From NCBI RefSeq assembly GCF_001488575.1, contig NZ_LN831302.1:1860001-1924000 (forward strand): a stretch of DNA of 64,000 bases, written 5' to 3'. Position numbers and translations under genes: made by a program. Numbering within the stretch: the stretch's first letter is position 1; every line of letters starts with the position of its first letter. Below, piece after piece: positions 1 through 64,000 of this stretch. Under the pieces are notes generated by a model. It was not told where the DNA came from and did not search any database. It worked only from the letters and a program-made list of their open reading frames with translations. The DNA comes from Halobacterium hubeiense (GTDB taxonomy: Archaea; Halobacteriota; Halobacteria; Halobacteriales; Halobacteriaceae).

Positions 1-148
1 GAAGAGGAAAAACGACCGCGTAAGCCCGTGAAGCGTCACTGGGGTTTTTGTTGGTATCCGGCCACGTGAGCGTATCCGGGTCGGCGCGGCCGTCGCCGGG
101 CGTGTGCCGCCGGATGGCTGCTCTCTGCCGACGAGAGACATCTCAACC

Positions 149-2662
149 ATGAAACGACGAAACGTCTTGTTCGGAATCGGTGCGACGATTAGCGCGGGTG
201 CCGCGGTCGGCACCGGCGCGTTCTCGAACGTCTCCAGCCAGCGCCAGCTCACCGTCACCGTCGCCGGGGACGCCGCCGGCCTGCTCTCGCTGCGGCCGTA
301 CAGCGGGCCGAACGGCGAGTACGCCGACGATTCGGGCGACAAGCTCGCGCTGTCGCTGGGCGACGACTCGGCGGGGCTGACCCGCGGCTCCCAGTACGAG
401 TTCGACGCGACGCTGCGCGTCGGCAATCAGGGCACCCAGCCGGTGTACGTCTGGACGGAGGTCGACTCCGAGACGTTCGCCGACGACGCGCTCTACCTCT
501 ACCAGTCGGACGCCGCGACGCAGTTCGACGCGTCGAACCCCGCCGAGGTCGGTGTCGGCGGCGACCGCGTCCTCGGCGTGTACGTGGACACGACGGGCGT
601 CGAGACGGACAGCTACGAGGCGTCGATTACGGTCCACGCCAGCGACGAACCGCCCGAGGGAACGGCGCCCGGCGACGAACCCGCGGAGCCCAGCGAGTAC
701 GTCGACTCGCTGGTCTTCGACTCGACGGCGAGCCTGCTCGCCGAGGACGGGTTCCTCGACGAGAGCAGCGTCGTCGTCACCGCGATGGACACCGCGACGT
801 CCACGGACGCAGACGGGAACGGCGACGCCACCGCGTACCCGGACGGCGAGGACCTCCCGCTGGTTGCCGCCGACGGCCCCGTGGTCGCGTTCGGGTTCCC
901 GTTCGCGCAGAACGACGTGTCGTTCGGCCAGTACGGCAACGAGGAAGTCCTCCTGAACGTCCTCGACGAGTACGCCGGCTCCGGCACCGTGCTGTGGGAC
1001 GAGAGCCACGGCCAGTTCTACGACCTCGCGAGCCACTCCTCGTTCGCGGGGTACGCCGAGGAGAACGGCTACGAGGTGACCGCCGCGTCGTCGCTGCCCG
1101 GCAACCTCGCGGACGCCAGCGCCGTCGTCGTCACGACGCCCGCCGACGCGTTCACCGAGAACGAACTGAGCGTCCTGTCGATGTTCGCCAGCGACGGCGG
1201 CCTCGTCGTCCTGATGGACCAGTCCGACTTCAGCGACTACGACCAGACTGCGAACCTCAACGAAGTCGCGGACGCCCTCGACACCTCGATTCGGTTCAAC
1301 GACAACCAGGTCGTGGACGCGCAGAACAACGCGGGCAGCGACTTCGTTCCGGTGACGTCGTCGTTCAACACCGACGACTACGGCTCGCTGCTCGCCGCCC
1401 GGGAGGACCTCGGCCCCGAACTGGACGCTAGCGAGGAATACGAGGTCGACGTCGTGAACGTGACCGACGGCGACACCGTCGAGGTGCAGTTCGACGACGG
1501 GACCCAGAAGACGGTGCGGACGGTCGGCCACGACACCCCGGAGACGAGCGCCGAGAACGAACGCCCGCAGGAGTGGGAGGGCATCGACGACCCGGAGACG
1601 CTCCTGAAGTGGGGCGACGAGGCGACCAGCTACGCGGAGGACGCGCTCGACGGGAAGACCGTGACGCTGTCCTTTGACGAGGGCGAGGGCCTGCGCGGGA
1701 ACTACGGTCGGCTGCTGGGCTTGCTCGAAGTGGACGGCAGCCTCTACAACGAGCAGGTCGTCGCGGACGGCTACGCCCGCGTCTACGACTCCGGGCTCGG
1801 GCGCCACGACGAGTTCTGGAGCGCGGAGGCGGACGCGCGCGCCGCGGGCCGCGGGCTCTGGGCGGACAGCGATGTCGAGGCGACGCCGGTGGTCGGTGAC
1901 GACCCCGTATCGGAGCTGTTCGTGCCGTACGCGACGAGCGTCACCGCCACCGGCGGGCTCGCCGACGAGCGCGTTCCGGTCGCGTCAGAGGGCGGGGAGC
2001 CGCTGGTCGCGGTGGACGAGGACGCGAACGTCGCGATGCTCGGCGGCCCGCTCCCCGACGAGTCCTTCGAGAGCGCGGAGGGCGGCCCCGGCGTCGGCGA
2101 CTACGGGAACTACGTGTTCCTGACGAACCTCGTGGACGCCGTCGCCGCCAGCGACCGGAGCGGCGACGTGCTCGTGGACGGCGGCCACGGGCAGTTCGGC
2201 GCCGACTACGCGCTCGCCGCCGAAGACGCCGCCTACTACCAGCGCTACCTGGAGGGGCACAGCATCGGCTTGGAGGGAACCAACGACTACGGCGACGAGT
2301 ACGGCCCGGACCTCGCGGACGCCCGCGCGCTCGTCGTCACCGCGCCAAGCGAGCCGTTCACCGACGACGAGATTGCGGCGGTCGCGTCGTTCGCCGAGAG
2401 CGGCGGCGCCGTCGTGCTCGCGAGCGCGAGCGGCGACGCGGCCGCGGACGCCCGCGGGCACCTCGACGACCTCGCCGCCGAACTCGGCACCGACCTCAGG
2501 ACCGGAACGGTGGTCACGGACGCGTCGAACAACGTCGGGAGCGCCGACAACCCCGCGACGACGAACTTCGACGAGTCCGCCTTCCTCTTCGAGGCGTACG
2601 GTAGCGGGGACGGCGGCGACAGCGGTACGGTAGCGAGCGTCGTCGACACGTACAGCTACTGA
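149..2662 (+). CDS. Exported multidomain protein with a nuclease domain between two amidotransferase-like domains
   Basis: About 837 residues from the ATG at 149, chosen because it opens directly on an export signal (MKRRNVLFGIGA, twin-arginine type); an upstream in-frame GTG at 104 would bury it. Seen in order: signal peptide; a haloarchaeal DUF1102-like beta domain (about 30-165); an amidotransferase/DUF4350-like domain (about 180-425); a thermonuclease (SNase) fold (about 428-575); and a second amidotransferase-like domain (about 580-835) sharing the GQ(F)...VVVT(A/T)P phrases of the first. The SNase part keeps the expected residues: DGDTV, arginine in VRTVG, DTPE, and YGR. I infer an extracellular or surface DNA/RNA-degrading enzyme; the role of the flanking domains is unknown. 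It stands alone before the tungstate transporter. Confidence 0.8.
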   Translation: MKRRNVLFGIGATISAGAAVGTGAFSNVSSQRQLTVTVAGDAAGLLSLRPYSGPNGEYADDSGDKLALSLGDDSAGLTRGSQYEFDATLRVGNQGTQPVYVWTEVDSETFADDALYLYQSDAATQFDASNPAEVGVGGDRVLGVYVDTTGVETDSYEASITVHASDEPPEGTAPGDEPAEPSEYVDSLVFDSTASLLAEDGFLDESSVVVTAMDTATSTDADGNGDATAYPDGEDLPLVAADGPVVAFGFPFAQNDVSFGQYGNEEVLLNVLDEYAGSGTVLWDESHGQFYDLASHSSFAGYAEENGYEVTAASSLPGNLADASAVVVTTPADAFTENELSVLSMFASDGGLVVLMDQSDFSDYDQTANLNEVADALDTSIRFNDNQVVDAQNNAGSDFVPVTSSFNTDDYGSLLAAREDLGPELDASEEYEVDVVNVTDGDTVEVQFDDGTQKTVRTVGHDTPETSAENERPQEWEGIDDPETLLKWGDEATSYAEDALDGKTVTLSFDEGEGLRGNYGRLLGLLEVDGSLYNEQVVADGYARVYDSGLGRHDEFWSAEADARAAGRGLWADSDVEATPVVGDDPVSELFVPYATSVTATGGLADERVPVASEGGEPLVAVDEDANVAMLGGPLPDESFESAEGGPGVGDYGNYVFLTNLVDAVAASDRSGDVLVDGGHGQFGADYALAAEDAAYYQRYLEGHSIGLEGTNDYGDEYGPDLADARALVVTAPSEPFTDDEIAAVASFAESGGAVVLASASGDAAADARGHLDDLAAELGTDLRTGTVVTDASNNVGSADNPATTNFDESAFLFEAYGSGDGGDSGTVASVVDTYSY

Positions 2663-2843
2663 CCCGGCCTGCGGCGGTCTCGCCGGCCGGACTAACGTAA
2701 CCAGTATCGGTTTCTTTCTCTCGCACTCGAAACCGCTCGCGTCTGCCCTGTGAGGAGTATTTCGGTGCGTTTCCGGCGCTCACAGACTATTTTGCCCTCG
2801 TCGGAAGGTAACGACTAGACGGTACGAACGAACAACACTTTTG

Positions 2844-2860
2844 CCGGTGGAGGCCACCGG
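2844..2860. promoter_or_regulatory. Inverted repeat upstream of tupA (candidate operator)
   Basis: CCGGTGG-AGG-CCACCGG is a perfect 7-bp dyad with a 3-nt spacer, ending 7 nt before the GTG chosen as the tupA start. An AT-richer stretch (AACACTTTTG) lies just upstream and could be the promoter. The position suits a repressor site or a 5'-UTR hairpin. Function is inferred only from position and symmetry. Confidence 0.35.
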
Positions 2861-2867
2861 TGTATCT

Positions 2868-3794
2868 GTGCCAATACAACGACGGCAGTTCCTCGCTGCG
2901 CTGGGGACGGGCGCCACCGCAGCACTCGCCGGCTGTTCGAGCGTGCTCGGCAGTAGTAGCGGTGACGCTGGGGTGTCCGGCGAGACGCTCACGCTCACCA
3001 CGACGACGAGTACCTACGACACCGGCCTGCTGGACGCGTTGAACGAGCCCTTCCAGGAGATGTACGGCGTCACCGTCGATTCGGTCGCGCAGGGGACGGG
3101 CGCGGCGCTGGAGACCGCGCGCAACGGCAACTCCGACGTCATCATGGTCCACGCGCGCTCGCTCGAAGACGAGTTCATGCGCAACGGCCACGGCGTCAAC
3201 CGCCGCGACCTGATGTTTAACGACTTCGTCATCGTCGGCCCCGCGGACGACCCCGCCGGCATCGAGGGGATGGAGTCGGCGACCGAGGCGTTCGCCACCA
3301 TCGCCGACGCCGGCGCGCGGTTCGTCTCCCGCGGGGACAACTCCGGGACGCACACCAAGGAACTCGCCGTCTGGGAGGCGGCGGGCGTCGAACCCGGCGG
3401 CGACTGGTACCAGGAGACCGGACAGGGGATGGGCGCGGTGCTCAACATCGCCAACGAGCAGGACGGGTACACGCTCGCGGACCGCGGCACCTACCTCTCC
3501 CAGCAGTCCGAAATCGGCCTCGCGATTCTCGTGCAGGGCCCCATCGAGGGCGGCCCGGAGCGGCTCTCGAACCCCTACGGCATCCTCGCCGCCAACCCCG
3601 CGCGCCACGAGGACGCCAACTACGACCTCGCGATGGCGTACATCGGCTACGTCACCAGCCCGCAGGGCCAGCGGGTCATCGCCGACTACACCGCCGACGG
3701 CCAGCAGCTGTTCTACCCGCGTGCGCTCTCGGAGGACCCGGACTTCCAGCAGTACGTCCCCGAGGGCTGGAGCTCCGACGAGTCGAACGAGTGA
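2868..3794 (+). CDS. tupA: Tungstate ABC transporter substrate-binding lipoprotein TupA
   Basis: 308 residues. The GTG at 2868 puts the Tat motif at the N-terminus (QRRQFLAAL) followed by a lipobox ending LAGC, so the mature protein should be a membrane-anchored lipoprotein; a TTG at 2841 would add nine residues. The family phrases [29 protein letters not shown] and [12 protein letters not shown] match TupA-type anion-binding proteins. It is followed, with start/stop overlaps, by a permease and an ATPase. Tungstate is inferred from the TupA signature; molybdate transport cannot be excluded from sequence alone. Confidence 0.88.
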
Positions 3795-4567
3795 AGATGG
3801 TCGCAGCACAGGCTGGAGTCGTGCCGCTCGCTGACGCGCTCTCGATGCTCGCGCACGCGGCCTCCGGGCCGCTGCTCGTGGAGTTCCCCTTCCAGTCGCA
3901 GTACGTCAGCAGCATCATCGTCGTCTCCCTGTACGTCAGCGTCACCGCGGTCGCGCTCAGCACGCTGTTCAGCGTCCCGCTGGCGCTGCTCGTCGGGTTC
4001 TCGGAGTTCCGCGGCCGGCGGCTGCTCACCTCCATCATCAACACGGGGATGGGGTTCCCGAGCGTCGTCGTCGGGCTGCTCGTGCTCATCGCGGTGTCCA
4101 ATCAGGGGCCGCTTGGCCGCTTCGACCTCGTGTTCACGCGGAAGGCGATGATAATCTCGCAGTTCGTGCTCGCGACGCCGCCGATTACGGGCATCAGCCT
4201 CGCCGCGGTGACGAGCGTCGAGAGCCGTATCAACGACGCCGCGTTCGCGCTCGGCGGCACGCGGCTGGACGTCGCGCTCGCCGTCGTCAAGGAAGCGCGG
4301 TACGGCATCGCGACCGCCGTGCTGGCGGGGTTCGGGCGCGCCATCAGCGAGGTCGGGTCCGTGCTCATCGTCGGCGGGAACATCGCGGGCGTGGACGGCG
4401 TCTCGAAGACCCGGACGCTGACGACCGCCATCCGGCAGGAGGCCCGACAGGGCCGCTACGAGCTCGCGCTCGTGCTCGGCGCGGTGCTGGTCGCGCTCGT
4501 GCTCGTCGTCAACGCCGTCGTCATCCGACTCGGCGACGGCGGCGTCGGCGGAGGTGGACTGCGGTGA
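3791..4567 (+). CDS. tupB: Tungstate ABC transporter permease TupB
   Basis: 258 residues with about five to six hydrophobic segments and a BPD-type permease core. The coupling-loop region ([18 protein letters not shown] followed by [14 protein letters not shown]) is typical of the TupB/ModB group. The GTG at 3791 overlaps the tupA stop; an ATG at 3797 is an equally plausible start and shortens it by two residues. It should form the membrane channel with TupA outside and TupC inside. Confidence 0.88.
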
Positions 4568-5337
4568 GCCTCGACGCGCGCGGCGTCACGCACGCCTACG
4601 AGGACGCCGACGACCCCGTCTTCCGGGACGTCTCGCTGACCGTCGCCCCCGGCGAGGTCGTCGCCGTCATCGGTCCCTCGGGCGTCGGGAAGACGACGCT
4701 GCTGCGACTACTGGGGCTGTTCACGCCGCCCGACGAGGGCACCGTCGCCGTCGGCGGCACCGACGCGTGGTCGCTGGCCAGCGACGAACGGCTCGCCCTC
4801 CGGCGCCGCGTCGGCGTCGTCTTCCAGGAGGCGAGTCTCTTCGACACGTCGGTCGCGCGCAACGTCGAGTACGGCCTGCGCGTCCGGCGGTCGTGGCGCG
4901 AGCGCGTCCGCGACGAACTCCGCGCGCTCGTCGGGGACGACGAGCCGCCGGCCGCAGTCAGGGACGCGCTGGACGTCGTCGGGCTCGGCGACTACGTGGA
5001 CACGCCCGCGGACTCTTTGTCCGGCGGGGAAGCCCAGCGCGTCGCGTTCGCTCGCGCGCTCGCGTACGACCCCGACTTCCTGCTGCTCGACGAGCCGACC
5101 TCGGACCTCGACCCGCGGAACACGGCGGTCATCGAGGACGCGACGACCGCGGCCGCGGAGCGCGACATCGGCGTCGTCGTCGCGACCCACGACATGAACC
5201 AGGCCCGACGCGTCGCCGACCGCGTCGCCGTCCTCTTAGACGACAGCATTATCGAGGCCGGCCCGGCGGACCGCGTCTTCGAGACCCCCCGCGACGAGCG
5301 CGCGCGGCAGTTCATCGACGGCGAGCTCGTCTACTGA
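4564..5337 (+). CDS. tupC: Tungstate ABC transporter ATP-binding protein TupC
   Basis: 257 residues with a complete ABC ATPase set: Walker [11 protein letters not shown]-loop VFQEAS, signature LSGGEAQR, Walker B FLLLDEP, and H-loop VVATHD. The GTG start overlaps the tupB stop by 4 nt, so translation is probably coupled. Its 3' end overlaps the convergent methyltransferase gene by 7 nt. It energises tungstate import, which supplies the pterin cofactor also served by the two MoeA genes at 36796-39866. Confidence 0.9.
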
Positions 5338-6098
5338 GCGACCGCCCAGAACCGCGCGCTCCGTGGGACCTCCCAGAGAATGTCGGGCAGGTCGCTGCCC
5401 TCGCGGTCGCTTTCTGTGACGGTCTGGTGGCGGTGCTCGAAGACGCGGCGGACGTCGAAGCCCGCGTCCACGAGCGCGTTGTGGACCTCGCCGACGCGCC
5501 GGTCGAAGACGACCATCTCCGACTCGTACTCCTCGTCGATGGTGATTTCGCGGGGGCCGTCCCCGAAGTAGCTCCCCTCGAAGGTCGCGGATTCGGCGTC
5601 CAGCCCCTCGTAGAGCGGGTGGGGGACGCTCAGCACGAAGACGCCGCCGTCCCGGAGGACACGGCGCGCTTCCGCGAGCGCGCCGTCGAGGTCCGCGACC
5701 ATCTGGAACGCCGCCTCCGAGGACGCCAGCTCGAAGCTGTCGTCGGCGAACGGCACCGCGGTCACGTCCCCCTGCACGAACTGCGCGTCGACGCCGTAGA
5801 AGTCCCGCAGGCGTCGCGCGTGCGCCAGCTGTTCGCCGGAGAAGTCCACGCCGACGGCGGTGGCGGCGCCGAGGTCGGCGGTGCCGACCGTTCCCTGCCC
5901 GCCGCCGCAGCCGAGTTCCACGTAGTCCCGCCCCGCGACGCCGTCGAAGAACTCCGGGAGCCCGCCGGGCGCGTCCGACGCGAACGGCGACGGCGCGGGC
6001 GGCGCCGCCCCCTCCGCGGTGTTCGCGTTCCAGATGGCTTGGAAGCCGTCGCTCCACTCGTTCCACAGCCGCCGGTTCTCCCGTCGGTGGTCGGTCAT
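5331..6098 (-). CDS. Class I SAM-dependent methyltransferase
   Basis: 255 residues from the ATG at 6098. The Rossmann SAM-binding motif DYVELGCGGGQGTVG is followed by GVDFSGEQL and QGDVTAVPFADDSFELA, standard for a UbiE/type-11 methyltransferase. The N-terminus (HRRENRRLWNEWSDGFQ) is typical of small-molecule methyltransferases of this group. The substrate cannot be read from the sequence. The gene is convergent with tupC and lies downstream of leuB, but a 114-nt gap makes co-transcription with the leu genes uncertain. Confidence 0.8.
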   Translation of the reverse strand: MTDHRRENRRLWNEWSDGFQAIWNANTAEGAAPPAPSPFASDAPGGLPEFFDGVAGRDYVELGCGGGQGTVGTADLGAATAVGVDFSGEQLAHARRLRDFYGVDAQFVQGDVTAVPFADDSFELASSEAAFQMVADLDGALAEARRVLRDGGVFVLSVPHPLYEGLDAESATFEGSYFGDGPREITIDEEYESEMVVFDRRVGEVHNALVDAGFDVRRVFEHRHQTVTESDREGSDLPDILWEVPRSARFWAVAQ

Positions 6099-6212
6099 TG
6101 GCGACGCTGGCGCGGCCGTACACATCAGTATTCCCCCGGCGTGACACTGAGCAGCACGGCTTCGTGGCCGCGGCTGGGCGGCGGAACGAGCGGAGAGAAG
6201 CGGGAAGCGGCC

Positions 6213-7202
6213 CTACAGCCGGTCGATAATCGCGTCGCCGACCTGCTCGGTGGTCGCGTCGCCGCCGAGATCGGGCGTCCGCGGGCCGTCCGCGAGCACG
6301 CCCTCGACGGCGTCGCGGACGCGCTGGCCGTCCTCGTCGTAGCCGAGGAACTCCAGCAGCATCGCCGCCGACAGCACGGTCGCGCCGGGGTTGGCCACGC
6401 CCTGTCCGGCGATGTCCGGGGCGGTGCCGTGGACGGGCTCGAACAGCCCGCGCTCCTCGCCGACGTTCGCCGACGGCAGCAGGCCGAGGCCGCCGACGAG
6501 GCCCGCGGCGAGGTCCGAGAGCACGTCGCCCGCGAGGTTCGGGCAGACGACCACGTCGTAGTCGTCGGGATACAGCGGAAGCCGCGTCGCGAACGCGTCC
6601 ATCAGCTCCTCGTCGGTCTCGACGCCGCGCTCGTCGGCCACGGAGACCACGGCGTCGCGGAACCGGCCGTCGGTCTTCCGCATCACGTTCGCCTTGTGGG
6701 TGACCGTGAACCCCTCGGTGCCGTCGGGGCCGCGGCCCGCCTCGACGAACTCGCAGGCGAACTCCGCGAGCCGCCGGGACGCCGACGACGTGACGACCCG
6801 GGTGAGCGTCGAGAGGTCGTCGCTGAGGTCGTCCTCGTGGCCCGCGTAGACGCCCTCCGTGTTCTCCCGGAGGAACACCACGTCGGTCTCCGGGCGGAGC
6901 GCGTCCACGCCCGGGTACGCGCGAGCCGGGCGGATGTTCACGAACGACTCCACCGCCGAGCGAAGCGGCAGAATGACGTCCGCGGCCGTCTCGCCGGCGG
7001 CGCCGAACAGCGTGGCATCCGCGGCTTCGACCGCTTCGCGCGTCTCCGCCGGGAGGGCGGTCCCGGTCTCTGCTTTCACCGCGTCGCCGGCGTCGGCGTG
7101 CACGAACTCGAAGTCCCCGACCGCGTCGAGGACGTCCACCGCGACGGGCACGACCTCCTGCCCGATGCCGTCGCCGGGGATGACCGCAATCTCCTCAGAC
7201 AT
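6213..7202 (-). CDS. leuB: 3-isopropylmalate dehydrogenase LeuB
   Basis: 329 residues. It opens with the isocitrate/isopropylmalate dehydrogenase phrase [13 protein letters not shown] and contains [12 protein letters not shown], the [39 protein letters not shown] region (metal and substrate site), and [19 protein letters not shown] (NAD site). It oxidatively decarboxylates 3-isopropylmalate in leucine synthesis. Its ATG overlaps the end of leuD by 8 nt, making it the last gene of the ilv-leu operon. Confidence 0.92.
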
Positions 7203-7809
7203 CCGTGTAGGGGAGACTCTCGGCGGTTTCGCGCACGGTGTCGGCGTTCGCGCCCATCAGCGCGGTCGTGTCCCAGACGCCGTCGACGAGCGCGCGCCGC
7301 TGGGCGTCGTCGACCTCCGCGTCGATGACCGTGTCGCCGTACCGGACCTCCTCGTTGACGACGTCCACCTCGATTTCCGCGTCGGGGTGCTCGTCGATGA
7401 ACTCCTGCAGGGCTTCGACGTCCTCCTGGTCGGCGGTGACGGTGGGGATGCCGAGCGCGAGGCAGTTCCCCGCGAAAATCTCGGCGAACGACTCGCCGAC
7501 GATGGCGTCGATGCCCCACCGCATCAGCGCCTGCGGCGCGTGCTCGCGGGAGGAGCCACAGCCGAAGTTCGCGTTCACCGTCAGAACCGAGGCGCCCTGG
7601 AAGTGGTCCTCGTTGAACGGGTGCTCCTTGGGGTTGTCGTCGTCGTCGAACCGCACGTCGAAGAACGCGAACTCCCCGAGGCCGTCGAACGTGACGACCT
7701 TCATGAACCGCGCGGGGATGATCTGGTCCGTGTCGATGTCGTTCCCGCGCACGGGGACGCCCGTGCCCGAGACCTGTTTCACGGTCTCCGCGGGTCCTTC
7801 GTCGCTCAT
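7195..7809 (-). CDS. leuD: 3-isopropylmalate dehydratase small subunit LeuD
   Basis: 204 residues starting [19 protein letters not shown]; the ATG at 7809 overlaps the leuC stop as ATGA. Family phrases: [26 protein letters not shown], and [18 protein letters not shown]. With LeuC it forms the [4Fe-4S] isopropylmalate isomerase. The same frame stays open upstream across leuC, but that part is arginine-rich shadow sequence. Confidence 0.92.
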
Positions 7810-9230
7810 GCGCGCACCTCCTCGAAGCGCTCCAGTTCGCGGACGTCCGTGACCTCGCCGGTGATGGCGGCCGCGGCGACCATCGGCGGGCTCATCAGGA
7901 CGGTGCGGCCGTCCTTGGAGCCCTGCCGGCCGACGAAGTTCCGGTTCGACGAGGACGCGCACCGCTCGTCGCCGACTAGCTGGTCCTCGTTCATCCCGAG
8001 ACACATCGAACAGCCGGCGCCGCGCCAGTCGAAGCCGGCGTCCTCGAACACCTCGTCGAGGCCCTCGGCTTCGGCGGCGGCTTTGACGCGCTGGCTGCCC
8101 GGCACGACCATCGCGCGCACGGAGTCGTGGACCTCGTGGCCCTTCACGACCTCCGCGGCCTCCCGGAGGTCCGGCAGGCGCGCGTTCGTGCAGCTCCCGA
8201 GGAACGCCACGTCGATGGGGTAGCCCGCCATCGTGTCGCCGGGCTCGACGTCCATGTGTTCCTGCGCGGCGCGCGCGCTGTCCTGCTTGTCCGCGGGCAG
8301 GTCCTCGGGCGCGGGAATCTCCTCGGAGATGCCGATGCCCTGGCCGGGCGTCGTCCCCCACGTGACCGTGGGTTCGAGCGCGTCGCCGTCGATTTCCACG
8401 ACGTCGTCGTACTCGGCGTCCGCGTCGGAGGCGATGGACTCCCAGTAGCGCTTGAGCTCCTCGAACTCCTCGCCGTCGGGGACGCGGTCGCGGCCTTCGA
8501 GGTACTCGTAGGTGGTCTCGTCGGGGTTGACGTAGCCCGCGCGAGCGCCGCCCTCGATGGACATGTTGCAGATGCTCATCCGACCGGCCATGTCCATGTC
8601 CTCGATTGCCTCACCGCCGTACTCGTAGACGTAGCCGACGCCGCCGTCGGTACCGAGCTTCCGGATGACCTGCAGGATGACGTCCTTCGGCGTCACGCCG
8701 TCGTCGAGTTCGCCAGTGACCTCGATGCGACGCACTTTCTGCTTCTCCATGGCGACGCAGCCGGTCGCCAGCACGTCCCGAATCTGGGAGGTGCCGATGC
8801 CGAACGCGAGCGCGCCGAACGCGCCGTGGGTCGCCGTGTGGGAGTCCCCACAGACGATGGTCATCCCGGGCTGGGTGAGCCCCTGCTCCGGGCCGACTAC
8901 GTGCACGATGCCCTGCCGGCCGGTCGTCGGGTCGGCGAAGTCGATGTTCGCCGCGCGCACGTTCTCCTCCAGTTCGCTCATCATCTCCTCGGCCGCGTCG
9001 TCGCTGTAGGGGCGCGACTGGTCGGCGGTCGGGACGATGTGGTCCACGGTCGCGTACGTGCGCCCGGGGTACGCGACGTCGAGGTCGCGCTCCTTGAGCA
9101 TCCCGAACGCCTGCGGGCTCGTCACCTCGTGGATGAGGTGGAGGCCGACGAACAGCTGGGTCTGCCCGGTCGGCAGCTCCGTGACCTCGTGGCGGTCCCA
9201 GACCTTGTCGTAGAGCGTGTTCTCACTCAT
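7806..9230 (-). CDS. leuC: 3-isopropylmalate dehydratase large subunit LeuC
   Basis: 474 residues of the aconitase family. Visible phrases include [38 protein letters not shown] and [14 protein letters not shown], which supply the three cysteine ligands of the [4Fe-4S] cluster, and [12 protein letters not shown]. It isomerises 2- to 3-isopropylmalate. The start overlaps the end of the 78-aa gene by 8 nt and the stop overlaps leuD, so the whole stretch should be one mRNA. Confidence 0.93.
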
Positions 9231-9459
9231 CGCGTCCGTCCTCGTCGGCTACGGGTTCGCCGCCGCGCTCCCAGACGGGGTTGGCGCCCTCGTCCTCGGC
9301 CGGCGGCGTCTGGTCGACGTCTTTCATCGTCTGTTCTTCGGTCGCCTCACGTTTACCTCCGTCTGCGGCGACCACCGGCCCGCGTCGGAACACCGAGCCG
9401 ACGCCGTCGGGCGCTTCGGGGTTGCGCTGGCTGACGTCCGCGAGCGTCTGCTCAGTCAT
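9223..9459 (-). CDS. Small acidic protein embedded between ilvC and leuC, unknown function
   Basis: 78 residues, acidic, no membrane segment. It overlaps ilvC and leuC by 8 nt each, so it is translationally locked into the operon. There is a hint of an internal repeat: [17 protein letters not shown] versus [18 protein letters not shown]. From memory, Haloferax volcanii has a small conserved gene in the same place between ilvC and leuC, which supports a real gene. No catalytic motif is visible; an accessory or regulatory role in branched-chain amino acid synthesis is only inferred. Confidence 0.75.
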
Positions 9460-10504
9460 CAGCGGACACCTCCGGCTCCTGCTCGACTTCGGGCTCGTCG
9501 GCCCACGCGAACAGGCCGCGCAGGCGCTCGCCGACCGCCTCGATGTCGTGGTTCTGTTCGGCCTGCCGGCGCTGGCGGTACGACGGCCGGCCCGCCTGGT
9601 TCTCCGCGATCCACTCGCGGGCGAACTCGCCGTTCTGGACCTCTTCGAGGACCTCCTCCATGTTCTCGCGGACGTCCTCGTCGACGATTTCGTCGCCGCG
9701 CGTCAGCCCGCCGTACTCGGCGGTGTCAGAGACGGAGTCCCACATCTCGGTGTTCCCGCCCTCGTACATCAGGTCCACGATGAGCTTCAGCTCGTTCAGC
9801 ACCTCGAAGTACGCCATCTCGGGGCTGTAGCCGTTGTCCACGAGCGTCTCGTAGCCGTGCTTGACGAGGCTGGTGACGCCGCCGCAGAGGACGGCCTGCT
9901 CGCCGAACAGGTCGGACTCGGTCTCCTCCTGGAACGTCGTCTCGAGGACGCCGGCGCGCGTGCAGCCGATGCCGTCGGCGTACGCCAGCGCCTCGTCGCG
10001 GGCGTCGCCCGTGGCGTCCTGGTAGACCGCCAGCAGCGCGGGCGTGCCCTCGTCGGCCTCGTAGTTCCGGCGCACGAGGTGGCCCGGGGACTTCGGCGCA
10101 ATCATCGTCACGTCCACGTCCTCCGGCGGCTCGATCTGTCCGTAGTGGATGTTGAACCCGTGCGCGAACTGGAGCGTGTCGCCGGCGTCCAGCTCCGGCT
10201 CGATGGCCTCGAAGACGGACGGCTGTACGGTGTCCGGCACGAGCACGGAGACGACGTCCGCCTCCCGGGCGGCCTGCTTCGGGGTCGCGACGCGCAGGCC
10301 GTCGGCTTCCGCCGCGGACCGCGACGACGAGCCCTCGCGGAGACCGACGACCACGTCCACCCCGCTGTCCGCGAGGTTCTGGGCGTGGGCGTGGCCCTGA
10401 CTGCCGTAGCCGAGGACGGCGACGGTCTTGTCGTCGATGTAGCGGCGCTCGACGTCCGATTCGTTGTACACTGGCTGCGTGAAGTCTTCGTCTGCTGCTG
10501 TCAT
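9452..10504 (-). CDS. ilvC: Ketol-acid reductoisomerase IlvC
   Basis: 350 residues, class I length. The NADPH-binding motif [15 protein letters not shown] is followed by a basic loop (REGSSSRS) consistent with NADPH preference, then [26 protein letters not shown] (metal-binding acidic residues) and [13 protein letters not shown]. The C-terminus has an acidic tail. It converts acetolactate and acetohydroxybutyrate to dihydroxy acids. Its ATG overlaps the ilvN stop as ATGA. Confidence 0.93.
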
Positions 10505-11130
10505 TTGAGGTGGTCTGGAACGACTGCTGTCTTGGTCTCGCCACGCGCCAGCGCCGTCTGCCCGGTCCGGGCGATCTCCCGGATGCCGAACTGCCGGTAG
10601 GCGTCGATGGCGTCGTTGATCTTCTGTTCGTCGCCGGTCAGCTCCACGGTAATCGTCCGCGGGCCGGCGTCGAGGGTCTTCCCGTTGTACATCTCCGTGA
10701 TGGCGTGGACCTCGTGGGGGCGGTCGGCGTCGACTTTCACCACCACGAGCTCGCGGGCCACCGCGTCGTCCTCGAGTTCGCGGACGTGGATGACGGGAAC
10801 GACCTTCTCTAGCTGTTTCTCCACTTGGTCGATGCCGGGGTCGGGCTCCTCGACGACGACCGTGATGCGCGCCCAGTCGTCGTTCTGGGTGTCCGCGACG
10901 GTCAGCGACTCGATGTTGAACTGCCGCCGGCTGAACAGCCCGGAGACGCGCGCGAGCACGCCCGGCTCGTGTTCGACGAGCGCGGAGATGACGGTCCGGC
11001 GCGGCGGGTGTTCGGCCTCCACTTCGGGGTCGACGCGGATGCCCTGGGAGTTCCGGCGGCCCTCGGGCCGCGGGCGGTCCTCCGGGGCCGGTCCCGGCAG
11101 GCCCTCTCGCTCGGCGTCTCGCTCGCTCAT
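10501..11130 (-). CDS. ilvN: Acetolactate synthase regulatory (small) subunit IlvN
   Basis: 209 residues. After about 40 polar residues comes the ACT domain [24 protein letters not shown]-type sequence with NIESLTV, then a C-terminal ALS small-subunit domain ([22 protein letters not shown]). ACT domains of this family bind valine for feedback inhibition. The ATG at 11130 overlaps the ilvB stop. The same frame stays open upstream as shadow sequence over ilvB. Confidence 0.9.
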
Positions 11131-12917
11131 AGGTGGTCCTCCGTGAGCGCGAACTGGCCGTTGTCGCCGCCCGAGGGAACCATCGGGTAGACGTCCTCGG
11201 TCGGGTCGATGTAGACGTCGACCACGGCGGGACCGTCGGTGGCCAGCGCTTCCTCGATGACCTCGGGGGCGTCGTCGTAGCCCTCGATGCGGAAGCCGTC
11301 GGCGCCGAACGCCTCCGCGAGCGTGTCGAACTTCGGCACCCACGGGTACTCGGAGGCCATCCGGCGGCCCTCGAAGAACGCGTCCTGCCACTGGCGGACC
11401 ATCCCGATGGCCTCGTTGTTCAGGATGAAGACGGTGATGTCCATCTGCTCGCGGACCGCGACGACCAGCTCCTGACACGTCATCAGGAACGACCCGTCGC
11501 CGTCGAAGCAGACGACTGACTGGTCGTCGTCGGCGGCGACGCGCGCGCCGATGGCCGACGGCAGCCCGTACCCCATCGCGCCGAGGCCGTGGGAGGACAC
11601 CCACGTCCGCGGCTCCGTGTACGTCCAGAACTGGCACGCCCACATCTGGTGTTGGCCGACGCCGGTCGTGACCACGGTGTCGCGGTCGGTCGCCTCGTCG
11701 ACGGCCTCCACGACGTACTGGGGTTTCAGCGGTTCGTCCTCGGGCGCCGCGTAGTCGAGGCGGTACTCCTGCTTCCACTCGCGGCACTGCTCGACCCACT
11801 CGCCTGTCTCCGGCGAGCCCGGCATCGCCTCGTCCAACTGGTCGAGGACGGTGCCGGCGTCGCCGATGAGCGGGTGGTCGGCCTCGACGTTCTTCGAAAT
11901 CTCGGCGGGGTCGATGTCCACGTGGACGACGTCGGCGTCCGGCGCGAACGAGTCGACGCCGCCCGTGAGGCGGTCGTCGAAGCGCGTGCCGACCGCCAGC
12001 AGGCAGTCGGTCAGCGTGATTGCCATGTTCGCGTAGCCGGTGCCGTGCATCCCCGCCATCTCCAGCGCGAGGTCGTGGTCCTCGGGGAACGCGCCGATGC
12101 CCGGCATCGTCGTCACGACCGGAATCTCGTGCTCGGTCGCGAACGCGTACAGCTCCTCGGTGGCGTCGCCCTTGACGACGCCGCCGCCCGCGAGAATCAC
12201 GGGCTCGTCGGCGTCCACGATGGTCTGCGCGGCGGCCGCGACCTTCTCGTCGTCCGCGCGCGTCTGCACGTCGACGGTGCCTGGAACCTTGGGCTCGACG
12301 GGGTCGACGTCGGTCTCGCCGGTCGTGACGTCCTTCGGCAGGTCGACGACCGTCGGCCCCTGTCGGCCGTGGTTCGCGAGCGCGAACGCCGTGCTCACGT
12401 CCTCGCCGACGCTGTCCGGGCTGGACGCGAAGTAGTTCGACTTCGTGATGGGCGTGGTGACGCCGACGGTGTCGGTCTCCTGGAACGCGTCGTTCCCGAC
12501 GAGTTCCGTGGGGACCTGACCGGTCAGCGCGACGACGGGCTCGGAGTCCATGTCGGCGTCCGCGAGCCCGGTCACGAGGTTCGTCGCGCCCGGGCCCGAG
12601 GTCGCCATGCAGACGCCGGGGTCGCCGCTGACCGCGCCGTACGCGTCGGCGGCGTGTGCGGCGCCCTGCTCGTGCGCCATCGTCACGTGCTCCAGCTCGG
12701 AGTCGTACAGCGCGTCGTAGACGGGCATGATGGCGCCGCCCTGCACGCCGAACACCGTCTCGACGCCCGCCGTCTCCAGCGACGCGACGACGGACTCCGC
12801 GCCCGTTCGCTTCGGCGTCTCGACCGCTTCGGCGTCGACTCCGTCGGCTTCGGTCGCCTCGCTTTCGGCGTCCGGCTCGGCGTCGCCGGGCTCGGTCACT
12901 GCGCGGTGGTCTGTCAT
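11127..12917 (-). CDS. ilvB: Acetolactate synthase catalytic subunit IlvB
   Basis: 596 residues, thiamin-diphosphate enzyme. An acidic N-terminal extension of about 35 residues is followed by [15 protein letters not shown], the catalytic glutamate in [32 protein letters not shown], and the ThDP/Mg motif [12 protein letters not shown]...[12 protein letters not shown]. It makes acetolactate or acetohydroxybutyrate from pyruvate (with 2-oxobutyrate). A GGGAGGGG run lies just upstream of the ATG, and the ATG overlaps the stop of a 14-codon ORF. A 250-nt leader separates it from leuA (see 13030-13101 and 13020-13041). Confidence 0.93.
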
Positions 12918-12958
12918 CGATACCCCTCCCGCGGTGTGGTGTGCGTGGACTGTGTCAT
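12914..12958 (-). other. 14-codon ORF abutting ilvB (possible coupling peptide)
   Basis: ATG at 12958 encodes [14 protein letters not shown] and stops in a TGA overlapping the ilvB ATG (CGATGA). The purine-rich GGGAGGGG inside it is the likely ribosome site for ilvB. It may be a true coupling peptide or chance; the composition is threonine-rich and not informative. Confidence 0.3.
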
Positions 12959-13019
12959 TGCGGATGCTGCGGTGGCTGTCGGTTGGTGGTGAGTCGGGTC
13001 GGTTCGTGGAGAAGTGATA

Positions 13020-13041
13020 GTAGGGGAGCTTACGCCCCTAC
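13020..13041 (-). promoter_or_regulatory. Leader hairpin upstream of ilvB
   Basis: On the minus strand GTAGGGG-CGTAAGCT-CCCCTAC forms a perfect 7-bp stem with an 8-nt loop. The loop contains the TAA stop codon of the short ORF at 13030-13101, so a ribosome finishing that ORF would sit on the hairpin. No clear T-run follows, so it is more likely a regulatory structure than a simple terminator. Confidence 0.4.
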
Positions 13042-13101
13042 GATACCGACGAGCGCACCGCTGCCCGCGAGAAAGACCGCGCGTGTGGCGTCGGGCAGCA
13101 T
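13030..13101 (-). other. Candidate leaderless leader peptide of the ilv operon (23 codons)
   Basis: ATG at 13101, TAA at 13030-13032. The peptide begins MLPDATRAVFLAG and ends ALVGIVGA: three Val, three Leu and one Ile among 23 residues. A TATA-like TTTATC (minus strand, 13132-13127) lies 25 nt before the ATG, the usual spacing for a leaderless haloarchaeal transcript. The last codons form the left arm of the hairpin at 13020-13041. Inferred as a branched-chain-amino-acid-responsive leader; no translation evidence is available here. Confidence 0.4.
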
Positions 13102-13126
13102 CGTGGCCCGAGAGTCGGGCGCGACC

Positions 13127-13132
13127 GATAAA
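13127..13132 (-). promoter_or_regulatory. TATA-like box for the ilvBNC-leuCDB transcript
   Basis: The minus strand reads GGCTTTATCGG. Its centre is about 26-28 nt upstream of the ATG at 13101, fitting a haloarchaeal TATA box with transcription starting at or next to that ATG. It lies between leuA and ilvB, so ilvB could be expressed independently of leuA. Confidence 0.45.
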
Positions 13133-13167
13133 GCCGTTGCTGGGAGCGCAATGCTTGTCGGCGGCCA

Positions 13168-14367
<1,200 letters not shown>

Positions 14368-14414
14368 CGGGCGCCTCGTTGTGAGACATCGTACCACTGT
14401 CGCGGAGCCCCGAC

Positions 14415-14420
14415 TATTTA
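14415..14420 (-). promoter_or_regulatory. TATA-like box for leuA
   Basis: The minus strand reads ACGTAAATAGTC. With the usual 25-27 nt spacing, transcription would start near 14391, two bases before an ATG (14389) and downstream of the longest possible leuA start at 14397. Confidence 0.4.
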
Positions 14421-14754
14421 CGTGTTTCCCCCTGACAGATACTTGCGCGCGAGGATCCTACATCATCGTTCGACCGGAACCGGAACAATCGCAGGACGTC
14501 AGTACGTCAAAGGAGATATTAGGGGAATTACCCACAGGAAGGGTGTGAATGTCCGAACGTCCGGGTCGTTCGCCGATTCGGGGGTGAAAATCGGACATTC
14601 GTGGACGGCGCGCGGCGTGCGCGCGCTCACCACACCCCTTCGCGGCCTGCGTAACGATTATGATACGTGATTGAAACGTGGCCGGTGTGCGGTACCGACA
14701 GGTGACACCCAGCACGCATCGACTCCCGACTCCGAGCGGCCCGGAGGTGGTCGC
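14421..14754. other. Intergenic region between leuA and the membrane-protein gene
   Basis: About 330 nt between divergent genes. It holds a 10-bp inverted repeat (14547-14600) and an excellent Shine-Dalgarno sequence (GGAGGTGG, 14743-14750) before the + strand gene. The short ORFs in this stretch are arginine-rich and not convincing. No tRNA or other RNA gene was recognised. Confidence 0.5.
14547..14600. repeat. 10-bp inverted repeat in the leuA upstream region
   Basis: GAATGTCCGA (14547-14556) and TCGGACATTC (14591-14600) are exact inverse complements separated by 34 nt. They lie about 155 nt before the + strand gene and about 150 nt upstream of leuA. They could be paired regulator half-sites or an RNA stem. 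Confidence 0.4.
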
Positions 14755-15501
14755 ATGAGCGTCCGCGGAACGATACGCGGCCTCGCCGAGCGCGCGAACC
14801 CCGCGTTCGCGGTCGGCGTCGTCGGCGTCTCCGTGCTCGCGCTCGTCTACGCCACCGCGTTCGCGGGCGTCGTCCACCACACGTACGTCCACGTCCTCAC
14901 CGGCGTCCTCTGGACCGGCATCGACGTCTTCATCGCCCTCGTGCTCGGCCCCGTCCTCGGCGGCCTCGACGTCGAACAGCGCGCGAACGTCTTCCGGCGG
15001 CTCACCCCGAAGACGTCGTTCCTGCTGCCGTCGCTGGCGGCGGTCACCGTCGCCAGCGGCATCACGCTCGCGCTCCGCCTGCCCGCGCTCTTCGAGCACG
15101 CCCACGTCTGGCTCGCGCTCTTCACGTTCGCCGCGCTCGTCCCGACGCTGCTGCTCGTCGGCTGGCAGTTCGACGCCTTCCGCGACTGGCGGTGGCAGGC
15201 GTGGTTCGGCGTCGTGCTCGTCGGGTCGCTCGCGTTCCTCGCGGCCACCCTGCCGGAGTTCGGGTGGACGGAACCCGTCTTCGTCGTCGCGCTCGCCATC
15301 GTCGCCGTCCTCAACGTCCTCGGCTTCGGCGTGCTGATGCCCGGGGAGGTCCGGATGTACCAGCAGATGACCTCCGACGACCCCGACACCCAACTCATCG
15401 CCGACATCGGCATGCGCAACGCCAAACTCGGCGGCGTGCAGGGCGCCTTCCAGTTCGTGGTCGTCGCCACGATGGTCTACATCCGGTACGGGGGCTTCTG
15501 A
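14755..15501 (+). CDS. Integral membrane protein of unknown function
   Basis: 248 residues with about seven hydrophobic segments. The ATG at 14755 is preceded by a strong ribosome-binding site (GGAGGTGG), unusual here where many genes are leaderless, and removes a 28-residue polar extension. Histidines occur in the second segment region (VVHHTYVHVLTG) and in FEHAHVW, with a cytosolic-looking stretch MPGEVRMYQQMTSDDPDTQ. These suggest a haem or metal-binding membrane protein resembling the DUF2269/CopD type, but I do not recognise it firmly. Convergent with trkH. Confidence 0.7.
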   Translation: MSVRGTIRGLAERANPAFAVGVVGVSVLALVYATAFAGVVHHTYVHVLTGVLWTGIDVFIALVLGPVLGGLDVEQRANVFRRLTPKTSFLLPSLAAVTVASGITLALRLPALFEHAHVWLALFTFAALVPTLLLVGWQFDAFRDWRWQAWFGVVLVGSLAFLAATLPEFGWTEPVFVVALAIVAVLNVLGFGVLMPGEVRMYQQMTSDDPDTQLIADIGMRNAKLGGVQGAFQFVVVATMVYIRYGGF

Positions 15502-15522
15502 CCCCAGCGCCGACCACTAGGG

Positions 15523-17070
15523 TCAGCGCTTCCAGAACGACGGCGTGAACACGACCAGCACAGACAGCACTTCGAGGCGGCCAATCCACATCAGGAAGAC
15601 CATGTAGAGCTTCCCCAGGTCCGAGAACAGCCGGAAGCTCTCCATCGGGCCGACGACGCCGAAGCCCGGGCCGACGTTCCCCAGCGTCGCGATGGCGACG
15701 CTCATCGCGTCCAGCCCGGACAGCGTCACCTTCGGCGTGCGGAAGCTGTCGAGGTAGAGCAGCATCGTCGAGACCGCGAACAGTCCGAGGAACAACAGCA
15801 CGAACGCGAAGACGTCCCGAATCGTGTCCTCGTCGACGACCTCGTCCTCCAGCCGTATCGCCTTCACCGCCTCGGGGTGGACGGCCGTGAACAGCGACCG
15901 GCCGATGGCGCGCTTGACCAGCACCCAGCGCACGATCTTGATGGAGCCGGCCGCCGACCCCGCCGAGCCGCCGAGGAAGTACGCGAACAGCAGAATCGTC
16001 TGCGCGGAGGCGTCCCAGTTGTTGACGTCCATGCTCGCGTACCCGGTCGTCGTCACGACGGCGACGACCTGGAACACGCCCTGTCGGAGCGCGTTCTCGA
16101 CGTTCCCCGCGATGGCGCCCACGTTCGTCGGCGTCTCCGCGATGCCGACGCCCGCGAACAGGACGGCCGAGACGACCGCGCCGAAGCCGGCGACGGCAAG
16201 CAGGTACGACCGGAACTCCGTGTTGTCGGTGAGCCGGCGGGGCTCACCCTTGAGGACGTACCAGAACAGCGCGAAGTTCGTCCCGGCGACGAGCATGAAC
16301 GGCACGAACGCCCACTGCACGACGGGCGCGAACGCCTCGACGCTGCGGCCCTCCGGGGAGAAGCCGCCGGTGGGGAGCGTCGTGAGCGCGTGCGCGACCG
16401 CGTTGTAGAGGTCCATGTTCGGCGCGACGCCGACCACGTTGAGCGCGTAGTAGACCACCGCCGCCAGCACCGTACACCCCGCGTAGATGACCCACAGGGC
16501 GCGCGCCGTCTCCTGAATCCGCGGCGTCAGCTTCTCCAACGAGAGCCCGGGCGCCTCCTGGTTGATGACCTGCGCGCCGCCGACCGAGAGCTTCGGCAGG
16601 ATGGCGACCATCAGCACGAGGATGCCCATGCCGCCGAGCCACTGCGTGAGCTGGCGCCACATCAGCATCGCGTGGCCGTGCTTCTCGACGGATATCTCCC
16701 CGAGGACGGTCGCACCCGTCGTCGTGAACCCGCTCATGCTCTCGAAGAGGGCATCGACGGGACTCGCGACGGTGCCTGTCCCGGCGACCAGGTACGGGAC
16801 CGTCCCGACGAGCGGGACGACGAGCCACGCGAGGCTCACGAGCAGGAACGCCTCCCGGTTCCCGAGCTCCTCGTCGGTGCGTACCTGTTCCAGCAGCGCG
16901 CCGACGCCGACCATGACGGCGGCCCCGGCGGCGAACGGGACGGGGTCCTCCCCGTAGTAGAGCGCCAGCACGAGCGGGAACAGCGGCGTCACGCCGATGT
17001 ACTTGAGGACGGTCCCGACGTAGGCGACGCTCACCCGGTAGTCGACGTACGTGCTCGGCGTGCGGACCAT
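15523..17070 (-). CDS. trkH: TrkH/KtrB-type potassium transporter membrane subunit
   Basis: 515 residues with the fourfold M-P-M pore pattern: selectivity-filter-like segments FTTTGATVLG, LTTLPTGGFSPEG, VTTTGYASMD and IATLGNVGPGF. Usual TrkH phrases are present (MLMWRQLTQWLGGMGILVL, AYFLGGSAGSAAGSIKIVR). It imports K+, essential for the salt-in strategy of haloarchaea. No TrkA regulatory gene is adjacent. Starts at ATG 17070. Confidence 0.9.
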   Translation of the reverse strand: MVRTPSTYVDYRVSVAYVGTVLKYIGVTPLFPLVLALYYGEDPVPFAAGAAVMVGVGALLEQVRTDEELGNREAFLLVSLAWLVVPLVGTVPYLVAGTGTVASPVDALFESMSGFTTTGATVLGEISVEKHGHAMLMWRQLTQWLGGMGILVLMVAILPKLSVGGAQVINQEAPGLSLEKLTPRIQETARALWVIYAGCTVLAAVVYYALNVVGVAPNMDLYNAVAHALTTLPTGGFSPEGRSVEAFAPVVQWAFVPFMLVAGTNFALFWYVLKGEPRRLTDNTEFRSYLLAVAGFGAVVSAVLFAGVGIAETPTNVGAIAGNVENALRQGVFQVVAVVTTTGYASMDVNNWDASAQTILLFAYFLGGSAGSAAGSIKIVRWVLVKRAIGRSLFTAVHPEAVKAIRLEDEVVDEDTIRDVFAFVLLFLGLFAVSTMLLYLDSFRTPKVTLSGLDAMSVAIATLGNVGPGFGVVGPMESFRLFSDLGKLYMVFLMWIGRLEVLSVLVVFTPSFWKR

Positions 17071-17183
17071 CGAACGTCCACCACAACCGACCGGGGACTG
17101 ATGGCCGTTTCGGCACGACCCCGCGGCTCACCAGCGCGTCCACTCGCAAAACGAGACGACCGAACCGCAGCGGCGGCGAGCCG

Positions 17184-18092
17184 TCAGTTCCCGCGGCCCT
17201 GCAGCTGCTCCTCCTCGGGGAGATCGACGTTCGCCTCGCCCTTCATGCCCGAGCCGATGTTCGCGGAGATTTCGGCGAGGCGCTGGGGGTCGTCCCAGTT
17301 GTTCACGGCGTCGACGATGGCGCGGCCCATCGCCTCGGGGTCCTCCGCGCCGAAGATGCCCGAGCCGACGAAGATGCCGTCGCACTCGTGGTGCATCATC
17401 AGGGCGGCGTCGGCGGGCGTCGCGATGCCGCCCGCCGCGAAGTTCACGACCGGGAGCCGCCCCATCTCGGCGGTCTCGTGGACGAGCTCCGCGGGCGCCT
17501 CGATGTCGCGGGCGTAGTGCTCGCGCTCCTCGTAGGTCATCCCTTCCAGCTCGCGGATGGCGCTCTTGATGGTGCGCTGGTGGTGGACGGCCTGATTTAC
17601 GTCGCCCGTGCCGGCCTCGCCCTTCGTGCGAATCATCGCCGCGCCCTCGTCGATGCGCCGGAGCGCCTCGCCGAGGTTGCGCGCGCCGCAGACGAACGGC
17701 GACGTGAACTCGCGCTTGTCGATGTGGTACTTGTCGTCGGCGGGCGTCAGCACCTCCGACTCGTCGATCATGTCCACGCCGACGGCCTCCAGAATCTCGG
17801 CCTCCTTCGTGTGACCGATGCGGGACTTCCCCATCACCGGGATGGAGACGGCGTCGATGATCTCCTGGACGTCGGCGGGGTCGGCCATCCGCGCGACGCC
17901 GCCGCGCTTGCGGATGTCCGCCGGCACCGCTTCGAGGGACATCACGGCGACCGCACCGGCCTCCTCGGCGATTTTGGCCTGCTCGGCGTTCACCACGTCC
18001 ATGATGACGCCGCCCTTCTGCATCTTCGCGAACCCGCGTTTCACGAGGTCGCTGCCGCGCCGCAAGTCCTCCAGGTCGGTCTCGGTAGCCAT
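17184..18092 (-). CDS. pdxS: Pyridoxal 5'-phosphate synthase subunit PdxS
   Basis: 302 residues, full length for the family. Motifs: [20 protein letters not shown] (lysines of the synthase barrel), [50 protein letters not shown], and [15 protein letters not shown]. It makes PLP from pentose and triose phosphates with ammonia from PdxT, which is not in the neighbourhood. The minus-strand AATTAAG at 18117-18123 lies 25-30 nt upstream of the ATG, indicating a leaderless message. Confidence 0.94.
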
Positions 18093-18115
18093 ACGTGGGT
18101 GTTGCGGGCGCCGCC

Positions 18116-18124
18116 GCTTAATTG
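18116..18124 (-). promoter_or_regulatory. TATA-like box for pdxS
   Basis: CAATTAAGC on the minus strand, centred about 28 nt upstream of the pdxS ATG at 18092, the standard haloarchaeal spacing for leaderless transcription. Confidence 0.5.
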
Positions 18125-18210
18125 GGTTGGTTGCGGAACGCCCGCCGCGGCGGCGGCCCGCGGCTGCCGTGATGGCAAACGATTAGGGAGCCGCCGCCGA
18201 CGCACCGACA

Positions 18211-20091
18211 ATGACCGACGGAGACGACACCGGCGCGCCGCCCGGACCGGACGCAGACCCGCCCGAACAGAACGCGGACTTGGCGTCCGCGGACGCGCCC
18301 GACCCCGAGGAGTCGGTCCGCGAGGCCATCGAGCGCTCGCGAAGCGGCGCGCCAGCGGTCGGCTCGGTCGTCCGCGACCGCTTCACGTCGAACGAAATCT
18401 TCCAGCGCATCATCGCGGCCGCCGACGAGGAGATTACCTCGGGCAGCCGCGAGCTGTTCTTCAGCGCGCTCGCGGCCGGGTTCGCCATCACCATCACGTT
18501 CATGCTGTACGTCTCGCTGTCGGCGACGACAGGCGGCGACCCCATCCTGAGCGCGCTGCTGTACCCTCTGGGGTTCATCTACATCATCATCGGCGGCTAC
18601 CAGCTGTACACCGAGAACACGCTCCCGCCGGTGGCGCTGACGCTGGAGCGGCTCGCGAGCGTCCCCGCGCTGTTGCGGAACTGGTCGGTCGTGCTCGCGG
18701 GGAACTTCCTCGGCGGCGCGCTCGGCGCGGCGGCGCTGGCGTTCGGCAGCGTCATCTCCCCGGAGGCCGCCGAGTACGCCATGTACCTCGGGGAGAAGGG
18801 CGTCGCGACGGCGTGGTGGAGCCTGTTCTCGAAGGCGGCGTTCGCGGGGCTGGTCGTCGCCGGCGTCGTCTGGGTGGAGTACGCCGCCCGCGACACCATC
18901 TCCCGGATGGTCGTCGTCTACGTCGCGTTCCTCGCGATTCCGCTCGGCGGCCTCTACCACTCCGTCGTCTCGTTCACGGAGATGATGTACCTCGTCTTCC
19001 AGGGGTCGCTGTCGGTGGCGACCGGCCTCTGGGAGTTCGTGCTCCCCGTGTTGCTCGGGAACACCATCGGCGGCGTCGTCCTCGTCACCGTCGTGAACTA
19101 CTTCCAGACGACCGAACACCGGCTCGCGTCCGCGCGCTTCGAGGGCTCCGACCGCCAGCTCTCCGTCCGCGAGTGGCTGTTCGGCGGCCTCGTCGGCCGG
19201 TCGTACGTCCCGCTCATCGACCACACCGAGGGGGCGCTCGCGGAAGCCGACGAGTACCGCATCGTCGTCCCCATCTCGAACCCGCGCACGGAGACGAACC
19301 TCGTGGAACTGGCGTGCACGCTCGCCAGTCAGAAGCCCGGCGCGAGCGTCCACGTCGTCCACATCGTCCAGATGCCCGACCGGACGCCGAGCGGCTACCG
19401 GGTGGACCAGCACGAGCGCATCGTCGAGAACTCCGACGAGCTGATGGGCGACATCCGCGAGCTCGCGGCCGGCTACGACGTCCCCTGCGAGACGTCGACG
19501 GTGGTCTCGCACCGCTCGTTCGAGGAGCTGTTCGACGTCGCGAAGCGCAAGCGCGCGGACCTCATGGTGATGGGCTGGGGCGACGACCGCCTCTGGTCGA
19601 ACGGCCGCGCGGAGCGCCCGCTGGACGAGCTCACGAACCGGCTGCCGTCGGACGTCCTCGTGTTCCGGGACCGCGGGCTCGACGCCTCCCGCATCCTGCT
19701 CCCGGTCGTGGACAACCCCCACGCCGACCTGAACGCGGAGGTCGCGCGCACGCTCCGGCAGACCGCCGGCTCGGAGGTCACGCTCCTGCGCATCGTGGAC
19801 GGCCCCGACGACCACGAGGCCGGCGAGCAGTTCCTCGCCGACTGGGCGGCCGAACACGGCCTCGAGGACGCGACGTTCCGCGTCGACGACTCCGGCGACG
19901 TCGAGTCCGCCATCGCCGGCGAGTGCGGCGACCACACGCTGCTGTTGATTGGCGCGACCTCGCAGGGCCTGCTGGCGCGCCTCGCGCGGAACGCCCTCCA
20001 CTACGACGTCGTGCAGGACGTGGAGACGTCGATGATTCTCGCGGAGCGCGCGACCGACCGCGGCATCCTCCAGCGGCTGTTCGGCCGGTAG
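18211..20091 (+). CDS. Formate/nitrite-type (FNT) transporter fused to two universal-stress domains
   Basis: 626 residues. An acidic N-terminus is followed by a six-segment FNT channel domain (about 60-300, including FLGGALGAAALAFGSV and FVLPVLLGNTIGGVVLV). Two tandem UspA-like domains follow (about 348-490 from YRIVVPISNP; 491-620 from SRILLPVVDNP). The second has the phrase LLLIGATSQGLLARL in place of the GxxGxS ATP loop. The layout suggests channel activity regulated by cytoplasmic Usp domains. The transported anion is unknown. Confidence 0.85.
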   Translation: MTDGDDTGAPPGPDADPPEQNADLASADAPDPEESVREAIERSRSGAPAVGSVVRDRFTSNEIFQRIIAAADEEITSGSRELFFSALAAGFAITITFMLYVSLSATTGGDPILSALLYPLGFIYIIIGGYQLYTENTLPPVALTLERLASVPALLRNWSVVLAGNFLGGALGAAALAFGSVISPEAAEYAMYLGEKGVATAWWSLFSKAAFAGLVVAGVVWVEYAARDTISRMVVVYVAFLAIPLGGLYHSVVSFTEMMYLVFQGSLSVATGLWEFVLPVLLGNTIGGVVLVTVVNYFQTTEHRLASARFEGSDRQLSVREWLFGGLVGRSYVPLIDHTEGALAEADEYRIVVPISNPRTETNLVELACTLASQKPGASVHVVHIVQMPDRTPSGYRVDQHERIVENSDELMGDIRELAAGYDVPCETSTVVSHRSFEELFDVAKRKRADLMVMGWGDDRLWSNGRAERPLDELTNRLPSDVLVFRDRGLDASRILLPVVDNPHADLNAEVARTLRQTAGSEVTLLRIVDGPDDHEAGEQFLADWAAEHGLEDATFRVDDSGDVESAIAGECGDHTLLLIGATSQGLLARLARNALHYDVVQDVETSMILAERATDRGILQRLFGR

Positions 20092-20112
20092 CCCGGTCGT
20101 TCCGTCAGAGCT

Positions 20113-20811
20113 ATGCGGCGGTCCCGCGACGCCCCGGACATGTCGCTGCCGTCCCGTTCGGACCTGCCGTGGTATCTCGCGCCGCTGCCCGGCCGGCTGG
20201 AGGACCTCGCGCTCCGGCTGGCGTGGGTCATCGTCGCAATCAACCTCGCGGGCACCGCGTTCGGGTTCTGGTACTACCGCGTGCAGTTCGAAGCCACGCC
20301 GATACTGGCGTGGCCGGTCGTCCCCGACAGCCCGGTCGCGACGCTGTTCATCGGGCTGTCGCTGGCCGCGTACAAGCTCGACTTCGAGGCGGACTGGCTG
20401 CACGCGCTGGCGTTCTTCGGCTGTATCAAGCTCGGGCTGTGGACGCCGTTCGTCCAGCTGGTCGTGAACGGGCAGGGCGACCTCTGGTGGGTGATGTACT
20501 GGTTCCTAATTCTGAGCCACCTCGGGATGGCCATCGAGGCGTTCGTGATTCACCGCTACGCCAAGTTCTCTGTGGGCGCGGTCGCCGTCGCCGCGGCGTG
20601 GTACGGCTTCAACGACGTCGTGGACTACTTCGTCTCCGTGGCTGGCGGCCCCCACCACACGCTCCTGCGCGCGGAGGTCGTCGCGGGCGTCGGCCACGCG
20701 ATTCCCGCCCACGACCTCGCCGCCGCCGGCGCGGTCGCGCTCACGCTCCTCGCGACGTTCCTCGCGCTCGCGACGCGTGTGAAGACCCTCGAAGCCCGGC
20801 TCGCGGACTGA
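20113..20811 (+). CDS. DUF1405 family membrane protein
   Basis: 232 residues from ATG 20113 (or 223 from ATG 20140), with about six hydrophobic segments. Recognisable DUF1405 phrases are FGFWYYRVQF, FIGLSLAAYKLDF, KLGLWTPFVQLV, YWFLILSHLGMAIEAF and WYGFNDVVDYF. Function unknown. It begins 21 nt after the FNT gene on the same strand and may be co-transcribed. Confidence 0.85.
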   Translation: MRRSRDAPDMSLPSRSDLPWYLAPLPGRLEDLALRLAWVIVAINLAGTAFGFWYYRVQFEATPILAWPVVPDSPVATLFIGLSLAAYKLDFEADWLHALAFFGCIKLGLWTPFVQLVVNGQGDLWWVMYWFLILSHLGMAIEAFVIHRYAKFSVGAVAVAAAWYGFNDVVDYFVSVAGGPHHTLLRAEVVAGVGHAIPAHDLAAAGAVALTLLATFLALATRVKTLEARLAD

Positions 20812-20851
20812 CGCCTGCGGCTTTTTCCGTTCGCCGCCCGTCCGTCTGTCC

Positions 20852-21907
20852 GTGTACGACGAGATTGCCGACCTCCCAGTGCGAGTCGACGGCGTCGCGC
20901 TCGACCGCGTGGAGCGCGAGACGCCGGCGTTCACGCGCGCGACGACGGTCGTCTCGCTGTTCGGGGCCGGCGAGACGGGCCGCGGCGAGGACGTCACCTA
21001 CGAGACGGCCCACCACGACGCGCTGCAGGAACACGAGGCGGAAACACCCGAGGGCGAAGCGTTCGACCTCGCGGGCGAGTACGCTCTCGCGGAGTTCTCC
21101 GCGCGCCTCGACGACGTGGACCTCTGGCCCGACGACGACCCCGAGCGCGAGGCGTTCCGGAACTACCGGCGCTGGGGGTTCGAGGCCGCCGCGCTCGACT
21201 TGGCGCTCCGGCAGGCCGGCGAGACGCTCGCCGACCGCCTCGACCGGACGCTGGACCCCGTGCGCTTCGTCGTCAGCAGCCGGCTCCCCGAGAGCGACAC
21301 CTCGCGCGTGGAGACGCTGCTGGCGCGCTACCCGGACGCCGAACTCAAACTCGACCCGACCACCGAGTGGCCCGAGGAGACGTTCGCGTACCTCGCCGAC
21401 ACCGACGCCGTCCGCGTGCTCGACCTCAAGGGCCACTACGAGGGCACCGACGTCGACCAGTCCCCGGACCCCGACCTCTACGAGCGCGTCTTCGAGACGT
21501 TCCCCGACGCCACCGTCGAGGACCCCGCGGTCACAGACGCCACCCGGGAGGTCGTCGCCGACCACGCCGACCGCCTCGCGTGGGACGCCCCCATTCACAG
21601 CCTCGACGACGTGCTCGGCGTGCCCTTCGACGTGCGCTGGCTGAACGTCAAGCCCTCCCGGTTCGGCACGCTCGAGTCGCTGTTCGAGACCCTGGAGTGG
21701 ACGTTCGAGCGCGACGTCGCGCTCTACGGCGGCGGCCAGTTCGAACTCTCCGTGGGCCGCGGCCAGATTCAGGAACTCGCCGGCCTCTTCTACCCCGCCG
21801 GCCCGAACGACGTCGCACCCGGCGCCTACAACGACGTCGAACTCCCCGACGACCCGCCCAAGAGCCCGATTTCGCCGCCGGAGGACCACGCCGGCTTCGG
21901 GCTGTAG
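20852..21907 (+). CDS. Divergent enolase-superfamily-like protein
   Basis: 351 residues starting at a GTG (VYDEIADLPV). An N-terminal cap-like region is followed by barrel-like strands with acidic ends: AELKLDPTTEW, VLDLKGHY, WDAPIHSLDD, VRWLNVKPSR, ALYGGGQFELSVGRGQIQ. The LKLD, LDLKG and NVKPSR phrases are where enolase-superfamily metal and base residues would fall, but the match is weak. Substrate unknown; some muconate-lactonising-like proteins look similar. Confidence 0.6.
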   Translation: MYDEIADLPVRVDGVALDRVERETPAFTRATTVVSLFGAGETGRGEDVTYETAHHDALQEHEAETPEGEAFDLAGEYALAEFSARLDDVDLWPDDDPEREAFRNYRRWGFEAAALDLALRQAGETLADRLDRTLDPVRFVVSSRLPESDTSRVETLLARYPDAELKLDPTTEWPEETFAYLADTDAVRVLDLKGHYEGTDVDQSPDPDLYERVFETFPDATVEDPAVTDATREVVADHADRLAWDAPIHSLDDVLGVPFDVRWLNVKPSRFGTLESLFETLEWTFERDVALYGGGQFELSVGRGQIQELAGLFYPAGPNDVAPGAYNDVELPDDPPKSPISPPEDHAGFGL

Positions 21908-21936
21908 CGGCCCGTACAGCCGACCCCTGGCGGATT

Positions 21937-21967
21937 GAAAGGGCGAGGAGCGCCGAGGGCTTTCAGT
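21937..21967. repeat. Haloarchaeal-type intergenic hairpin motif
   Basis: TGAAAG...CTTTCA (6-bp arms) encloses GGCGAGGAGCGCCGAGGG, between an enolase-like gene and a convergent regulator. I recall similar GATTGAAAGGGCGAGG strings downstream of genes in other haloarchaea, so it is probably a dispersed repeat or terminator-type hairpin. Confidence 0.35.
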
Positions 21968-22018
21968 GAGTAGCGAGGAAACAGTCAGCAGCGTGCCCAA
22001 CCAGAAGTACCGTTCGAC

Positions 22019-22915
22019 CTAGTCGTCGTTGCGGTGCGCGCGCACCCAGAGTTCGCCGATTCGCGACAGCCGCGTGCGATACGACTTCCCGTGTTCTTCA
22101 CGCTCAACATACCCCTTGCCGCCGGGGCCGAGCTTGTCCACGGTGTACGTGACTTTCGAGCGGAAGCTGTCCGTGTACTCCTCGTTGAGGTCGGCGGCGA
22201 CGGTCTTCGCGAGGTCGCTGACGGAGTCGAACTCGCCGTGGTCGCCGAGCGTGAACAGGATGAGCTCCTCGAACGGTTTGACGTTCGAGAAGGAGGCGAC
22301 GGGGAGTTCGACGACGTGGCTGCCGTCGATTTCCTTCGCGCCGATGGTGGTGCCGCGCTCGTCGAACTCCGCGAGCAGGTCGCGGGCGTCGTCCAGTTGG
22401 TCGCGCACGTCGGCCTCGTCGACGTCGCCGTCCGCGACGGCTTCGAGGAGGTCCGCGCTCGCGCGCAGTTCCTCCGCGAGCTCGGTTTCGAGGTACTTCT
22501 CGGGAGCGGTGTAGTAGGTGTGGATGCGCTCGCGGTCCCCGGGGCGCTCGACCATGATAGAGTGGGCGGCGGTCGCGAACGCGAACGAGACGGTGCGGGG
22601 CATCGACGCGATGTTCACCCACACCTCGCCGTCGGGGTCGGCGTCGAGTTCGTCCTCGATGAGGTCGTAGGCCTGCTCGAAGGCGTCGTCGTAGTCGTAG
22701 ACGTCGGCGACGGAGACGCGCTCGGTCTCGGCGCCGAGGAGGTTCCGGAAGTCGTCTTCGAGCTTCTGGGAGATGCGCTGGCTGTACTCGACGTTCGCCT
22801 CGCTGCCGACCGCGCCCTCCAGGAGGACGACGCGGTCCACGGAAAGCTGTTCGCGCACGAGCGGCGCGATGAGCCGGTCGTAGTCGAAGCCGACCGGGAC
22901 GACGTGCGTCTGCAT
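22019..22915 (-). CDS. HFX_2341-type (CARF/Csa3-like) transcriptional regulator
   Basis: 298 residues; the ATG at 22915 gives MQTHVVPVGFDYDRLIAPL. The N-terminal Rossmann-like domain (about 1-150; WVNIASMPRTVSFAF) resembles CARF/Csa3 effector-sensing domains. The C-terminal winged helix (about 205-295; EELILFTLGDHGEFDSVSDLAKTV, LGPGGKGYVEREEHG) should bind DNA. This matches the haloarchaeal family named after HFX_2341. No CRISPR locus is present in the window, so a general regulatory role is more likely. Confidence 0.8.
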   Translation of the reverse strand: MQTHVVPVGFDYDRLIAPLVREQLSVDRVVLLEGAVGSEANVEYSQRISQKLEDDFRNLLGAETERVSVADVYDYDDAFEQAYDLIEDELDADPDGEVWVNIASMPRTVSFAFATAAHSIMVERPGDRERIHTYYTAPEKYLETELAEELRASADLLEAVADGDVDEADVRDQLDDARDLLAEFDERGTTIGAKEIDGSHVVELPVASFSNVKPFEELILFTLGDHGEFDSVSDLAKTVAADLNEEYTDSFRSKVTYTVDKLGPGGKGYVEREEHGKSYRTRLSRIGELWVRAHRNDD

Positions 22916-22996
22916 GCCCGAGTCTTGGGCAATCCCGCTGAAAAGGCTACCGCGGCGGGGCGTACTTACTTGCCGGGCGACGCCGATGCGGCGAGC

Positions 22997-23581
22997 ATGG
23001 AGACGGGTCGCGCTCGCGCGCTCGCTGGCACCGCACTCGTCGGCGGCGGCGCGCTCACGATACTGGGGTTCGTCGCGGCGGAGGCGCTCTACCCGGGGTA
23101 CAGCGCCGCCGACCAGAGGATAAGCGCGCTCGGCGCGGCGAGCGCGCCGGCGGCCTCGCAGACGACGTTCAACGCGACGATGGTGCTCTCGGGGCTGCTG
23201 GTCGCGTTCACGGCGTACGCGCTCGGGAGCGTGTACGAGCGGCCGCTGTTCCCGGGCGTCTTCGCGGTCACCGGCGTGGGCGTCGTCGGCGTCGGGGTGT
23301 TCCCGACGCAGACGGGCGCGCTGCACTACGTCGCGGCGTTCGTCGCGTTCGGCGGGCTCGGGCTGTCCGCACTCGCCGCCGCGGCGACCGTCCGCGGGCC
23401 GATGCGGTACGTCTCCGCCGCGCTTGGCGTCGCCGAACTCGCGGCGTTCGTCGCATTCGTCTCACTGGGCGGCGGCACCCCGCTGGGCATCGGCGGGCTC
23501 GAACGCTGGGTGGCGTACCTCGGGCTCGCGTGGGTGCTGGCGTTCGGCGGCTTCCTCCTCGGCGGCGTCGATGCGAGCTAG
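22997..23581 (+). CDS. DUF998 family membrane protein
   Basis: 194 residues from ATG 22997, six predicted membrane segments. Typical DUF998 features: [17 protein letters not shown] after the first segment and [23 protein letters not shown] in the middle. Function unknown. The reading frame stays open for about 960 nt upstream, but that is shadow sequence over the regulator on the other strand. Confidence 0.85.
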
Positions 23582-24126
23582 CAGCGGTCGTCGGTCGTCA
23601 CGACGTCCGCGAACTCGCCGCGGAGGTGGGCGAGCGCCGCGCGGTGGTTGGCGGCGGCGTCGATGACATCGCCGTCGTGGGTCTCCCGCTGGAAGGTCGC
23701 CGTGGCGTCCGCGACCACCGAAACGTCGAAACCGAGATTCTCGGCCATTCGCGTCGTCGTGGAGACGCAGTGGTCGGTCGTCAGCCCGCAGACGACGAGT
23801 TCGTCGTGGCCGCGCTCGCGCAGCCACGATTCGAGGCCGGTGCCGACGAACGCGCTGTTGACGCGCTTCGTGAAGACCGGTTCGTCGTCGCGGGGCTCGG
23901 TCTCGGGCTTCCACGCGAACCCGGGTTCGTCGGCGCGCAGCGGGCTGTCGGGCTCCGTAGAGTCGTGGCGGACGTGGACGACGGGGTCGCCGCGCTCGCG
24001 CCACGCCGCCAGCAGTCGGGCGGCGTTCGCTTCCGCGTCGGGGTTGTTACGCGCGCCGTACGCGGGGTCGTCGAAGCCCGTCTGGAAGTCCACGAGCAGG
24101 AGGACGGGAGCGGCGTCCGCGGTCAC
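23578..24126 (-). CDS. Isochorismatase-family cysteine hydrolase
   Basis: 182 residues from a GTG that overlaps the upstream gene stop (GTGA). Catalytic triad positions are visible: Asp in [10 protein letters not shown] (about 13), Lys in [10 protein letters not shown], and Cys in [12 protein letters not shown]. Nicotinamidase and isochorismatase share this fold; the HD/metal triad needed for nicotinamidase is not obvious, so it is called only at family level. Co-transcribed with the YqcI-like gene. Confidence 0.85.
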
Positions 24127-24887
24127 GCCGTCACCTTCAGCGGGCACGTCTCCGGCGCCTGCTCGTCGTCTTCGCTGAGGAGGTACTGGGGCCACTCTCG
24201 GTCGCCGTCGTTGCCCCACTCGCCGAGGTCGGCGTGCGGGCACGCGGCGTCGTCGTAGTCCTCCAGCCGGCTGCGGATGCGGTCGCGGGCCTGCTGGCCG
24301 GCGTCGGTGTCGCCGGTGATGCCCTCGAAGATGGTCCGCGGCTGGAACGTCACTTCGAGACCGACCGGACACTTCCGGCTCTGCCGGGTGTCGTAGAACG
24401 GCGCGCGGGCGGTCGGGAAGATGGGCTCGCCGCCGAAACAGAACTCCCAGTAGGGGTCGTCGGGGTCAGTCGGGATGTCCTCGGGCCACGGCTCCGGGTC
24501 TTCGACGTGGAGGAACTGGAGGACGTGCCAGAAGTGCTCGTGCCACCGCGCCTCGTTCAGCGACTCCGCGGGCGGCTTGAAGAACACCGCGAAGCTCACG
24601 CGGTCGCCGTGGTCCTCGTAGACGTCCAGAAATTCGAGGAGCGCGTCCCGGAGCGCGAACAGCGCGTCCGGGTGGGTCATCGAGTCCACGAACGCGTACA
24701 GGGGCCGTCCCTCCTCGACGGACGCCTTCCCGAAGAAGCACGGGAACGGCTCGCCGTCGCGTTCGCCGGTCACGGACGCCGTGAAGTTCTCGAAGTGCCG
24801 TTGCGCCCACTCGGGGAGCGCGCCGGCCTCGACGCGCTCGGTGGCGGTCTCGTGGTCGAGGACCGCGCCCAGTTCGGCCTCGTTCAT
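24123..24887 (-). CDS. YqcI/YcgG family protein
   Basis: 254 residues from ATG 24887. Phrases [73 protein letters not shown], and ECPH-like cysteines near the C-terminus ([17 protein letters not shown]) fit the YqcI/YcgG family, proposed to be haem or metal related but not well characterised. Overlaps the isochorismatase gene. Confidence 0.75.
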
Positions 24888-24976
24888 GCCCGAACATGTG
24901 GGGCCATCCGACTTCTGTATTTCCCCGGACACTGCCAACCGCCAGCGATTTGCCCGGCTCGCGCGAACACGCGGCC

Positions 24977-25258
24977 ATGAGCAAGTGGCTGTCGTCGGGG
25001 CTGCGCCGCGACGTCTGCGTGGTGGTCGCCAGCGAGGGCGACCCCACCCAGCAGTCGGTCAAGCGCACGATAGAGCGGAAGAACGACGAGCGCATCCGCC
25101 CGAAGCGGTTCAACGGCGCGGTCAACAAGCTCGAGGACGCCGGGATACTCGAGCGCGAGCGCGACGGCGTCCACGACCGCCTGCTGCTCACGGAGGCGGG
25201 AGCCAAGCGCCTCCGCGAGCACCGCGAGTGGGTCCGCGAGCGGCTCGCGGACTGGTAG
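24977..25258 (+). CDS. Small winged-helix transcriptional regulator
   Basis: 93 residues. VKRTIERKNDERIRPKRFNGAVNKLEDAGILERERDGVHDRLLLTEAG reads as a recognition helix followed by a beta wing (PadR/MarR-like). It ends 1 nt before the convergent symporter gene. It could regulate that symporter or the divergent YqcI operon; both are inferences from position. Confidence 0.7.
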   Translation: MSKWLSSGLRRDVCVVVASEGDPTQQSVKRTIERKNDERIRPKRFNGAVNKLEDAGILERERDGVHDRLLLTEAGAKRLREHREWVRERLADW

Positions 25259-26740
25259 CTAGTCGGCGGCCTCGAAGTAGACGCTAGCGTCCTCGCTGGT
25301 GGCCTGTGCGGTCACCGCGGAGACGCCGACCGTGAGCACGAGGCCGATAGCCATGCCGACGACGGAGGGAAGCCAGCCCCAGTAGGCGTCCGCGAACACG
25401 GGGACGCCGCCGACGTACACCGTGGGGCCGAACACCGTCAGGAGGTAGAACAGCTGGCTGCCGCCGATGCCGGCGAGCATCCCCGAGCGCGTGGTGTTGC
25501 GCCAGTAGAGCGCGACGCCGACCGGGAGCGCGAGCTGGGCGAACCCGCCGAACGCCGTCTCCCCGATGGAGACGAGCGTGCCGGGCGTGAACAGGCTCGC
25601 GACGAACGTCGCCGAGGCGAAGACGACCACGCCGATGCGGCCGAGCTTGTTCTCGTAGGTCTCGCTGGCGTCGGCGTTCACGAACGGCCGGTAGAGGTCC
25701 CGCGTGAAGTACGACGCGCCCGAGAGGAGCATCGAGTCCGAGGAGCTCATCATCGCGGCGAGCGCGCCGGCGACGAGGAGCGCGGCGAACCAGCCGGGCG
25801 TGTACTCGGCGAGCAGCACGGGAAGGATGTTCCCGCCATCGGGCATCGCGAGCCCGACGCCCTGCGCCCACGACCCGAGCAGGAACGCCGGGACGAACAG
25901 GAGCACGACCAGCACGGGCCACAGCGCGAACGTGCGCTTCAGGACTTTCTCGGACTTCCCGACGAAGAACCGCTGGTTCACCTGCGGGAACATCGTCACG
26001 CCGAACGCGATGCCGATGGCTTGCGAGAGCATCCACTGCGGCGAGTAGACGCCGCCGCCGAGCGCGCGGAACTCCGCGGGCATCGCCGCGCCGATGCCGC
26101 CGGGTTCGGCGGCGAGCGCGCTCGCGATCCACGCGAACGCCAGCCACACCATCGACAGCATGAACACGCCCTGCAGGGTGTCCGTCCACGCGACGCCGCG
26201 CATCCCCGACAGCACGACGTACGCAATCATGAACAGCGTGATGAAGCCCGCGCCGGCCCAGTACGGGACCGTCCCGTTCGTGAGCGCTTCGAGCGCGGTG
26301 CCGGCGCCGACCTGCTGGAGCATCACGTACGGGAACAGCCAGAAGATGCTGACGGCCGCGACCAGTCCCCGCAGCGTCTTCGAGCCGAAGCGGTCCCCGA
26401 GCATCTCGCCGAGCGTGACGTAGCCGCGCGCGCGGCCGAGCAGCCACTGGCGGTAGCCCAGCAGGTACCACAGCAGGCCGAACAGCACGCCGTCCATCAG
26501 CCCCATCACGAGGATCCACTCGGGGCCGGAGGAGAACGCGGTGTTCGGGCCGCCGAAGAACGTGAACGCCGACAGCAGCGTCGCGAACGTCGTGAACAGC
26601 AACACGCCGGTCCCGAGGCCGCGGCCCGCGAGGTAGTAGTCCTCGGCGGTCTGGTCCGTGACCCGGTAGGCGACCGCGCCGACGGCGAGCGCGACAACCA
26701 TGTACGCCGCGACGATGCCGATTTCCAGCAGCGCGCTCAT
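25259..26740 (-). CDS. Sodium:solute symporter (SSS family)
   Basis: 493 residues with about 13 membrane segments. Typical phrases: DYYLAGRGLGTGVLLFTTFATLLSAFTFFGGP, GYVTLGEMLGDRFGS, SGMRGVAWTDTLQG, and the Na2-site region AALLVAGALAAMMSSSDSMLLSGASYFTRD. The ATG at 26740 overlaps the stop of the small DUF3311 gene. SSS proteins with a DUF3311 partner resemble pantothenate/monocarboxylate permeases; substrate not determined. Confidence 0.88.
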   Translation of the reverse strand: MSALLEIGIVAAYMVVALAVGAVAYRVTDQTAEDYYLAGRGLGTGVLLFTTFATLLSAFTFFGGPNTAFSSGPEWILVMGLMDGVLFGLLWYLLGYRQWLLGRARGYVTLGEMLGDRFGSKTLRGLVAAVSIFWLFPYVMLQQVGAGTALEALTNGTVPYWAGAGFITLFMIAYVVLSGMRGVAWTDTLQGVFMLSMVWLAFAWIASALAAEPGGIGAAMPAEFRALGGGVYSPQWMLSQAIGIAFGVTMFPQVNQRFFVGKSEKVLKRTFALWPVLVVLLFVPAFLLGSWAQGVGLAMPDGGNILPVLLAEYTPGWFAALLVAGALAAMMSSSDSMLLSGASYFTRDLYRPFVNADASETYENKLGRIGVVVFASATFVASLFTPGTLVSIGETAFGGFAQLALPVGVALYWRNTTRSGMLAGIGGSQLFYLLTVFGPTVYVGGVPVFADAYWGWLPSVVGMAIGLVLTVGVSAVTAQATSEDASVYFEAAD

Positions 26741-26946
26741 TTCGCCACCCCCGCGAACGTCCCCCAGTCGCGGCGCGCGAACGCGGCGAACGCCGCCGTC
26801 GTGACGACCATCCAGCCGACGTGCCACCACACCCAGACGGGGAGGCCGGCGACCATCGAGGCGTCGTTCCACAGGAACCACGGAATGGCGAGTGCGACGA
26901 GGACGACGAAGACGATTCCCCAACCGAGCGCCGAACGTGACGACAT
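26737..26946 (-). CDS. DUF3311 small membrane protein
   Basis: 69 residues with two hydrophobic segments (GWGIVFVVLVALAIPWFLW and VWWHVGWMVVTTAAFAAFA). DUF3311 proteins commonly sit before SSS symporters and are probably accessory subunits; here the stop overlaps the symporter start as ATGA. Transcription likely starts from the AT-rich region at 26970-27020. Confidence 0.85.
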   Translation of the reverse strand: MSSRSALGWGIVFVVLVALAIPWFLWNDASMVAGLPVWVWWHVGWMVVTTAAFAAFARRDWGTFAGVAK

Positions 26947-26982
26947 CTTACTACCACGTGCCTACCAACCTGGGTTAAATGT

Positions 26983-27002
26983 TACTGTAATCCTCTACAG
27001 TA
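26983..27002. promoter_or_regulatory. Dyad TACTGTA-N6-TACAGTA upstream of the symporter operon
   Basis: Perfect 7-bp arms at 26983-26989 and 26996-27002 in an AT-rich stretch, next to a TTTAAC TATA-like sequence (minus strand, about 26973-26978) that lies about 29 nt from the DUF3311 ATG. Immediately upstream of a TATA box is where an activator, or a repressor blocking TFB, would bind. Confidence 0.45.
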
Positions 27003-27190
27003 CGTTACGTAGAAAATTTTTCTCGTATCCGCGGAGATGGCGCCTCGTAGTCTCTGGACCGCAGTCTGCGGCGACCACACCGACAGCCGGGCCGAGTCCC
27101 GGGGACGGGAGCGACGACCGGCCGACGCTGACGGCCGTCGCGACAGCTATTTCCCGGACGCCTCCATAGTTCTAGGAGAGAACAATACTG

Positions 27191-28519
27191 ATGGAGGACA
27201 CCGCGAAGTACCTCATCCACGCGGACTTCGTCGCCGACGGGGTCGTCGAGCGCACCGACGTGGTCGGCGCCGCCTTCGGGCAGACCGAGGGCCTACTGGG
27301 CGACGATCTCGACATCCGCGACCTGCAGGACTCCGCGAAGCTCGGCCGCATCGACGTCGCCGTCGACAGCGAGGGCGGCCAGTCCTTCGGCACCATCACC
27401 ATCGCGTCCAGCCTCGACCGCGTCGAGACCGCGACGCTCGCGGCCGCGCTGGAGGCCGTCGAGCGCATCGGGCCGTGTCGCGCGCAGGTCGAAGTCGACC
27501 GCATCGAGGACGTCCGCGCCGCCAAGCGCCGGGAAATCGTCGACCGCGCGAAGGAGCTGCTCGCGTCGGCGTTCGACGAGGGCGCCATCGACTCCGACGA
27601 CATCCTCCGGGAGGTCCGCGAGAGCGTCCGCGTCGAGGACGTCACCGAGTACGAGGGACTGCCCGCGGGCCCGAACGTCGCCACCAGCGACGCCGTGCTC
27701 GTCGTGGAGGGGCGCGCGGACGTCGTCAACCTCCTCCAGTACGGCATCAAGAACGCGGTCGCCGTCGAGGGGACGAACGTCCCCGACGCCGTCGCGGACC
27801 TCACGCGCGAGCGCACCGCGACCGCGTTCCTCGACGGCGACCGCGGCGGCGACCTCATCCTCCGGGAGCTCCGGCAGGTCGGCGACCTCGACTACGTCGC
27901 GCGGCCGCCGGACGGCGAGTCCGTCGAGGACCTCTCCCGGGGCGCCGTCGACGCCGCGCTCCGCGAGAAGTCCCCCGCGGACACCGCGACGCTCGTCAGT
28001 GAACACGAGGACAACGTGGACGAGGACGAGACGCAACAGAATGCGGTTGCAGACGCGTCCACGGCCGAAAACGCGTCCGCGACCGAGGACGCGCCCGCCG
28101 AAACGGTCGCGTCCGCCGTCGAATCCGTCGAGGCGACCGCGGCGACCGACGGCAGCGCGACGCCGGCGCCCGAAGCGGCCACGGCGACGACGGTGCAGAC
28201 CGAACCCGACTCCGCCGCGGAGCCCGAACCCGTCTCGAAGACGGTCGCCGACCACGTCGAGGCGGTCGTCGGCTCCGGGACGGTCCGGCTGCTCGGCGAC
28301 GACCTCGACGTGCTCGCCGAGGGCGACGCCGACGGCGCGATGGAAGTCATCGACTCCGCGAGTACCGTCCCGCGGGTCGTCGTGCTCGACGGCCCGGTCA
28401 CGCAGCGCCTGCTCGACGTGGCCGCCCAGCGCGGCGTCGCGAAGCTCGTCGGCACCAGCGCTGGCGAGTTCGTCAAACAGCCCGCCGGCGTGCGCGTCCA
28501 CACCGCCGACGACTACTGA
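27191..28519 (+). CDS. dnaG: Archaeal DnaG-type primase
   Basis: 442 residues. N-terminal archaeal DnaG domain (TAKYLIHADFVADGVVERTDVVGA), then a TOPRIM domain with the acidic motifs VVEGRADVVNLL (about 170) and FLDGDRGGDLI (about 215). An Ala/Glu/Thr-rich linker (about 275-345) and a conserved C-terminal domain (about 350-442) follow. The archaeal protein is also a subunit of the RNA exosome. The linker shows the acidic low complexity seen in haloarchaea. AGGAG at 27174 serves as ribosome site. Confidence 0.92.
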   Translation: MEDTAKYLIHADFVADGVVERTDVVGAAFGQTEGLLGDDLDIRDLQDSAKLGRIDVAVDSEGGQSFGTITIASSLDRVETATLAAALEAVERIGPCRAQVEVDRIEDVRAAKRREIVDRAKELLASAFDEGAIDSDDILREVRESVRVEDVTEYEGLPAGPNVATSDAVLVVEGRADVVNLLQYGIKNAVAVEGTNVPDAVADLTRERTATAFLDGDRGGDLILRELRQVGDLDYVARPPDGESVEDLSRGAVDAALREKSPADTATLVSEHEDNVDEDETQQNAVADASTAENASATEDAPAETVASAVESVEATAATDGSATPAPEAATATTVQTEPDSAAEPEPVSKTVADHVEAVVGSGTVRLLGDDLDVLAEGDADGAMEVIDSASTVPRVVVLDGPVTQRLLDVAAQRGVAKLVGTSAGEFVKQPAGVRVHTADDY

Positions 28520-28530
28520 TTCTGCGGTAA

Positions 28531-29853
28531 TCAGGCGAGACCGACCAGCAGCGCGAGTGCACCGCCAGCGATGCCGCCGGAGAGCGTCGCGAGGAAGTTG
28601 ACGGCCTGGTTGCCGACGACGCCGCCCTCGATGACCGCGCCGGCGACGCTGTCCGCGGTCATCCCGACGAACCCGGCGGCGACGACGACGCCGGCGCCGG
28701 CGAGCCCGAACCCGAAGACGGCGACGCAGATGGCGGCGATGAGGCCCGCGCCCGCAAGCCCCGCGAGTTCGCCCTGCCACGTCACCGCGCCGTCCGTCCC
28801 GGGTTCGACGCGCTCGAACGTGGTGACGAGCCGCGGCGTGTCGAAGAGCCCGCCGACCTCGCTGGAGAGCGTGTCGGCGAGCGCCGTCGCGACCGCCCCC
28901 GCGTACGCGAACTGGTACGCGAGGTCCGACAGCGGCACGTGGGCGTGCGCGGCGTACAGCAGGAGCGCGACCAGCGCCGCCGCGGAGTTCCCGAGGACGT
29001 TCCCGGTGCCGCGCGCGCCCTCGTTGTCCTCGGCGACGCCGCGTTCGAGCTTCTGGTCGTAGCGGAACTTCGTCGTGAGGCTACCGATGGCGAAGAACGC
29101 GATGAGCACCACGAACCAGCCGTAGTCGCCGAGCACGACCGCCAGCAGCCCGAGGAGCACGCCCGTCAGCATCCCCGCGACCGAGGTGGCGTCCAGCGCG
29201 TAGGAGACGTAGCCGAACCCGGAGGTGACCACGAGCGCGACGGCGACGCGCTCCCACGCGGTCGCCGCGGGCACGTCCGCGAACGGCGCCAGCACCGCGA
29301 ACAGCCACAGCAGCAGCGTCACCGTCACGAGCACCACGGGGTCGTCCCGGCCGACGAACACCGACCGCAGGATGCCGGCTGCGAGTGCGCCGCTCGCCGC
29401 GAGGAACACGTGCGTCGGCGCGACGACCGGCTGGCCGCCGACCGACGCGACCACGCCCTGTCCGGCCAGCGCCGCGAGCGCGCCCAGCACGACGAACCCG
29501 ACCATCGAGAGCGCGCGGTTCTCGCGGGCGGCGAGCACGAGCCGCCGCCCGAGGTCGCCGTACCCGACGACGAGCACGCTCGCGACGAACACGCCCACCG
29601 GCACCTCGAACAGCGGCACGAGGAGGCCGACGCCGGCGGCCGCCAGCGAGAACCCGACGAGCGCCAGCAGCCGTCCCTCGCGGCGGTCGCGCGGCGTCGA
29701 GAACACCTCGAACAGCCGGCCCTCGGGGACGACGGCGGCTGCCGCGGCGACGAGCACGAACGGGGCGGCCGCTGCCCGGCCGAGCAGCGGCGCGAGCAGC
29801 GAGAGCGACGCCACGAGCGCGAACGCCGCGGCGCGCCGGAGACTCCAGTTCAC
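28531..29853 (-). CDS. DUF92 family membrane protein
   Basis: 440 residues with about 12 membrane segments. The C-terminal half carries the DUF92 phrases IGSLTTKFRYDQKLERGVAEDNEGARGTGNV-type, ADTLSSEVG and GMTADSVAGAVIEGG. DUF92 includes plant phytyl-phosphate kinase VTE6, and the N-terminal half resembles polyprenol/CDP-alcohol enzymes, so a role in isoprenoid phosphate metabolism is plausible. It lies next to two cis-prenyltransferase homologues, which supports that inference. Confidence 0.82.
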   Translation of the reverse strand: MNWSLRRAAAFALVASLSLLAPLLGRAAAAPFVLVAAAAAVVPEGRLFEVFSTPRDRREGRLLALVGFSLAAAGVGLLVPLFEVPVGVFVASVLVVGYGDLGRRLVLAARENRALSMVGFVVLGALAALAGQGVVASVGGQPVVAPTHVFLAASGALAAGILRSVFVGRDDPVVLVTVTLLLWLFAVLAPFADVPAATAWERVAVALVVTSGFGYVSYALDATSVAGMLTGVLLGLLAVVLGDYGWFVVLIAFFAIGSLTTKFRYDQKLERGVAEDNEGARGTGNVLGNSAAALVALLLYAAHAHVPLSDLAYQFAYAGAVATALADTLSSEVGGLFDTPRLVTTFERVEPGTDGAVTWQGELAGLAGAGLIAAICVAVFGFGLAGAGVVVAAGFVGMTADSVAGAVIEGGVVGNQAVNFLATLSGGIAGGALALLVGLA

Positions 29854-29965
29854 GTCCGTCGTGCGTTGCCCGGGACCGTACTTAACTTCCCCGAAGCGGG
29901 AACCGCACCGCGAGCGGCGCCCGCAGACCCGCAGGGTTTTGGGCCGCGGCGGCGGATGCGACGGT

Positions 29966-30574
29966 GTGGGCCTCTACGACCGCTACCTCGCGTTGCGGGT
30001 GCGCCGCCACGACGCCGACGCCCCCGACCACGTCGCGCTCGTCATCACGGAGCGCGACCTCCTCGAAGCCGGCGCGTACGACACGCTCGCGGAGTTCTTC
30101 GGGTGGGCGTTCGACTACGGCGCCGACCGCGTCACCGTCTACGTGAGCGTCCTCGACGAGGCCGCCGTCCCCACCCTCGAACGCGAACTCGCGCGCGTCG
30201 ACGCCCCCCGCGAGGTCGCCGTTCGCGGGCCGGACGACGACCAGCGCGCGGACGCCCCGATTCAGGTGAGCGTCGGCCACGGCGGCAAACAGGAGTTCGC
30301 GACCGCCGTCCAGAGCGTCGCCGAGGCCGTCGCCGCCGGCGAGATGGACCCCGAGGACATCGACGAAGACGTCGTCGAGTCCGAACTCGTGTTCCCCGAG
30401 GAGCCCGACCTCGTCATCAAGACCGGCGCCGAGCGCCTCTCCGACTTCATGATTTGGCAGTCCGTCTACTCGGAGCTGTACTTCACGGACGTCAACTGGC
30501 GGGACTTCCGCAAGCGGGACTACCTGCGCGCGGTGTTAGACTACGAAAACAGACAGCGGCGGTTCGGGCGCTAG
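29966..30574 (+). CDS. Catalytically degenerate cis-prenyltransferase homologue
   Basis: 202 residues from a GTG (VGLYDRYLALRV). It aligns by eye with undecaprenyl diphosphate synthases: HVALVITERDLLEAG replaces the HVAVIQDGNRR motif, so the catalytic aspartate and GNRR are gone. DLVIKTGAERLSDFMIWQSVYSELYF replaces DLIIRTGGDERTSNF. The C-terminal substrate-site and dimer region (WRDFRKRDYLRAVLDYENRQRRFGR) remains. Non-catalytic subunits of heteromeric cis-prenyltransferases look like this. It converges with the intact homologue at 30621-31529. Confidence 0.8.
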   Translation: MGLYDRYLALRVRRHDADAPDHVALVITERDLLEAGAYDTLAEFFGWAFDYGADRVTVYVSVLDEAAVPTLERELARVDAPREVAVRGPDDDQRADAPIQVSVGHGGKQEFATAVQSVAEAVAAGEMDPEDIDEDVVESELVFPEEPDLVIKTGAERLSDFMIWQSVYSELYFTDVNWRDFRKRDYLRAVLDYENRQRRFGR

Positions 30575-30575
30575 G

Positions 30576-30610
30576 CCGAACGCCGGCAGACTCGTCTGCC
30601 CGAAGTTCGG
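30576..30610. terminator. Bidirectional hairpin between convergent prenyltransferase genes
   Basis: Outer stem CCGAAC (30576-30581) pairs with GTTCGG (30605-30610); inner stem GGCAGA (30585-30590), loop CTCG, TCTGCC (30595-30600). It sits exactly in the 46-nt gap between the two convergent genes, so a role as a two-way terminator or mRNA 3' structure is likely. No long T-run follows. Confidence 0.45.
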
Positions 30611-30620
30611 GCGCCGAGAG

Positions 30621-31529
30621 TCAGTCCGCTGACTGCCCCTCCGCCTCGACGTCCTCGGGCGGCTCGGGGAGCGTGCTCTTGAACCGGTCGAGGACGCGCC
30701 GCGCCTCGCTGACTTCGGTGCCGAGCGCGCGAACGAGCGCGAGCGCGCGCTCCGCTCGCGTCCGCCGCCACGACGCCTCCCGGGACTCGTAGGTGCGCAC
30801 CGCGCGCAGGAAGTCGACTTTCGAGAACTCCGGCCAGTACGGCGTGCAGAAGAACACGGCGGCCTCGCTGCCGTTGGCGTGCCACGGCAGGAAGTTCGAC
30901 GTGCGTTCGTCGCCGCCGGTGCGGATGATGAGGTCGACGTCCTGCACGGGGCTGGTGTGGAGCCGCGACTCGATGTCTTCGAGGTCCACGTCCCCGGGCG
31001 CGAGGTCGCCGTCGGCGACGGCCTCTGCGACGCCGCGTGCGGCGCCGAGCAGTTCCGCGCGGCCGCCGTACGCGAGCGCGACGTTCAACGCGAAGCCGTC
31101 GTAGCCGGCAGTCCGGGATTCGGCGTACTCGACGGCGTCCTGCACGCGCTCGGGGAGGCGGTCGGTGTCGCCGATGGCGCGAATGCGGACGCGCTGGTCG
31201 TGGACGCGGTCGGCGTCCGCGAACTCCGTGAGCTTCTCCTCGAGGAGGTCGAAGAGGTGCTGTTGCTGTTCCTCGGGGCGCTCGAAGTTCTCCGTGGAGA
31301 ACGCGTACAGCGTCAGCTCCTCGACGCCCAGCTCCGCGCACCAGTCCAGCACCTGTTCGGTGGTCTGGGCGCCGGACTGGTAGCCCTGCGTGGCGTCCTC
31401 GCCGCGCTGGCGGGCGTACCGGCGGTTGCCGTCCTGGATGACGGCGACGTGCGCGGGCGCGCCGTCGACCTCGCGGCGGAGGACGCGCTCGTAGCCGGCG
31501 TTCAGCGCCGAGCGGAGCCAGTCTCGCAT
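30621..31529 (-). CDS. uppS: Polyprenyl (undecaprenyl-type) diphosphate synthase, cis-prenyltransferase
   Basis: 302 residues; the ATG at 31529 gives MRDWLRSALN, and a GTG one codon upstream is less likely. Complete motifs: HVAVIQDGNRRYARQRG (catalytic Asp33), LTLYAFSTENFERP, VALAYGGRAEL, DLIIRTGGDERTSNFLPW, FFCTPYWPEFSKVDFLRAV. It makes the long-chain polyprenyl diphosphate used as dolichol-type glycan carrier. The C-terminal tail is acidic. See the degenerate homologue next door. Confidence 0.92.
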   Translation of the reverse strand: MRDWLRSALNAGYERVLRREVDGAPAHVAVIQDGNRRYARQRGEDATQGYQSGAQTTEQVLDWCAELGVEELTLYAFSTENFERPEEQQQHLFDLLEEKLTEFADADRVHDQRVRIRAIGDTDRLPERVQDAVEYAESRTAGYDGFALNVALAYGGRAELLGAARGVAEAVADGDLAPGDVDLEDIESRLHTSPVQDVDLIIRTGGDERTSNFLPWHANGSEAAVFFCTPYWPEFSKVDFLRAVRTYESREASWRRTRAERALALVRALGTEVSEARRVLDRFKSTLPEPPEDVEAEGQSAD

Positions 31530-31635
31530 CACGCGAGACGACGACAGTGGGACGTATCAGCCTTCTGTTCGCGCGCGAACCGCCGCGCAGCGCCGAACCG
31601 CCACACGTATGGCCGGTAGGCGTGTCGTCTCAGCC

Positions 31636-32052
31636 ATGAGCGAGACGGTCAACGAGGACCTCTACCGGGACACGATGGAACTCCTGCGGCCCGGCGACAT
31701 CGAGCTCGCCGGCGCGGTCGTCCACACGAGCTACGACTCCAGCGCGGAGAGCATGCTCCACCAGCTCACCCTCGACGCCGGCGACGCGGTGGCCGAGCGC
31801 GCCGACGTCGGCGACACGTACGTCTACTCGGGCAACGACAGCGACGAGTTCGGCGTGAACCAGCACCAGGGCTTGACGCTGGACGGCGACGAGTTCGTCT
31901 GGGAGTGCCAGCAGCTGCTCCGCGAGGGCACGTTCGACCTCGTGCTGTACTGGAAGGCGACCGGCGAGCACGACGCGCTCGTCGAGGACATCGAGGGCCT
32001 CGACGGCGTCGAGCGCGTGGTCGGCATTACCGAGGACGGCTTCGACGCGTAA
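31636..32052 (+). CDS. Conserved haloarchaeal protein (DUF5778-like)
   Basis: 138 residues, strongly acidic and soluble. MSETVNEDLYRDTMELLRPGDIELAG at the start and WKATGEHDALVEDIEGLDGVERVVGI near the end resemble the haloarchaeal DUF5778 family as I recall it; no catalytic motif is visible. The ATG at 31636 follows a short polar extension that I leave out. It precedes the siroheme/heme genes but is separated by 131 nt. Confidence 0.65.
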   Translation: MSETVNEDLYRDTMELLRPGDIELAGAVVHTSYDSSAESMLHQLTLDAGDAVAERADVGDTYVYSGNDSDEFGVNQHQGLTLDGDEFVWECQQLLREGTFDLVLYWKATGEHDALVEDIEGLDGVERVVGITEDGFDA

Positions 32053-32183
32053 TCCGGCGACGGCGCGGGCCGCGCGACGAACCGGTCGTTTCAGCGGTGG
32101 CGGCGGCGCTGTCGGTGTTTCTCCGTTCCCAGTTCGCGGCGCGAGTCGGGCCGTTTATGTTCCGCGCTCCCCCAGTGGTGGCT

Positions 32184-33239
32184 ATGGATATCGCGGACCT
32201 CGACGACCGGGACCGCGCGGTACTGAACGCGTTTCAGGGGGGGTTCCCGGTCGTGCATCGGCCGTTCGAGCCGGCGGCGCACGCGCTCCGGTCGCGGGGC
32301 GTGGACATCGACCCGGCGGGCTTGCTCGACCGCGTCCGCCGCCTCGACGACGAGGACGTGCTGACGCGGTTCGGCGCGCTCATCAACGCCGAGGAAATCG
32401 GCGGGAGCGCGTCGCTGGTGGCGATGCACGCGCCCGAGGACGAGTTCGAAGAAATCGCGGAGACGGTCAACGGGTTCCGAGAGGTCGCGCACAACTACGA
32501 GCGCGAGCACCCGCACCTGAACATGTGGTTCGTCGTGTCGGTCGCCGAGGACGAATCCGTCGAGGACGTGCTCGCGGACATCGAGGAGGAGACCGGACAG
32601 GAGACGTACAACCTCCCGAAGCAACAGGAGTTCCGCGTGGAGGCGAAGTTCCTCGTGGACGGCCCGATTGCGGACGGCGACGTGGACCTCTCGCACCTCG
32701 GGCCGACGCCGGACCCGACCGACCGCGACACGCTGACGCCCGCCGAGCGCGACCTCGTGCTTGAGGTGCAGGACGGCCTCCCGGTCGTGGAGACGCCGTA
32801 TCAGGCGGTCGCGGAGGCAATCGGCCAGGAGACCGACTGGGTCGTGGAGACGCTGCGGCGGTTCAACGAGGAGGGGAAGGTCCGCCGGGTCGGCGTCATC
32901 CCGAACCACTACTCGCTGGGGTACACGGAGAACGGGATGACCGTCTGGGACGTCCCCGACGACCTCGTCGAGGAGGTCGGCCCCGCGGTGGCGAGTCTGG
33001 ACTTCGTGACGCACTGCTACGAGCGCCCGCGCCACGACGGCGTCTGGGAGTACAACTTCTTCGCGATGACACACGGCCGCAGCGGGGAGGAGAGCCAGCA
33101 GCGCATCGAGCAGGTCCGGGACGTGATGGCCGACTACTGGGACGTCGGCGAGGACGACTGGGACACGCTGTTCTCCACGCGCATCCTGAAGAAGACGGGC
33201 ATCCGGCTGGCCGAGCGCGCGGACGCGAACACCGCATGA
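32184..33239 (+). CDS. ahbAB: Siroheme decarboxylase, AhbA-AhbB two-domain fusion
   Basis: 351 residues from ATG 32184. Two tandem Lrp/AsnC-like units: residues about 1-165 (DIADLDDRDRAVLNAFQGGFPVV...LTRFGALINAEEIG) and 185-350 (LTPAERDLVLEVQDGLPVVETPY...VRRVGVIPNHYSLGYTENGM). The phrase RRVGVIPNHYSLGYTENGMTVWDV is typical of siroheme decarboxylase (NirD/AhbB) rather than a DNA-binding regulator. The enzyme converts siroheme to didecarboxysiroheme in the alternative heme pathway. Most families encode the two subunits separately. The precorrin-2 dehydrogenase gene follows 13 nt later. Confidence 0.88.
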   Translation: MDIADLDDRDRAVLNAFQGGFPVVHRPFEPAAHALRSRGVDIDPAGLLDRVRRLDDEDVLTRFGALINAEEIGGSASLVAMHAPEDEFEEIAETVNGFREVAHNYEREHPHLNMWFVVSVAEDESVEDVLADIEEETGQETYNLPKQQEFRVEAKFLVDGPIADGDVDLSHLGPTPDPTDRDTLTPAERDLVLEVQDGLPVVETPYQAVAEAIGQETDWVVETLRRFNEEGKVRRVGVIPNHYSLGYTENGMTVWDVPDDLVEEVGPAVASLDFVTHCYERPRHDGVWEYNFFAMTHGRSGEESQQRIEQVRDVMADYWDVGEDDWDTLFSTRILKKTGIRLAERADANTA

Positions 33240-33252
33240 GCGGGGCGGAAGC

Positions 33253-33909
33253 GTGATTCCGCTGTTCCACGACTTCGAGGGGGAGACGGTGCTGGTCGTC
33301 GGCGGCGGGCCGGTGGGCGCGCGGAAGGCCCGGAAGTTCGCCCGCGAGGCCGACGTGGTCGTGTTGAGTCCCGAGTTCGCGGACGCGGACTTCGGTGCCG
33401 CCGAGCGCGTGCAGGCCGCGCCCGGGTCCGAGGACGCCGCCGACTGGGTGGCGCGGGCGGACCCGGCGCTGGTGGTCGCGGCGACCGACGACGCCGACGT
33501 GAACGACGCGTTCGCGGGCGCGGCGCGGGAGGCCGGCGCGCTCGTGAATCGCGCGGACGAGTCCGGCGGCAGGGACGCCGACAGCGTGGTCGTACCGGCG
33601 ACGATTCGCGACGACCCGGTCGCGGTCGCGGTCTCGACGGGCGGCGCCAGTCCCGCGCTCTCGAAGTACCTCCGCGAACAGCTGGAGGACGAGCTGGCGG
33701 GCGCGGGCGGTATGGCGGACCTAACCGCGTCGCTGCGCGCGGAGCTGAAGGCCGCCGACGTCCCGCCCGAGACGCGCCGAGATGCAGTCAGAGCGGTGGT
33801 ACGTTCGGGGCCGGTTTGGAAGGCTTTACGTACTGGTGGGACAAACGCCCGGCAAACAGCCGACGACGTCGTCGCAGGCGTCGTGGGGAACACAGAGTGG
33901 TCCACGTGA
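33253..33909 (+). CDS. sirC: Precorrin-2 dehydrogenase / sirohydrochlorin-forming enzyme
   Basis: 218 residues from a GTG. The NAD-binding motif VLVVGGGPVGARKARKFAREA is followed by TDDADVNDAF and VPATIRDDPVAVAVSTGGASPALSKYLREQLE, characteristic of SirC/Met8/CysG N-terminal domains. It oxidises precorrin-2 to sirohydrochlorin. Whether it also inserts iron cannot be read. It lies between ahbAB and hemA, with its stop overlapping the hemA start as GTGA. Confidence 0.9.
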   Translation: MIPLFHDFEGETVLVVGGGPVGARKARKFAREADVVVLSPEFADADFGAAERVQAAPGSEDAADWVARADPALVVAATDDADVNDAFAGAAREAGALVNRADESGGRDADSVVVPATIRDDPVAVAVSTGGASPALSKYLREQLEDELAGAGGMADLTASLRAELKAADVPPETRRDAVRAVVRSGPVWKALRTGGTNARQTADDVVAGVVGNTEWST

Positions 33910-35213
33910 ACGGAAACACAGGCGTCGTCTCGGGCGTGCGCGTCTCCCACGAGTCGGCCTCCCTCTCGGAGCTGGAGGCCGCGAGTGCGGACAGCGAAGC
34001 GGACGCGCTCGACGCGCTGCTCGTCGAGCCGGCCGTCGAGGAAGCGTTCGTGATTCAGACGTGCCACCGCTCGGAGGCGTACGTCGTCGCTGACGAACCG
34101 AGGGACGGCCGCCGCGCGCTCGCCGCCGCCGGCTTCGACCCGGCCACGGAGGGCGCCGTCGCGATGGGGCACGAGGAGAGCCTGCGCCACCTGCTCCGAG
34201 TGGCCGCCGGCCTCGAATCGCTCGTGGTGGGCGAGGACCAGATTCTCGGGCAGGTGCGGGACGCCTACGACACCGCGCAGGACGCCGGCGCAATCGGGCA
34301 CGTCCTCCGGCAGGCGGTGACGAAAGCCATCCACGTCGGCGAGCGCGCGCGAACCGAGACCGCCATCAACGAGGGCGTCACGTCGCTGGGGAGCGCGGCG
34401 GTCCGCCTCGTCGAGGACGAAGTGGACGTCGACGGGGCGACCGCGCTGGTCGTCGGCGCGGGCGAGATGGGCGCGCTCGCGGCGAAGGCGTTCGCGAGTT
34501 CGGGCGTCGAGCGCGTCGTCGTCGCGAACCGGACGCCCGCTCGCGCCGACCGGGTCGCCGACGCCGTGGACGCCGACGCCGAAACCGCGTCGCTGGCGGA
34601 GGCCGCCGACCACGCCGCGGACGCGGACGTCGTGGTCACTGCGACCAGCAGCCCCGACTACGTGCTGGACGAGGACGCGCTGTCGGCCGCCGGCGAGACG
34701 GTCGTCGTTGACCTCGCGCGGCCGCGGGACGTCGCGCCCGACGCGGCGACGCTGGACGCGGTCTCCGTCCACGACCTCGACGACCTCCACGCGGTCACGG
34801 AGTCCACGCGCGAGCAGCGCGAGGACGCCGCTCGCGAGGTCGAGTCGATGCTGGAGGCGGAGTTCCAGCGGCTGCTCGCCCAGTACAAGCGCAAGCGCGC
34901 CGACGAGGTCATCGCGCGCATGTACGAGAGCGCCGACCGCCTGAAGGCCCGCGAGGTCTCGACGGCGGTCTCGAAGCTGGAGGCCGCGGGCGGCGAGGTC
35001 TCCGAGGAAGAGCGCGAAGTCTTGGAGTCGATGGCGGACGCGCTGGTCAGCCAGCTGCTGGCGGCGCCGACGAAGAGCCTGCGGGACGCCGCCGAGGAGG
35101 ACGACTGGTCGACCATCGCGACCGCACTCGAACTGTTCGACCCGGACTTCGAGGACGGGATGCCGTTCGACGCGCCCGCCGGCGAGGCGACGCCCGCCGA
35201 GTCCGAGGACTAA
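33906..35213 (+). CDS. hemA: Glutamyl-tRNA reductase HemA
   Basis: 435 residues from GTG 33906, chosen because it overlaps the upstream stop; GTG 33897 is an alternative. The catalytic cysteine lies in EEAFVIQTCHRSEAY; further motifs are GLESLVVGEDQILGQVRDAY, GSAAVRLVEDE, ALVVGAGEMGALAAKA (NADPH), VVANRTPARA, and DLARPRDVAP. A coiled C-terminal dimerisation domain and acidic tail follow. It is the first committed step of tetrapyrrole synthesis. Confidence 0.92.
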   Translation: MNGNTGVVSGVRVSHESASLSELEAASADSEADALDALLVEPAVEEAFVIQTCHRSEAYVVADEPRDGRRALAAAGFDPATEGAVAMGHEESLRHLLRVAAGLESLVVGEDQILGQVRDAYDTAQDAGAIGHVLRQAVTKAIHVGERARTETAINEGVTSLGSAAVRLVEDEVDVDGATALVVGAGEMGALAAKAFASSGVERVVVANRTPARADRVADAVDADAETASLAEAADHAADADVVVTATSSPDYVLDEDALSAAGETVVVDLARPRDVAPDAATLDAVSVHDLDDLHAVTESTREQREDAAREVESMLEAEFQRLLAQYKRKRADEVIARMYESADRLKAREVSTAVSKLEAAGGEVSEEEREVLESMADALVSQLLAAPTKSLRDAAEEDDWSTIATALELFDPDFEDGMPFDAPAGEATPAESED

Positions 35214-35377
35214 GCGTACCCGAGCCTGATTCCTGCGGCGACGACGATTCCGGCGGCCAGCGGCGGTACTACTGCGGCTGCGCCCGTGAGGCCGGCGGCG
35301 TTCGCCGCGACCGCGACCGCGAGGACGAGGACGACGCCGACCGCGGTCGCGGCCGTCAGCGACCAGTTCGCGTCCAT
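35210..35377 (-). CDS. 55-residue two-segment membrane protein
   Basis: ATG at 35377 to TAG at 35210-35212. It starts MDANWSLTAATAVGVVLVLA, continues with VAVAANAAGLTGAAAVVPPL and ends AGIVVAAGIRLGYA: two alanine/valine-rich membrane segments. It overlaps the 3' end of hemA by 4 nt on the opposite strand, so the 240-nt gap after hemA is not empty. Codon choice fits the neighbours. No family recognised; similar tiny membrane proteins are common and often unannotated. Confidence 0.6.
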   Translation of the reverse strand: MDANWSLTAATAVGVVLVLAVAVAANAAGLTGAAAVVPPLAAGIVVAAGIRLGYA

Positions 35378-35454
35378 CGGTTCCGGGGTCGTCGCGGAGC
35401 TCCTTCGTCGTGACGGCGGGTACGATTATGTGACTGGCGCGTGACGCCACGACC

Positions 35455-35730
35455 ATGGCAGAACTCCTCTCCGACGACGAGGTCGAGGAACGAGTCCCCG
35501 AGGGCTGGGAGCGCGAGGGCGACGAAATCGTGCGCACGTACGAGTTCGACGACTACCTGAAGGGCGTGGCGTTCGCCTCCGAGGTCGGGGAACTCGCGGA
35601 GGAGCAGTTCCACCACCCCGAGATTCGGATTCGCTACGAGGAAGTGGAGGTGCGGTTCACGAGCCACGAGGCGGGCGGCATCACGACGCAGGACGTCGAA
35701 CTCGCGGAGCGCTGCGACCGCCTCCGGTAG
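35455..35730 (+). CDS. Pterin-4a-carbinolamine dehydratase
   Basis: 91 residues. The family motif is intact: QFHHPEIRIRYEEVEVRFTSHEAGGITTQD (shown here in outline: HHP, Y..V.V, TSH, GG.TT.D). It dehydrates 4a-hydroxytetrahydrobiopterin; in organisms without aromatic amino acid hydroxylases its role is unclear, possibly linked to molybdopterin or pterin recycling. The LWR-salt gene follows after 1 nt. Confidence 0.88.
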   Translation: MAELLSDDEVEERVPEGWEREGDEIVRTYEFDDYLKGVAFASEVGELAEEQFHHPEIRIRYEEVEVRFTSHEAGGITTQDVELAERCDRLR

Positions 35731-35731
35731 G

Positions 35732-36100
35732 ATGGACGCGCAGTACGCCTTCGCGGTGCGGTTCCGCCTCGACCCCGACTACGAGGTGCGCGTCGAGCCG
35801 CAGGTCTTCGAGACGCGGATGGAGCGCGTCGCCGCCGAGCCCGGCGAGCCCGGCTGGCTGTTCTTCCGGGACAACCTCTGGCGCGGCGAAATCGGCGACC
35901 GCGACCACTTTCGCGAGCTGACGGCGGACGCGCTCGGCGTGCCGGTGGACTCCGTGGAGTACCGCGCGCTGGAGACCGACCGCGAGTACTACGACGCGCT
36001 CAAAGAGGAGGTCGCCGCGCACCTCGACCTGTTCAAGGCCGACAGCACGGCCGAGGTGCTGAACAAGTACCTCGGCAGTTCGGTGGAAGTGACGGACTGA
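35732..36100 (+). CDS. LWR-salt protein
   Basis: 122 residues with the DNLWRGEIGDRDHF segment (about 48-62) that gives the haloarchaeal LWR-salt family its name. Acidic, soluble, alpha/beta pattern. Function unknown. It starts one base after the dehydratase stop, so the two should be co-transcribed. Confidence 0.85.
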   Translation: MDAQYAFAVRFRLDPDYEVRVEPQVFETRMERVAAEPGEPGWLFFRDNLWRGEIGDRDHFRELTADALGVPVDSVEYRALETDREYYDALKEEVAAHLDLFKADSTAEVLNKYLGSSVEVTD

Positions 36101-36148
36101 CACGCCGGGGCAAAACACTTGACGGCGAACCCCTTACGCACTGGCCTG

Positions 36149-36799
36149 ATGCAGCCCGCCGACTACGACGTCTGGCTGTTCGACCTCGACGGCACGCTCG
36201 TGGACACCGAGTGGTCGTACACCCGCGAGGTGTTCGACCGCGTCGGCGACCGGGTCGGCCACGAGTTCTCGGACTACCAGGCGGAGGTGCTGTGGCACGG
36301 TCTGGGTGGCTCGCGGGACGCCCAGCTCCGCGAGTGGGGGTTCGAGCCGTCGGCGTTCTGGGACGCGTTCCACGACGTCGAGGACCCGGCGGCGCGCGCG
36401 GAGGCGACGTACCTCCACGAGGACGCCGCGCGGGTCGCGGACCTCGACCGGCCCACGGGCGTCGTCACCCACTGCGCGGAGTTCCTCACCGAGCCGGTGA
36501 TGGACAGCCTCGACATCGGCGACTGGTTCGACGTCGTGGTCTGCTGTGACGACGACACCGGGTGGAAGCCCGACCCGCGCCCCATCGAACTCGCGCTCGA
36601 CGGCCTCGACGCGGGCCCGAACCACGACGGCGTCTACGTCGGGGACGCCGAGAGCGACGTGGGCGCCGCCCGGAACGCCGGGCTGGACGGCGTCCACGTC
36701 GAGCGCCACGACCCGCACAAGCGCGGGCACTGCGTGCTCGGCGACCACCGCGTCGAGTCCTTCGATGACCTCTTCCTCGCGCCCCGGAGCGCGGACTAG
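36149..36799 (+). CDS. HAD-family hydrolase
   Basis: 216 residues from ATG 36149. Motif I is FDLDGTLVD (nucleophile and acid/base aspartates), motif II the TGVVTHC region, motif III lysine in DDTGWKPDPRP, and motif IV YVGDAESDVGAA. The short alpha-helical cap resembles phosphoglycolate phosphatase-like HADs. Substrate unknown. It converges on and overlaps moeA1 by 4 nt. Confidence 0.87.
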   Translation: MQPADYDVWLFDLDGTLVDTEWSYTREVFDRVGDRVGHEFSDYQAEVLWHGLGGSRDAQLREWGFEPSAFWDAFHDVEDPAARAEATYLHEDAARVADLDRPTGVVTHCAEFLTEPVMDSLDIGDWFDVVVCCDDDTGWKPDPRPIELALDGLDAGPNHDGVYVGDAESDVGAARNAGLDGVHVERHDPHKRGHCVLGDHRVESFDDLFLAPRSAD

Positions 36800-38670
36800 G
36801 CCTCGTAGCCCGCGAGGTCCGCGAGCACGTCCTCCACGTCGGCGAGCACGTCCGCGAGTTCCTTCACGCCGCGTTTCTCGACGCGCTCGGGGTTCGCGAG
36901 CGCGCGCACCGTCTGCTCGCCCAGCGGCACGAATTCGAGGCCGAGGCGGTCCGCGGTCGCGCGCAGCGCGAGGCCGGCGTCTGCGTTGCCCTCCAGCACT
37001 GCTCGCGCCGGGCTCTCCGTGCCTTTCGTCTCTCGCTCGTAGCCGTCGATGTCCTCGGCGAGTGTGCGGCGGTTGCTGTCGCGCTCGTCGGCCAATTCGG
37101 CGAGCGCGTCGTCGAACGCGTCGCGCAGCCCGCTCGCACCGGTGCGGTTCGACAGCGTCACGTCCGCGTCTACGAGGTCCGCGATACCGGAGACGGCGAG
37201 CGGGTTGCCGGCAGGGACGACGAGCCCCCACTCGCGCGTCCACGACGCGAGTTCCTCGCCCTCGCCTCTATTGTCAGTCGTTACAGCGACGTCCGGCACG
37301 CCGTTGCGGAGGCGGCGCGCGCCCTCGCGGGAGCCGAGTCCGAGGAATCGCGGGTTCGAGAGGCGGTCGAGCACGCGGTCGAAGCCGGGGTCGCGCTCGC
37401 CGACCGCGAACACCGACGGCGGGCGGACGTCCGGCGAGAACAGCTCCACTTCGACGGTCTCGCCCTCGTCGAGGTACTCCGTGTCCGCATCGACAGTCAC
37501 GGTGCCGTCGGCTTCCACGAGGCTCGTCGTCGCGCCCGAGCCCTTGTCCACGGGGTAGACGAGCGTCTCGCCGTCCCCGGATTCCACGAGCGCCGCGGGC
37601 ATCAGGCGCGTGCGGCCCTCGCCGTAGCGCTCGCGGACCGCCATCGTCCCCTCCACGGTCGCCGAGCGCGGCTCCGGGAGGCCGGCGGCGTCCCGAATCT
37701 TCGGCGCGACGAACGTCCGGAAGATAGTGAGCGCGGACACCGGGTAGCCCGGCAGTCCGACGTACGCCGAACCCCCCATCTCGCCGAGGAGCATCGGCTT
37801 CCCGGGCTTGACGCTGACGCCGTGCAGGAGGAGGTCGCCGCGCTCCTCGACGACCTGATACACCACGTCGACGGCGCTCGCGGAGGTCGAACCGGAGGAG
37901 AGCACGAGGTCGCAGTCGTCGGCGGCGTCCCGCAGCACGCGCTCCAGTTCCTCGTAGTCGTCGCCCGCGTGGGGGTACAGTACGGGCTCGCCGCCCGCGT
38001 CCCGCACGGCAGCAGCGATGGAGTAGCTGTTCACGTCGTAAATCTGGCCCGCGCGGTGGCTCACCTCGCCGCCCGGACGCACCAGTTCGTCCCCGGTGGA
38101 GACGATGCCCACACGAGGCTTCGCGCGCACCGGCACCGTCTCCATCCCGAGCGCCGCGAGCAGGCCGATTTCCCGGGACGTGAGCAACGTTCCCGGGCCG
38201 AGCACGCGGTCGCCCGCCGCCACGTCCGCGCCCGCCACCATCACGCCGTCGCCGGGCGCGAGCGATGTGCGGACGGTCACGGTGTCCTCGTCGCGCGCGG
38301 TGCGTTCGACCATCACCACGGCGTCCGCGCCGGGCGGCACGGGCGCGCCGGTCGAAATTTCGGCGCAGGTCCCTTCGTCGACGCTGACGTCGGGCTCGCT
38401 GCCCGCGTGGATGTCGCCGACGCACTCCACTTCCACGGGGTCGGTCTCGCTCGCGCCGAACGTGTCCGCCGCGCGGAGCGCGTAGCCGTCGACCTTCGCG
38501 CGGTCGAACCCCGGCACGTCGAGGCGGGCGTCCACGCGGTCCGCGAGCACGCGGCCGTCGGCGTCGTCCAAGTCCACGCGTTCGACGCCCGGCGACAGGT
38601 CGAGGCCGTCGATGACCTCGCGGGCTTCCTCGGGGCTGGCGAGGTCGCGGAACTGCTTGCGGTCGCTCAT
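36796..38670 (-). CDS. moeA: MoeA-type molybdopterin molybdotransferase fused to a periplasmic-binding-protein-like domain
   Basis: 624 residues from ATG 38670. MoeA domains I-IV occupy about 1-400 (FDRAKVDGYALRAADTFGASE; GIVSTGDELVRPGG; HGVSVKPGKPMLLGEMGG; GLPGYPVSALTIF). The usual GG-x-SxGxxD loop reads SSGSTSASAVDV, keeping the Asp but not the glycines. Residues about 420-620 are a PBP-like (ModA/LysR substrate) domain with VTLSNRTGASGLR and ARAVLEGNADAGLALR. MoeA inserts Mo or W into the pterin; the fused domain may bind the oxyanion. The start overlaps the next moeA stop. Confidence 0.9.
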   Translation of the reverse strand: MSDRKQFRDLASPEEAREVIDGLDLSPGVERVDLDDADGRVLADRVDARLDVPGFDRAKVDGYALRAADTFGASETDPVEVECVGDIHAGSEPDVSVDEGTCAEISTGAPVPPGADAVVMVERTARDEDTVTVRTSLAPGDGVMVAGADVAAGDRVLGPGTLLTSREIGLLAALGMETVPVRAKPRVGIVSTGDELVRPGGEVSHRAGQIYDVNSYSIAAAVRDAGGEPVLYPHAGDDYEELERVLRDAADDCDLVLSSGSTSASAVDVVYQVVEERGDLLLHGVSVKPGKPMLLGEMGGSAYVGLPGYPVSALTIFRTFVAPKIRDAAGLPEPRSATVEGTMAVRERYGEGRTRLMPAALVESGDGETLVYPVDKGSGATTSLVEADGTVTVDADTEYLDEGETVEVELFSPDVRPPSVFAVGERDPGFDRVLDRLSNPRFLGLGSREGARRLRNGVPDVAVTTDNRGEGEELASWTREWGLVVPAGNPLAVSGIADLVDADVTLSNRTGASGLRDAFDDALAELADERDSNRRTLAEDIDGYERETKGTESPARAVLEGNADAGLALRATADRLGLEFVPLGEQTVRALANPERVEKRGVKELADVLADVEDVLADLAGYEA

Positions 38671-39866
38671 CGGTGCGCCTCCCAGTTCTCGACGGCGACT
38701 GTCTCGCCGGCGTCGATACCCTCCGTCTGCTCGGGGACGACGACCCAGCCGTCCGCGAGCGCGACGCTGGAGAGCACGCCGCTCCCGCTCGCGCTCACCG
38801 GCTCCGCGACCGTCTCCTCGCCGTCCTCGCGGAGGCGGACGCGCGCGAACGTCCGCACGCCGGGCTCGGAGCGAATTTTCCCGTCCAGCCGCGCCTGCAC
38901 GCTCGGTGGATCGTCGAGCGGCATTCCGCCGACGCGCTTGAGTGCGGGTCGGAGGAACTGCACGGCGTTCACGATGCACGCGACCGGGTAGCCCGGCAGC
39001 ATCACTACGAGCGTCCCCGCGACTTCCCCGAGCGCGACCGGATGGCCGGGCCGCAGCGCGACGCCGTGGACAAACACCTCGCCGAGATTATCCACGACTT
39101 CCGGGATGAGGTCGCGCTCGCCCACCGAGGAGCCGCCGGTGGTCACCACCACGTCGGCGTCCACGTTCGCTTCGATGGCGTCCGCGAGCGCGTCCTCGTC
39201 GTCGGTCACGACGTCCTCGTAGCGGGCGCTCGCGCCCCAGCGCTCCGCGAGCCGCGAGACGGTGAGCCCGTTCGTCTCCACGACCTCGCCGGGCTCGGGG
39301 TCGTCCTGCACGAGCTCCTCGCCGGTCGGAATCACGGCAACGTCCGGGCGCTCGTACACCTCGACCTCGCGCAGGCCGACGGACTTCAGCAGCCCGAGGT
39401 CGGAGGGCCGGAGGCGGTGGCCGGGCTCGTAGAGCCGGTCGCCCGCTTCGACGTCCTCACCGATGGGCGCGACGTTCTCGCCCTCGCCGACCGCCGAGAA
39501 CACTTCGACGTCACCGCTGGCGGTGTCGGCCTGCTCTATCATCACGACTGCATCCGCCCACTCCGGGACCGCGCTCCCCGTGTGCACGCGCTCGGCCTCG
39601 TCCCCGCGGAGGACCGCGGGCGACCGGTCGCTCGCGCCGAACGTGTCCTCGGCGCGCACCGCGAACCCGTCCATCGCCGCCCGGCGGTAGTGCGGGACGT
39701 CCCGCTCGGCGGTGACGGCGGTCGCGACCGTCCGCCCGTCCGCGTCGAGGAGAGGGACGCGCTCGGTGCGGTCGTGGACCGCCACGCGGTCGAGCAGCCG
39801 CTCGCGCGCGGCCTCGACGCGCGTTCGTTCCTTGAAGCCGGCGTCGTGCCGGTCGTGTTCGGTCAT
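38667..39866 (-). CDS. moeA: MoeA-type molybdopterin molybdotransferase (single)
   Basis: 399 residues from ATG 39866. AAMDGFAVRAEDTFGAS, AVIPTGEELVQDDPEPGEVVETNG, the canonical TTGGSSVGERDL loop, HGVALRPGHPVALGE and MLPGYPVACIVN are all present, followed by the beta domain IV. It overlaps the fused paralogue by 4 nt, so the two are translated together. Two paralogues may divide Mo and W, or adenylated-intermediate hydrolysis steps; this cannot be decided from sequence. Confidence 0.9.
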   Translation of the reverse strand: MTEHDRHDAGFKERTRVEAARERLLDRVAVHDRTERVPLLDADGRTVATAVTAERDVPHYRRAAMDGFAVRAEDTFGASDRSPAVLRGDEAERVHTGSAVPEWADAVVMIEQADTASGDVEVFSAVGEGENVAPIGEDVEAGDRLYEPGHRLRPSDLGLLKSVGLREVEVYERPDVAVIPTGEELVQDDPEPGEVVETNGLTVSRLAERWGASARYEDVVTDDEDALADAIEANVDADVVVTTGGSSVGERDLIPEVVDNLGEVFVHGVALRPGHPVALGEVAGTLVVMLPGYPVACIVNAVQFLRPALKRVGGMPLDDPPSVQARLDGKIRSEPGVRTFARVRLREDGEETVAEPVSASGSGVLSSVALADGWVVVPEQTEGIDAGETVAVENWEAHR

Positions 39867-39901
39867 GAGCGTCCGTTGGGTGTGGGTAGGGGTAAAGGCT
39901 G

Positions 39902-39926
39902 CGCGGCGCGCCAAAGGCGCGCCGCG
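39902..39926. repeat. Perfect 11-bp GC hairpin (repeat family A, copy 1)
   Basis: CGCGGCGCGCC-AAA-GGCGCGCCGCG, 11-bp arms and a 3-nt loop, 35 nt upstream of the minus-strand moeA start. A close relative (GCGCGGCGCG-ATTT-CGCGCCGCGC) lies at 45094-45117. Both are adjacent to GACC-loop hairpins, suggesting a composite repeat. Confidence 0.6.
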
Positions 39927-39936
39927 TTAATGCGAA

Positions 39937-40058
39937 CGGCGACCACCGGGAGCCGAGAGCCGCGTGGCCGACCGAAGGGAAGCCACGTTACCGCGAGCGG
40001 GGAGTGCGTGCCCGACCGTAGGGAGGGCACGATGGCGAGCGGTGACCACAGGGAACCG
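39937..40058 (+). repeat. Tandem array of four hairpins with constant GACCNNNGGGA loop
   Basis: Loops at 39941-39951 (GACCACCGGGA), 39970-39980 (GACCGAAGGGA), 40014-40024 (GACCGTAGGGA) and 40044-40054 (GACCACAGGGA). Their flanks pair but differ: CGGC/GCCG, CGTGGC/GCCACG, CGTGCCC/GGGCACG and CGGT/ACCG. The stems covary while the 11-nt loop keeps GACC and GGGA. This is what selection on RNA structure, or repeated copying of a structured element, would produce. A fifth copy is at 45047-45067. Confidence 0.65.
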
Positions 40059-40536
40059 TGAGCGCAGCGACCCGCGAACAGCGTAGGCGACTCGCGACCG
40101 TACCGCGAGCACCGTCAGCCCCCACCCGACAGCCGAACATCTTCCACAGACACGCCGATAACCGCGCTTAATTCGGCTTAACCGTCGCTAATCCGGGGCG
40201 AGCGACTGCATCGTTGAATACCCCGGCAGTCCACGAGTCGGGTGGCGGCAGACGTTCGCCGCCGGTCAGGGCACACTGAGCGTCAGCGTGCGTCGCCGGA
40301 CATCCCCCCTCTCGTCGTCGGCGACGCAGTCGGACCGCGCCACTCCCCCATCGGCGCGGGCCGCGTCAGCGTCTGTCAGGACGCCACCGGTGTGTCGAAG
40401 CACAGCCGGTTCCGCGCGCTCGCGGTCGTCCCCCGCCGCGAGCGCGCCCGTCCACGGTGGACGGTCCACTTCGTTTTCGCGGTCGTTCCCGCCGACGACC
40501 ACCGGGTTTAACGCCGCGCCGACCCAACGTCGGAGT

Positions 40537-40887
40537 ATGTCCCGCTTGCGCGAAGCGCTGGGGAGCCTGCCCGACTCCGTGTTCGTCGACGTCCTAGAGA
40601 GTGACGACGCCTACGCGTTCGTCGTCGACGTGCCGGGGGCGACCGCGGACACCGTGGACGTCCGCGTTGAGGGGCGGACGCTCGCGGTTGACGCGCGCCG
40701 CGAGAAGGACGTGCCCGTCGAGTTCGACTACCGCAGCGAGGAGCGGTCGCTGTTCCTCGAACTGGAGCTGCCGCTGCCGCCGGACGCCACCGACGAGGGG
40801 GCGTCCGCGAGCGTCGAGGACGGCGTGCTCGACGTGCGGCTGCCAAAGCGCGGCGACGACAGCCACAGCGTGCCCATCGAGGGGTAG
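40537..40887 (+). CDS. Hsp20/alpha-crystallin-like small heat-shock protein
   Basis: 116 residues from ATG 40537. DAYAFVVDVPGATADTVDVRVEGRTLAVDARRE is the start of the alpha-crystallin beta sandwich. The usual AxxxNGVLxV is replaced by ASASVEDGVLDVRLPKRG, and the C-terminal IXI tail is SVPIEG. ATP-independent chaperone. The frame is open upstream, but the part before 40537 is low-quality sequence. UbiB follows 4 nt after the stop. Confidence 0.85.
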   Translation: MSRLREALGSLPDSVFVDVLESDDAYAFVVDVPGATADTVDVRVEGRTLAVDARREKDVPVEFDYRSEERSLFLELELPLPPDATDEGASASVEDGVLDVRLPKRGDDSHSVPIEG

Positions 40888-40891
40888 ACGG

Positions 40892-42553
40892 GTGGCGCTG
40901 TTCAAGGCGTACCGGCGGTTCGTCGTCGTGGTCTGGCAGTTCCTCCCGCTCGTGTGGGGGTACCTGCGCGACCGGCGGCGGTTCGTGTTGTTCGGCGGGA
41001 AGCGCCGCGTCACGACGGAGATGCGGGTGGCGCGCGCCCGCCGCCTGCTGGACTCGCTTCTGACGCTCGGCCCGACGTTCATCAAGCTCGGGCAGCTGTT
41101 GTCCACGCGGCCGGACGTGCTGCCGCCGGAGTACGTGGAGGTGCTGGCGGACCTCCAGGACCGCGTGCCGCCCGCGGACTACGAGGACGCGAAGGTCGTC
41201 CTCGAAGACGAACTCGGGCCGGTCGAGGAGCGGTTCGACGACTTCGACGACGAGGCCATCAGCGGCGCGAGCCTCGGGCAGGTCTACACCGCGAAGATAG
41301 ACGGCGAGGAGGTCGCGGTGAAGGTGCGGCGGCCGGACATCGAGGGGCTCGTGGAGGCGGACCTCCGCGTCGTCCGGTGGACGCTGCCGCTGGTCGCGCG
41401 GTTCGTCGGGGAGTCGCGGGCGTTCAGCCTCCAGAACCTCGCCGACGAGTTCGCGAAGACCATCCGCGAGGAGATGGACTACGCCCGCGAGGCGGAGATG
41501 CTCACCGAGATTCGCGGGAACTTCGCGGACGACCCGAGCGTCGTGATTCCGGCGGTCTACGAGACGCACTCCAGCAACCGCGTGCTCACGATGGAGTACG
41601 TCCCGGGGACGAAAATCTCGGACGTCGAGGAGCTGGACCGCCGCGGCATCGACCGGGAGGGGGTCGCGGAGACCGTCGAGCGCGCGTACCTCCAGATGAT
41701 AATCGAGGACGGCGTGTTCCACGCCGACCCCCACCCGGGGAACCTAGCGGTCCGGGACGACGGCGCGGTGGTGTTCTACGACTTCGGGATGAGCGGCCGG
41801 GTCGACGAGTTCGTGCAGTCGAAGATCGTGGACTTCTACGTCGCGGTCGCCAACCAAGACATCGACGCCATCCTGGACGCGCTCATCGAGATGGGGACGC
41901 TCTCCCCGGAGGCCGACCGCGCGACGATGGCGGACGTGATGGAGCTCGCGATTCAGGACGCCCGCGGGGAGGACATCGAGACGTACCGCGTCCAGCAGAT
42001 CGTCGGGCAGGTCGAGGACACCATCTACGAGTTCCCGCTGCGCCTGCCGTCGAACCTCGCGCTCGTGTTGCGGGTGGCGACGGTCGTGGAGGGCGTCTGC
42101 GTCACCCTCGACCCCGACTTCGACTTCATCACCGTGGCGACCGACTACCTCGCGGAGGAGGGCTACCGCGAGGAGTCCGTGCGGCAGTTCGCCGAGGAGA
42201 CCGCCGACCAGTTCCAGCGCTCGGCGCAGTCGGCGGTCCGCATCCCACCGAAACTGGAGTCCGCGCTCGACCGCGTGGAGCGCGAGGACCTCCACGTGCG
42301 CGCGGACCTCGAAGACAGCGACGGCGTCGTCGACCGGCTGGCGCGCCGGGTGGTGCTCGGGCTCGCGTTCGCGACGAGCGTCCCGACGACCGCGTTCCTC
42401 TACGTGGAAGCGGACCTCGCCGCGGCCGGCGTCATGGCCGCGTTCACGGCGGCGGTCGGGGTCGGGCTCTACCGGTCGTTCCGGAAGCGCCGCGGGACGC
42501 TGGCGACTCCGCAGTTCACGCGACAGAACCTCGGGCAGCGCCGCGAGGACTGA
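40892..42553 (+). CDS. UbiB/ABC1/ADCK-family atypical kinase
   Basis: 553 residues from a GTG. The family KxGQ motif (FIKLGQLLSTRPDVLPPEY), A-rich nucleotide loop (SGASLGQVYTA), AVKVRRPDI, EEMDYAREAEM, catalytic HADPHPGNL and metal-binding YDFGMSG are all present. Two C-terminal membrane segments (about 495-540) anchor it. Homologues support isoprenoid quinone synthesis; here menaquinone or lipid homeostasis is the likely process. Probably co-transcribed with Hsp20. Confidence 0.9.
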   Translation: MALFKAYRRFVVVVWQFLPLVWGYLRDRRRFVLFGGKRRVTTEMRVARARRLLDSLLTLGPTFIKLGQLLSTRPDVLPPEYVEVLADLQDRVPPADYEDAKVVLEDELGPVEERFDDFDDEAISGASLGQVYTAKIDGEEVAVKVRRPDIEGLVEADLRVVRWTLPLVARFVGESRAFSLQNLADEFAKTIREEMDYAREAEMLTEIRGNFADDPSVVIPAVYETHSSNRVLTMEYVPGTKISDVEELDRRGIDREGVAETVERAYLQMIIEDGVFHADPHPGNLAVRDDGAVVFYDFGMSGRVDEFVQSKIVDFYVAVANQDIDAILDALIEMGTLSPEADRATMADVMELAIQDARGEDIETYRVQQIVGQVEDTIYEFPLRLPSNLALVLRVATVVEGVCVTLDPDFDFITVATDYLAEEGYREESVRQFAEETADQFQRSAQSAVRIPPKLESALDRVEREDLHVRADLEDSDGVVDRLARRVVLGLAFATSVPTTAFLYVEADLAAAGVMAAFTAAVGVGLYRSFRKRRGTLATPQFTRQNLGQRRED

Positions 42554-42599
42554 CTGCCGGCGCCGTCCCTGTTTTCACGCCGCCGCGAGAACGTCGGGT

Positions 42600-43673
42600 A
42601 TGGACGTCGAACCCTTCGAGTTGGAGCGGTGGTTCGCGGAGTACGAGCACGACGCCGACGTGATGCTCGCGGAGAGCGGCGTCCGCAGCCTCCCGGCGGA
42701 CCGCTTCGACACCGACCCCGGCGACCTCGGCTACGTCATTCCGACGGCCGGCGCGCCCGACGTGCGCGGGACGATTGCCGCGGACTACGGCCGGAGCGCC
42801 GACGAGGTGCTCTGTACCGTGGGGACGCAGGAAGCGAACTTCCTCGCGTTCCAGTCGCTGCTCTCGCCCGGCGACCACGCGGTCGTCGTCACGCCGACCT
42901 ACCAGAGCCTCCACGCCGTCCCCGACTCCATCTGCGACGTGACGCGAGTGCCGCTGGACGAACCCGGCTGGACGCTGGACGTGGACGCGGTCGCGGAGGC
43001 GGTGCGGCCCGAGACCGAGTTAGTGGTCGTCAACAACCCGAACAACCCGACCGGCCGCAAGCATCCCGAGGACGCGATGCGCGCGCTCTACGAGGTCGCC
43101 GCCGACAACGACGCCTACCTGCTCGGCGACGAGGTGTACCGGCTGCTCGCCGAGGACCCGGTCCCGCCGGTCGCGAGCATGGGCGAGTACGGCATCAGCA
43201 CCGCCAGCCTCTCGAAGGCGTACGGGCTCGCCGGCCTCCGGTTCGGCTGGCTCGCCGGCCCCGAGGAAGTGGTCTCGGCCGCGGAGCGCTGGAAGGACTA
43301 CACGACGATTTCCCCGTCGAAGTTCGGCCAGCACGTCGCTCGACAGGTCCTCGACGGCGAGTCAGATGACTTGCGGTCGGAGGCGCTCGCGCACGTCCGG
43401 GAGAACCACGAGATTACGGCGGGGTGGGCGCGCGACCACGGCCTCGACTGGCCCGACCCCGTGGGCTGTAACGTCTTCCTGCGCGTGCCCGACGGCTTCG
43501 AGGGGTCGCGGGACTTCTGCCGCACGGTCGTCGAGGACGCCGGCGTCGTGCTCGCGCCCGGGGACTGCTTCTCGACGGGCGGGGAGTCCTACGACGGCTA
43601 CTTCCGGCTCGGCTTCGGGCTGCCGACTGACGAACTCCGCGAGGGGCTGGCGCGCGTCGACGACGTGCTCTGA
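42600..43673 (+). CDS. PLP-dependent aminotransferase class I/II
   Basis: 357 residues. The PLP lysine is Lys206 in STASLSKAYGLAGLRFGW, with NNPNNPTG upstream (PLP-ring and substrate site) and an arginine in YDGYFRLGFG for the substrate carboxylate. Fold type I aspartate-aminotransferase group, slightly short. Substrate not determined; a capreomycidine-synthase-like or histidinol-phosphate-like activity is possible. Confidence 0.87.
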   Translation: MDVEPFELERWFAEYEHDADVMLAESGVRSLPADRFDTDPGDLGYVIPTAGAPDVRGTIAADYGRSADEVLCTVGTQEANFLAFQSLLSPGDHAVVVTPTYQSLHAVPDSICDVTRVPLDEPGWTLDVDAVAEAVRPETELVVVNNPNNPTGRKHPEDAMRALYEVAADNDAYLLGDEVYRLLAEDPVPPVASMGEYGISTASLSKAYGLAGLRFGWLAGPEEVVSAAERWKDYTTISPSKFGQHVARQVLDGESDDLRSEALAHVRENHEITAGWARDHGLDWPDPVGCNVFLRVPDGFEGSRDFCRTVVEDAGVVLAPGDCFSTGGESYDGYFRLGFGLPTDELREGLARVDDVL

Positions 43674-43754
43674 ACTGCACGGGTCTGCCCCAATCTCACG
43701 TTGCCGTCTCCGCGAGTGTGGGGGCCTCTCCCGGCCGGCCGGCGTTCCAAACCG

Positions 43755-43760
43755 TTTATA
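43755..43760 (+). promoter_or_regulatory. TATA box for aIF5A
   Basis: CCGTTTATACAC: TTTATA centred about 27 nt upstream of the aIF5A ATG at 43785. This is a textbook haloarchaeal core promoter for a leaderless or near-leaderless mRNA. Confidence 0.6.
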
Positions 43761-43784
43761 CACGGCAGGCGTGAATCCGGGCGT

Positions 43785-44165
43785 ATGGCGAAAGAGCAGA
43801 CAGAAGTCCGGGAACTGCAGGAAGGCAACTACGTGATGATCGAGGACACGCCGTGTCAGATCAACGCCTACAGCACCGCCAAGCCCGGCAAGCACGGGAG
43901 CGCGAAGGCCCGCGTCGAGGCCGAGGGCGTCTTCGACGGGAAGAAGCGCAGCTTCAGCCAGCCCGTCGACGCGAAGGTCTGGATTCCCATCATCGAGCGA
44001 AAGCAGGGTCAGGTCGTCTCGCTGGAGTCCGAGACGGTCGCGCAGGTCATGGACCTCGACACCTACGAGACCGTGACGATGCAGATTCCCGCCGACCTCG
44101 ACCTCTCGGCGGACGACAACATCGAGTTCCTCGAGTTCGAGGACAAGCGCAAGATTCTCCAGTAA
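43785..44165 (+). CDS. eif5A: Translation factor aIF5A
   Basis: 126 residues. The hypusine loop is [16 protein letters not shown], with Lys36 as the modification site. N-terminal SH3-like and C-terminal OB domains ([24 protein letters not shown]). It rescues ribosomes stalled at polyproline. The agmatinase gene begins 3 nt after the stop, consistent with a joint role in hypusine formation. Confidence 0.95.
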
Positions 44166-44168
44166 CGG

Positions 44169-44987
44169 ATGTTCCCCGGCGCCAGCCCCGTCGACGAGTC
44201 CGCGGACGCGCCGTTCGACGACGCGGACTACGTCGCCGTGGGCGCGCCGCTGGACGTCTCTACGTCGTTCCGTCCGGGCGCGCGCTTCGGCCCGGACCGC
44301 ATCAGGAAGTTCGCGCGCACCTTCGAGGACTTCCACCCCGCGACGGGGACGCACTTCTCCGAGCTGAACGTCACCGACCACGGCGACGTCCACGCGTGGC
44401 ACGACACCGCCGAGTACCTGGAGTATCTCGAAGGCGTCCTGACGGACGTCCACTGGGCGGACGCCGTGCCCGTCCTGCTCGGTGGTGAGCACACCGTCTC
44501 GGTCGCAGGTGTGCGCGCCGCTGACCCCGACGTGTTCGTCGCGCTGGACGCGCACCTCGACCTCCGCGAGGAACTCGGCGGCGACGAACTCAGTCACTCG
44601 ACGGTCACCCGGCACGCGCTCGACGTGGCGGACGAAGCAGTCGTCGTCGGCGCGCGCTCGGGCAACGAGGCCGAGTGGGAGCGCGCCACCGAGAGCGACG
44701 TAACGGTCGTCGAACCCGGCGACGCCGCCGACTGGACGCCCGACTTCGACGGCTCGGTCTACCTGTCCGTGGACATCGACGCCGCGGACCCGGCGTACGC
44801 GCCCGGAACCGGGACGCCGGAGCCGTTCGGCCTCGACTCCGCGACGATGCGCGACCACGTTCGCGCGCTCGCGCCGCAGTCAGTCGGCTTCGACGTCGTG
44901 GAGGTCAACGACCGCGACGACGGCCAGGCCGCCACGCTCGCCGCGAAACTCGTCCGCGAGTTCGTCCACGCGCACGCCGACGCGTAG
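44169..44987 (+). CDS. speB: Agmatinase (ureohydrolase family)
   Basis: 272 residues. The binuclear Mn site is complete: GGEHTVS, ALDAHLDLR, and SVDIDAADPAYAPGTGTPEP. Known chemistry is agmatine to putrescine and urea. In haloarchaea the hypusine route is reported to run through an aminopropyl-agmatine intermediate needing an agmatinase-like enzyme, and its coupling to aIF5A here fits that. Probably in one operon with aIF5A. Confidence 0.9.
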   Translation: MFPGASPVDESADAPFDDADYVAVGAPLDVSTSFRPGARFGPDRIRKFARTFEDFHPATGTHFSELNVTDHGDVHAWHDTAEYLEYLEGVLTDVHWADAVPVLLGGEHTVSVAGVRAADPDVFVALDAHLDLREELGGDELSHSTVTRHALDVADEAVVVGARSGNEAEWERATESDVTVVEPGDAADWTPDFDGSVYLSVDIDAADPAYAPGTGTPEPFGLDSATMRDHVRALAPQSVGFDVVEVNDRDDGQAATLAAKLVREFVHAHADA

Positions 44988-45016
44988 CGCGTCCCGACTC
45001 TGAGAGAACACTCACC

Positions 45017-45131
45017 GCGAACGAGCACAGCGAGTGAGCGGGCCGAGAGCCGACCACCGGGAGGCTCGACGGCTTTTAGCGTAGCTTTTGCCAGCGCGGC
45101 GCGATTTCGCGCCGCGCGCAGCAAAAGGTAC
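45017..45131. repeat. Second composite hairpin locus (GACC-loop copy plus GC hairpin in an outer stem)
   Basis: GAGCC-GACCACCGGGA-GGCTC (45047-45067) repeats the loop of the 39.9-kb array. Next to it GTAGCTTTTGC (45081-45091) pairs with GCAAAAGGTAC (45121-45131, one mismatch) around a perfect inner stem GCGCGGCGCG/CGCGCCGCGC with an ATTT core (45094-45117). It fills the 183-nt gap between agmatinase and nif3. It contains no ORF worth calling. Confidence 0.6.
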
Positions 45132-45170
45132 GCCGACGCCTAGAAGTCCCCGGAGCCCGCGCACTCGCAC

Positions 45171-45929
45171 ATGGACCTCTCGGACATCGTCGCGAAGTAC
45201 GACCAGCGATTGCGCGTCGACGACTACGAGGACGCCGCAACGAACGGCCTGCAGGTCGGCCCCGGGGACGCCGAAATCGAGCGGGTGGCGTTCGCGGTGG
45301 ACGCCGCGACCGCGACCATCGAGGCGGCCGTCGAGTGGGGCGCGGACCTGCTGGTCGTCCACCACGGCGTCGTCTGGGGCGGCATCGACGCGGTGACGGG
45401 CCGCGAGTACGACCGCGTGCAAGCGCTGTTGGACGGGGACTGCGCGCTGTACGCCGCCCACCTCCCGCTGGACGGCCACCCGGAACTCGGGAACGCCGCG
45501 CGGCTCGCCGACCGGCTCGGCTTGGAGAACCGCGCGCCGTTCGGGGCGCACGCCGGCGAACACCTCGGGTCGCGCGGCACGGCGCCGACGGGCTTCACAG
45601 CGGACGAACTCGCGGCGACGCTCGACGACGAACTCGACCCCGAGGGCGGCGTGCAGGTGCTTGACTTCGGCCCGGACACCATCGAGGACGTGGCGGTGCT
45701 GACCGGGAGCGGCGCGGACTGGATTCGGGAGGCCGAGGCCGACGGCGTGGACGCGCTCGTCACCGGCGAGGGCAAGCAGAAGCTCTACCACGAGGCACGG
45801 GAGGCCGGCATTTCGGTGTTCCTCGCGGGCCACTACGCCACGGAGACGCTGGGCGTGCGCGCGCTCCAGTCGGTCGCCGACGACTGGGGCGTGGAGACGA
45901 CGTTCCTCGACCACCCGACCGGGCTCTGA
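45171..45929 (+). CDS. Nif3-like dinuclear metal-centre protein
   Basis: 252 residues. Metal ligands are visible in [11 protein letters not shown], the DC...[18 protein letters not shown] segment, and [13 protein letters not shown]. The family (YbgI/Nif3, GTP cyclohydrolase 1 type 2) has a well-conserved but unproven hydrolase-like function. Transcription is on the same strand as neighbours; a 101-nt gap separates it from htr2. Confidence 0.9.
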
Positions 45930-46030
45930 GCGCGCGACCCGCAACCGGCGAACCTCGCCGCGAGACAGTATCACGAGCGAAAATCGGGGGCGAACCCTTT
46001 TGTCGTATCCCGGTGACCAGAGGAAGGAAG

Positions 46031-48304
46031 ATGGGGATTGCCCGCCAGTTCGAACGAGTCAGGGGGAGCTACGGAGCGAAGCTCGCCGTAGCCCTACTCG
46101 TCGTCGTCGCGATTGCCGTCGGCGTCGGCGCGATGGTGTACCAGCAGACCAACGACCAGCTACAGGAGGACGTGCGCTCGGAGCTGTCCGCGACCGCGGA
46201 CGCCCGCGCCGCGCAACTGGACGCGTTCCTCGACAACGTGCGCGGTCAGACGCGGCTTGCGTCCTCGCGGCCGGAACTGGCGTCCGGGGACCGCGACCAG
46301 ATTTCGTCGTTCCTCGACGAGCTGGCCGCCAGCGACTCGCTGCCCGACGGCGTCGCCGCGGTCAGCTACTACGACGCCGACAGCCAGCAAATCGTCGAGA
46401 GCTCCAGCGACCAGCTAGCCGGCGTGGACGCCGGCGAGCAGGGCGCGGCGTTCGCCACGGACCCGCCGGCGTTCGAGAGCGCCGACGGCGTCGCCGTGAC
46501 CGCGCCGTTCGAGCTCGACGCCGTCGACTTCCCGGTCGTCGCCGTGCTATCGCCCGTGGACGGCGCCGCCGAGAAGCGCCTCGTCTACCTGGTGAACGTC
46601 AACGAGCTCACCGGCGGCTTCGGCGAGGTCGTGGACGGGAGCGACACCGTCGTCGTGAACAGCGAGGGGACGAACGTCGCACACACCGATGGTTCACAGG
46701 TGCTGGCGAGCCACGAGGGCAGCGCGTCGATGCTCGAGCGCTCGCTGTCGGAATCGACGTTCATGAACCACGGCGGCACCGTGATGGCGGCGGCGCCCGT
46801 CGCCGGCGCGGACTGGACCGTGATGGTCCACGCGCCCGCGAGTCAGGCGTTCGCGCTCGGCGACTACGTCGCGTCCAGCGTCGTCGGGCTCATCCTCCTG
46901 ACCGTGGTGAGCCTGGCGCTCGTGGGCGTGACGCTCGGCTCCACGACGGTCGTCTCGCTGCGCCAGCTCTCGGCGCGCGCCGACGAGATGGCCGACGGCG
47001 ACCTCGACACCACCATCGAGACCAACCGGAACGACGAGTTCGGGACGCTCGCGGCGTCGTTCCGCCGGATGCGGGACTCGCTGTCCGAGTCGCTGTCGGA
47101 GGCGGAGGCCGCGAAGGCCGACGCCGAGGCCGCCCGCGAGGACGCCGAGGCCCAGCGCGAGGAAGCCGAGCGGGCCCGCCAGTCCGCCCAAGAGACCGCA
47201 CGCGAACTGGAGGCCGCGGCCGCCGACTACGACGACGCGATGACCGCGGTCGCGGACGGCGACCTGACGCGGCGCGTGGACGCCGACCGCGACCACGACG
47301 CGATGGCGCGGGTCGGCCGCTCGCTGAACGCGATGCTCGACGACATCGAGGACAGCGTCGCCGCCGCGTCGTCGTTCGCCGACCACGTCTCCACCGCGGC
47401 CGCGAGCGTGGACGACGGCGCGACCGCCGCGATGGACGCCAGCGCGGACGTCTCCGGCGCGGTGGACGAGATTTCCGACGGCGCGACCGAGCAGACCGAG
47501 CGCCTCCACGAGGTCGCCGGGGAGGTCGACGACCTCTCCGCGAGCGCCGAGGAGGTCGCCGAGACGGTCGCGTCGCTGGCCGACACCGCCGGACAGGCCG
47601 CGGACGCGGTCGAGGACGGGCAGGACGCCGCCGACGACGCGGTCGCGACGATGGACGAGGTCGCGGAGGAAGCCGAGGCCGCGGCGGCCGCGATGGACGC
47701 CCTCGACGGCGAGATGGACGACCTCGGGGAGGTCGTCGACGTCATCGCGGACATCGCCGAGCAGACGAACCTGCTGGCGCTGAACGCGTCCATCGAGGCC
47801 GCGCGCACCGGCGCGGAGGGCGACGGGTTCGCGGTGGTCGCCGACGAGGTCAAGGGGCTCGCCGAGGAGTCCCACGCCGCCGCTCAGGACGTCGAGGACC
47901 GGCTGCTGGACTTACAGGAGCAGGTCAGCGACGTCGCCGACGAGATGCGCGAGACCAGCCAGCACGTCGCGGACGGCCGCGCCACCGTCGACGAGACCGC
48001 GGACGCCCTCGACGACGTCGTGGAGTTCGTCGCGCAGACGGACTCCGCCGCGGGCGAGATTCGGGAGGCGACCGACCGGCAGGCGGAGGCCGCCTCGCGG
48101 GTCGCGTCCGCTGTCGACGAGGTCGCCAGCATCAGCGAGGAGACCGCGGCGCAGTCCACGGACGTCGCGGACGCGGCGGACGAACAGACCGAGACGCTCT
48201 CGGAGGTCGGGGACGCCGCGGCGAATCTCGCGGAGCGCGCGGTCACGCTCGAAGACCTGCTCGCGGACTTCGACGCCCGCGGCGACGGGGGTGACCTGCA
48301 GTGA
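46031..48304 (+). CDS. htr2: Sensory rhodopsin II transducer HtrII
   Basis: 757 residues from ATG 46031, preceded by AGGAAGGAAG; a GTG at 46013 is less likely. TM1 at about 17-37, a large extracellular domain (about 38-275), TM2 at about 278-300, two HAMP units (about 308-350 and 400-440), a long methylated coiled coil and the signalling tip [20 protein letters not shown] (about 575-594). The long extracellular domain matches Halobacterium HtrII, which is also a serine chemoreceptor, rather than the short HtrI. It drives CheA. Its stop overlaps the rhodopsin start. Confidence 0.9.
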
Positions 48305-49014
48305 CGCCCGAGACGTGGTTCTGGGTCGGCGCGGTCGGCATGGCGCTCGGCACGCTGTTGCCCGTGCGCGACGCCATCTACAACCCCTCGCGGCGGCGCT
48401 TCGACGCCGTACTCATCGGCGTCACCGGCATCGCCGCGGTCGCGTACGCGCTGATGGCGGTCGGCGTCGGCAGCCTCGACGTGAACGGCTACACGGTCCA
48501 GCTCGCGCGGTACGCCGACTGGCTGGCGACGACGCCGCTGCTCGTGCTGTACCTCGCGATGCTCTCCCGCCCCGGGAAGCGGACCTACGCCGTGCTCGTG
48601 GTGGCAGACGTGGTCGTCATCGCGGCCGGCATCGGCGCGGCGCTGACGCCGGCGCCCGAGAAGTGGGCGTTCTACGCGGTCGGCTGCGTCGCGTACGTCG
48701 CGCTCCTGTACGGGCTGCTGCGCACGCTCCCGGCGGCGCTCGGCGAGGACGCCGACCCGCGCGTGGACGCGACGTTCACGACGCTGCGGAACCTCACGGT
48801 CGTGCTGTGGACGCTGTACCCGGTGGTGTGGCTGCTCGCGCCCACGGGAATCGGCGTCCTCCAGCCGGAGATGGAGGCCATCGTCGTCGTCTACCTCGAC
48901 TTCATCAGCAAGGTCGGGTTCGTCGCGTTCGCGGTGCTGGGCGCCGACGCCATCGACCGCGTCGTCGGCGCGACCGAGCGCGCCGCCCCGGCGCCCACAA
49001 CTGACGACGACTGA
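48301..49014 (+). CDS. sop2: Sensory rhodopsin II (photophobic receptor)
   Basis: 237 residues, seven helices, retinal protein. Schiff-base lysine is Lys204 in [11 protein letters not shown]; counter-ion Asp73 in [19 protein letters not shown]. The proton-donor position has Tyr where bacteriorhodopsin has Asp96, so this is a sensor, not a pump. [20 protein letters not shown] (helix F) and the N-terminus [10 protein letters not shown] closely follow SRII of Halobacterium salinarum as I recall it. It mediates avoidance of blue-green light through HtrII, whose gene it overlaps by 4 nt. Confidence 0.92.
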
Positions 49015-49060
49015 CGAAACACCCCTTCGTCACGTGGCGACTTTATCGCGAAAAATACTC

Positions 49061-49075
49061 CTACAAGCCCTGTAG
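49061..49075 (+). terminator. Hairpin after sop2
   Basis: CTACA-AGCCC-TGTAG followed by CCTTCGTTTTCG, 46 nt after the sop2 stop. A short stem and a T-containing tail make it a weak terminator candidate. The rest of the 49015-49185 gap carries AT-rich sequence, with GTTAAGTAG (49126-49134) as a possible promoter of the next gene. Confidence 0.35.
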
Positions 49076-49185
49076 CCTTCGTTTTCGACGTTTCGAAATT
49101 CTTGCGCTCGTGCGGAGAAAGGGAGAGTTAAGTAGTCGAATCGCAACCCACGAAACTGTACGGAGTACGCGCGGGAGCCACAACC

Positions 49186-50577
49186 ATGAGAGACGAATAC
49201 GACCTACTCATCGTCGGCGGGGGTATCAGCGGAGCTTCGCTGCTGTACACGGCCGCGAAGTTCACGGACATCGAGAACATCGCGCTCGTGGAGAAGGAAG
49301 ACGAGATTGCGGCCATCAACTCCCACAGCACGAACAACTCCCAGACGCTGCACTTCGGGGACATCGAGACGAACTACACCCTCGAGAAGGCCGAGGACGT
49401 CAAGGAGGGCGCGGAGCTGCTCGCCGGCTACCTCGAGGGCGCCGACCCCGACCGCGAGATGCACAGCAAGCGCTCGAAGATGGTGCTGGGCGTCGGCGAC
49501 GAGGAAGTCCAGAAGCTCGAACAGCGCTACCACGAGGAGGGCTTCGGCGACCTCTACCCGAAGCTCCGGGCCATCGACCGCGAGGAAATCGCGGAACTGG
49601 AGCCGAAGGTCGTCGAGGGACGTGACCCCGACGAGGAGATGCTCGCGCTCCAGACCCCGGACGGCTACGTCGTCGACTACGGGATGACCGCCCAGTCGTT
49701 CGTCGACGAGGCGAAGGAGGTGGACGGTGTCGACGTCTACACCGGTACGGAAGTCGAGGAGATCAACGACACGGGCGACGAGTTCCTCGTGGAGACCGAC
49801 GCCGGCTGGTTCGAGAGCGACGTGGCCGTCGTCGCCGCGGGCTCGCACAGCCTCCAGATTGCCAAGCAGATGGGCTACGGCGAGAACATGAGCCTGCTGC
49901 CGGTCGCGGGGAGCTTCTTCCTCGCGGAGGACTTCCTCAACGGGAAGGTCTACACCCTCCAGATGAAGAAGCTCCCGTTCGCCGCCGTCCACGGCGACGC
50001 CGACGTCCACGACGACTCCATCACGCGCTTCGGGCCGACCGCGAAGCTCGTGCCGACGCTCGAACGCGGCGAACTCGACACCGTCGGCGACTTCTTCGAC
50101 GTGTTCGGGCTGAACGTCGACTCGTTCCTGAGCTACGCGAACATCCTCGCCGACCGCATCCTCTTCCCGTACGTCGTCCGCAACCTCGTCTACGACGTGC
50201 CCGAAATCGGGAAGCGCACGTTCCTCCCGGAGGTCCAGAAGGTCGTGCCGAGCGCGACCCTCGACGACATCGAGCGCGCGAAGGGCTACGGCGGCGTCCG
50301 CCCGCAGATCGTGGACACCGAGGCGAAGTCCCTGGACATGGGGGAGGCCAAGATTACGGGCGACGGCATCATCTTCAACATCACGCCGTCGCCGGGCGCC
50401 TCCACGTGCCTGAAGAACGCGATGCGGGACACCGAGCAGCTGCTGGAGTTCTTCGACGACGACCACGAGTTCGACGAGGACGCGTTCCGCGACGCGACCA
50501 TCCGGAACTTCCCGCGCCTCGACGACGCGGACGCCGACGCCGACGACGCCACCGCTAGCGCCGCCGCCGACGACTGA
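49186..50577 (+). CDS. FAD-dependent oxidoreductase, malate:quinone oxidoreductase-like
   Basis: 463 residues. FAD-binding DLLIVGGGISGASLLYTAAK at the N-terminus, then HSTNNSQTLHFGDIETNYT, typical of malate:quinone oxidoreductases, and KLVPTLERGE and PSPGASTCLKNAM towards the C-terminus. The enzyme would pass electrons from malate (or a related 2-hydroxy acid) to menaquinone. The acidic C-terminal tail is ordinary for haloarchaea. The L-2-hydroxyglutarate oxidase group is the main alternative. Confidence 0.8.
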   Translation: MRDEYDLLIVGGGISGASLLYTAAKFTDIENIALVEKEDEIAAINSHSTNNSQTLHFGDIETNYTLEKAEDVKEGAELLAGYLEGADPDREMHSKRSKMVLGVGDEEVQKLEQRYHEEGFGDLYPKLRAIDREEIAELEPKVVEGRDPDEEMLALQTPDGYVVDYGMTAQSFVDEAKEVDGVDVYTGTEVEEINDTGDEFLVETDAGWFESDVAVVAAGSHSLQIAKQMGYGENMSLLPVAGSFFLAEDFLNGKVYTLQMKKLPFAAVHGDADVHDDSITRFGPTAKLVPTLERGELDTVGDFFDVFGLNVDSFLSYANILADRILFPYVVRNLVYDVPEIGKRTFLPEVQKVVPSATLDDIERAKGYGGVRPQIVDTEAKSLDMGEAKITGDGIIFNITPSPGASTCLKNAMRDTEQLLEFFDDDHEFDEDAFRDATIRNFPRLDDADADADDATASAAADD

Positions 50578-50675
50578 CGCGCCTGCGCCGCGACCCACCG
50601 CTCGACTCCGTTCTCCGCCGCCCGGATTCGACGCCCGCCAGTCCGCCGTCTCGCGCCCCGTGGACGTACAGGAAC

Positions 50676-50686
50676 TTTTATTATAG
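50676..50686 (+). promoter_or_regulatory. Strong TATA-like box
   Basis: GAACTTTTATTATAGTTC: the most AT-rich run of this area. About 30 nt downstream, at 50712, an ATG opens an 8-codon ORF (MSVVPVRE); the longer ORF starts at GTG 50788. So a transcript beginning near 50708 has either a tiny uORF or an 80-nt leader. Confidence 0.45.
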
Positions 50687-50787
50687 TTCGCGTCGCAGTC
50701 CGGGACACGTCATGTCGGTCGTACCTGTACGCGAGTGACTCCTTCCGGCCGTACAGCCTCCAGACCGACCCGCTACACACCCCACTC

Positions 50788-51000
50788 GTGAGCACACACC
50801 CCCAGTACGCGACCGAATCGAGCCCGACCACCGACGCGCCGACCGAGGCGACGCCCGCCGAGACGGCGCAGGCCACGCCGCCGGCCGACGACGCGGCGTC
50901 GTGGGTCGCCCGGTGCCAGTCCCAGTTCGACGCCGGCGGCTCCGCCCGCCTCCGCAACCTCGCCGACGACGCCAACCACGCGATGCCCGACGGCGTCTGA
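50788..51000 (+). CDS. Small hypothetical protein
   Basis: 70 residues from a GTG. The N-terminal 35 residues are Thr/Ala/Pro/Glu-rich and disordered; the C-terminal half (SWVARCQSQFDAGGSARLRNLADDANHAMPDGV in outline) looks like a short helical segment. Preceded by a strong TATA-like box. No family recognised. It could be a real small haloarchaeal protein; codon usage is compatible. Confidence 0.45.
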   Translation: MSTHPQYATESSPTTDAPTEATPAETAQATPPADDAASWVARCQSQFDAGGSARLRNLADDANHAMPDGV

Positions 51001-51185
51001 CCGGCGCCGCCCGCGCTCGGAATCCTCTTGTCCGTGGCTCCAGTACCGCCACGTGGCCGATGACGACGCAACCGGGCCGACCCGGGGTGGCTCCCGCGGG
51101 ACGACGAGCCCTATGAGTACCGAGGCCGACTCTCCGCTTCGAGTGCCGACGCGAGCGTGACCGACGCCCCATCGTATAACCATTG

Positions 51186-51210
51186 AGAATATTCTGAGTT
51201 GATATACTAC
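51186..51210. promoter_or_regulatory. Palindrome AGAATATTCT and TATA-like box upstream of metE
   Basis: AGAATATTCT (51186-51195) is a perfect 10-bp palindrome. GATATACT at 51201-51208 is a TATA-like element about 48 nt before the metE ATG, implying a short leader. A regulator bound to the palindrome, immediately upstream of TATA, could control methionine synthesis. Upstream, 51001-51180 holds only two tiny overlapping ORFs (51060-51116 and 51113-51160). Confidence 0.4.
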
Positions 51211-51252
51211 CGCAAGTCATATCCCGGCCGTCGGCCTCTGGTCTGACGACGA

Positions 51253-52398
51253 ATGAGCGACGAGCACATCTCCACGACGCACGTCGGCAGTCTCCCCCGC
51301 GACCCCGACCTCCTCGACCTCCTCCAGCGCCGCCAAGACGGCGAGGACATCGACGCCGAGCAGTGGCGGCGAACCGTACAGGACGCCACCGAGTCCGTCG
51401 TCCGCAAGCAGTCGGAGGTCGGCCTCGACGTCGTGAACAACGGCGAACAGCCCCGCGTCTCCTTCAACTGGTACGTCGCCAACCGCCTCTCCGGCGTCGG
51501 CGGCGAGCGCGACGCCCCGCTGTGGGACGACCTCGCGGACTTCCCCGAGTACGCCAGCGACGCCTTCGACACCGAGACCATCGACCTCACGAAACAGCCC
51601 GCGGTCACCGGCCCCGTCGAGTACGACGGCACCGAAGCGGTCGCGGAGGAAATCGAGACGTTCGCGGACGCGCTCGACGCCGTCGACGCCGACTTCGAGG
51701 GCACGTTCCTGACCGCCGCCTCCCCGGGGGTGGCGGCCGCGACGCTCGTCAACGAGCACTACGACTCCCACGAAGAGTTCGTCCACGCTGTCGGTGACGC
51801 GCTCCGCGAGGAGTACGAGGCCATCGCCGACACCGGCGCCATCCTCCACCTCGACGCCCCGGACCTGCTGACGACCGGGCACCGGGGCTTCGGCGACCGC
51901 CCCGTCGAGAAGCTCAAGCCCATCGTCCGCCTGCACGTGGACGCGCTCAACGAGGCCACCGAGAACATCCCCGACGACCAGATTCGCGTCCACACCTGCT
52001 GGGGGAGCTACGAGGGCCCCCACCACCGCGACACGTCGCTCGAAGACGTCCTCCCGGAACTCTACGAACTGAACATCGGCGGCATCTCCATCGAGCAGGC
52101 CAACCCCCGCCACGAACACGAGTACCGCGTCGTCGCGGAACACCCGCTACCCGACGGCTGGGACCTGCTGCCGGGCGTCGTGGACGTGAAGACGAACGTC
52201 GTCGAACACCCCGACGTCGTCGCCGACCGCATCGAGCGCGTCGCGGACGCCGTCAGCGACCCCACGCGCATCGTCGCCGCGCCGGACTGCGGGTTCGACA
52301 CGCAGGCCGGCCTCGCGATGGTCCACCCCGAAATCGCGTGGAAGAAACTCGAAGCGCTCGTCGACGGCGCCGCCGTCGCCACCGACCGCCTGTTCTAG
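51253..52398 (+). CDS. metE: Cobalamin-independent methionine synthase-like protein (MetE C-terminal type)
   Basis: 381 residues, the archaeal single-domain form. STTHVGSLPR at the N-terminus binds substrate. Zinc ligands fall in RVHTCWGSYEGPHH (His, Cys), SIEQANPRHEHEY (Glu) and AAPDCGFDTQAG (Cys). GVVDVKTNVVEHPDVVADRI is family-typical. It transfers a methyl group to homocysteine; the donor in archaea may be a corrinoid or pterin carrier rather than the bacterial polyglutamate folate. A second synthase gene usually sits beside it; none is seen here. Confidence 0.87.
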   Translation: MSDEHISTTHVGSLPRDPDLLDLLQRRQDGEDIDAEQWRRTVQDATESVVRKQSEVGLDVVNNGEQPRVSFNWYVANRLSGVGGERDAPLWDDLADFPEYASDAFDTETIDLTKQPAVTGPVEYDGTEAVAEEIETFADALDAVDADFEGTFLTAASPGVAAATLVNEHYDSHEEFVHAVGDALREEYEAIADTGAILHLDAPDLLTTGHRGFGDRPVEKLKPIVRLHVDALNEATENIPDDQIRVHTCWGSYEGPHHRDTSLEDVLPELYELNIGGISIEQANPRHEHEYRVVAEHPLPDGWDLLPGVVDVKTNVVEHPDVVADRIERVADAVSDPTRIVAAPDCGFDTQAGLAMVHPEIAWKKLEALVDGAAVATDRLF

Positions 52399-53603
52399 TC
52401 CTCCGCGTCCTCGCTGAGCAGCCCCCGCCGGATGCTCCCCACCAGCACTTCGAGGTCCTCGGGGTCCGCGTCCACGTCCACCTCCAGCGAGAGCGCGTGC
52501 TCGTCGCCCGACTCGCCGCTGTCGCCGTTCGCTTCCGCTGTCGCCTCGGTAGCGGTCTCGATTTCGTCCACCAGCGACTCGACGTCCGAGGCGCCCGCCG
52601 CCTCCACGAGCGCCTCGATGGCCTCGCCGGGAACCTCTCCGTCCTCGACGTCGCCCGTCGCCGCCGCGGACTCCGCCGCCTCACCCGCTTCCTCTGCCGC
52701 TCCTTCCGCGGCTTCTCCACCCGCTTCGCCGGCCGCTGATGCTTCTCCTTCGGCCGCCGCCTCGCCTGCCTCCGCTGCTCCCTCGGCCGCTTCGGCTGCT
52801 TCCCCGGCCGCTTCGGCCGTCTCCGCCACCTCGCCCGCTGCCGCTTCCGCCGCCTCAGCCGCCTCCTCGGCTTCTGTTTCGCCTCCCTCGATAGCCGCCT
52901 CTCTCTCTTCGGACTCTGTGGCCTCCTCGGGTGCTTCACCTTCTTCGGCTTCCGCTTCGCCTTCTTCGGCTTCTTCCTCCGTCGTTTCTGCTTCCGCTTC
53001 CTCGGCCGCCGCTTCTCCCTCTTCGCTCTCCTCGCCTTCCTCGGCCGTTGCTTCACCTTCTTCTGCGCCCTCTTCGCCCGCCTTGCCGGACTCCTCGCCG
53101 CCGACCGAAATCGTGATTCCGGGGTCGGCGCCGACCTCGATGGTCACCGCCCCGTCGTCCTCGGAGACCTCGACGTCCGGCTCGGGCTCGCCGCCGTCGG
53201 GCTGGAGGTCGTCGGACGCGCCCGCCACTCCGTCGACGTCGAGGTCGCCGCCCACGCTCAAGTCCGCCAAATCGACGTCGCCGTCGACGGAAATCTCGAC
53301 GCCGTCGTCGTCCCCGACCGCGATGTGGACGTTCGTGCCGTCGTCCAGCTCCAGTTCGACTTCCGGCGGGAGCGACGCGCCGGCAGGCCCTGCGGCGGCG
53401 TCGCTCTCGTTTTCGGCTTCGCCGTCGGCTCCCGGGCTGATGCCGCGGCTCGCCTCGCGCGCGACGTCCTGCACCGACTCGACCGCGGACTCGGGCGTCG
53501 TCGCCGGCTCCGCCGCCGCTCCCTCGGCCGCCTCGACGCGCTCGACGGCGGGTTCGAGGTCCTCGGCCACCGGCTCGGCGGCGGACTCCACCGCTTCACC
53601 ACC
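52395..53603 (-). pseudogene. C-terminal part of amber-split coiled-coil protein
   Basis: The same frame as the gene at 53604-54668, continued after a TAG. Translation could restart at a GTG at 53591 (VESAAEPVAEDLEPAVERVE), giving 398 residues. Ala/Glu-rich low complexity runs across the stop. Within it lie a beta-like region (VELELDDGTNVHIAVGDDDG; VEISVDGDVDL) and a conserved-looking C-terminus (HALSLEVDVDADPEDLEVLVGSIRRGLL). The unbroken composition, the frame and only four codons between stop and GTG suggest a single original gene. Two separate genes remain possible. Confidence 0.55.
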
Positions 53604-54668
53604 CTACTCGGCCGTCTCCGTGACGGCCTCAGTTGCCGGCTCGACCGCCGATTCGACCGTCTCCTCGGCGGCTTCGACTGCCGGCTCCGCGGCCTGGACG
53701 TCCTCCCGTACGGTTCTCGCCGCCGACTCAGCCGTCGCTTCGGCTCCCTCGGCGGCGTCACTGGCGCTCGCTGGCGCGCGCTCCTCGGCGCTCTCGACCG
53801 TCTCCGCGACCGACTCGACGGCCTCGCTGGCCTCGTCGACGGTCGCCTCTGCGGCCTCGGCGGCCTCGGCAATCGACTGGATTCGGTGGCGCGCCCGCTC
53901 GGCCGCGGTCTCGACGCCCTCGGCGGCGGACTCGACGTTCTCGACGGTCCGCTCGACGGACTCGCTGGCCGCGTCCGCGCGCTCGGCCGCCTCGCGGGCG
54001 TCCGCGGCGGCCGCTTCTGCCGCCTCCCTCGCCGTCTCCGCGTGCTCGGCCGTGGTTTCGACGTCCTCGGCCGCGGATTCGGCCGCCGCGGCGACCCGGC
54101 CGACCGCCGCGGTGGCCTCGGGCTCGCGTTCGCCAGTCGCCCCGTCCTCCCCGTCGCTCGGCGCGCGCTCGCCCTCGGGGAGGCGATACGTCCCGTCCTC
54201 GTCGCGGTCCAGCAACCCCACCCAGTCGTACAGCTCCAGCAGCGTGGTGATGCCGCTCCGGACGCGGCTCGCCTCGGGGTCGTGGCCCGTGATGGCGGCC
54301 ACGAGCGGCACGAGTTCGTCCTCCGTGCTGGGGTTCCCGCGGACGATACCGCGCAGTTCCTCCGTGACCGGCCAGTCCGCCAGCAGTTCGCGGGCGCGGC
54401 CGCTGGCCCGCTCCTCGTCGTCGACCGCCAGCGCGCCCGCCAGCGCCTGCCCGCGGTCGGTCAGCCGGTGTTGCTGTCCCTCCCCGGTGAGCACCCCGAC
54501 GTCTTCGAGGAACCGCGTCTGCCGGCCGACCGCGTCGCTGATGTCCGTGGCTTCCTCCACGGCCGTGGTGTACTTCGGCTCCGCCGCGGCGCCGACCGCG
54601 TCCCAGCCGGCGATGATCTCCCGGAGCGTGTCGAGGCTCACGCCCTTCGGAATGTGGTGTGTCGCCAT
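53604..54668 (-). CDS. Winged-helix N-terminal protein with Ala/Glu-rich coiled coil, cut by TAG
   Basis: 354 residues from ATG 54668. Residues about 1-165 form one or two winged-helix modules (SLDTLREIIAGWDAVG; LEDVGVLTGEGQQHRLTDRGQALAG; LELYDWVGLLDRDEDGTYRLPEGE). The rest is an Ala/Glu-rich helix with heptad-like spacing (EDVETTAEHAETAREAAEAA). It ends at TAG (53604-53606), after which the coiled coil carries on in frame. Possibly a chromosome- or partition-associated protein; function unknown. Confidence 0.65.
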   Translation of the reverse strand: MATHHIPKGVSLDTLREIIAGWDAVGAAAEPKYTTAVEEATDISDAVGRQTRFLEDVGVLTGEGQQHRLTDRGQALAGALAVDDEERASGRARELLADWPVTEELRGIVRGNPSTEDELVPLVAAITGHDPEASRVRSGITTLLELYDWVGLLDRDEDGTYRLPEGERAPSDGEDGATGEREPEATAAVGRVAAAAESAAEDVETTAEHAETAREAAEAAAADAREAAERADAASESVERTVENVESAAEGVETAAERARHRIQSIAEAAEAAEATVDEASEAVESVAETVESAEERAPASASDAAEGAEATAESAARTVREDVQAAEPAVEAAEETVESAVEPATEAVTETAE

Positions 54669-54815
54669 CACCGAAGCGTGCGGCCCAAGCCGCCAAAAAT
54701 CAGTTGGCCGCTCGAACTGTCGCTGCAAGCCCCGAGCGTTCGTGTCGCGTGCGTTCGCCGGTCGAACGGGCGGATGCCAACCCTTAACCGTGTCCCCGGC
54801 CTTCGTCTGGTCGTA

Positions 54816-55010
54816 ATGGCAAACGGTACGGTTGACTTCTTCAACGACACGGGCGGCTACGGTTTCATCGAGACTGAGGACGCGGACGAGGACGTTTTCT
54901 TCCACATGGAGGACGTCGGCGGCGAGGACCTCACCGAGGGTACCGAGATCGAGTTCGACATCGAAGAGGCTGAGAAGGGTCCGCGCGCGACGAACGTCGT
55001 CCGGCTCTAA
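54816..55010 (+). CDS. cspA: Cold-shock domain protein CspA-like
   Basis: 64 residues. RNP1 is TGGYGFIETEDA and RNP2 DVFFHMEDV, the single-stranded nucleic-acid-binding motifs. Acidic for a cold-shock protein, as is usual in haloarchaea. CCCTTAACC about 30 nt upstream of the ATG is a likely TATA region. Confidence 0.94.
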   Translation: MANGTVDFFNDTGGYGFIETEDADEDVFFHMEDVGGEDLTEGTEIEFDIEEAEKGPRATNVVRL

Positions 55011-55023
55011 TTCGGCTCTTTCC

Positions 55024-55039
55024 GTCGCCTCACGGCGAC
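55024..55039 (+). terminator. Hairpin after cspA
   Basis: GTCGCC-TCAC-GGCGAC, a 6-bp stem with a 4-nt loop, 14 nt after the cspA stop and followed by a T-rich stretch (GCGTTTCTTTC). A plausible terminator for this highly expressed small gene. Confidence 0.45.
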
Positions 55040-55149
55040 ACAGACACTAGCGTTTCTTTCGGAGCTACGACACGCAGCGACGGCTCCGTGGCGCCGGCCG
55101 GCCGAGCGAAATCCCGGCGCCTATTACGGCGTCGGTGCTACCGGCGAGC

Positions 55150-55584
55150 ATGTACGACCGGATTCTGGTCCCGACGGACGGCGGCGACGCCTCGCCGAAG
55201 GTGTTCGCGCACGCCGCGGACATCGCCGCGCGCCGCGACGCCACCGTCCACGTGCTCTACGTGGTCGACGACCGCGCGTTCCTCACGCTCGACGACGCGA
55301 TGCAGAGCGAAGCCGTCGAACAGCTCCGCGCGGAGGGCCGGGGCGCGCTCAGCGACGCGAAACAGACCTTCGAGGCCGAGGGCGTCGCCGTCGAGACGGA
55401 GCTGCGCCGCGGCGACCCCGGCGAGGAGATTCTCGACTACGCCGGCGACGCCGACGTCGACCTCGTCGTGATGGGGACGCGGCGCGGCGACTTCCAGAAC
55501 TCGATGCTCGGCAGCGTCTCCCGGGAGGTCGTCACCTCCGCGGACGTTCCCGTGCTCACGGTGTCGCTGACCGACGAGGAGTAG
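55150..55584 (+). CDS. Universal stress protein UspA family
   Basis: 144 residues from ATG 55150. RILVPTDGGDASPKV at the start, VVMGTRRGDFQNSMLGSVSREVVTSADVPVL near the end; the ATP loop G-x2-G-x9-G(S/T) is present (GTRRGDFQNSMLGSVS). Cytoplasmic stress-related nucleotide-binding protein. Confidence 0.92.
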   Translation: MYDRILVPTDGGDASPKVFAHAADIAARRDATVHVLYVVDDRAFLTLDDAMQSEAVEQLRAEGRGALSDAKQTFEAEGVAVETELRRGDPGEEILDYAGDADVDLVVMGTRRGDFQNSMLGSVSREVVTSADVPVLTVSLTDEE

Positions 55585-55643
55585 CGCCGCCGCTCCGGCG
55601 TCGAAATACGGGAGAAAACTGCAGAACTACGCGGCGCCGCGGT

Positions 55644-55928
55644 TCAGTTGATGTGGCCTTCTTCGCGGAGCTGGTCGGCGTCCTGCTCGTCGTAGCGCCA
55701 CTCGATGTTGGCCTTCTCGTCCTGCCAGTCCCACGGCTCGACGAGGACGACGTCGCCCTCGTTGATCCAGGTCCGGTACTTCATTCGGCCGGGGATGCGG
55801 CCCATCCGGTTCTCACCGTCTTCGCACTGCACTCGCACGTGGTTCCCGCCGTTGTGTTCGGTCACGACGGCGAAAAGCTCGTCTCCGTTGGGCATCCGCA
55901 GGTTGCGGCGCCCAGAATCTTCGCTCAC
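55644..55928 (-). CDS. eif1A: Translation initiation factor aIF1A
   Basis: 94 residues from a GTG. OB-fold phrases: [65 protein letters not shown] in outline, matching the whole family. It promotes start-codon selection with aIF1 and aIF2. The TATA box GTTTAAAT lies exactly 27 nt upstream, so the mRNA begins at the GTG. Confidence 0.94.
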
Positions 55929-55950
55929 AACTTACGTAGCCGTCCGAGAC

Positions 55951-55958
55951 GTTTAAAT
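55951..55958 (-). promoter_or_regulatory. TATA box for aIF1A
   Basis: GTTTAAAT on + (ATTTAAAC on minus), centred 27 nt from the GTG start at 55928: a leaderless promoter. The rest of the 55929-56118 gap shows nothing further. Confidence 0.6.
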
Positions 55959-56118
55959 CAACGGGAAGGCGTGGTACCACGCCGCACGCGACCGGGGTTC
56001 TCGCGGCGGTCGAAATACAGAAACGTCCCAACTGCGAGCATCGAAACGAGATCGTGCTCCCGGAGCCACCAGCCGCCACGTCCGCGAACCGCTCGCGTCG
56101 GCCGGAGGTCACTGGCTG

Positions 56119-57078
56119 ATGGTCGACGTCGCCGGCATCTTCCTCGGTGCGGTCGGGCCGACGGTCGCCATCGCGGCCGTCGGCTACGTGCTCGCGACGT
56201 TCCGCGACGTCGACCCGCAGCCGCTGAACACCGTGGTCGTCTACGTGCTCGCGCCCGCGCTGGTCTTCCACAGTCTCGCGGGTTCGACGCTCGCAGCCTC
56301 GACGCTCCAGTGGCTGACCCTCGCCATCGTCGCGTTCACGCTCGCGATGTGGCTGGTCGCGGAGGTCGGTGGCCGCGTCGTCGGCGAGCGCGAGCCCATC
56401 CTGAGCGCGCTCGTGCTCGTCGCGATGTTCACGAACTCCGGGAACCTCGGCATCCCCGTCTCGGACTTCGCGTTCGGCGAGGTCGGCCGGCAGACCGCGG
56501 TCGTGTTCCTCTCCGTGCAGTCCGTGCTGATGTACACCGTCGGCGTCTACGCCGCCTCCCGGAGCGGCGGCTCCGCGGGACTGGTCGGCGTCCGGCGCGT
56601 GTTCCGCCTGCCGCTGGTGTACGCCGTCGTCGCGGCGCTCGCGGCGCGCGCGCTCGGCGTCGTCCCGCCGGCCGCCAGCACGAGCATGGAGACGCTGCGG
56701 CTCGTCGGGGACGCCTCCATCCCCGTGATGTTGCTCGTGCTCGGCATCCAAATCGCGCGCACCGACACGGGCGCGGCGGTGTCGCGGACGTGGCCCGCGA
56801 CCGTCCTCAAGCTCGGGGTCGCGCCGCTGGTCGGGCTCGCCGTCGCGCTCGCCGTCCCGTTCGGCGACGTGACGGTCGCGCGCGTGTTCGTCCTCGAAGC
56901 CGCGATGCCCGCCGCCGTGACGCCGGTCATCCTCGTCGGCGAGTTCGCCGCCGGCGCGCGCTCCGACGGCGTCTCCGTCCCCGAGTACGTCTCGACGTGC
57001 GTGCTCGTCACGACGCTGCTCGGCATTCCCGTGTTGACGGGACTCATCGCACTCTTGCGCTCGGGCGTCGTGCTCTAG
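56119..57078 (+). CDS. AEC family transporter (auxin efflux carrier type)
   Basis: 319 residues, about ten membrane segments in two halves. Helix-break phrases: MFTNSGNLGIPVSDFAFGE and AAMPAAVTPVILVGEFA, characteristic of bacterial/archaeal AEC transporters. It probably exports or takes up a small organic acid; substrate unknown. It overlaps the convergent SMR gene by 4 nt. Confidence 0.88.
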   Translation: MVDVAGIFLGAVGPTVAIAAVGYVLATFRDVDPQPLNTVVVYVLAPALVFHSLAGSTLAASTLQWLTLAIVAFTLAMWLVAEVGGRVVGEREPILSALVLVAMFTNSGNLGIPVSDFAFGEVGRQTAVVFLSVQSVLMYTVGVYAASRSGGSAGLVGVRRVFRLPLVYAVVAALAARALGVVPPAASTSMETLRLVGDASIPVMLLVLGIQIARTDTGAAVSRTWPATVLKLGVAPLVGLAVALAVPFGDVTVARVFVLEAAMPAAVTPVILVGEFAAGARSDGVSVPEYVSTCVLVTTLLGIPVLTGLIALLRSGVVL

Positions 57079-57404
57079 GCGTGGCCGCTGCTCGTGACTT
57101 GTAGGCCCGCGATGCCGACGACCACGAGCGCGATGCAGCCCGCGCGCACCGCCGACACCGGCTCGTCGAAGAGGTAGACGCCCAGAATCGCGGTCGAGAC
57201 TGCGCCGATGCCCGTCCAGACGGCGTACGCGGTCCCGACCGGAATCTGCTCGACCGCGCGCGACAGCAGGAACACCGAGACGCCCATCGCGGCCAGCGTC
57301 GCGGCCGACGGCAGCGGCTCCGTGAAGCCGTCCGTGTACGCCAGTCCGATTGCCCAAACGGTCTCGAACAGCCCGGCGACCAGCAACACCAGCCACGGCG
57401 ACAT
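57075..57404 (-). CDS. SMR-family efflux protein, Gdx (SugE)-type
   Basis: 109 residues from ATG 57404, four membrane segments. Essential Glu14 lies in GLFETVWAIGLAYTDGFT; the WAIGLxYTDGFT pattern resembles the guanidinium exporters (Gdx/SugE) more than EmrE. Second helix VFLLSRAVEQIPVGTAYAVWTGIGAV is standard. A small cation export function is likely. Confidence 0.87.
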   Translation of the reverse strand: MSPWLVLLVAGLFETVWAIGLAYTDGFTEPLPSAATLAAMGVSVFLLSRAVEQIPVGTAYAVWTGIGAVSTAILGVYLFDEPVSAVRAGCIALVVVGIAGLQVTSSGHA

Positions 57405-57453
57405 GGCCGGAGTGTCGGCGGTCGCCGCCCTCAACGTGTCGGTTCCGGGGCCG

Positions 57454-58644
57454 TCAGTTCGTCGTGACGATTTCCACGACGTCCCGCGGGTCCAGTTCGT
57501 GGTCGGCCGCAATCTGGCGGTTCGCGCGGCAGTCCTTGGCGTGCAGGAAGCCGTCGCCGACGTCGCTGTGGACGTGGTACGCGAAGTCCTCGGCGGTCGC
57601 GCCCTCCGGCAGCAGGAAGACGTCCGGGAGGACGCGGCCGTCGGTCGTCCCGAGGCCGTTCGCCGACCCCGGGAAGACGGGGACGACGCCGAGTTCGTCG
57701 AACAGCGCGGCCTCCAGGGCCTGCTGGACGCCCGTGCCGCCGAACTCCCCGAGGAACTCCCGGATGGACTCGAGTCCGGCGGCCTGCTCGTCGCCGACCT
57801 CGCCCGTGATTTCGAAGTCGTCGCTCCCGGGGAGGTAGTCGACGACGCCGCTCTCGCTGGCCTGCTTGAGCGCCTTCTCGGCGTGCGCGCTCGTCGGCAC
57901 GAACGTCAGGTGGTCGTAGTCGGGGTCGTCGGTGATGGTCTCCCAGTTTTCCTGCGCCTCGGGGGTGTCCATCTTGTTCGCGGCGACGACCATCGGCTTC
58001 GTGCGCTTGCGAATCTCGCGGGCGAGCTCCATCCGGTCCTCGTCGTCCCACATCGCGGGGTCGAGTTCGAGGCCGAGCGCGAGGATGACCTGCTTGATTT
58101 CCTCGTCGGTGGTGCGGAACGCGCTCATCTGCTCGGCGAGCGCCTCCTCGAGGTCGGTGTCGCCGGCGTGCTGCCCCTCGAAGCGCTCGATGCCCTTCTC
58201 TAAGATGTCGAGGTACCACTGGTCGAGCTCGTCTTCGAGGAAGTCGATGTCCTTCCGGGGGTCGTGGCCCTCCGTCGTCTCGCCCTCCATGTCCGTCGTC
58301 CCGGAGAAGTCCACGACGTGGACGAGCACGTCCGCCTCGTTGAGGTCCGTGAGGAACTGGTTGCCGAGGCCGGCGCCCTCGTGAGCGCCCGGGATGAGTC
58401 CCGCCACGTCCACGAGCTTCGTCGGCACGAACCGCGTGCCGTCCTCGCAGTAGCCCGTCGAGGGCGTGCAGGTCTCGTCGAACTCGGGTGCCGCGCAGTC
58501 CACGCGCACGTACGCCTCGCCGACCGCCGGGTCGATTGTCGTGAACGGGTACGCGCCCTCCGGCACGTCGTTCATCGTCGCCGCGTTGAAGAACGTGGAC
58601 TTCCCCACAGAGGGCTTGCCCACGAGCCCAATCCGATAACTCAT
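57454..58644 (-). CDS. ychF: YchF/OBG-family GTPase
   Basis: 396 residues from ATG 58644. G1 GLVGKPSVGKST, G3 LVDVAGLIPGAHEGAGLG, G4 AANKMD, and a C-terminal TGS domain (LLPEGATAEDFAYHVHSDVGDGFLHAKDCRAN in outline). YchF proteins bind ATP or GTP and associate with ribosomes. The ATG is preceded by a divergent 117-nt gap to the cupin gene. Confidence 0.92.
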   Translation of the reverse strand: MSYRIGLVGKPSVGKSTFFNAATMNDVPEGAYPFTTIDPAVGEAYVRVDCAAPEFDETCTPSTGYCEDGTRFVPTKLVDVAGLIPGAHEGAGLGNQFLTDLNEADVLVHVVDFSGTTDMEGETTEGHDPRKDIDFLEDELDQWYLDILEKGIERFEGQHAGDTDLEEALAEQMSAFRTTDEEIKQVILALGLELDPAMWDDEDRMELAREIRKRTKPMVVAANKMDTPEAQENWETITDDPDYDHLTFVPTSAHAEKALKQASESGVVDYLPGSDDFEITGEVGDEQAAGLESIREFLGEFGGTGVQQALEAALFDELGVVPVFPGSANGLGTTDGRVLPDVFLLPEGATAEDFAYHVHSDVGDGFLHAKDCRANRQIAADHELDPRDVVEIVTTN

Positions 58645-58761
58645 TACCAGAGACAGGAGACCGCCGTACAAACGGGTTGCGTCCCCGCTACGGTCTGTGA
58701 GTCGGTCGCACGCGTCCGCCGGCGCCGAAGGCCTTTCGGCGTCCGGCACCCACGACCGGGC

Positions 58762-59136
58762 ATGGAAGCTCGCTCGCTCGCCGAGGCGTTCGCGTCGTTC
58801 GAGGAGACGTGGGAGCCCCGCGTGCTCGCGGAACTGAACGACCAACAGGTCAAGGTCGCGCGGCTGGACGGCGAGTTCGTCTGGCACGCCCACGAGGACG
58901 CCGACGAACTGTTCTACGTCGTCGACGGCGACCTCACCATCGAGTACCGCGACGACGACCGCGAGGACGCGGTCCACCTCGGTCCCGGTGACCTGACGGT
59001 CGCACCCGCGGGCGTCGAACACCGCCCGGTCGCCCACGAGGAGACGAAAGTCGTGCTGTTCGAGCCGGCCGGGACGAAGAATACGGGCGACGCCGACGAC
59101 AGCGAGCGCACGGTCGAGGAACTGGAACGGCTCTAG
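58762..59136 (+). CDS. Cupin domain protein
   Basis: 124 residues. Cupin motif 1: FVWHAHEDADELFYVVDGDLTIEY (two His, Glu), motif 2: LGPGDLTVAPAGVEHRPVAHE (His). Metal-binding residues are conserved, so it could be an enzyme or a sensor. C-terminal acidic tail. Function unknown. Confidence 0.85.
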   Translation: MEARSLAEAFASFEETWEPRVLAELNDQQVKVARLDGEFVWHAHEDADELFYVVDGDLTIEYRDDDREDAVHLGPGDLTVAPAGVEHRPVAHEETKVVLFEPAGTKNTGDADDSERTVEELERL

Positions 59137-59303
59137 ATGCCACCGCGGCGCGGTCCCATAGCGTGCCGGTCGTCCGCCGCACCCCAAGTGTTTGCTCGGA
59201 GCGGCGGTGGCGAGACCTCCGGACAGCACGGCGCTGGACGCGGTCTGCCGGCAAACTCGGTCGAATCACAACGCTTCTATGGACTCCCCGACTATGGAAC
59301 GTA

Positions 59304-59912
59304 ATGGCTGACTGCGAGTACTGCGACGCGTCCTTCGACAGCGAGGACGCGTACTTGGACCACCTCGACGCCGAACACTCCGCGGAGCTCGGCCGCATCG
59401 ACCGTCGGCGCGTCGAGTCCCGGAGCAGCGACGAGGACACCGGCGTCGCCACGGGTACGCTCGCCCTCGGCGGCATCCTCGTCGTGCTCGTCGTCGCTGT
59501 CGGTGCCTTCACCCTCCTGCAGTCGGGTGGCTCGGGCGGCAGCGTCGACGCCGAACAGCAACCGAGCGCCGTCGGCAGCGTCCACTTCCACGGGACGATC
59601 GAGATGGTCGTCGACGGCCAACAGGTCGACTTCAGTCAGGGGCAGTACCAGCTCCAGGCCGACGCGTTCCACTTCGAGAACGGTGGCGGGACTCAGTGGC
59701 ACGGGCACGCGCAGGGCGTCACACTCGAATACGCGATGGGGACACTCGACATCGGCGTCACCGAGTCGTCGGTCACCTACCAGGGAACGACCTACCGAGA
59801 CAGCGACGCCAACACGTCGGTCACGGTGACCGTCGACGGCCAGCCGGTCACACCCAGCGAGTACGTGCTCGAAGAAGGCGACGAGATCCGGATAGTCGTC
59901 GAGCAGTCCTGA
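59304..59912 (+). CDS. Membrane-anchored protein with N-terminal C2H2 zinc finger and histidine-rich exterior domain
   Basis: 202 residues from ATG 59304. The N-terminus has C4-x2-C7-x12-H20-x4-H25 (CEYCDASFDS...LDHLDAEH), a classic zinc finger. One membrane segment follows (about 49-72, TGTLALGGILVVLVVAVGAF) and then a beta-rich domain with His phrases SVHFHGTIEMVV, ADAFHFENGGG and TQWHGHAQGVTLEY, plus YRDSDANTSVTVTVDG. I infer the finger faces the cytoplasm and the histidine-rich domain the outside, perhaps binding metal. No established family recognised. Confidence 0.75.
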   Translation: MADCEYCDASFDSEDAYLDHLDAEHSAELGRIDRRRVESRSSDEDTGVATGTLALGGILVVLVVAVGAFTLLQSGGSGGSVDAEQQPSAVGSVHFHGTIEMVVDGQQVDFSQGQYQLQADAFHFENGGGTQWHGHAQGVTLEYAMGTLDIGVTESSVTYQGTTYRDSDANTSVTVTVDGQPVTPSEYVLEEGDEIRIVVEQS

Positions 59913-60052
59913 GCCGGCTATCATTCGCGCTCGGGGCGTGGCGGCGTCCCACCGTCGACCGCGTCGGCCCCGGCTGTTTTCCCGTTCGAGTGTCTCCAGC
60001 CGACCGATGCGTACTGTGTCAGACCGACCGCCCGTAGCCCGCGCCCGGTAGC

Positions 60053-60964
60053 GTGCTCGCGGCACTGCTCACGCTGCTGGCGGGCGTCGCGACGCTCGTC
60101 TACGGCGGCGACCGCGTCGTGGACGGCGCGAGCGCGCTCGCCCGCCACGCCGGCGTCTCGACCTTCTTCGTCGGCGTCACCGTCGTCGCCGTCGGGAGTT
60201 CCGTCCCCGAAATCGCGACGTCGCTGTACGCGGCGGCGTACGGCTCCGGCGACCTCGTGGTCGGCCACATCGTCGGGTCCGCGACCTCCCAGATTACGCT
60301 CGGCGTGGGCATCCTCTCGCTGGCGGCGCCGCTGTCGGTCGCCCGCGAGAAGACCCGCGTCTACGGCGGCGGGATGCTCGCGGCGATGGCGGTGATGGCG
60401 GTCGCGCTCCAGTCCGGCACCGTCACACGCGTGCAGGGCGCGCTGATGGTGCTGGCGTACGTGGGCTTTCTCGCCGTGCTCGCGGAGTACGAGGACTACG
60501 CCGAGCACGTCTCCGACTCCGAGTTGTCGCTCCGGCGTGCGGCGGGCTACGTCCTGTTGGGCGTCGCGCTGGTGGTCGTCGGCGGCCACCTCCTCGTGAC
60601 CGGCGGCCAGCGTCTCGCGGTCAGCCTCGGCGTGCCGAGCTACCTCGTCGGCCTCGTCACGGGACTGGGGACGACCGCGCCCGAAATCGCGGTGGCGCTG
60701 GTCGCCGTCCGCCGCGACCGCACCGGCATCGCGGTGGGGACGCTGCTGGGCTCGAACATCACGGACCCGCTGTTCTCGCTGGGCGTCGGCGCCGCGCTCG
60801 CGGGCGTCACCGTCACCGGCGTCGACGGCGTCCTCACCTCTGTCGGGTACATGATTCTCGCGAGCGCGCTCGTGCTCGCGGTCGTCTACGCGCGCCGGCC
60901 CGTGGGCCGCGCGGGGTCGCTCGCGTGTCTCGTGCTGTACGTCCCGACGTTCTTCCTCGGGTAG
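60053..60964 (+). CDS. Na+/Ca2+ (CaCA) antiporter
   Basis: 303 residues from a GTG, ten membrane segments. Two alpha repeats: FVGVTVVAVGSSVPEIATSL with GHIVGSATSQITLGVG, and LVGLVTGLGTTAPEIAVAL with GTLLGSNITDPLFSLG. The two PE glutamates and the asparagine/threonine positions that bind cations are present. It exports Ca2+ or related cations in exchange for Na+ or H+. Confidence 0.9.
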   Translation: MLAALLTLLAGVATLVYGGDRVVDGASALARHAGVSTFFVGVTVVAVGSSVPEIATSLYAAAYGSGDLVVGHIVGSATSQITLGVGILSLAAPLSVAREKTRVYGGGMLAAMAVMAVALQSGTVTRVQGALMVLAYVGFLAVLAEYEDYAEHVSDSELSLRRAAGYVLLGVALVVVGGHLLVTGGQRLAVSLGVPSYLVGLVTGLGTTAPEIAVALVAVRRDRTGIAVGTLLGSNITDPLFSLGVGAALAGVTVTGVDGVLTSVGYMILASALVLAVVYARRPVGRAGSLACLVLYVPTFFLG

Positions 60965-61005
60965 CGGCGGGTAGGCTTACGGTGGTGGCCCGACCACCAG
61001 CGCGT

Positions 61006-62331
61006 ATGCGACGAGTCGTCATCGTGGGCGCGGCGGGACGGGACTTCCACGACTTCCTGACGGTCTTCCGCGACAGCCCCGACCACCGCGTCGTCGCGTT
61101 CACCGCGGCGCCCGGGCAGAACCTCGGCGAGACGGGCGACCACACCGCCGCCTTCCCCGCGGAACTGGCGGGCCCCGACCACCCGGACGGCATCCCAATC
61201 GTCCCCGAGTCCGAACTCGAAGCCGCAATCGACGAGCACGGCGCCGACGAGGTCGTCTTCTCGTACTCCGACGTCTCCCACGAGGAGGTGATGCACGTCG
61301 CCTCGCGGGCGCTGGCGGCGGGCGCTGACTTCCGCGTCGTCGGCCCCGACGAGATGCAGTTGGACGCCGGCGTGCCCGTGCTCGCGGTGGACGCGGTGCG
61401 GACGGGCTGCGGGAAGAGTCAGGTGGCGCGGGCGCTGGCGGGCGAACTCCAGTCCCGAGGGTACGACGTGGCGGTCGTGCGCGAGCCGATGCCGTACGGC
61501 GACCTCGCGGAGAAGCGCGTCGAGCGCTTCGCCGACGCGTCGGACCTCGCGGGCCTCACCATCGAGGAGCGCGAGGAGTACGAGCAGCACGTCGAGCGCG
61601 GGCACGTCGTCTACGCGGGCGTCGATTACGCCGAAATCGTCGAGCGCGCCAGCGACGAAGCCGACGTCGTCGTGTGGGACGGCGGGAACAACGAACTCCC
61701 GTTCGTGCGTCCGGACCTCCACGTCGTGCTCGCGGACCCCTTGCGCGCGGGCGACGAACTCGCCTTCCACCCCGGGGAGGCGAACCTCCGGGACGCGGAC
61801 GTCGTGGTCGTGAACAAGGAGAACAGCGCCAGCGACGAGCAAATCGAGACGGTCGTGGCGAACGTCCGCGAGGCGAACCCGGACGCCGAGGTGCTCCACG
61901 CGGACTCCGTGGTGAGCGTCCCCGACCCCGACGACGTTCGGGGGAAGGACGCGCTCGTCGTCGAGGACGGGCCGTCGCTCACGCACGGCGGCACGGAGTT
62001 CGGCGCGGGGACGGTCGCCGCCGAGCGCTACGACGCCACCCGGCTGGACCCGCGCGGGCACGCGGTGGGCTCTATCGCCGACACCCTCCGGAAGTACGAC
62101 CACCTCGACCGGCTGCTGCCCGCGATGGGGTACACCGACGAGCAGATTGCGGACCTCGAAGCCACCATCCGAAACGTCGATCCCGAGGTCGTCGTCGCGG
62201 GGACGCCGCACTCGCTGGCGGACCTCGTGGACGTGGACGCACCAATCGTGGACGTGTCCTACCGCGTGGCGTTCCGCGACACCACGGTCGGGGAGTTCCT
62301 CGACGTGCACGCCGACGACCTCGGGCTCTGA
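61006..62331 (+). CDS. Cyclic 2,3-diphosphoglycerate synthetase-like P-loop protein
   Basis: 441 residues from ATG 61006. VIVGAAGRDFHDFLTVFRD, then FTAAPGQNL and YSDVSHEEVM. The P-loop is VDAVRTGCGKSQVARAL (about 130), followed by ADVVVWDGGNNELPFVRPDLHVVLADPLRAG and VNKENSAS. This matches cyclic-DPG synthetase (CpgS) of hyperthermophiles and a large related family in haloarchaea with unproven product. A switch of function is possible; see finding. Confidence 0.82.
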   Translation: MRRVVIVGAAGRDFHDFLTVFRDSPDHRVVAFTAAPGQNLGETGDHTAAFPAELAGPDHPDGIPIVPESELEAAIDEHGADEVVFSYSDVSHEEVMHVASRALAAGADFRVVGPDEMQLDAGVPVLAVDAVRTGCGKSQVARALAGELQSRGYDVAVVREPMPYGDLAEKRVERFADASDLAGLTIEEREEYEQHVERGHVVYAGVDYAEIVERASDEADVVVWDGGNNELPFVRPDLHVVLADPLRAGDELAFHPGEANLRDADVVVVNKENSASDEQIETVVANVREANPDAEVLHADSVVSVPDPDDVRGKDALVVEDGPSLTHGGTEFGAGTVAAERYDATRLDPRGHAVGSIADTLRKYDHLDRLLPAMGYTDEQIADLEATIRNVDPEVVVAGTPHSLADLVDVDAPIVDVSYRVAFRDTTVGEFLDVHADDLGL

Positions 62332-62373
62332 GCCATCCGGGAGCTTTACGCTCGCCCGCGCCGTCGTCCCGGT

Positions 62374-63042
62374 ATGACAACTGTAGTCGTCACGGGTGCG
62401 ACCGGCGGCCTCGGCGAAGCGGTCGCGCGGGCGTTCGCCGACGAGGGCGCGACGGTCGTGCTCGCGGGCCGGGACCGGGACGCGCTCGGCGAACTCGCGG
62501 ACGAACTCGGCGGCGAGTTCCTGCGGGCGGACGTCCGCGACGAGTACGAGCTCGAACGCCTCATGGAGCGGGCGTCGAAGGCCGGCGACGCCTCCGGCAT
62601 CGACGTCGTGGTTCCCTGCGCGGCGGTCTACCACGGGCCGGCGGGCGAGACGCCGCTCCCCGAGGAGTCCTACAGCGCGTTCGACGACACGATGCGGACG
62701 AACGCCCGGAGCGTGTTCGCGGCCGTCCGCGAGGCGCTCCCACATATGGACGAGACGGGGCGCGTGGTGATTCCGACCGGGAGCGTCGCCCGCGACTCGG
62801 ACCCCGGGTTCGGAGCGTACGCCGTCTCGAAGGCCGCCGTGGAGGGAATCGCGCGGCAGTTCGCGGCGGACTGCGAGCAGGCGGTCGGCTGCGTGGACCC
62901 GGGTGCCGTCGACACCGCGCTCCACGGGATGGGCGGCCGCGACCCCGACGAGGTCGCGGGGCTGTTCACGTGGGCGGCCTCGGAGCCGGAGCGACTCGAC
63001 GGCGCGGTGCTGGACCTCGGTGACTGGCGGGCCGCGGATTAG
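62374..63042 (+). CDS. Short-chain dehydrogenase/reductase (SDR)
   Basis: 222 residues. Cofactor motif VVTGATGGLGEAVARA, N-x-A-region replaced by VPCAAVY, catalytic Ser in PTGSVARD, and Tyr-x3-Lys in YAVSKAAVEG. The GRDRDAL after beta2 suggests NADP(H). Substrate unknown. It overlaps the convergent DUF2071 gene by 4 nt. Confidence 0.88.
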   Translation: MTTVVVTGATGGLGEAVARAFADEGATVVLAGRDRDALGELADELGGEFLRADVRDEYELERLMERASKAGDASGIDVVVPCAAVYHGPAGETPLPEESYSAFDDTMRTNARSVFAAVREALPHMDETGRVVIPTGSVARDSDPGFGAYAVSKAAVEGIARQFAADCEQAVGCVDPGAVDTALHGMGGRDPDEVAGLFTWAASEPERLDGAVLDLGDWRAAD

Positions 63043-63722
63043 ACGACGCGCACGCGCTCGGCGGTGACGTCCACGCCCGGGCTGTAGACGAGGTGGGGGA
63101 CGGAGTCGGGCGTCTCGAAGCCGTTCGCCGCGAAGAGGTCGTTCGTTCGGAACGTCGCGTCCGCGTGCGCGAGCCGCCACGGCTCGTGGGCGACCTCGCC
63201 GCAGAACAGCCGCGAGCGACCGGCGGTGTAGAAGCGGTAGCGCTCCAGCAGGAACGCTTCGAGAGTGCCCGGGCTGGCCGTCTCGGTCTCGCCGACCGGC
63301 TCGTAGGTCGCGTCGAAGTCGAGGTCCGGGACGCCGCCGTGCGTGCGGTGGCTCCGGAACTCCACAGCGTCCCCGGTCCGGGTGACGTTCATCTCCGCGC
63401 GGTAGTACGGCAACTGGAACAGCGTGCGCGCGAGGGCGACGCCGAGGCGGTCGTTCGCGTCGAGGTTGAAGAAGTAGATGCCGGGGCCGGCGTCGCCGGT
63501 GACGTACGTGCGGAGGTTGAGTTCGCCGAACGTCCGGCCGATGGACGCGGGAACGTCGAACGGCCGGACGTTCCGCATCACGAACGGGACCGCGGACAGC
63601 CACGCGCGCCCGTCGAACGTGTCCACCTCGACACCGTCGGGGAGCCGGGCGGCGACGACGTCGGGGTCGACCGGCCAGCTCGCGACCAACACGTCCCGCC
63701 ACTCCATCGAGACGACGTCCAT
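63039..63722 (-). CDS. DUF2071 family protein
   Basis: 227 residues from ATG 63722 (an ATG at 63707 gives MEWRDVLVASW, also plausible). Typical DUF2071 phrases: SWPVDPDVVAARLPDGVEVDTFDGRAWLSAVPFVM, LNLRTYVTGDAGPGIYFFNLDA, and YYRAEMNVTRTGD. The fold is related to acetoacetate decarboxylase. Function unknown. Confidence 0.85.
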   Translation of the reverse strand: MDVVSMEWRDVLVASWPVDPDVVAARLPDGVEVDTFDGRAWLSAVPFVMRNVRPFDVPASIGRTFGELNLRTYVTGDAGPGIYFFNLDANDRLGVALARTLFQLPYYRAEMNVTRTGDAVEFRSHRTHGGVPDLDFDATYEPVGETETASPGTLEAFLLERYRFYTAGRSRLFCGEVAHEPWRLAHADATFRTNDLFAANGFETPDSVPHLVYSPGVDVTAERVRVV

Positions 63723-63786
63723 ACCGGCCGTAGGCGGCCGGGGGTCTTCGGCGTGCCGGCCAACCGACACAGTATTAACTCTCCGC

Positions 63787-63798
63787 AATAATTTAATA
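63787..63798 (+). promoter_or_regulatory. AT-rich promoter of the terminal gene
   Basis: TATTAACT...AATAATTTAATAACTG: a very AT-rich stretch at 63772-63800. It can serve the + strand gene starting at 63804 and, on the other strand, DUF2071 (63722), which lies 50-80 nt away. Confidence 0.4.
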
Positions 63799-63803
63799 AC
63801 TGA

Positions 63804-64000
63804 ATGTCTGTCACGCAGTCCGTCGCCGCCGCGAGGTCCCGCACCTCGTGGCTCGGCGCCGTCAGTCTCGTCGCGTTCCTCGCGCTGTCCGCCTACGTCT
63901 TCAGCACCGGCGAAGCCCGGAAGCTACTGGGCATCGCGTGGGTCGCGTTCGCCGCGATGGCCGGCGCCGCCGCAGTCGGCGCGCGCGCCAGCACCGATCA
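63804..64000 (+). CDS. Membrane protein, truncated by window end
   Basis: At least 65 residues, open at the window edge. It begins MSVTQSVAAARSRTSWLGAV and has two hydrophobic segments (LGAVSLVAFLALSAYVF and LLGIAWVAFAAMAGAAAVGA). Nothing more can be said without the remainder. Confidence 0.6.
   Translation, partial: MSVTQSVAAARSRTSWLGAVSLVAFLALSAYVFSTGEARKLLGIAWVAFAAMAGAAAVGARASTD

Follow-up and report, generated by a model that had tools for sequence, protein, structure and literature searches.

The genes for branched-chain amino acid biosynthesis in Halobacterium hubeiense include a minus-strand series in which leuA is followed by a leader element and then by ilvB, ilvN, ilvC, leuC, leuD and leuB, and the locus raises the question of what the element between leuA and ilvB does. 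Attenuation by a leader peptide is a textbook mechanism of bacteria, and the original prediction read this element as a bacterial-style attenuator adapted to leaderless mRNA. The window analyzed here is the whole 64,000-nt stretch of DNA, and its leader was compared with ilvB upstream regions throughout the order. IlvB relatives were found in 234 of the 243 genomes of the order. The first set comprised 88 regions upstream of ilvB, drawn from most families of the order, and 85 of them contain the leader motif; the remainder consists of L014, which carries a diverged version, L015, and L073, which was excluded owing to a chance-looking motif match far upstream. A hold-out set, obtained by scanning the proteins of a second collection, contained 80 named loci, 12 of which duplicate the first set, and added approximately 67 new genomes. 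Hairpin statistics were calculated for 152 relatives and codon statistics for 150 leaders; because the genomes are related, the locus counts given below do not represent independent events, and the shuffles ignore phylogeny.

Leader reading frame, predicted promoter and hairpin

According to the open reading frames and their sequences and translations, leuA, which encodes a protein of the 2-isopropylmalate synthase type, occupies positions 13168–14397 and ilvB occupies positions 11127–12917, both on the minus strand. The parts predicted between them are all present on that strand exactly as described, namely a TATA-like box, an ATG, a 23-codon ORF, a 7-bp hairpin and a stop codon in the loop. 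The TATA-like sequence CTTTAT (13133–13128) belongs to a BRE/TATA-like element, CAACGGCTTTAT (13128–13139, minus), a predicted internal promoter assigned from the spacing of the hexamer across loci. The leader ORF, uORF1 (13030–13101, minus), has its ATG at 13101 and its TAA at 13032–13030, would encode the peptide MLPDATRAVFLAGSGALVGIVGA, and ends I-V-G-A-stop (ATC GTA GGG GCG TAA). A whole-genome pattern search found the leader motif as a single copy in this genome.

In most first-set loci, the TATA-like hexamer lies 31–35 nt before the uORF1 ATG, usually with a BRE-like CRAA stretch ahead of it, and the TATA element is present in 75 of 79 hold-out loci. This distance is that of a leaderless mRNA, and the internal promoter is probably used and uORF1 probably translated. 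An in-frame ATG without an intervening stop precedes the motif in all 85 first-set loci and in 77 of 79 hold-out loci. Aligned across the Halobacteriales, the reading frame, the leaderless spacing, the branched-chain codons and the stem are all kept, with few compensatory changes; the conservation of ORF and stem in relatives, on which the original prediction had staked itself, was found in the 85 first-set loci and again in the hold-out set.

The length of uORF1 ranges from 18 to 43 codons across loci, and the frame ends in Ile-Val-Gly-Ala-(x)-stop, the motif of the 85 first-set loci being essentially AT(T/C)-GTA-GGG-GC or -GT. The stop codon lies at most 24 nt from the Ile codon in 70 hold-out loci, and most of the others have a slightly longer tail. 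With this Ile codon as position 0, the 150 leaders have Ile, Leu or Val at codons −2, 0 and +1 in 71, 100 and 100% of cases, respectively; position 0 is Ile in 149 of them, the Val at +1 is GTA in all 150, the Gly at +2 is always GGG, and +3 is Ala or Val. Branched-chain codons occur at frequencies of 7–25% at positions −12 to −6, compared with 71% at −2. The general richness in Val, Leu, Ile, Ala and Gly attributed to the ORF in the original prediction is not conserved, whereas the branched-chain codons at −2, 0 and +1, which lie just before or in the stem and are cognate to the products of the operon, are. Outside this terminal cluster the peptide shows no conservation, and substitutions between congeners fall on the three codon positions at 0.14, 0.17 and 0.19, without clear bias, compared with 0.06, 0.07 and 0.24 for leuA. 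Codon −2 interchanges among ATT, CTC, GTC, GTG and GTA; since its bases vary and its class is constant, it is the amino-acid class that is kept rather than the base sequence. GTA accounts for 2.4% of Val codons and ATT for 14% of Ile codons in seven genes of the window, and the GTA of uORF1 does not vary even in leaders that have lost its pairing partner, a constancy for which the stem alone does not account.

The hairpin (13020–13041, minus), assigned by RNAfold and conservation, has the last uORF1 codons as its left arm. In the window, GTAGGGG (13041–13035) pairs with CCCCTAC (13026–13020), and the loop CGTAAGCT contains the uORF1 stop codon, as is usual among the relatives. A core of at least five Watson–Crick pairs was found in 98.7% of the 152 relatives, versus 11% when the downstream bases were shuffled, with best stems of 5–9 pairs and loops of 3–10 nt. 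The right arm slides among loci with core complementarity retained, and the C-run that forms it follows the motif in almost all first-set loci and in all 79 motif-bearing hold-out loci. The 7-bp hairpin of the window was reproduced by RNAfold; the folding energy of this short segment is unremarkable relative to shuffles (z −0.9 to −1.6) and was dropped as evidence, so that the case for the hairpin rests on conservation. Covariation is scarce because the left arm is nearly invariant. A compensatory change from GGGGC/GCCCC to GGGCC/GGCCC occurred in L032 and, independently, in L014, whose diverged stem-loop reads GGGCC GCGAT GGCCC, and L261 has the compensatory stem GGUGC/GCGCC. Among 24 aligned members with a six-base loop, two pairs have changed on both sides, a number reached by 7 of 500 shuffles.

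The stem is followed by a G-less, terminator-like C/U/A tract (13006–13019, minus), defined by base composition across loci. The frequency of G is at most 0.14 and mostly near zero at +2 to +14, after which G returns, and that of T climbs to 0.34–0.46 at +8 to +13 with no strong T-run. The tract is weak in comparison with a T5C-type terminator, and its T-rich part begins some nucleotides past the stem. In Haloferax, intergenic 3′ ends favor T-stretches followed by C, and one hairpin in a reporter terminated 59% of transcripts (PMC7237163); in view of this precedent, the hairpin with its C/U tract is plausible as a partial terminator. No antiterminator pairing for the ilvB leader is evident across families. 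Rfam covariance models gave no match in the window leader at the gathering cut-off or in L096 and L163 at E 0.1, and none of these three matched a T-box or riboswitch family. Elsewhere in the window, an sR-tMet C/D box RNA (RF02163, 64 bits) lies on the plus strand at 51055–51127. A long-range pairing of GCGGUG..GUCGG with CCGACAGCCACCGC, enclosing the hairpin, is predicted for positions 13070–12960 (minus) of the window and is not an order-wide feature.

The overlapping orfX frame

The 250-nt gap described between leuA and ilvB does harbor the leader, but it is not empty, since an 84-codon frame, orfX (12914–13168, minus), recognized by its start and stop positions and its lack of internal stops, covers it from leuA to ilvB. 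The original prediction had missed this overlapping frame, and the locus looks different once it is taken into account. The leuA TAA stop (13170–13168) shares one base with the orfX ATG (TAATG), and the orfX TGA (12916–12914) overlaps the ilvB ATG. The frame is shifted by −1 relative to uORF1. Codon shuffles predict 29 stops for it in the uORF1 region, and none occurs; among loci of the majority phase, the stretch from the hairpin to ilvB is likewise free of stops over 2964 orfX-frame codons, against 57 and 22 stops for the two remaining frames. At nearly every first-set locus and at 77 of 78 hold-out loci, orfX opens with an ATG or GTG situated on the leuA stop or a few nucleotides from it, and its end forms ATGA at ilvB in 75 of 79 hold-out loci. 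The phase of orfX is kept in 69 of 85 first-set loci though the spacer varies from 67 to 289 nt, and over the control distance from leuA to uORF1 the phases are more mixed (44/24/11). Phase-shifted loci often have AGT as the second ilvB codon, a possible stop at +5 (9 of the 16, compared with 3 of the 69 main-phase loci); in the 85 loci, this Ser codon replaces AGC mainly where orfX is phase-shifted.

The orfX frame has no conserved amino acids, and its substitutions show no codon-position bias. Comparison with Pfam and NCBIfam gave sub-threshold matches only, and orfX as a conserved protein was rejected on these grounds. A programmed frameshift from uORF1 into the orfX frame was also considered and was dropped, as orfX is provided with a start of its own next to the leuA stop and no slippery site is evident. 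A further candidate, uORF2 (12914–12958, minus), begins at an internal ATG of orfX that usually lies 68–77 nt past the uORF1 stop and extends over 14 codons, ending at the TGA that overlaps ilvB. Although this ATG recurs, uORF2 was rejected as an independent gene, being the 3′ portion of orfX. Towards its C terminus (12958–12914 in the window, and in relatives), orfX often reads R-Y-R or P-Y-R-P (GTATCG), a small conserved island in a frame that is otherwise not conserved.

In the AT-rich reduced genomes L260 and L261, uORF1, its V-G-A end and a stem are kept, with the Ile of uORF1 replaced by Phe or Ser, and orfX is absent in L260 and broken in L261. The loss of orfX with retention of uORF1 indicates that the two functions are separable, uORF1 being the more persistent element and orfX a dispensable bridge. 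The element is missing from the distant families f12 and f10, in which leuA abuts, overlaps or lies near ilvB (the coordinates of L267 and L268 being less clear); these junctions without the element (L266–L269) include one, L269, with a different, acidic small ORF in between. In Haloferax volcanii, overlapping genes are strictly coupled in translation, and a separation of about 20 nt nearly abolishes the coupling (PMC6728339, PMC10666635), so that an ORF bridging roughly 250 nt would restore coupling between leuA and ilvB. The leuA–orfX and orfX–ilvB junctions have the same ATGA- and TAATG-type overlaps as genes subject to termination–reinitiation coupling, and unlike the coupled genes of that work, orfX apparently encodes no conserved protein and seems only to pass ribosomes on (PMC6728339, PMC10666635). 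By these features orfX looks like a relay that keeps the translation of leuA and ilvB coupled, with the predicted promoter and, in another frame, uORF1 lying inside it.

Leaders upstream of pheS and trpS

In the portions of PMC4983044 drawn on here, H. volcanii uORFs supported by transcription start sites are reported to precede pheS (26 aa) and a tryptophan–tRNA ligase gene (23 aa), and pheS and trpS were examined because these uORFs are listed there. A leaderless uORF ending GFGFFFA-stop or similar precedes pheS. In this uORF, codons 4–6 (CCGAACCC) form a stem with those for GFG (GGGTTCGG); the stem covaries as CCGAATCC/GGATTCGG and CCGAGCCC/GGGCTCGG, and the Phe codons form a T-run after it. 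The pheS leader of the window's own genome (L181, G000:C1:28864+; relatives L172–L198) reads MASEPHAGRSARRVVAAPGFGFFFA followed by a stop. A second trpS is likewise preceded by a W-R-W uORF, which in the same genome (L204, G000:C1:2461572+; relatives L201–L214) reads MQSAPIGWRWRAPGADSLAAAA followed by a stop. A Phe-run uORF was found at 20 of 30 pheS, 0 of 30 trpS and 1 of 30 trpC loci, and a W.W uORF at 10 of 30 trpS, 0 of 30 pheS and 1 of 30 trpC loci; a leader at trpC was rejected, each type occurring there only once in 30. No Rfam family matched the sibling-leader loci tested. Separately, GGTGGAC followed at a distance by GNCGAAACCG recurs approximately 10–60 nt past the pheS leader stop and possibly belongs to a further structured RNA, which had no Rfam match at the loci tested. 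The existence of two siblings with cognate codons makes it unlikely that the ilvB leader is a chance arrangement or a one-off.

Possible attenuation mechanism and its alternatives

The features above favor, with a probability of about 70%, ribosome-mediated attenuation of the ilvB operon by branched-chain amino acid supply on a leaderless mRNA. The attenuator would be inserted between leuA and ilvB, and transcription from the internal promoter would give a leaderless mRNA whose 5′ end is the uORF1 AUG. With an ample supply of branched-chain aminoacyl-tRNAs, the ribosome could reach the stop codon within the loop and depart, whereupon the GUAGGGGC/GCCCCUAC hairpin may close beside the C/U-rich tract and RNA polymerase may stop or pause before ilvB. 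In a shortage of Ile, Val or Leu, it would stall at codons −2 to +1, just before or in the left arm; the footprint of the ribosome could hold the stem open, and ilvBNC-leuCDB would be transcribed, so that the operon is on under shortage. The geometry fits a hairpin whose formation is set by the position of the leader ribosome, and a separate antiterminator would be unnecessary in a scheme in which the ribosome covers the left arm. On the longer leuA transcript, ribosomes that enter orfX at the leuA stop would cross the same stem and arrive at the ilvB start, and termination–reinitiation coupling could thereby survive the insertion of the attenuator. On the short transcript, uORF2 may provide a de novo start.

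Other explanations accommodate part of these data. The same leader and sensing could be retained with the hairpin acting on uORF2 or ilvB initiation or on RNA decay, or with the nascent ..IVGA peptide arresting the ribosome; the hairpin without a strong T-run, the near-invariant C-terminal V-G-A, and a uORF2 ATG that is usually 68–77 nt downstream and coupled to ilvB would all suit such a scheme. It is nevertheless judged unlikely, as the base-level constraint on GTA GGG GC together with a complementary right arm that slides points to RNA pairing, and arrest by the peptide sits poorly with the lack of conservation ahead of the last codons and with the replacement of Ile by Phe or Ser in L260 and L261. 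Far less credible is a role of the palindrome as a DNA operator bound by a regulator of transcription, such as one of the Lrp type, with uORF1 incidental: the repeat is nearly perfectly inverted and its half-site GTAGGGG is invariant, but an arm spacing that varies with loops of 3 to 10 nt is unusual for a dimer site, the conserved ATG, frame and Ile/Leu/Val codons would be left unexplained, and cognate leaders exist at pheS and trpS. Hardly any weight is given to the view that orfX, coupled to leuA and ilvB and encoding a small protein, is the only gene here, with uORF1 and the TATA element as by-products of its sequence. The conserved ends and stop-free frame of orfX agree with it; the missing codon-position bias, the absence of a significant Pfam or NCBIfam match, the persistence of uORF1 where orfX is absent (L260) or broken (L261), and an ATG at leaderless distance that would serve no purpose in the orfX frame speak against it.

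The attenuation reading can be placed among known leaders. In the enterobacterial pheM-pheST, pheL and ilv leaders, runs of cognate codons (Phe for pheS) stand ahead of synthetase or biosynthetic operons. The haloarchaeal leaders share the cognate codons and the position before such operons; in contrast to the enterobacterial ones, the ilvB leader shows no alternative antiterminator, and the Phe codons of the pheS leader themselves constitute the T-run after a covarying stem. Short ORFs with Ile, Val and Leu codons also precede ilvB in Actinobacteria (PMC1262725) and ilvB-II in Corynebacterium (PMC10272879), and in Actinobacteria these codons overlap a candidate terminator hairpin (PMC1262725). 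The haloarchaeal leaders differ from them in being archaeal, in their leaderless start, TATA/BRE promoter and stop codon usually in the loop, in the C/U tract that replaces a poly-U run, and in being nested in an overlapping relay ORF. A similar ilvB leader of Streptomyces coelicolor was unresponsive to the replacement of codons (PMC1262725), so that layout does not prove function. Among the uORFs in long 5′-UTRs of H. volcanii in the portions of PMC4983044 drawn on, the pheS and trpS cases are shared with the present set and ilvB does not appear, and those portions describe neither codon content nor a hairpin nor any regulatory interpretation for the two. The main texts of the H. volcanii papers on transcription start sites, 3′ ends and processing sites contain neither ilv nor leuA. 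A full-text search of open-licence literature found no case of archaeal leader-peptide attenuation, in line with the earlier statement that no characterized haloarchaeal example was known.

At the level of layout, the original reading of a bacterial-style attenuator on leaderless mRNA is supported by its conservation and by the cognate pheS and trpS siblings. It also appears more likely than not that leaderless leader-peptide attenuators form a general class in haloarchaea (ilvB-leu, pheS and trpS), which would be the first ribosome-mediated attenuation in Archaea and of which the ilvB member would be nested out of frame in a relay ORF without a protein of its own. If so, the first ribosome on leaderless haloarchaeal mRNA would be coupled to RNA polymerase tightly enough for sensing, and the ilvB, pheS and trpS leaders would provide three ready reporters for measuring such coupling in vivo. 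The locus would also represent a new use of overlapping frames, in which an ORF is kept open only to ferry ribosomes past an internal promoter and an attenuator.
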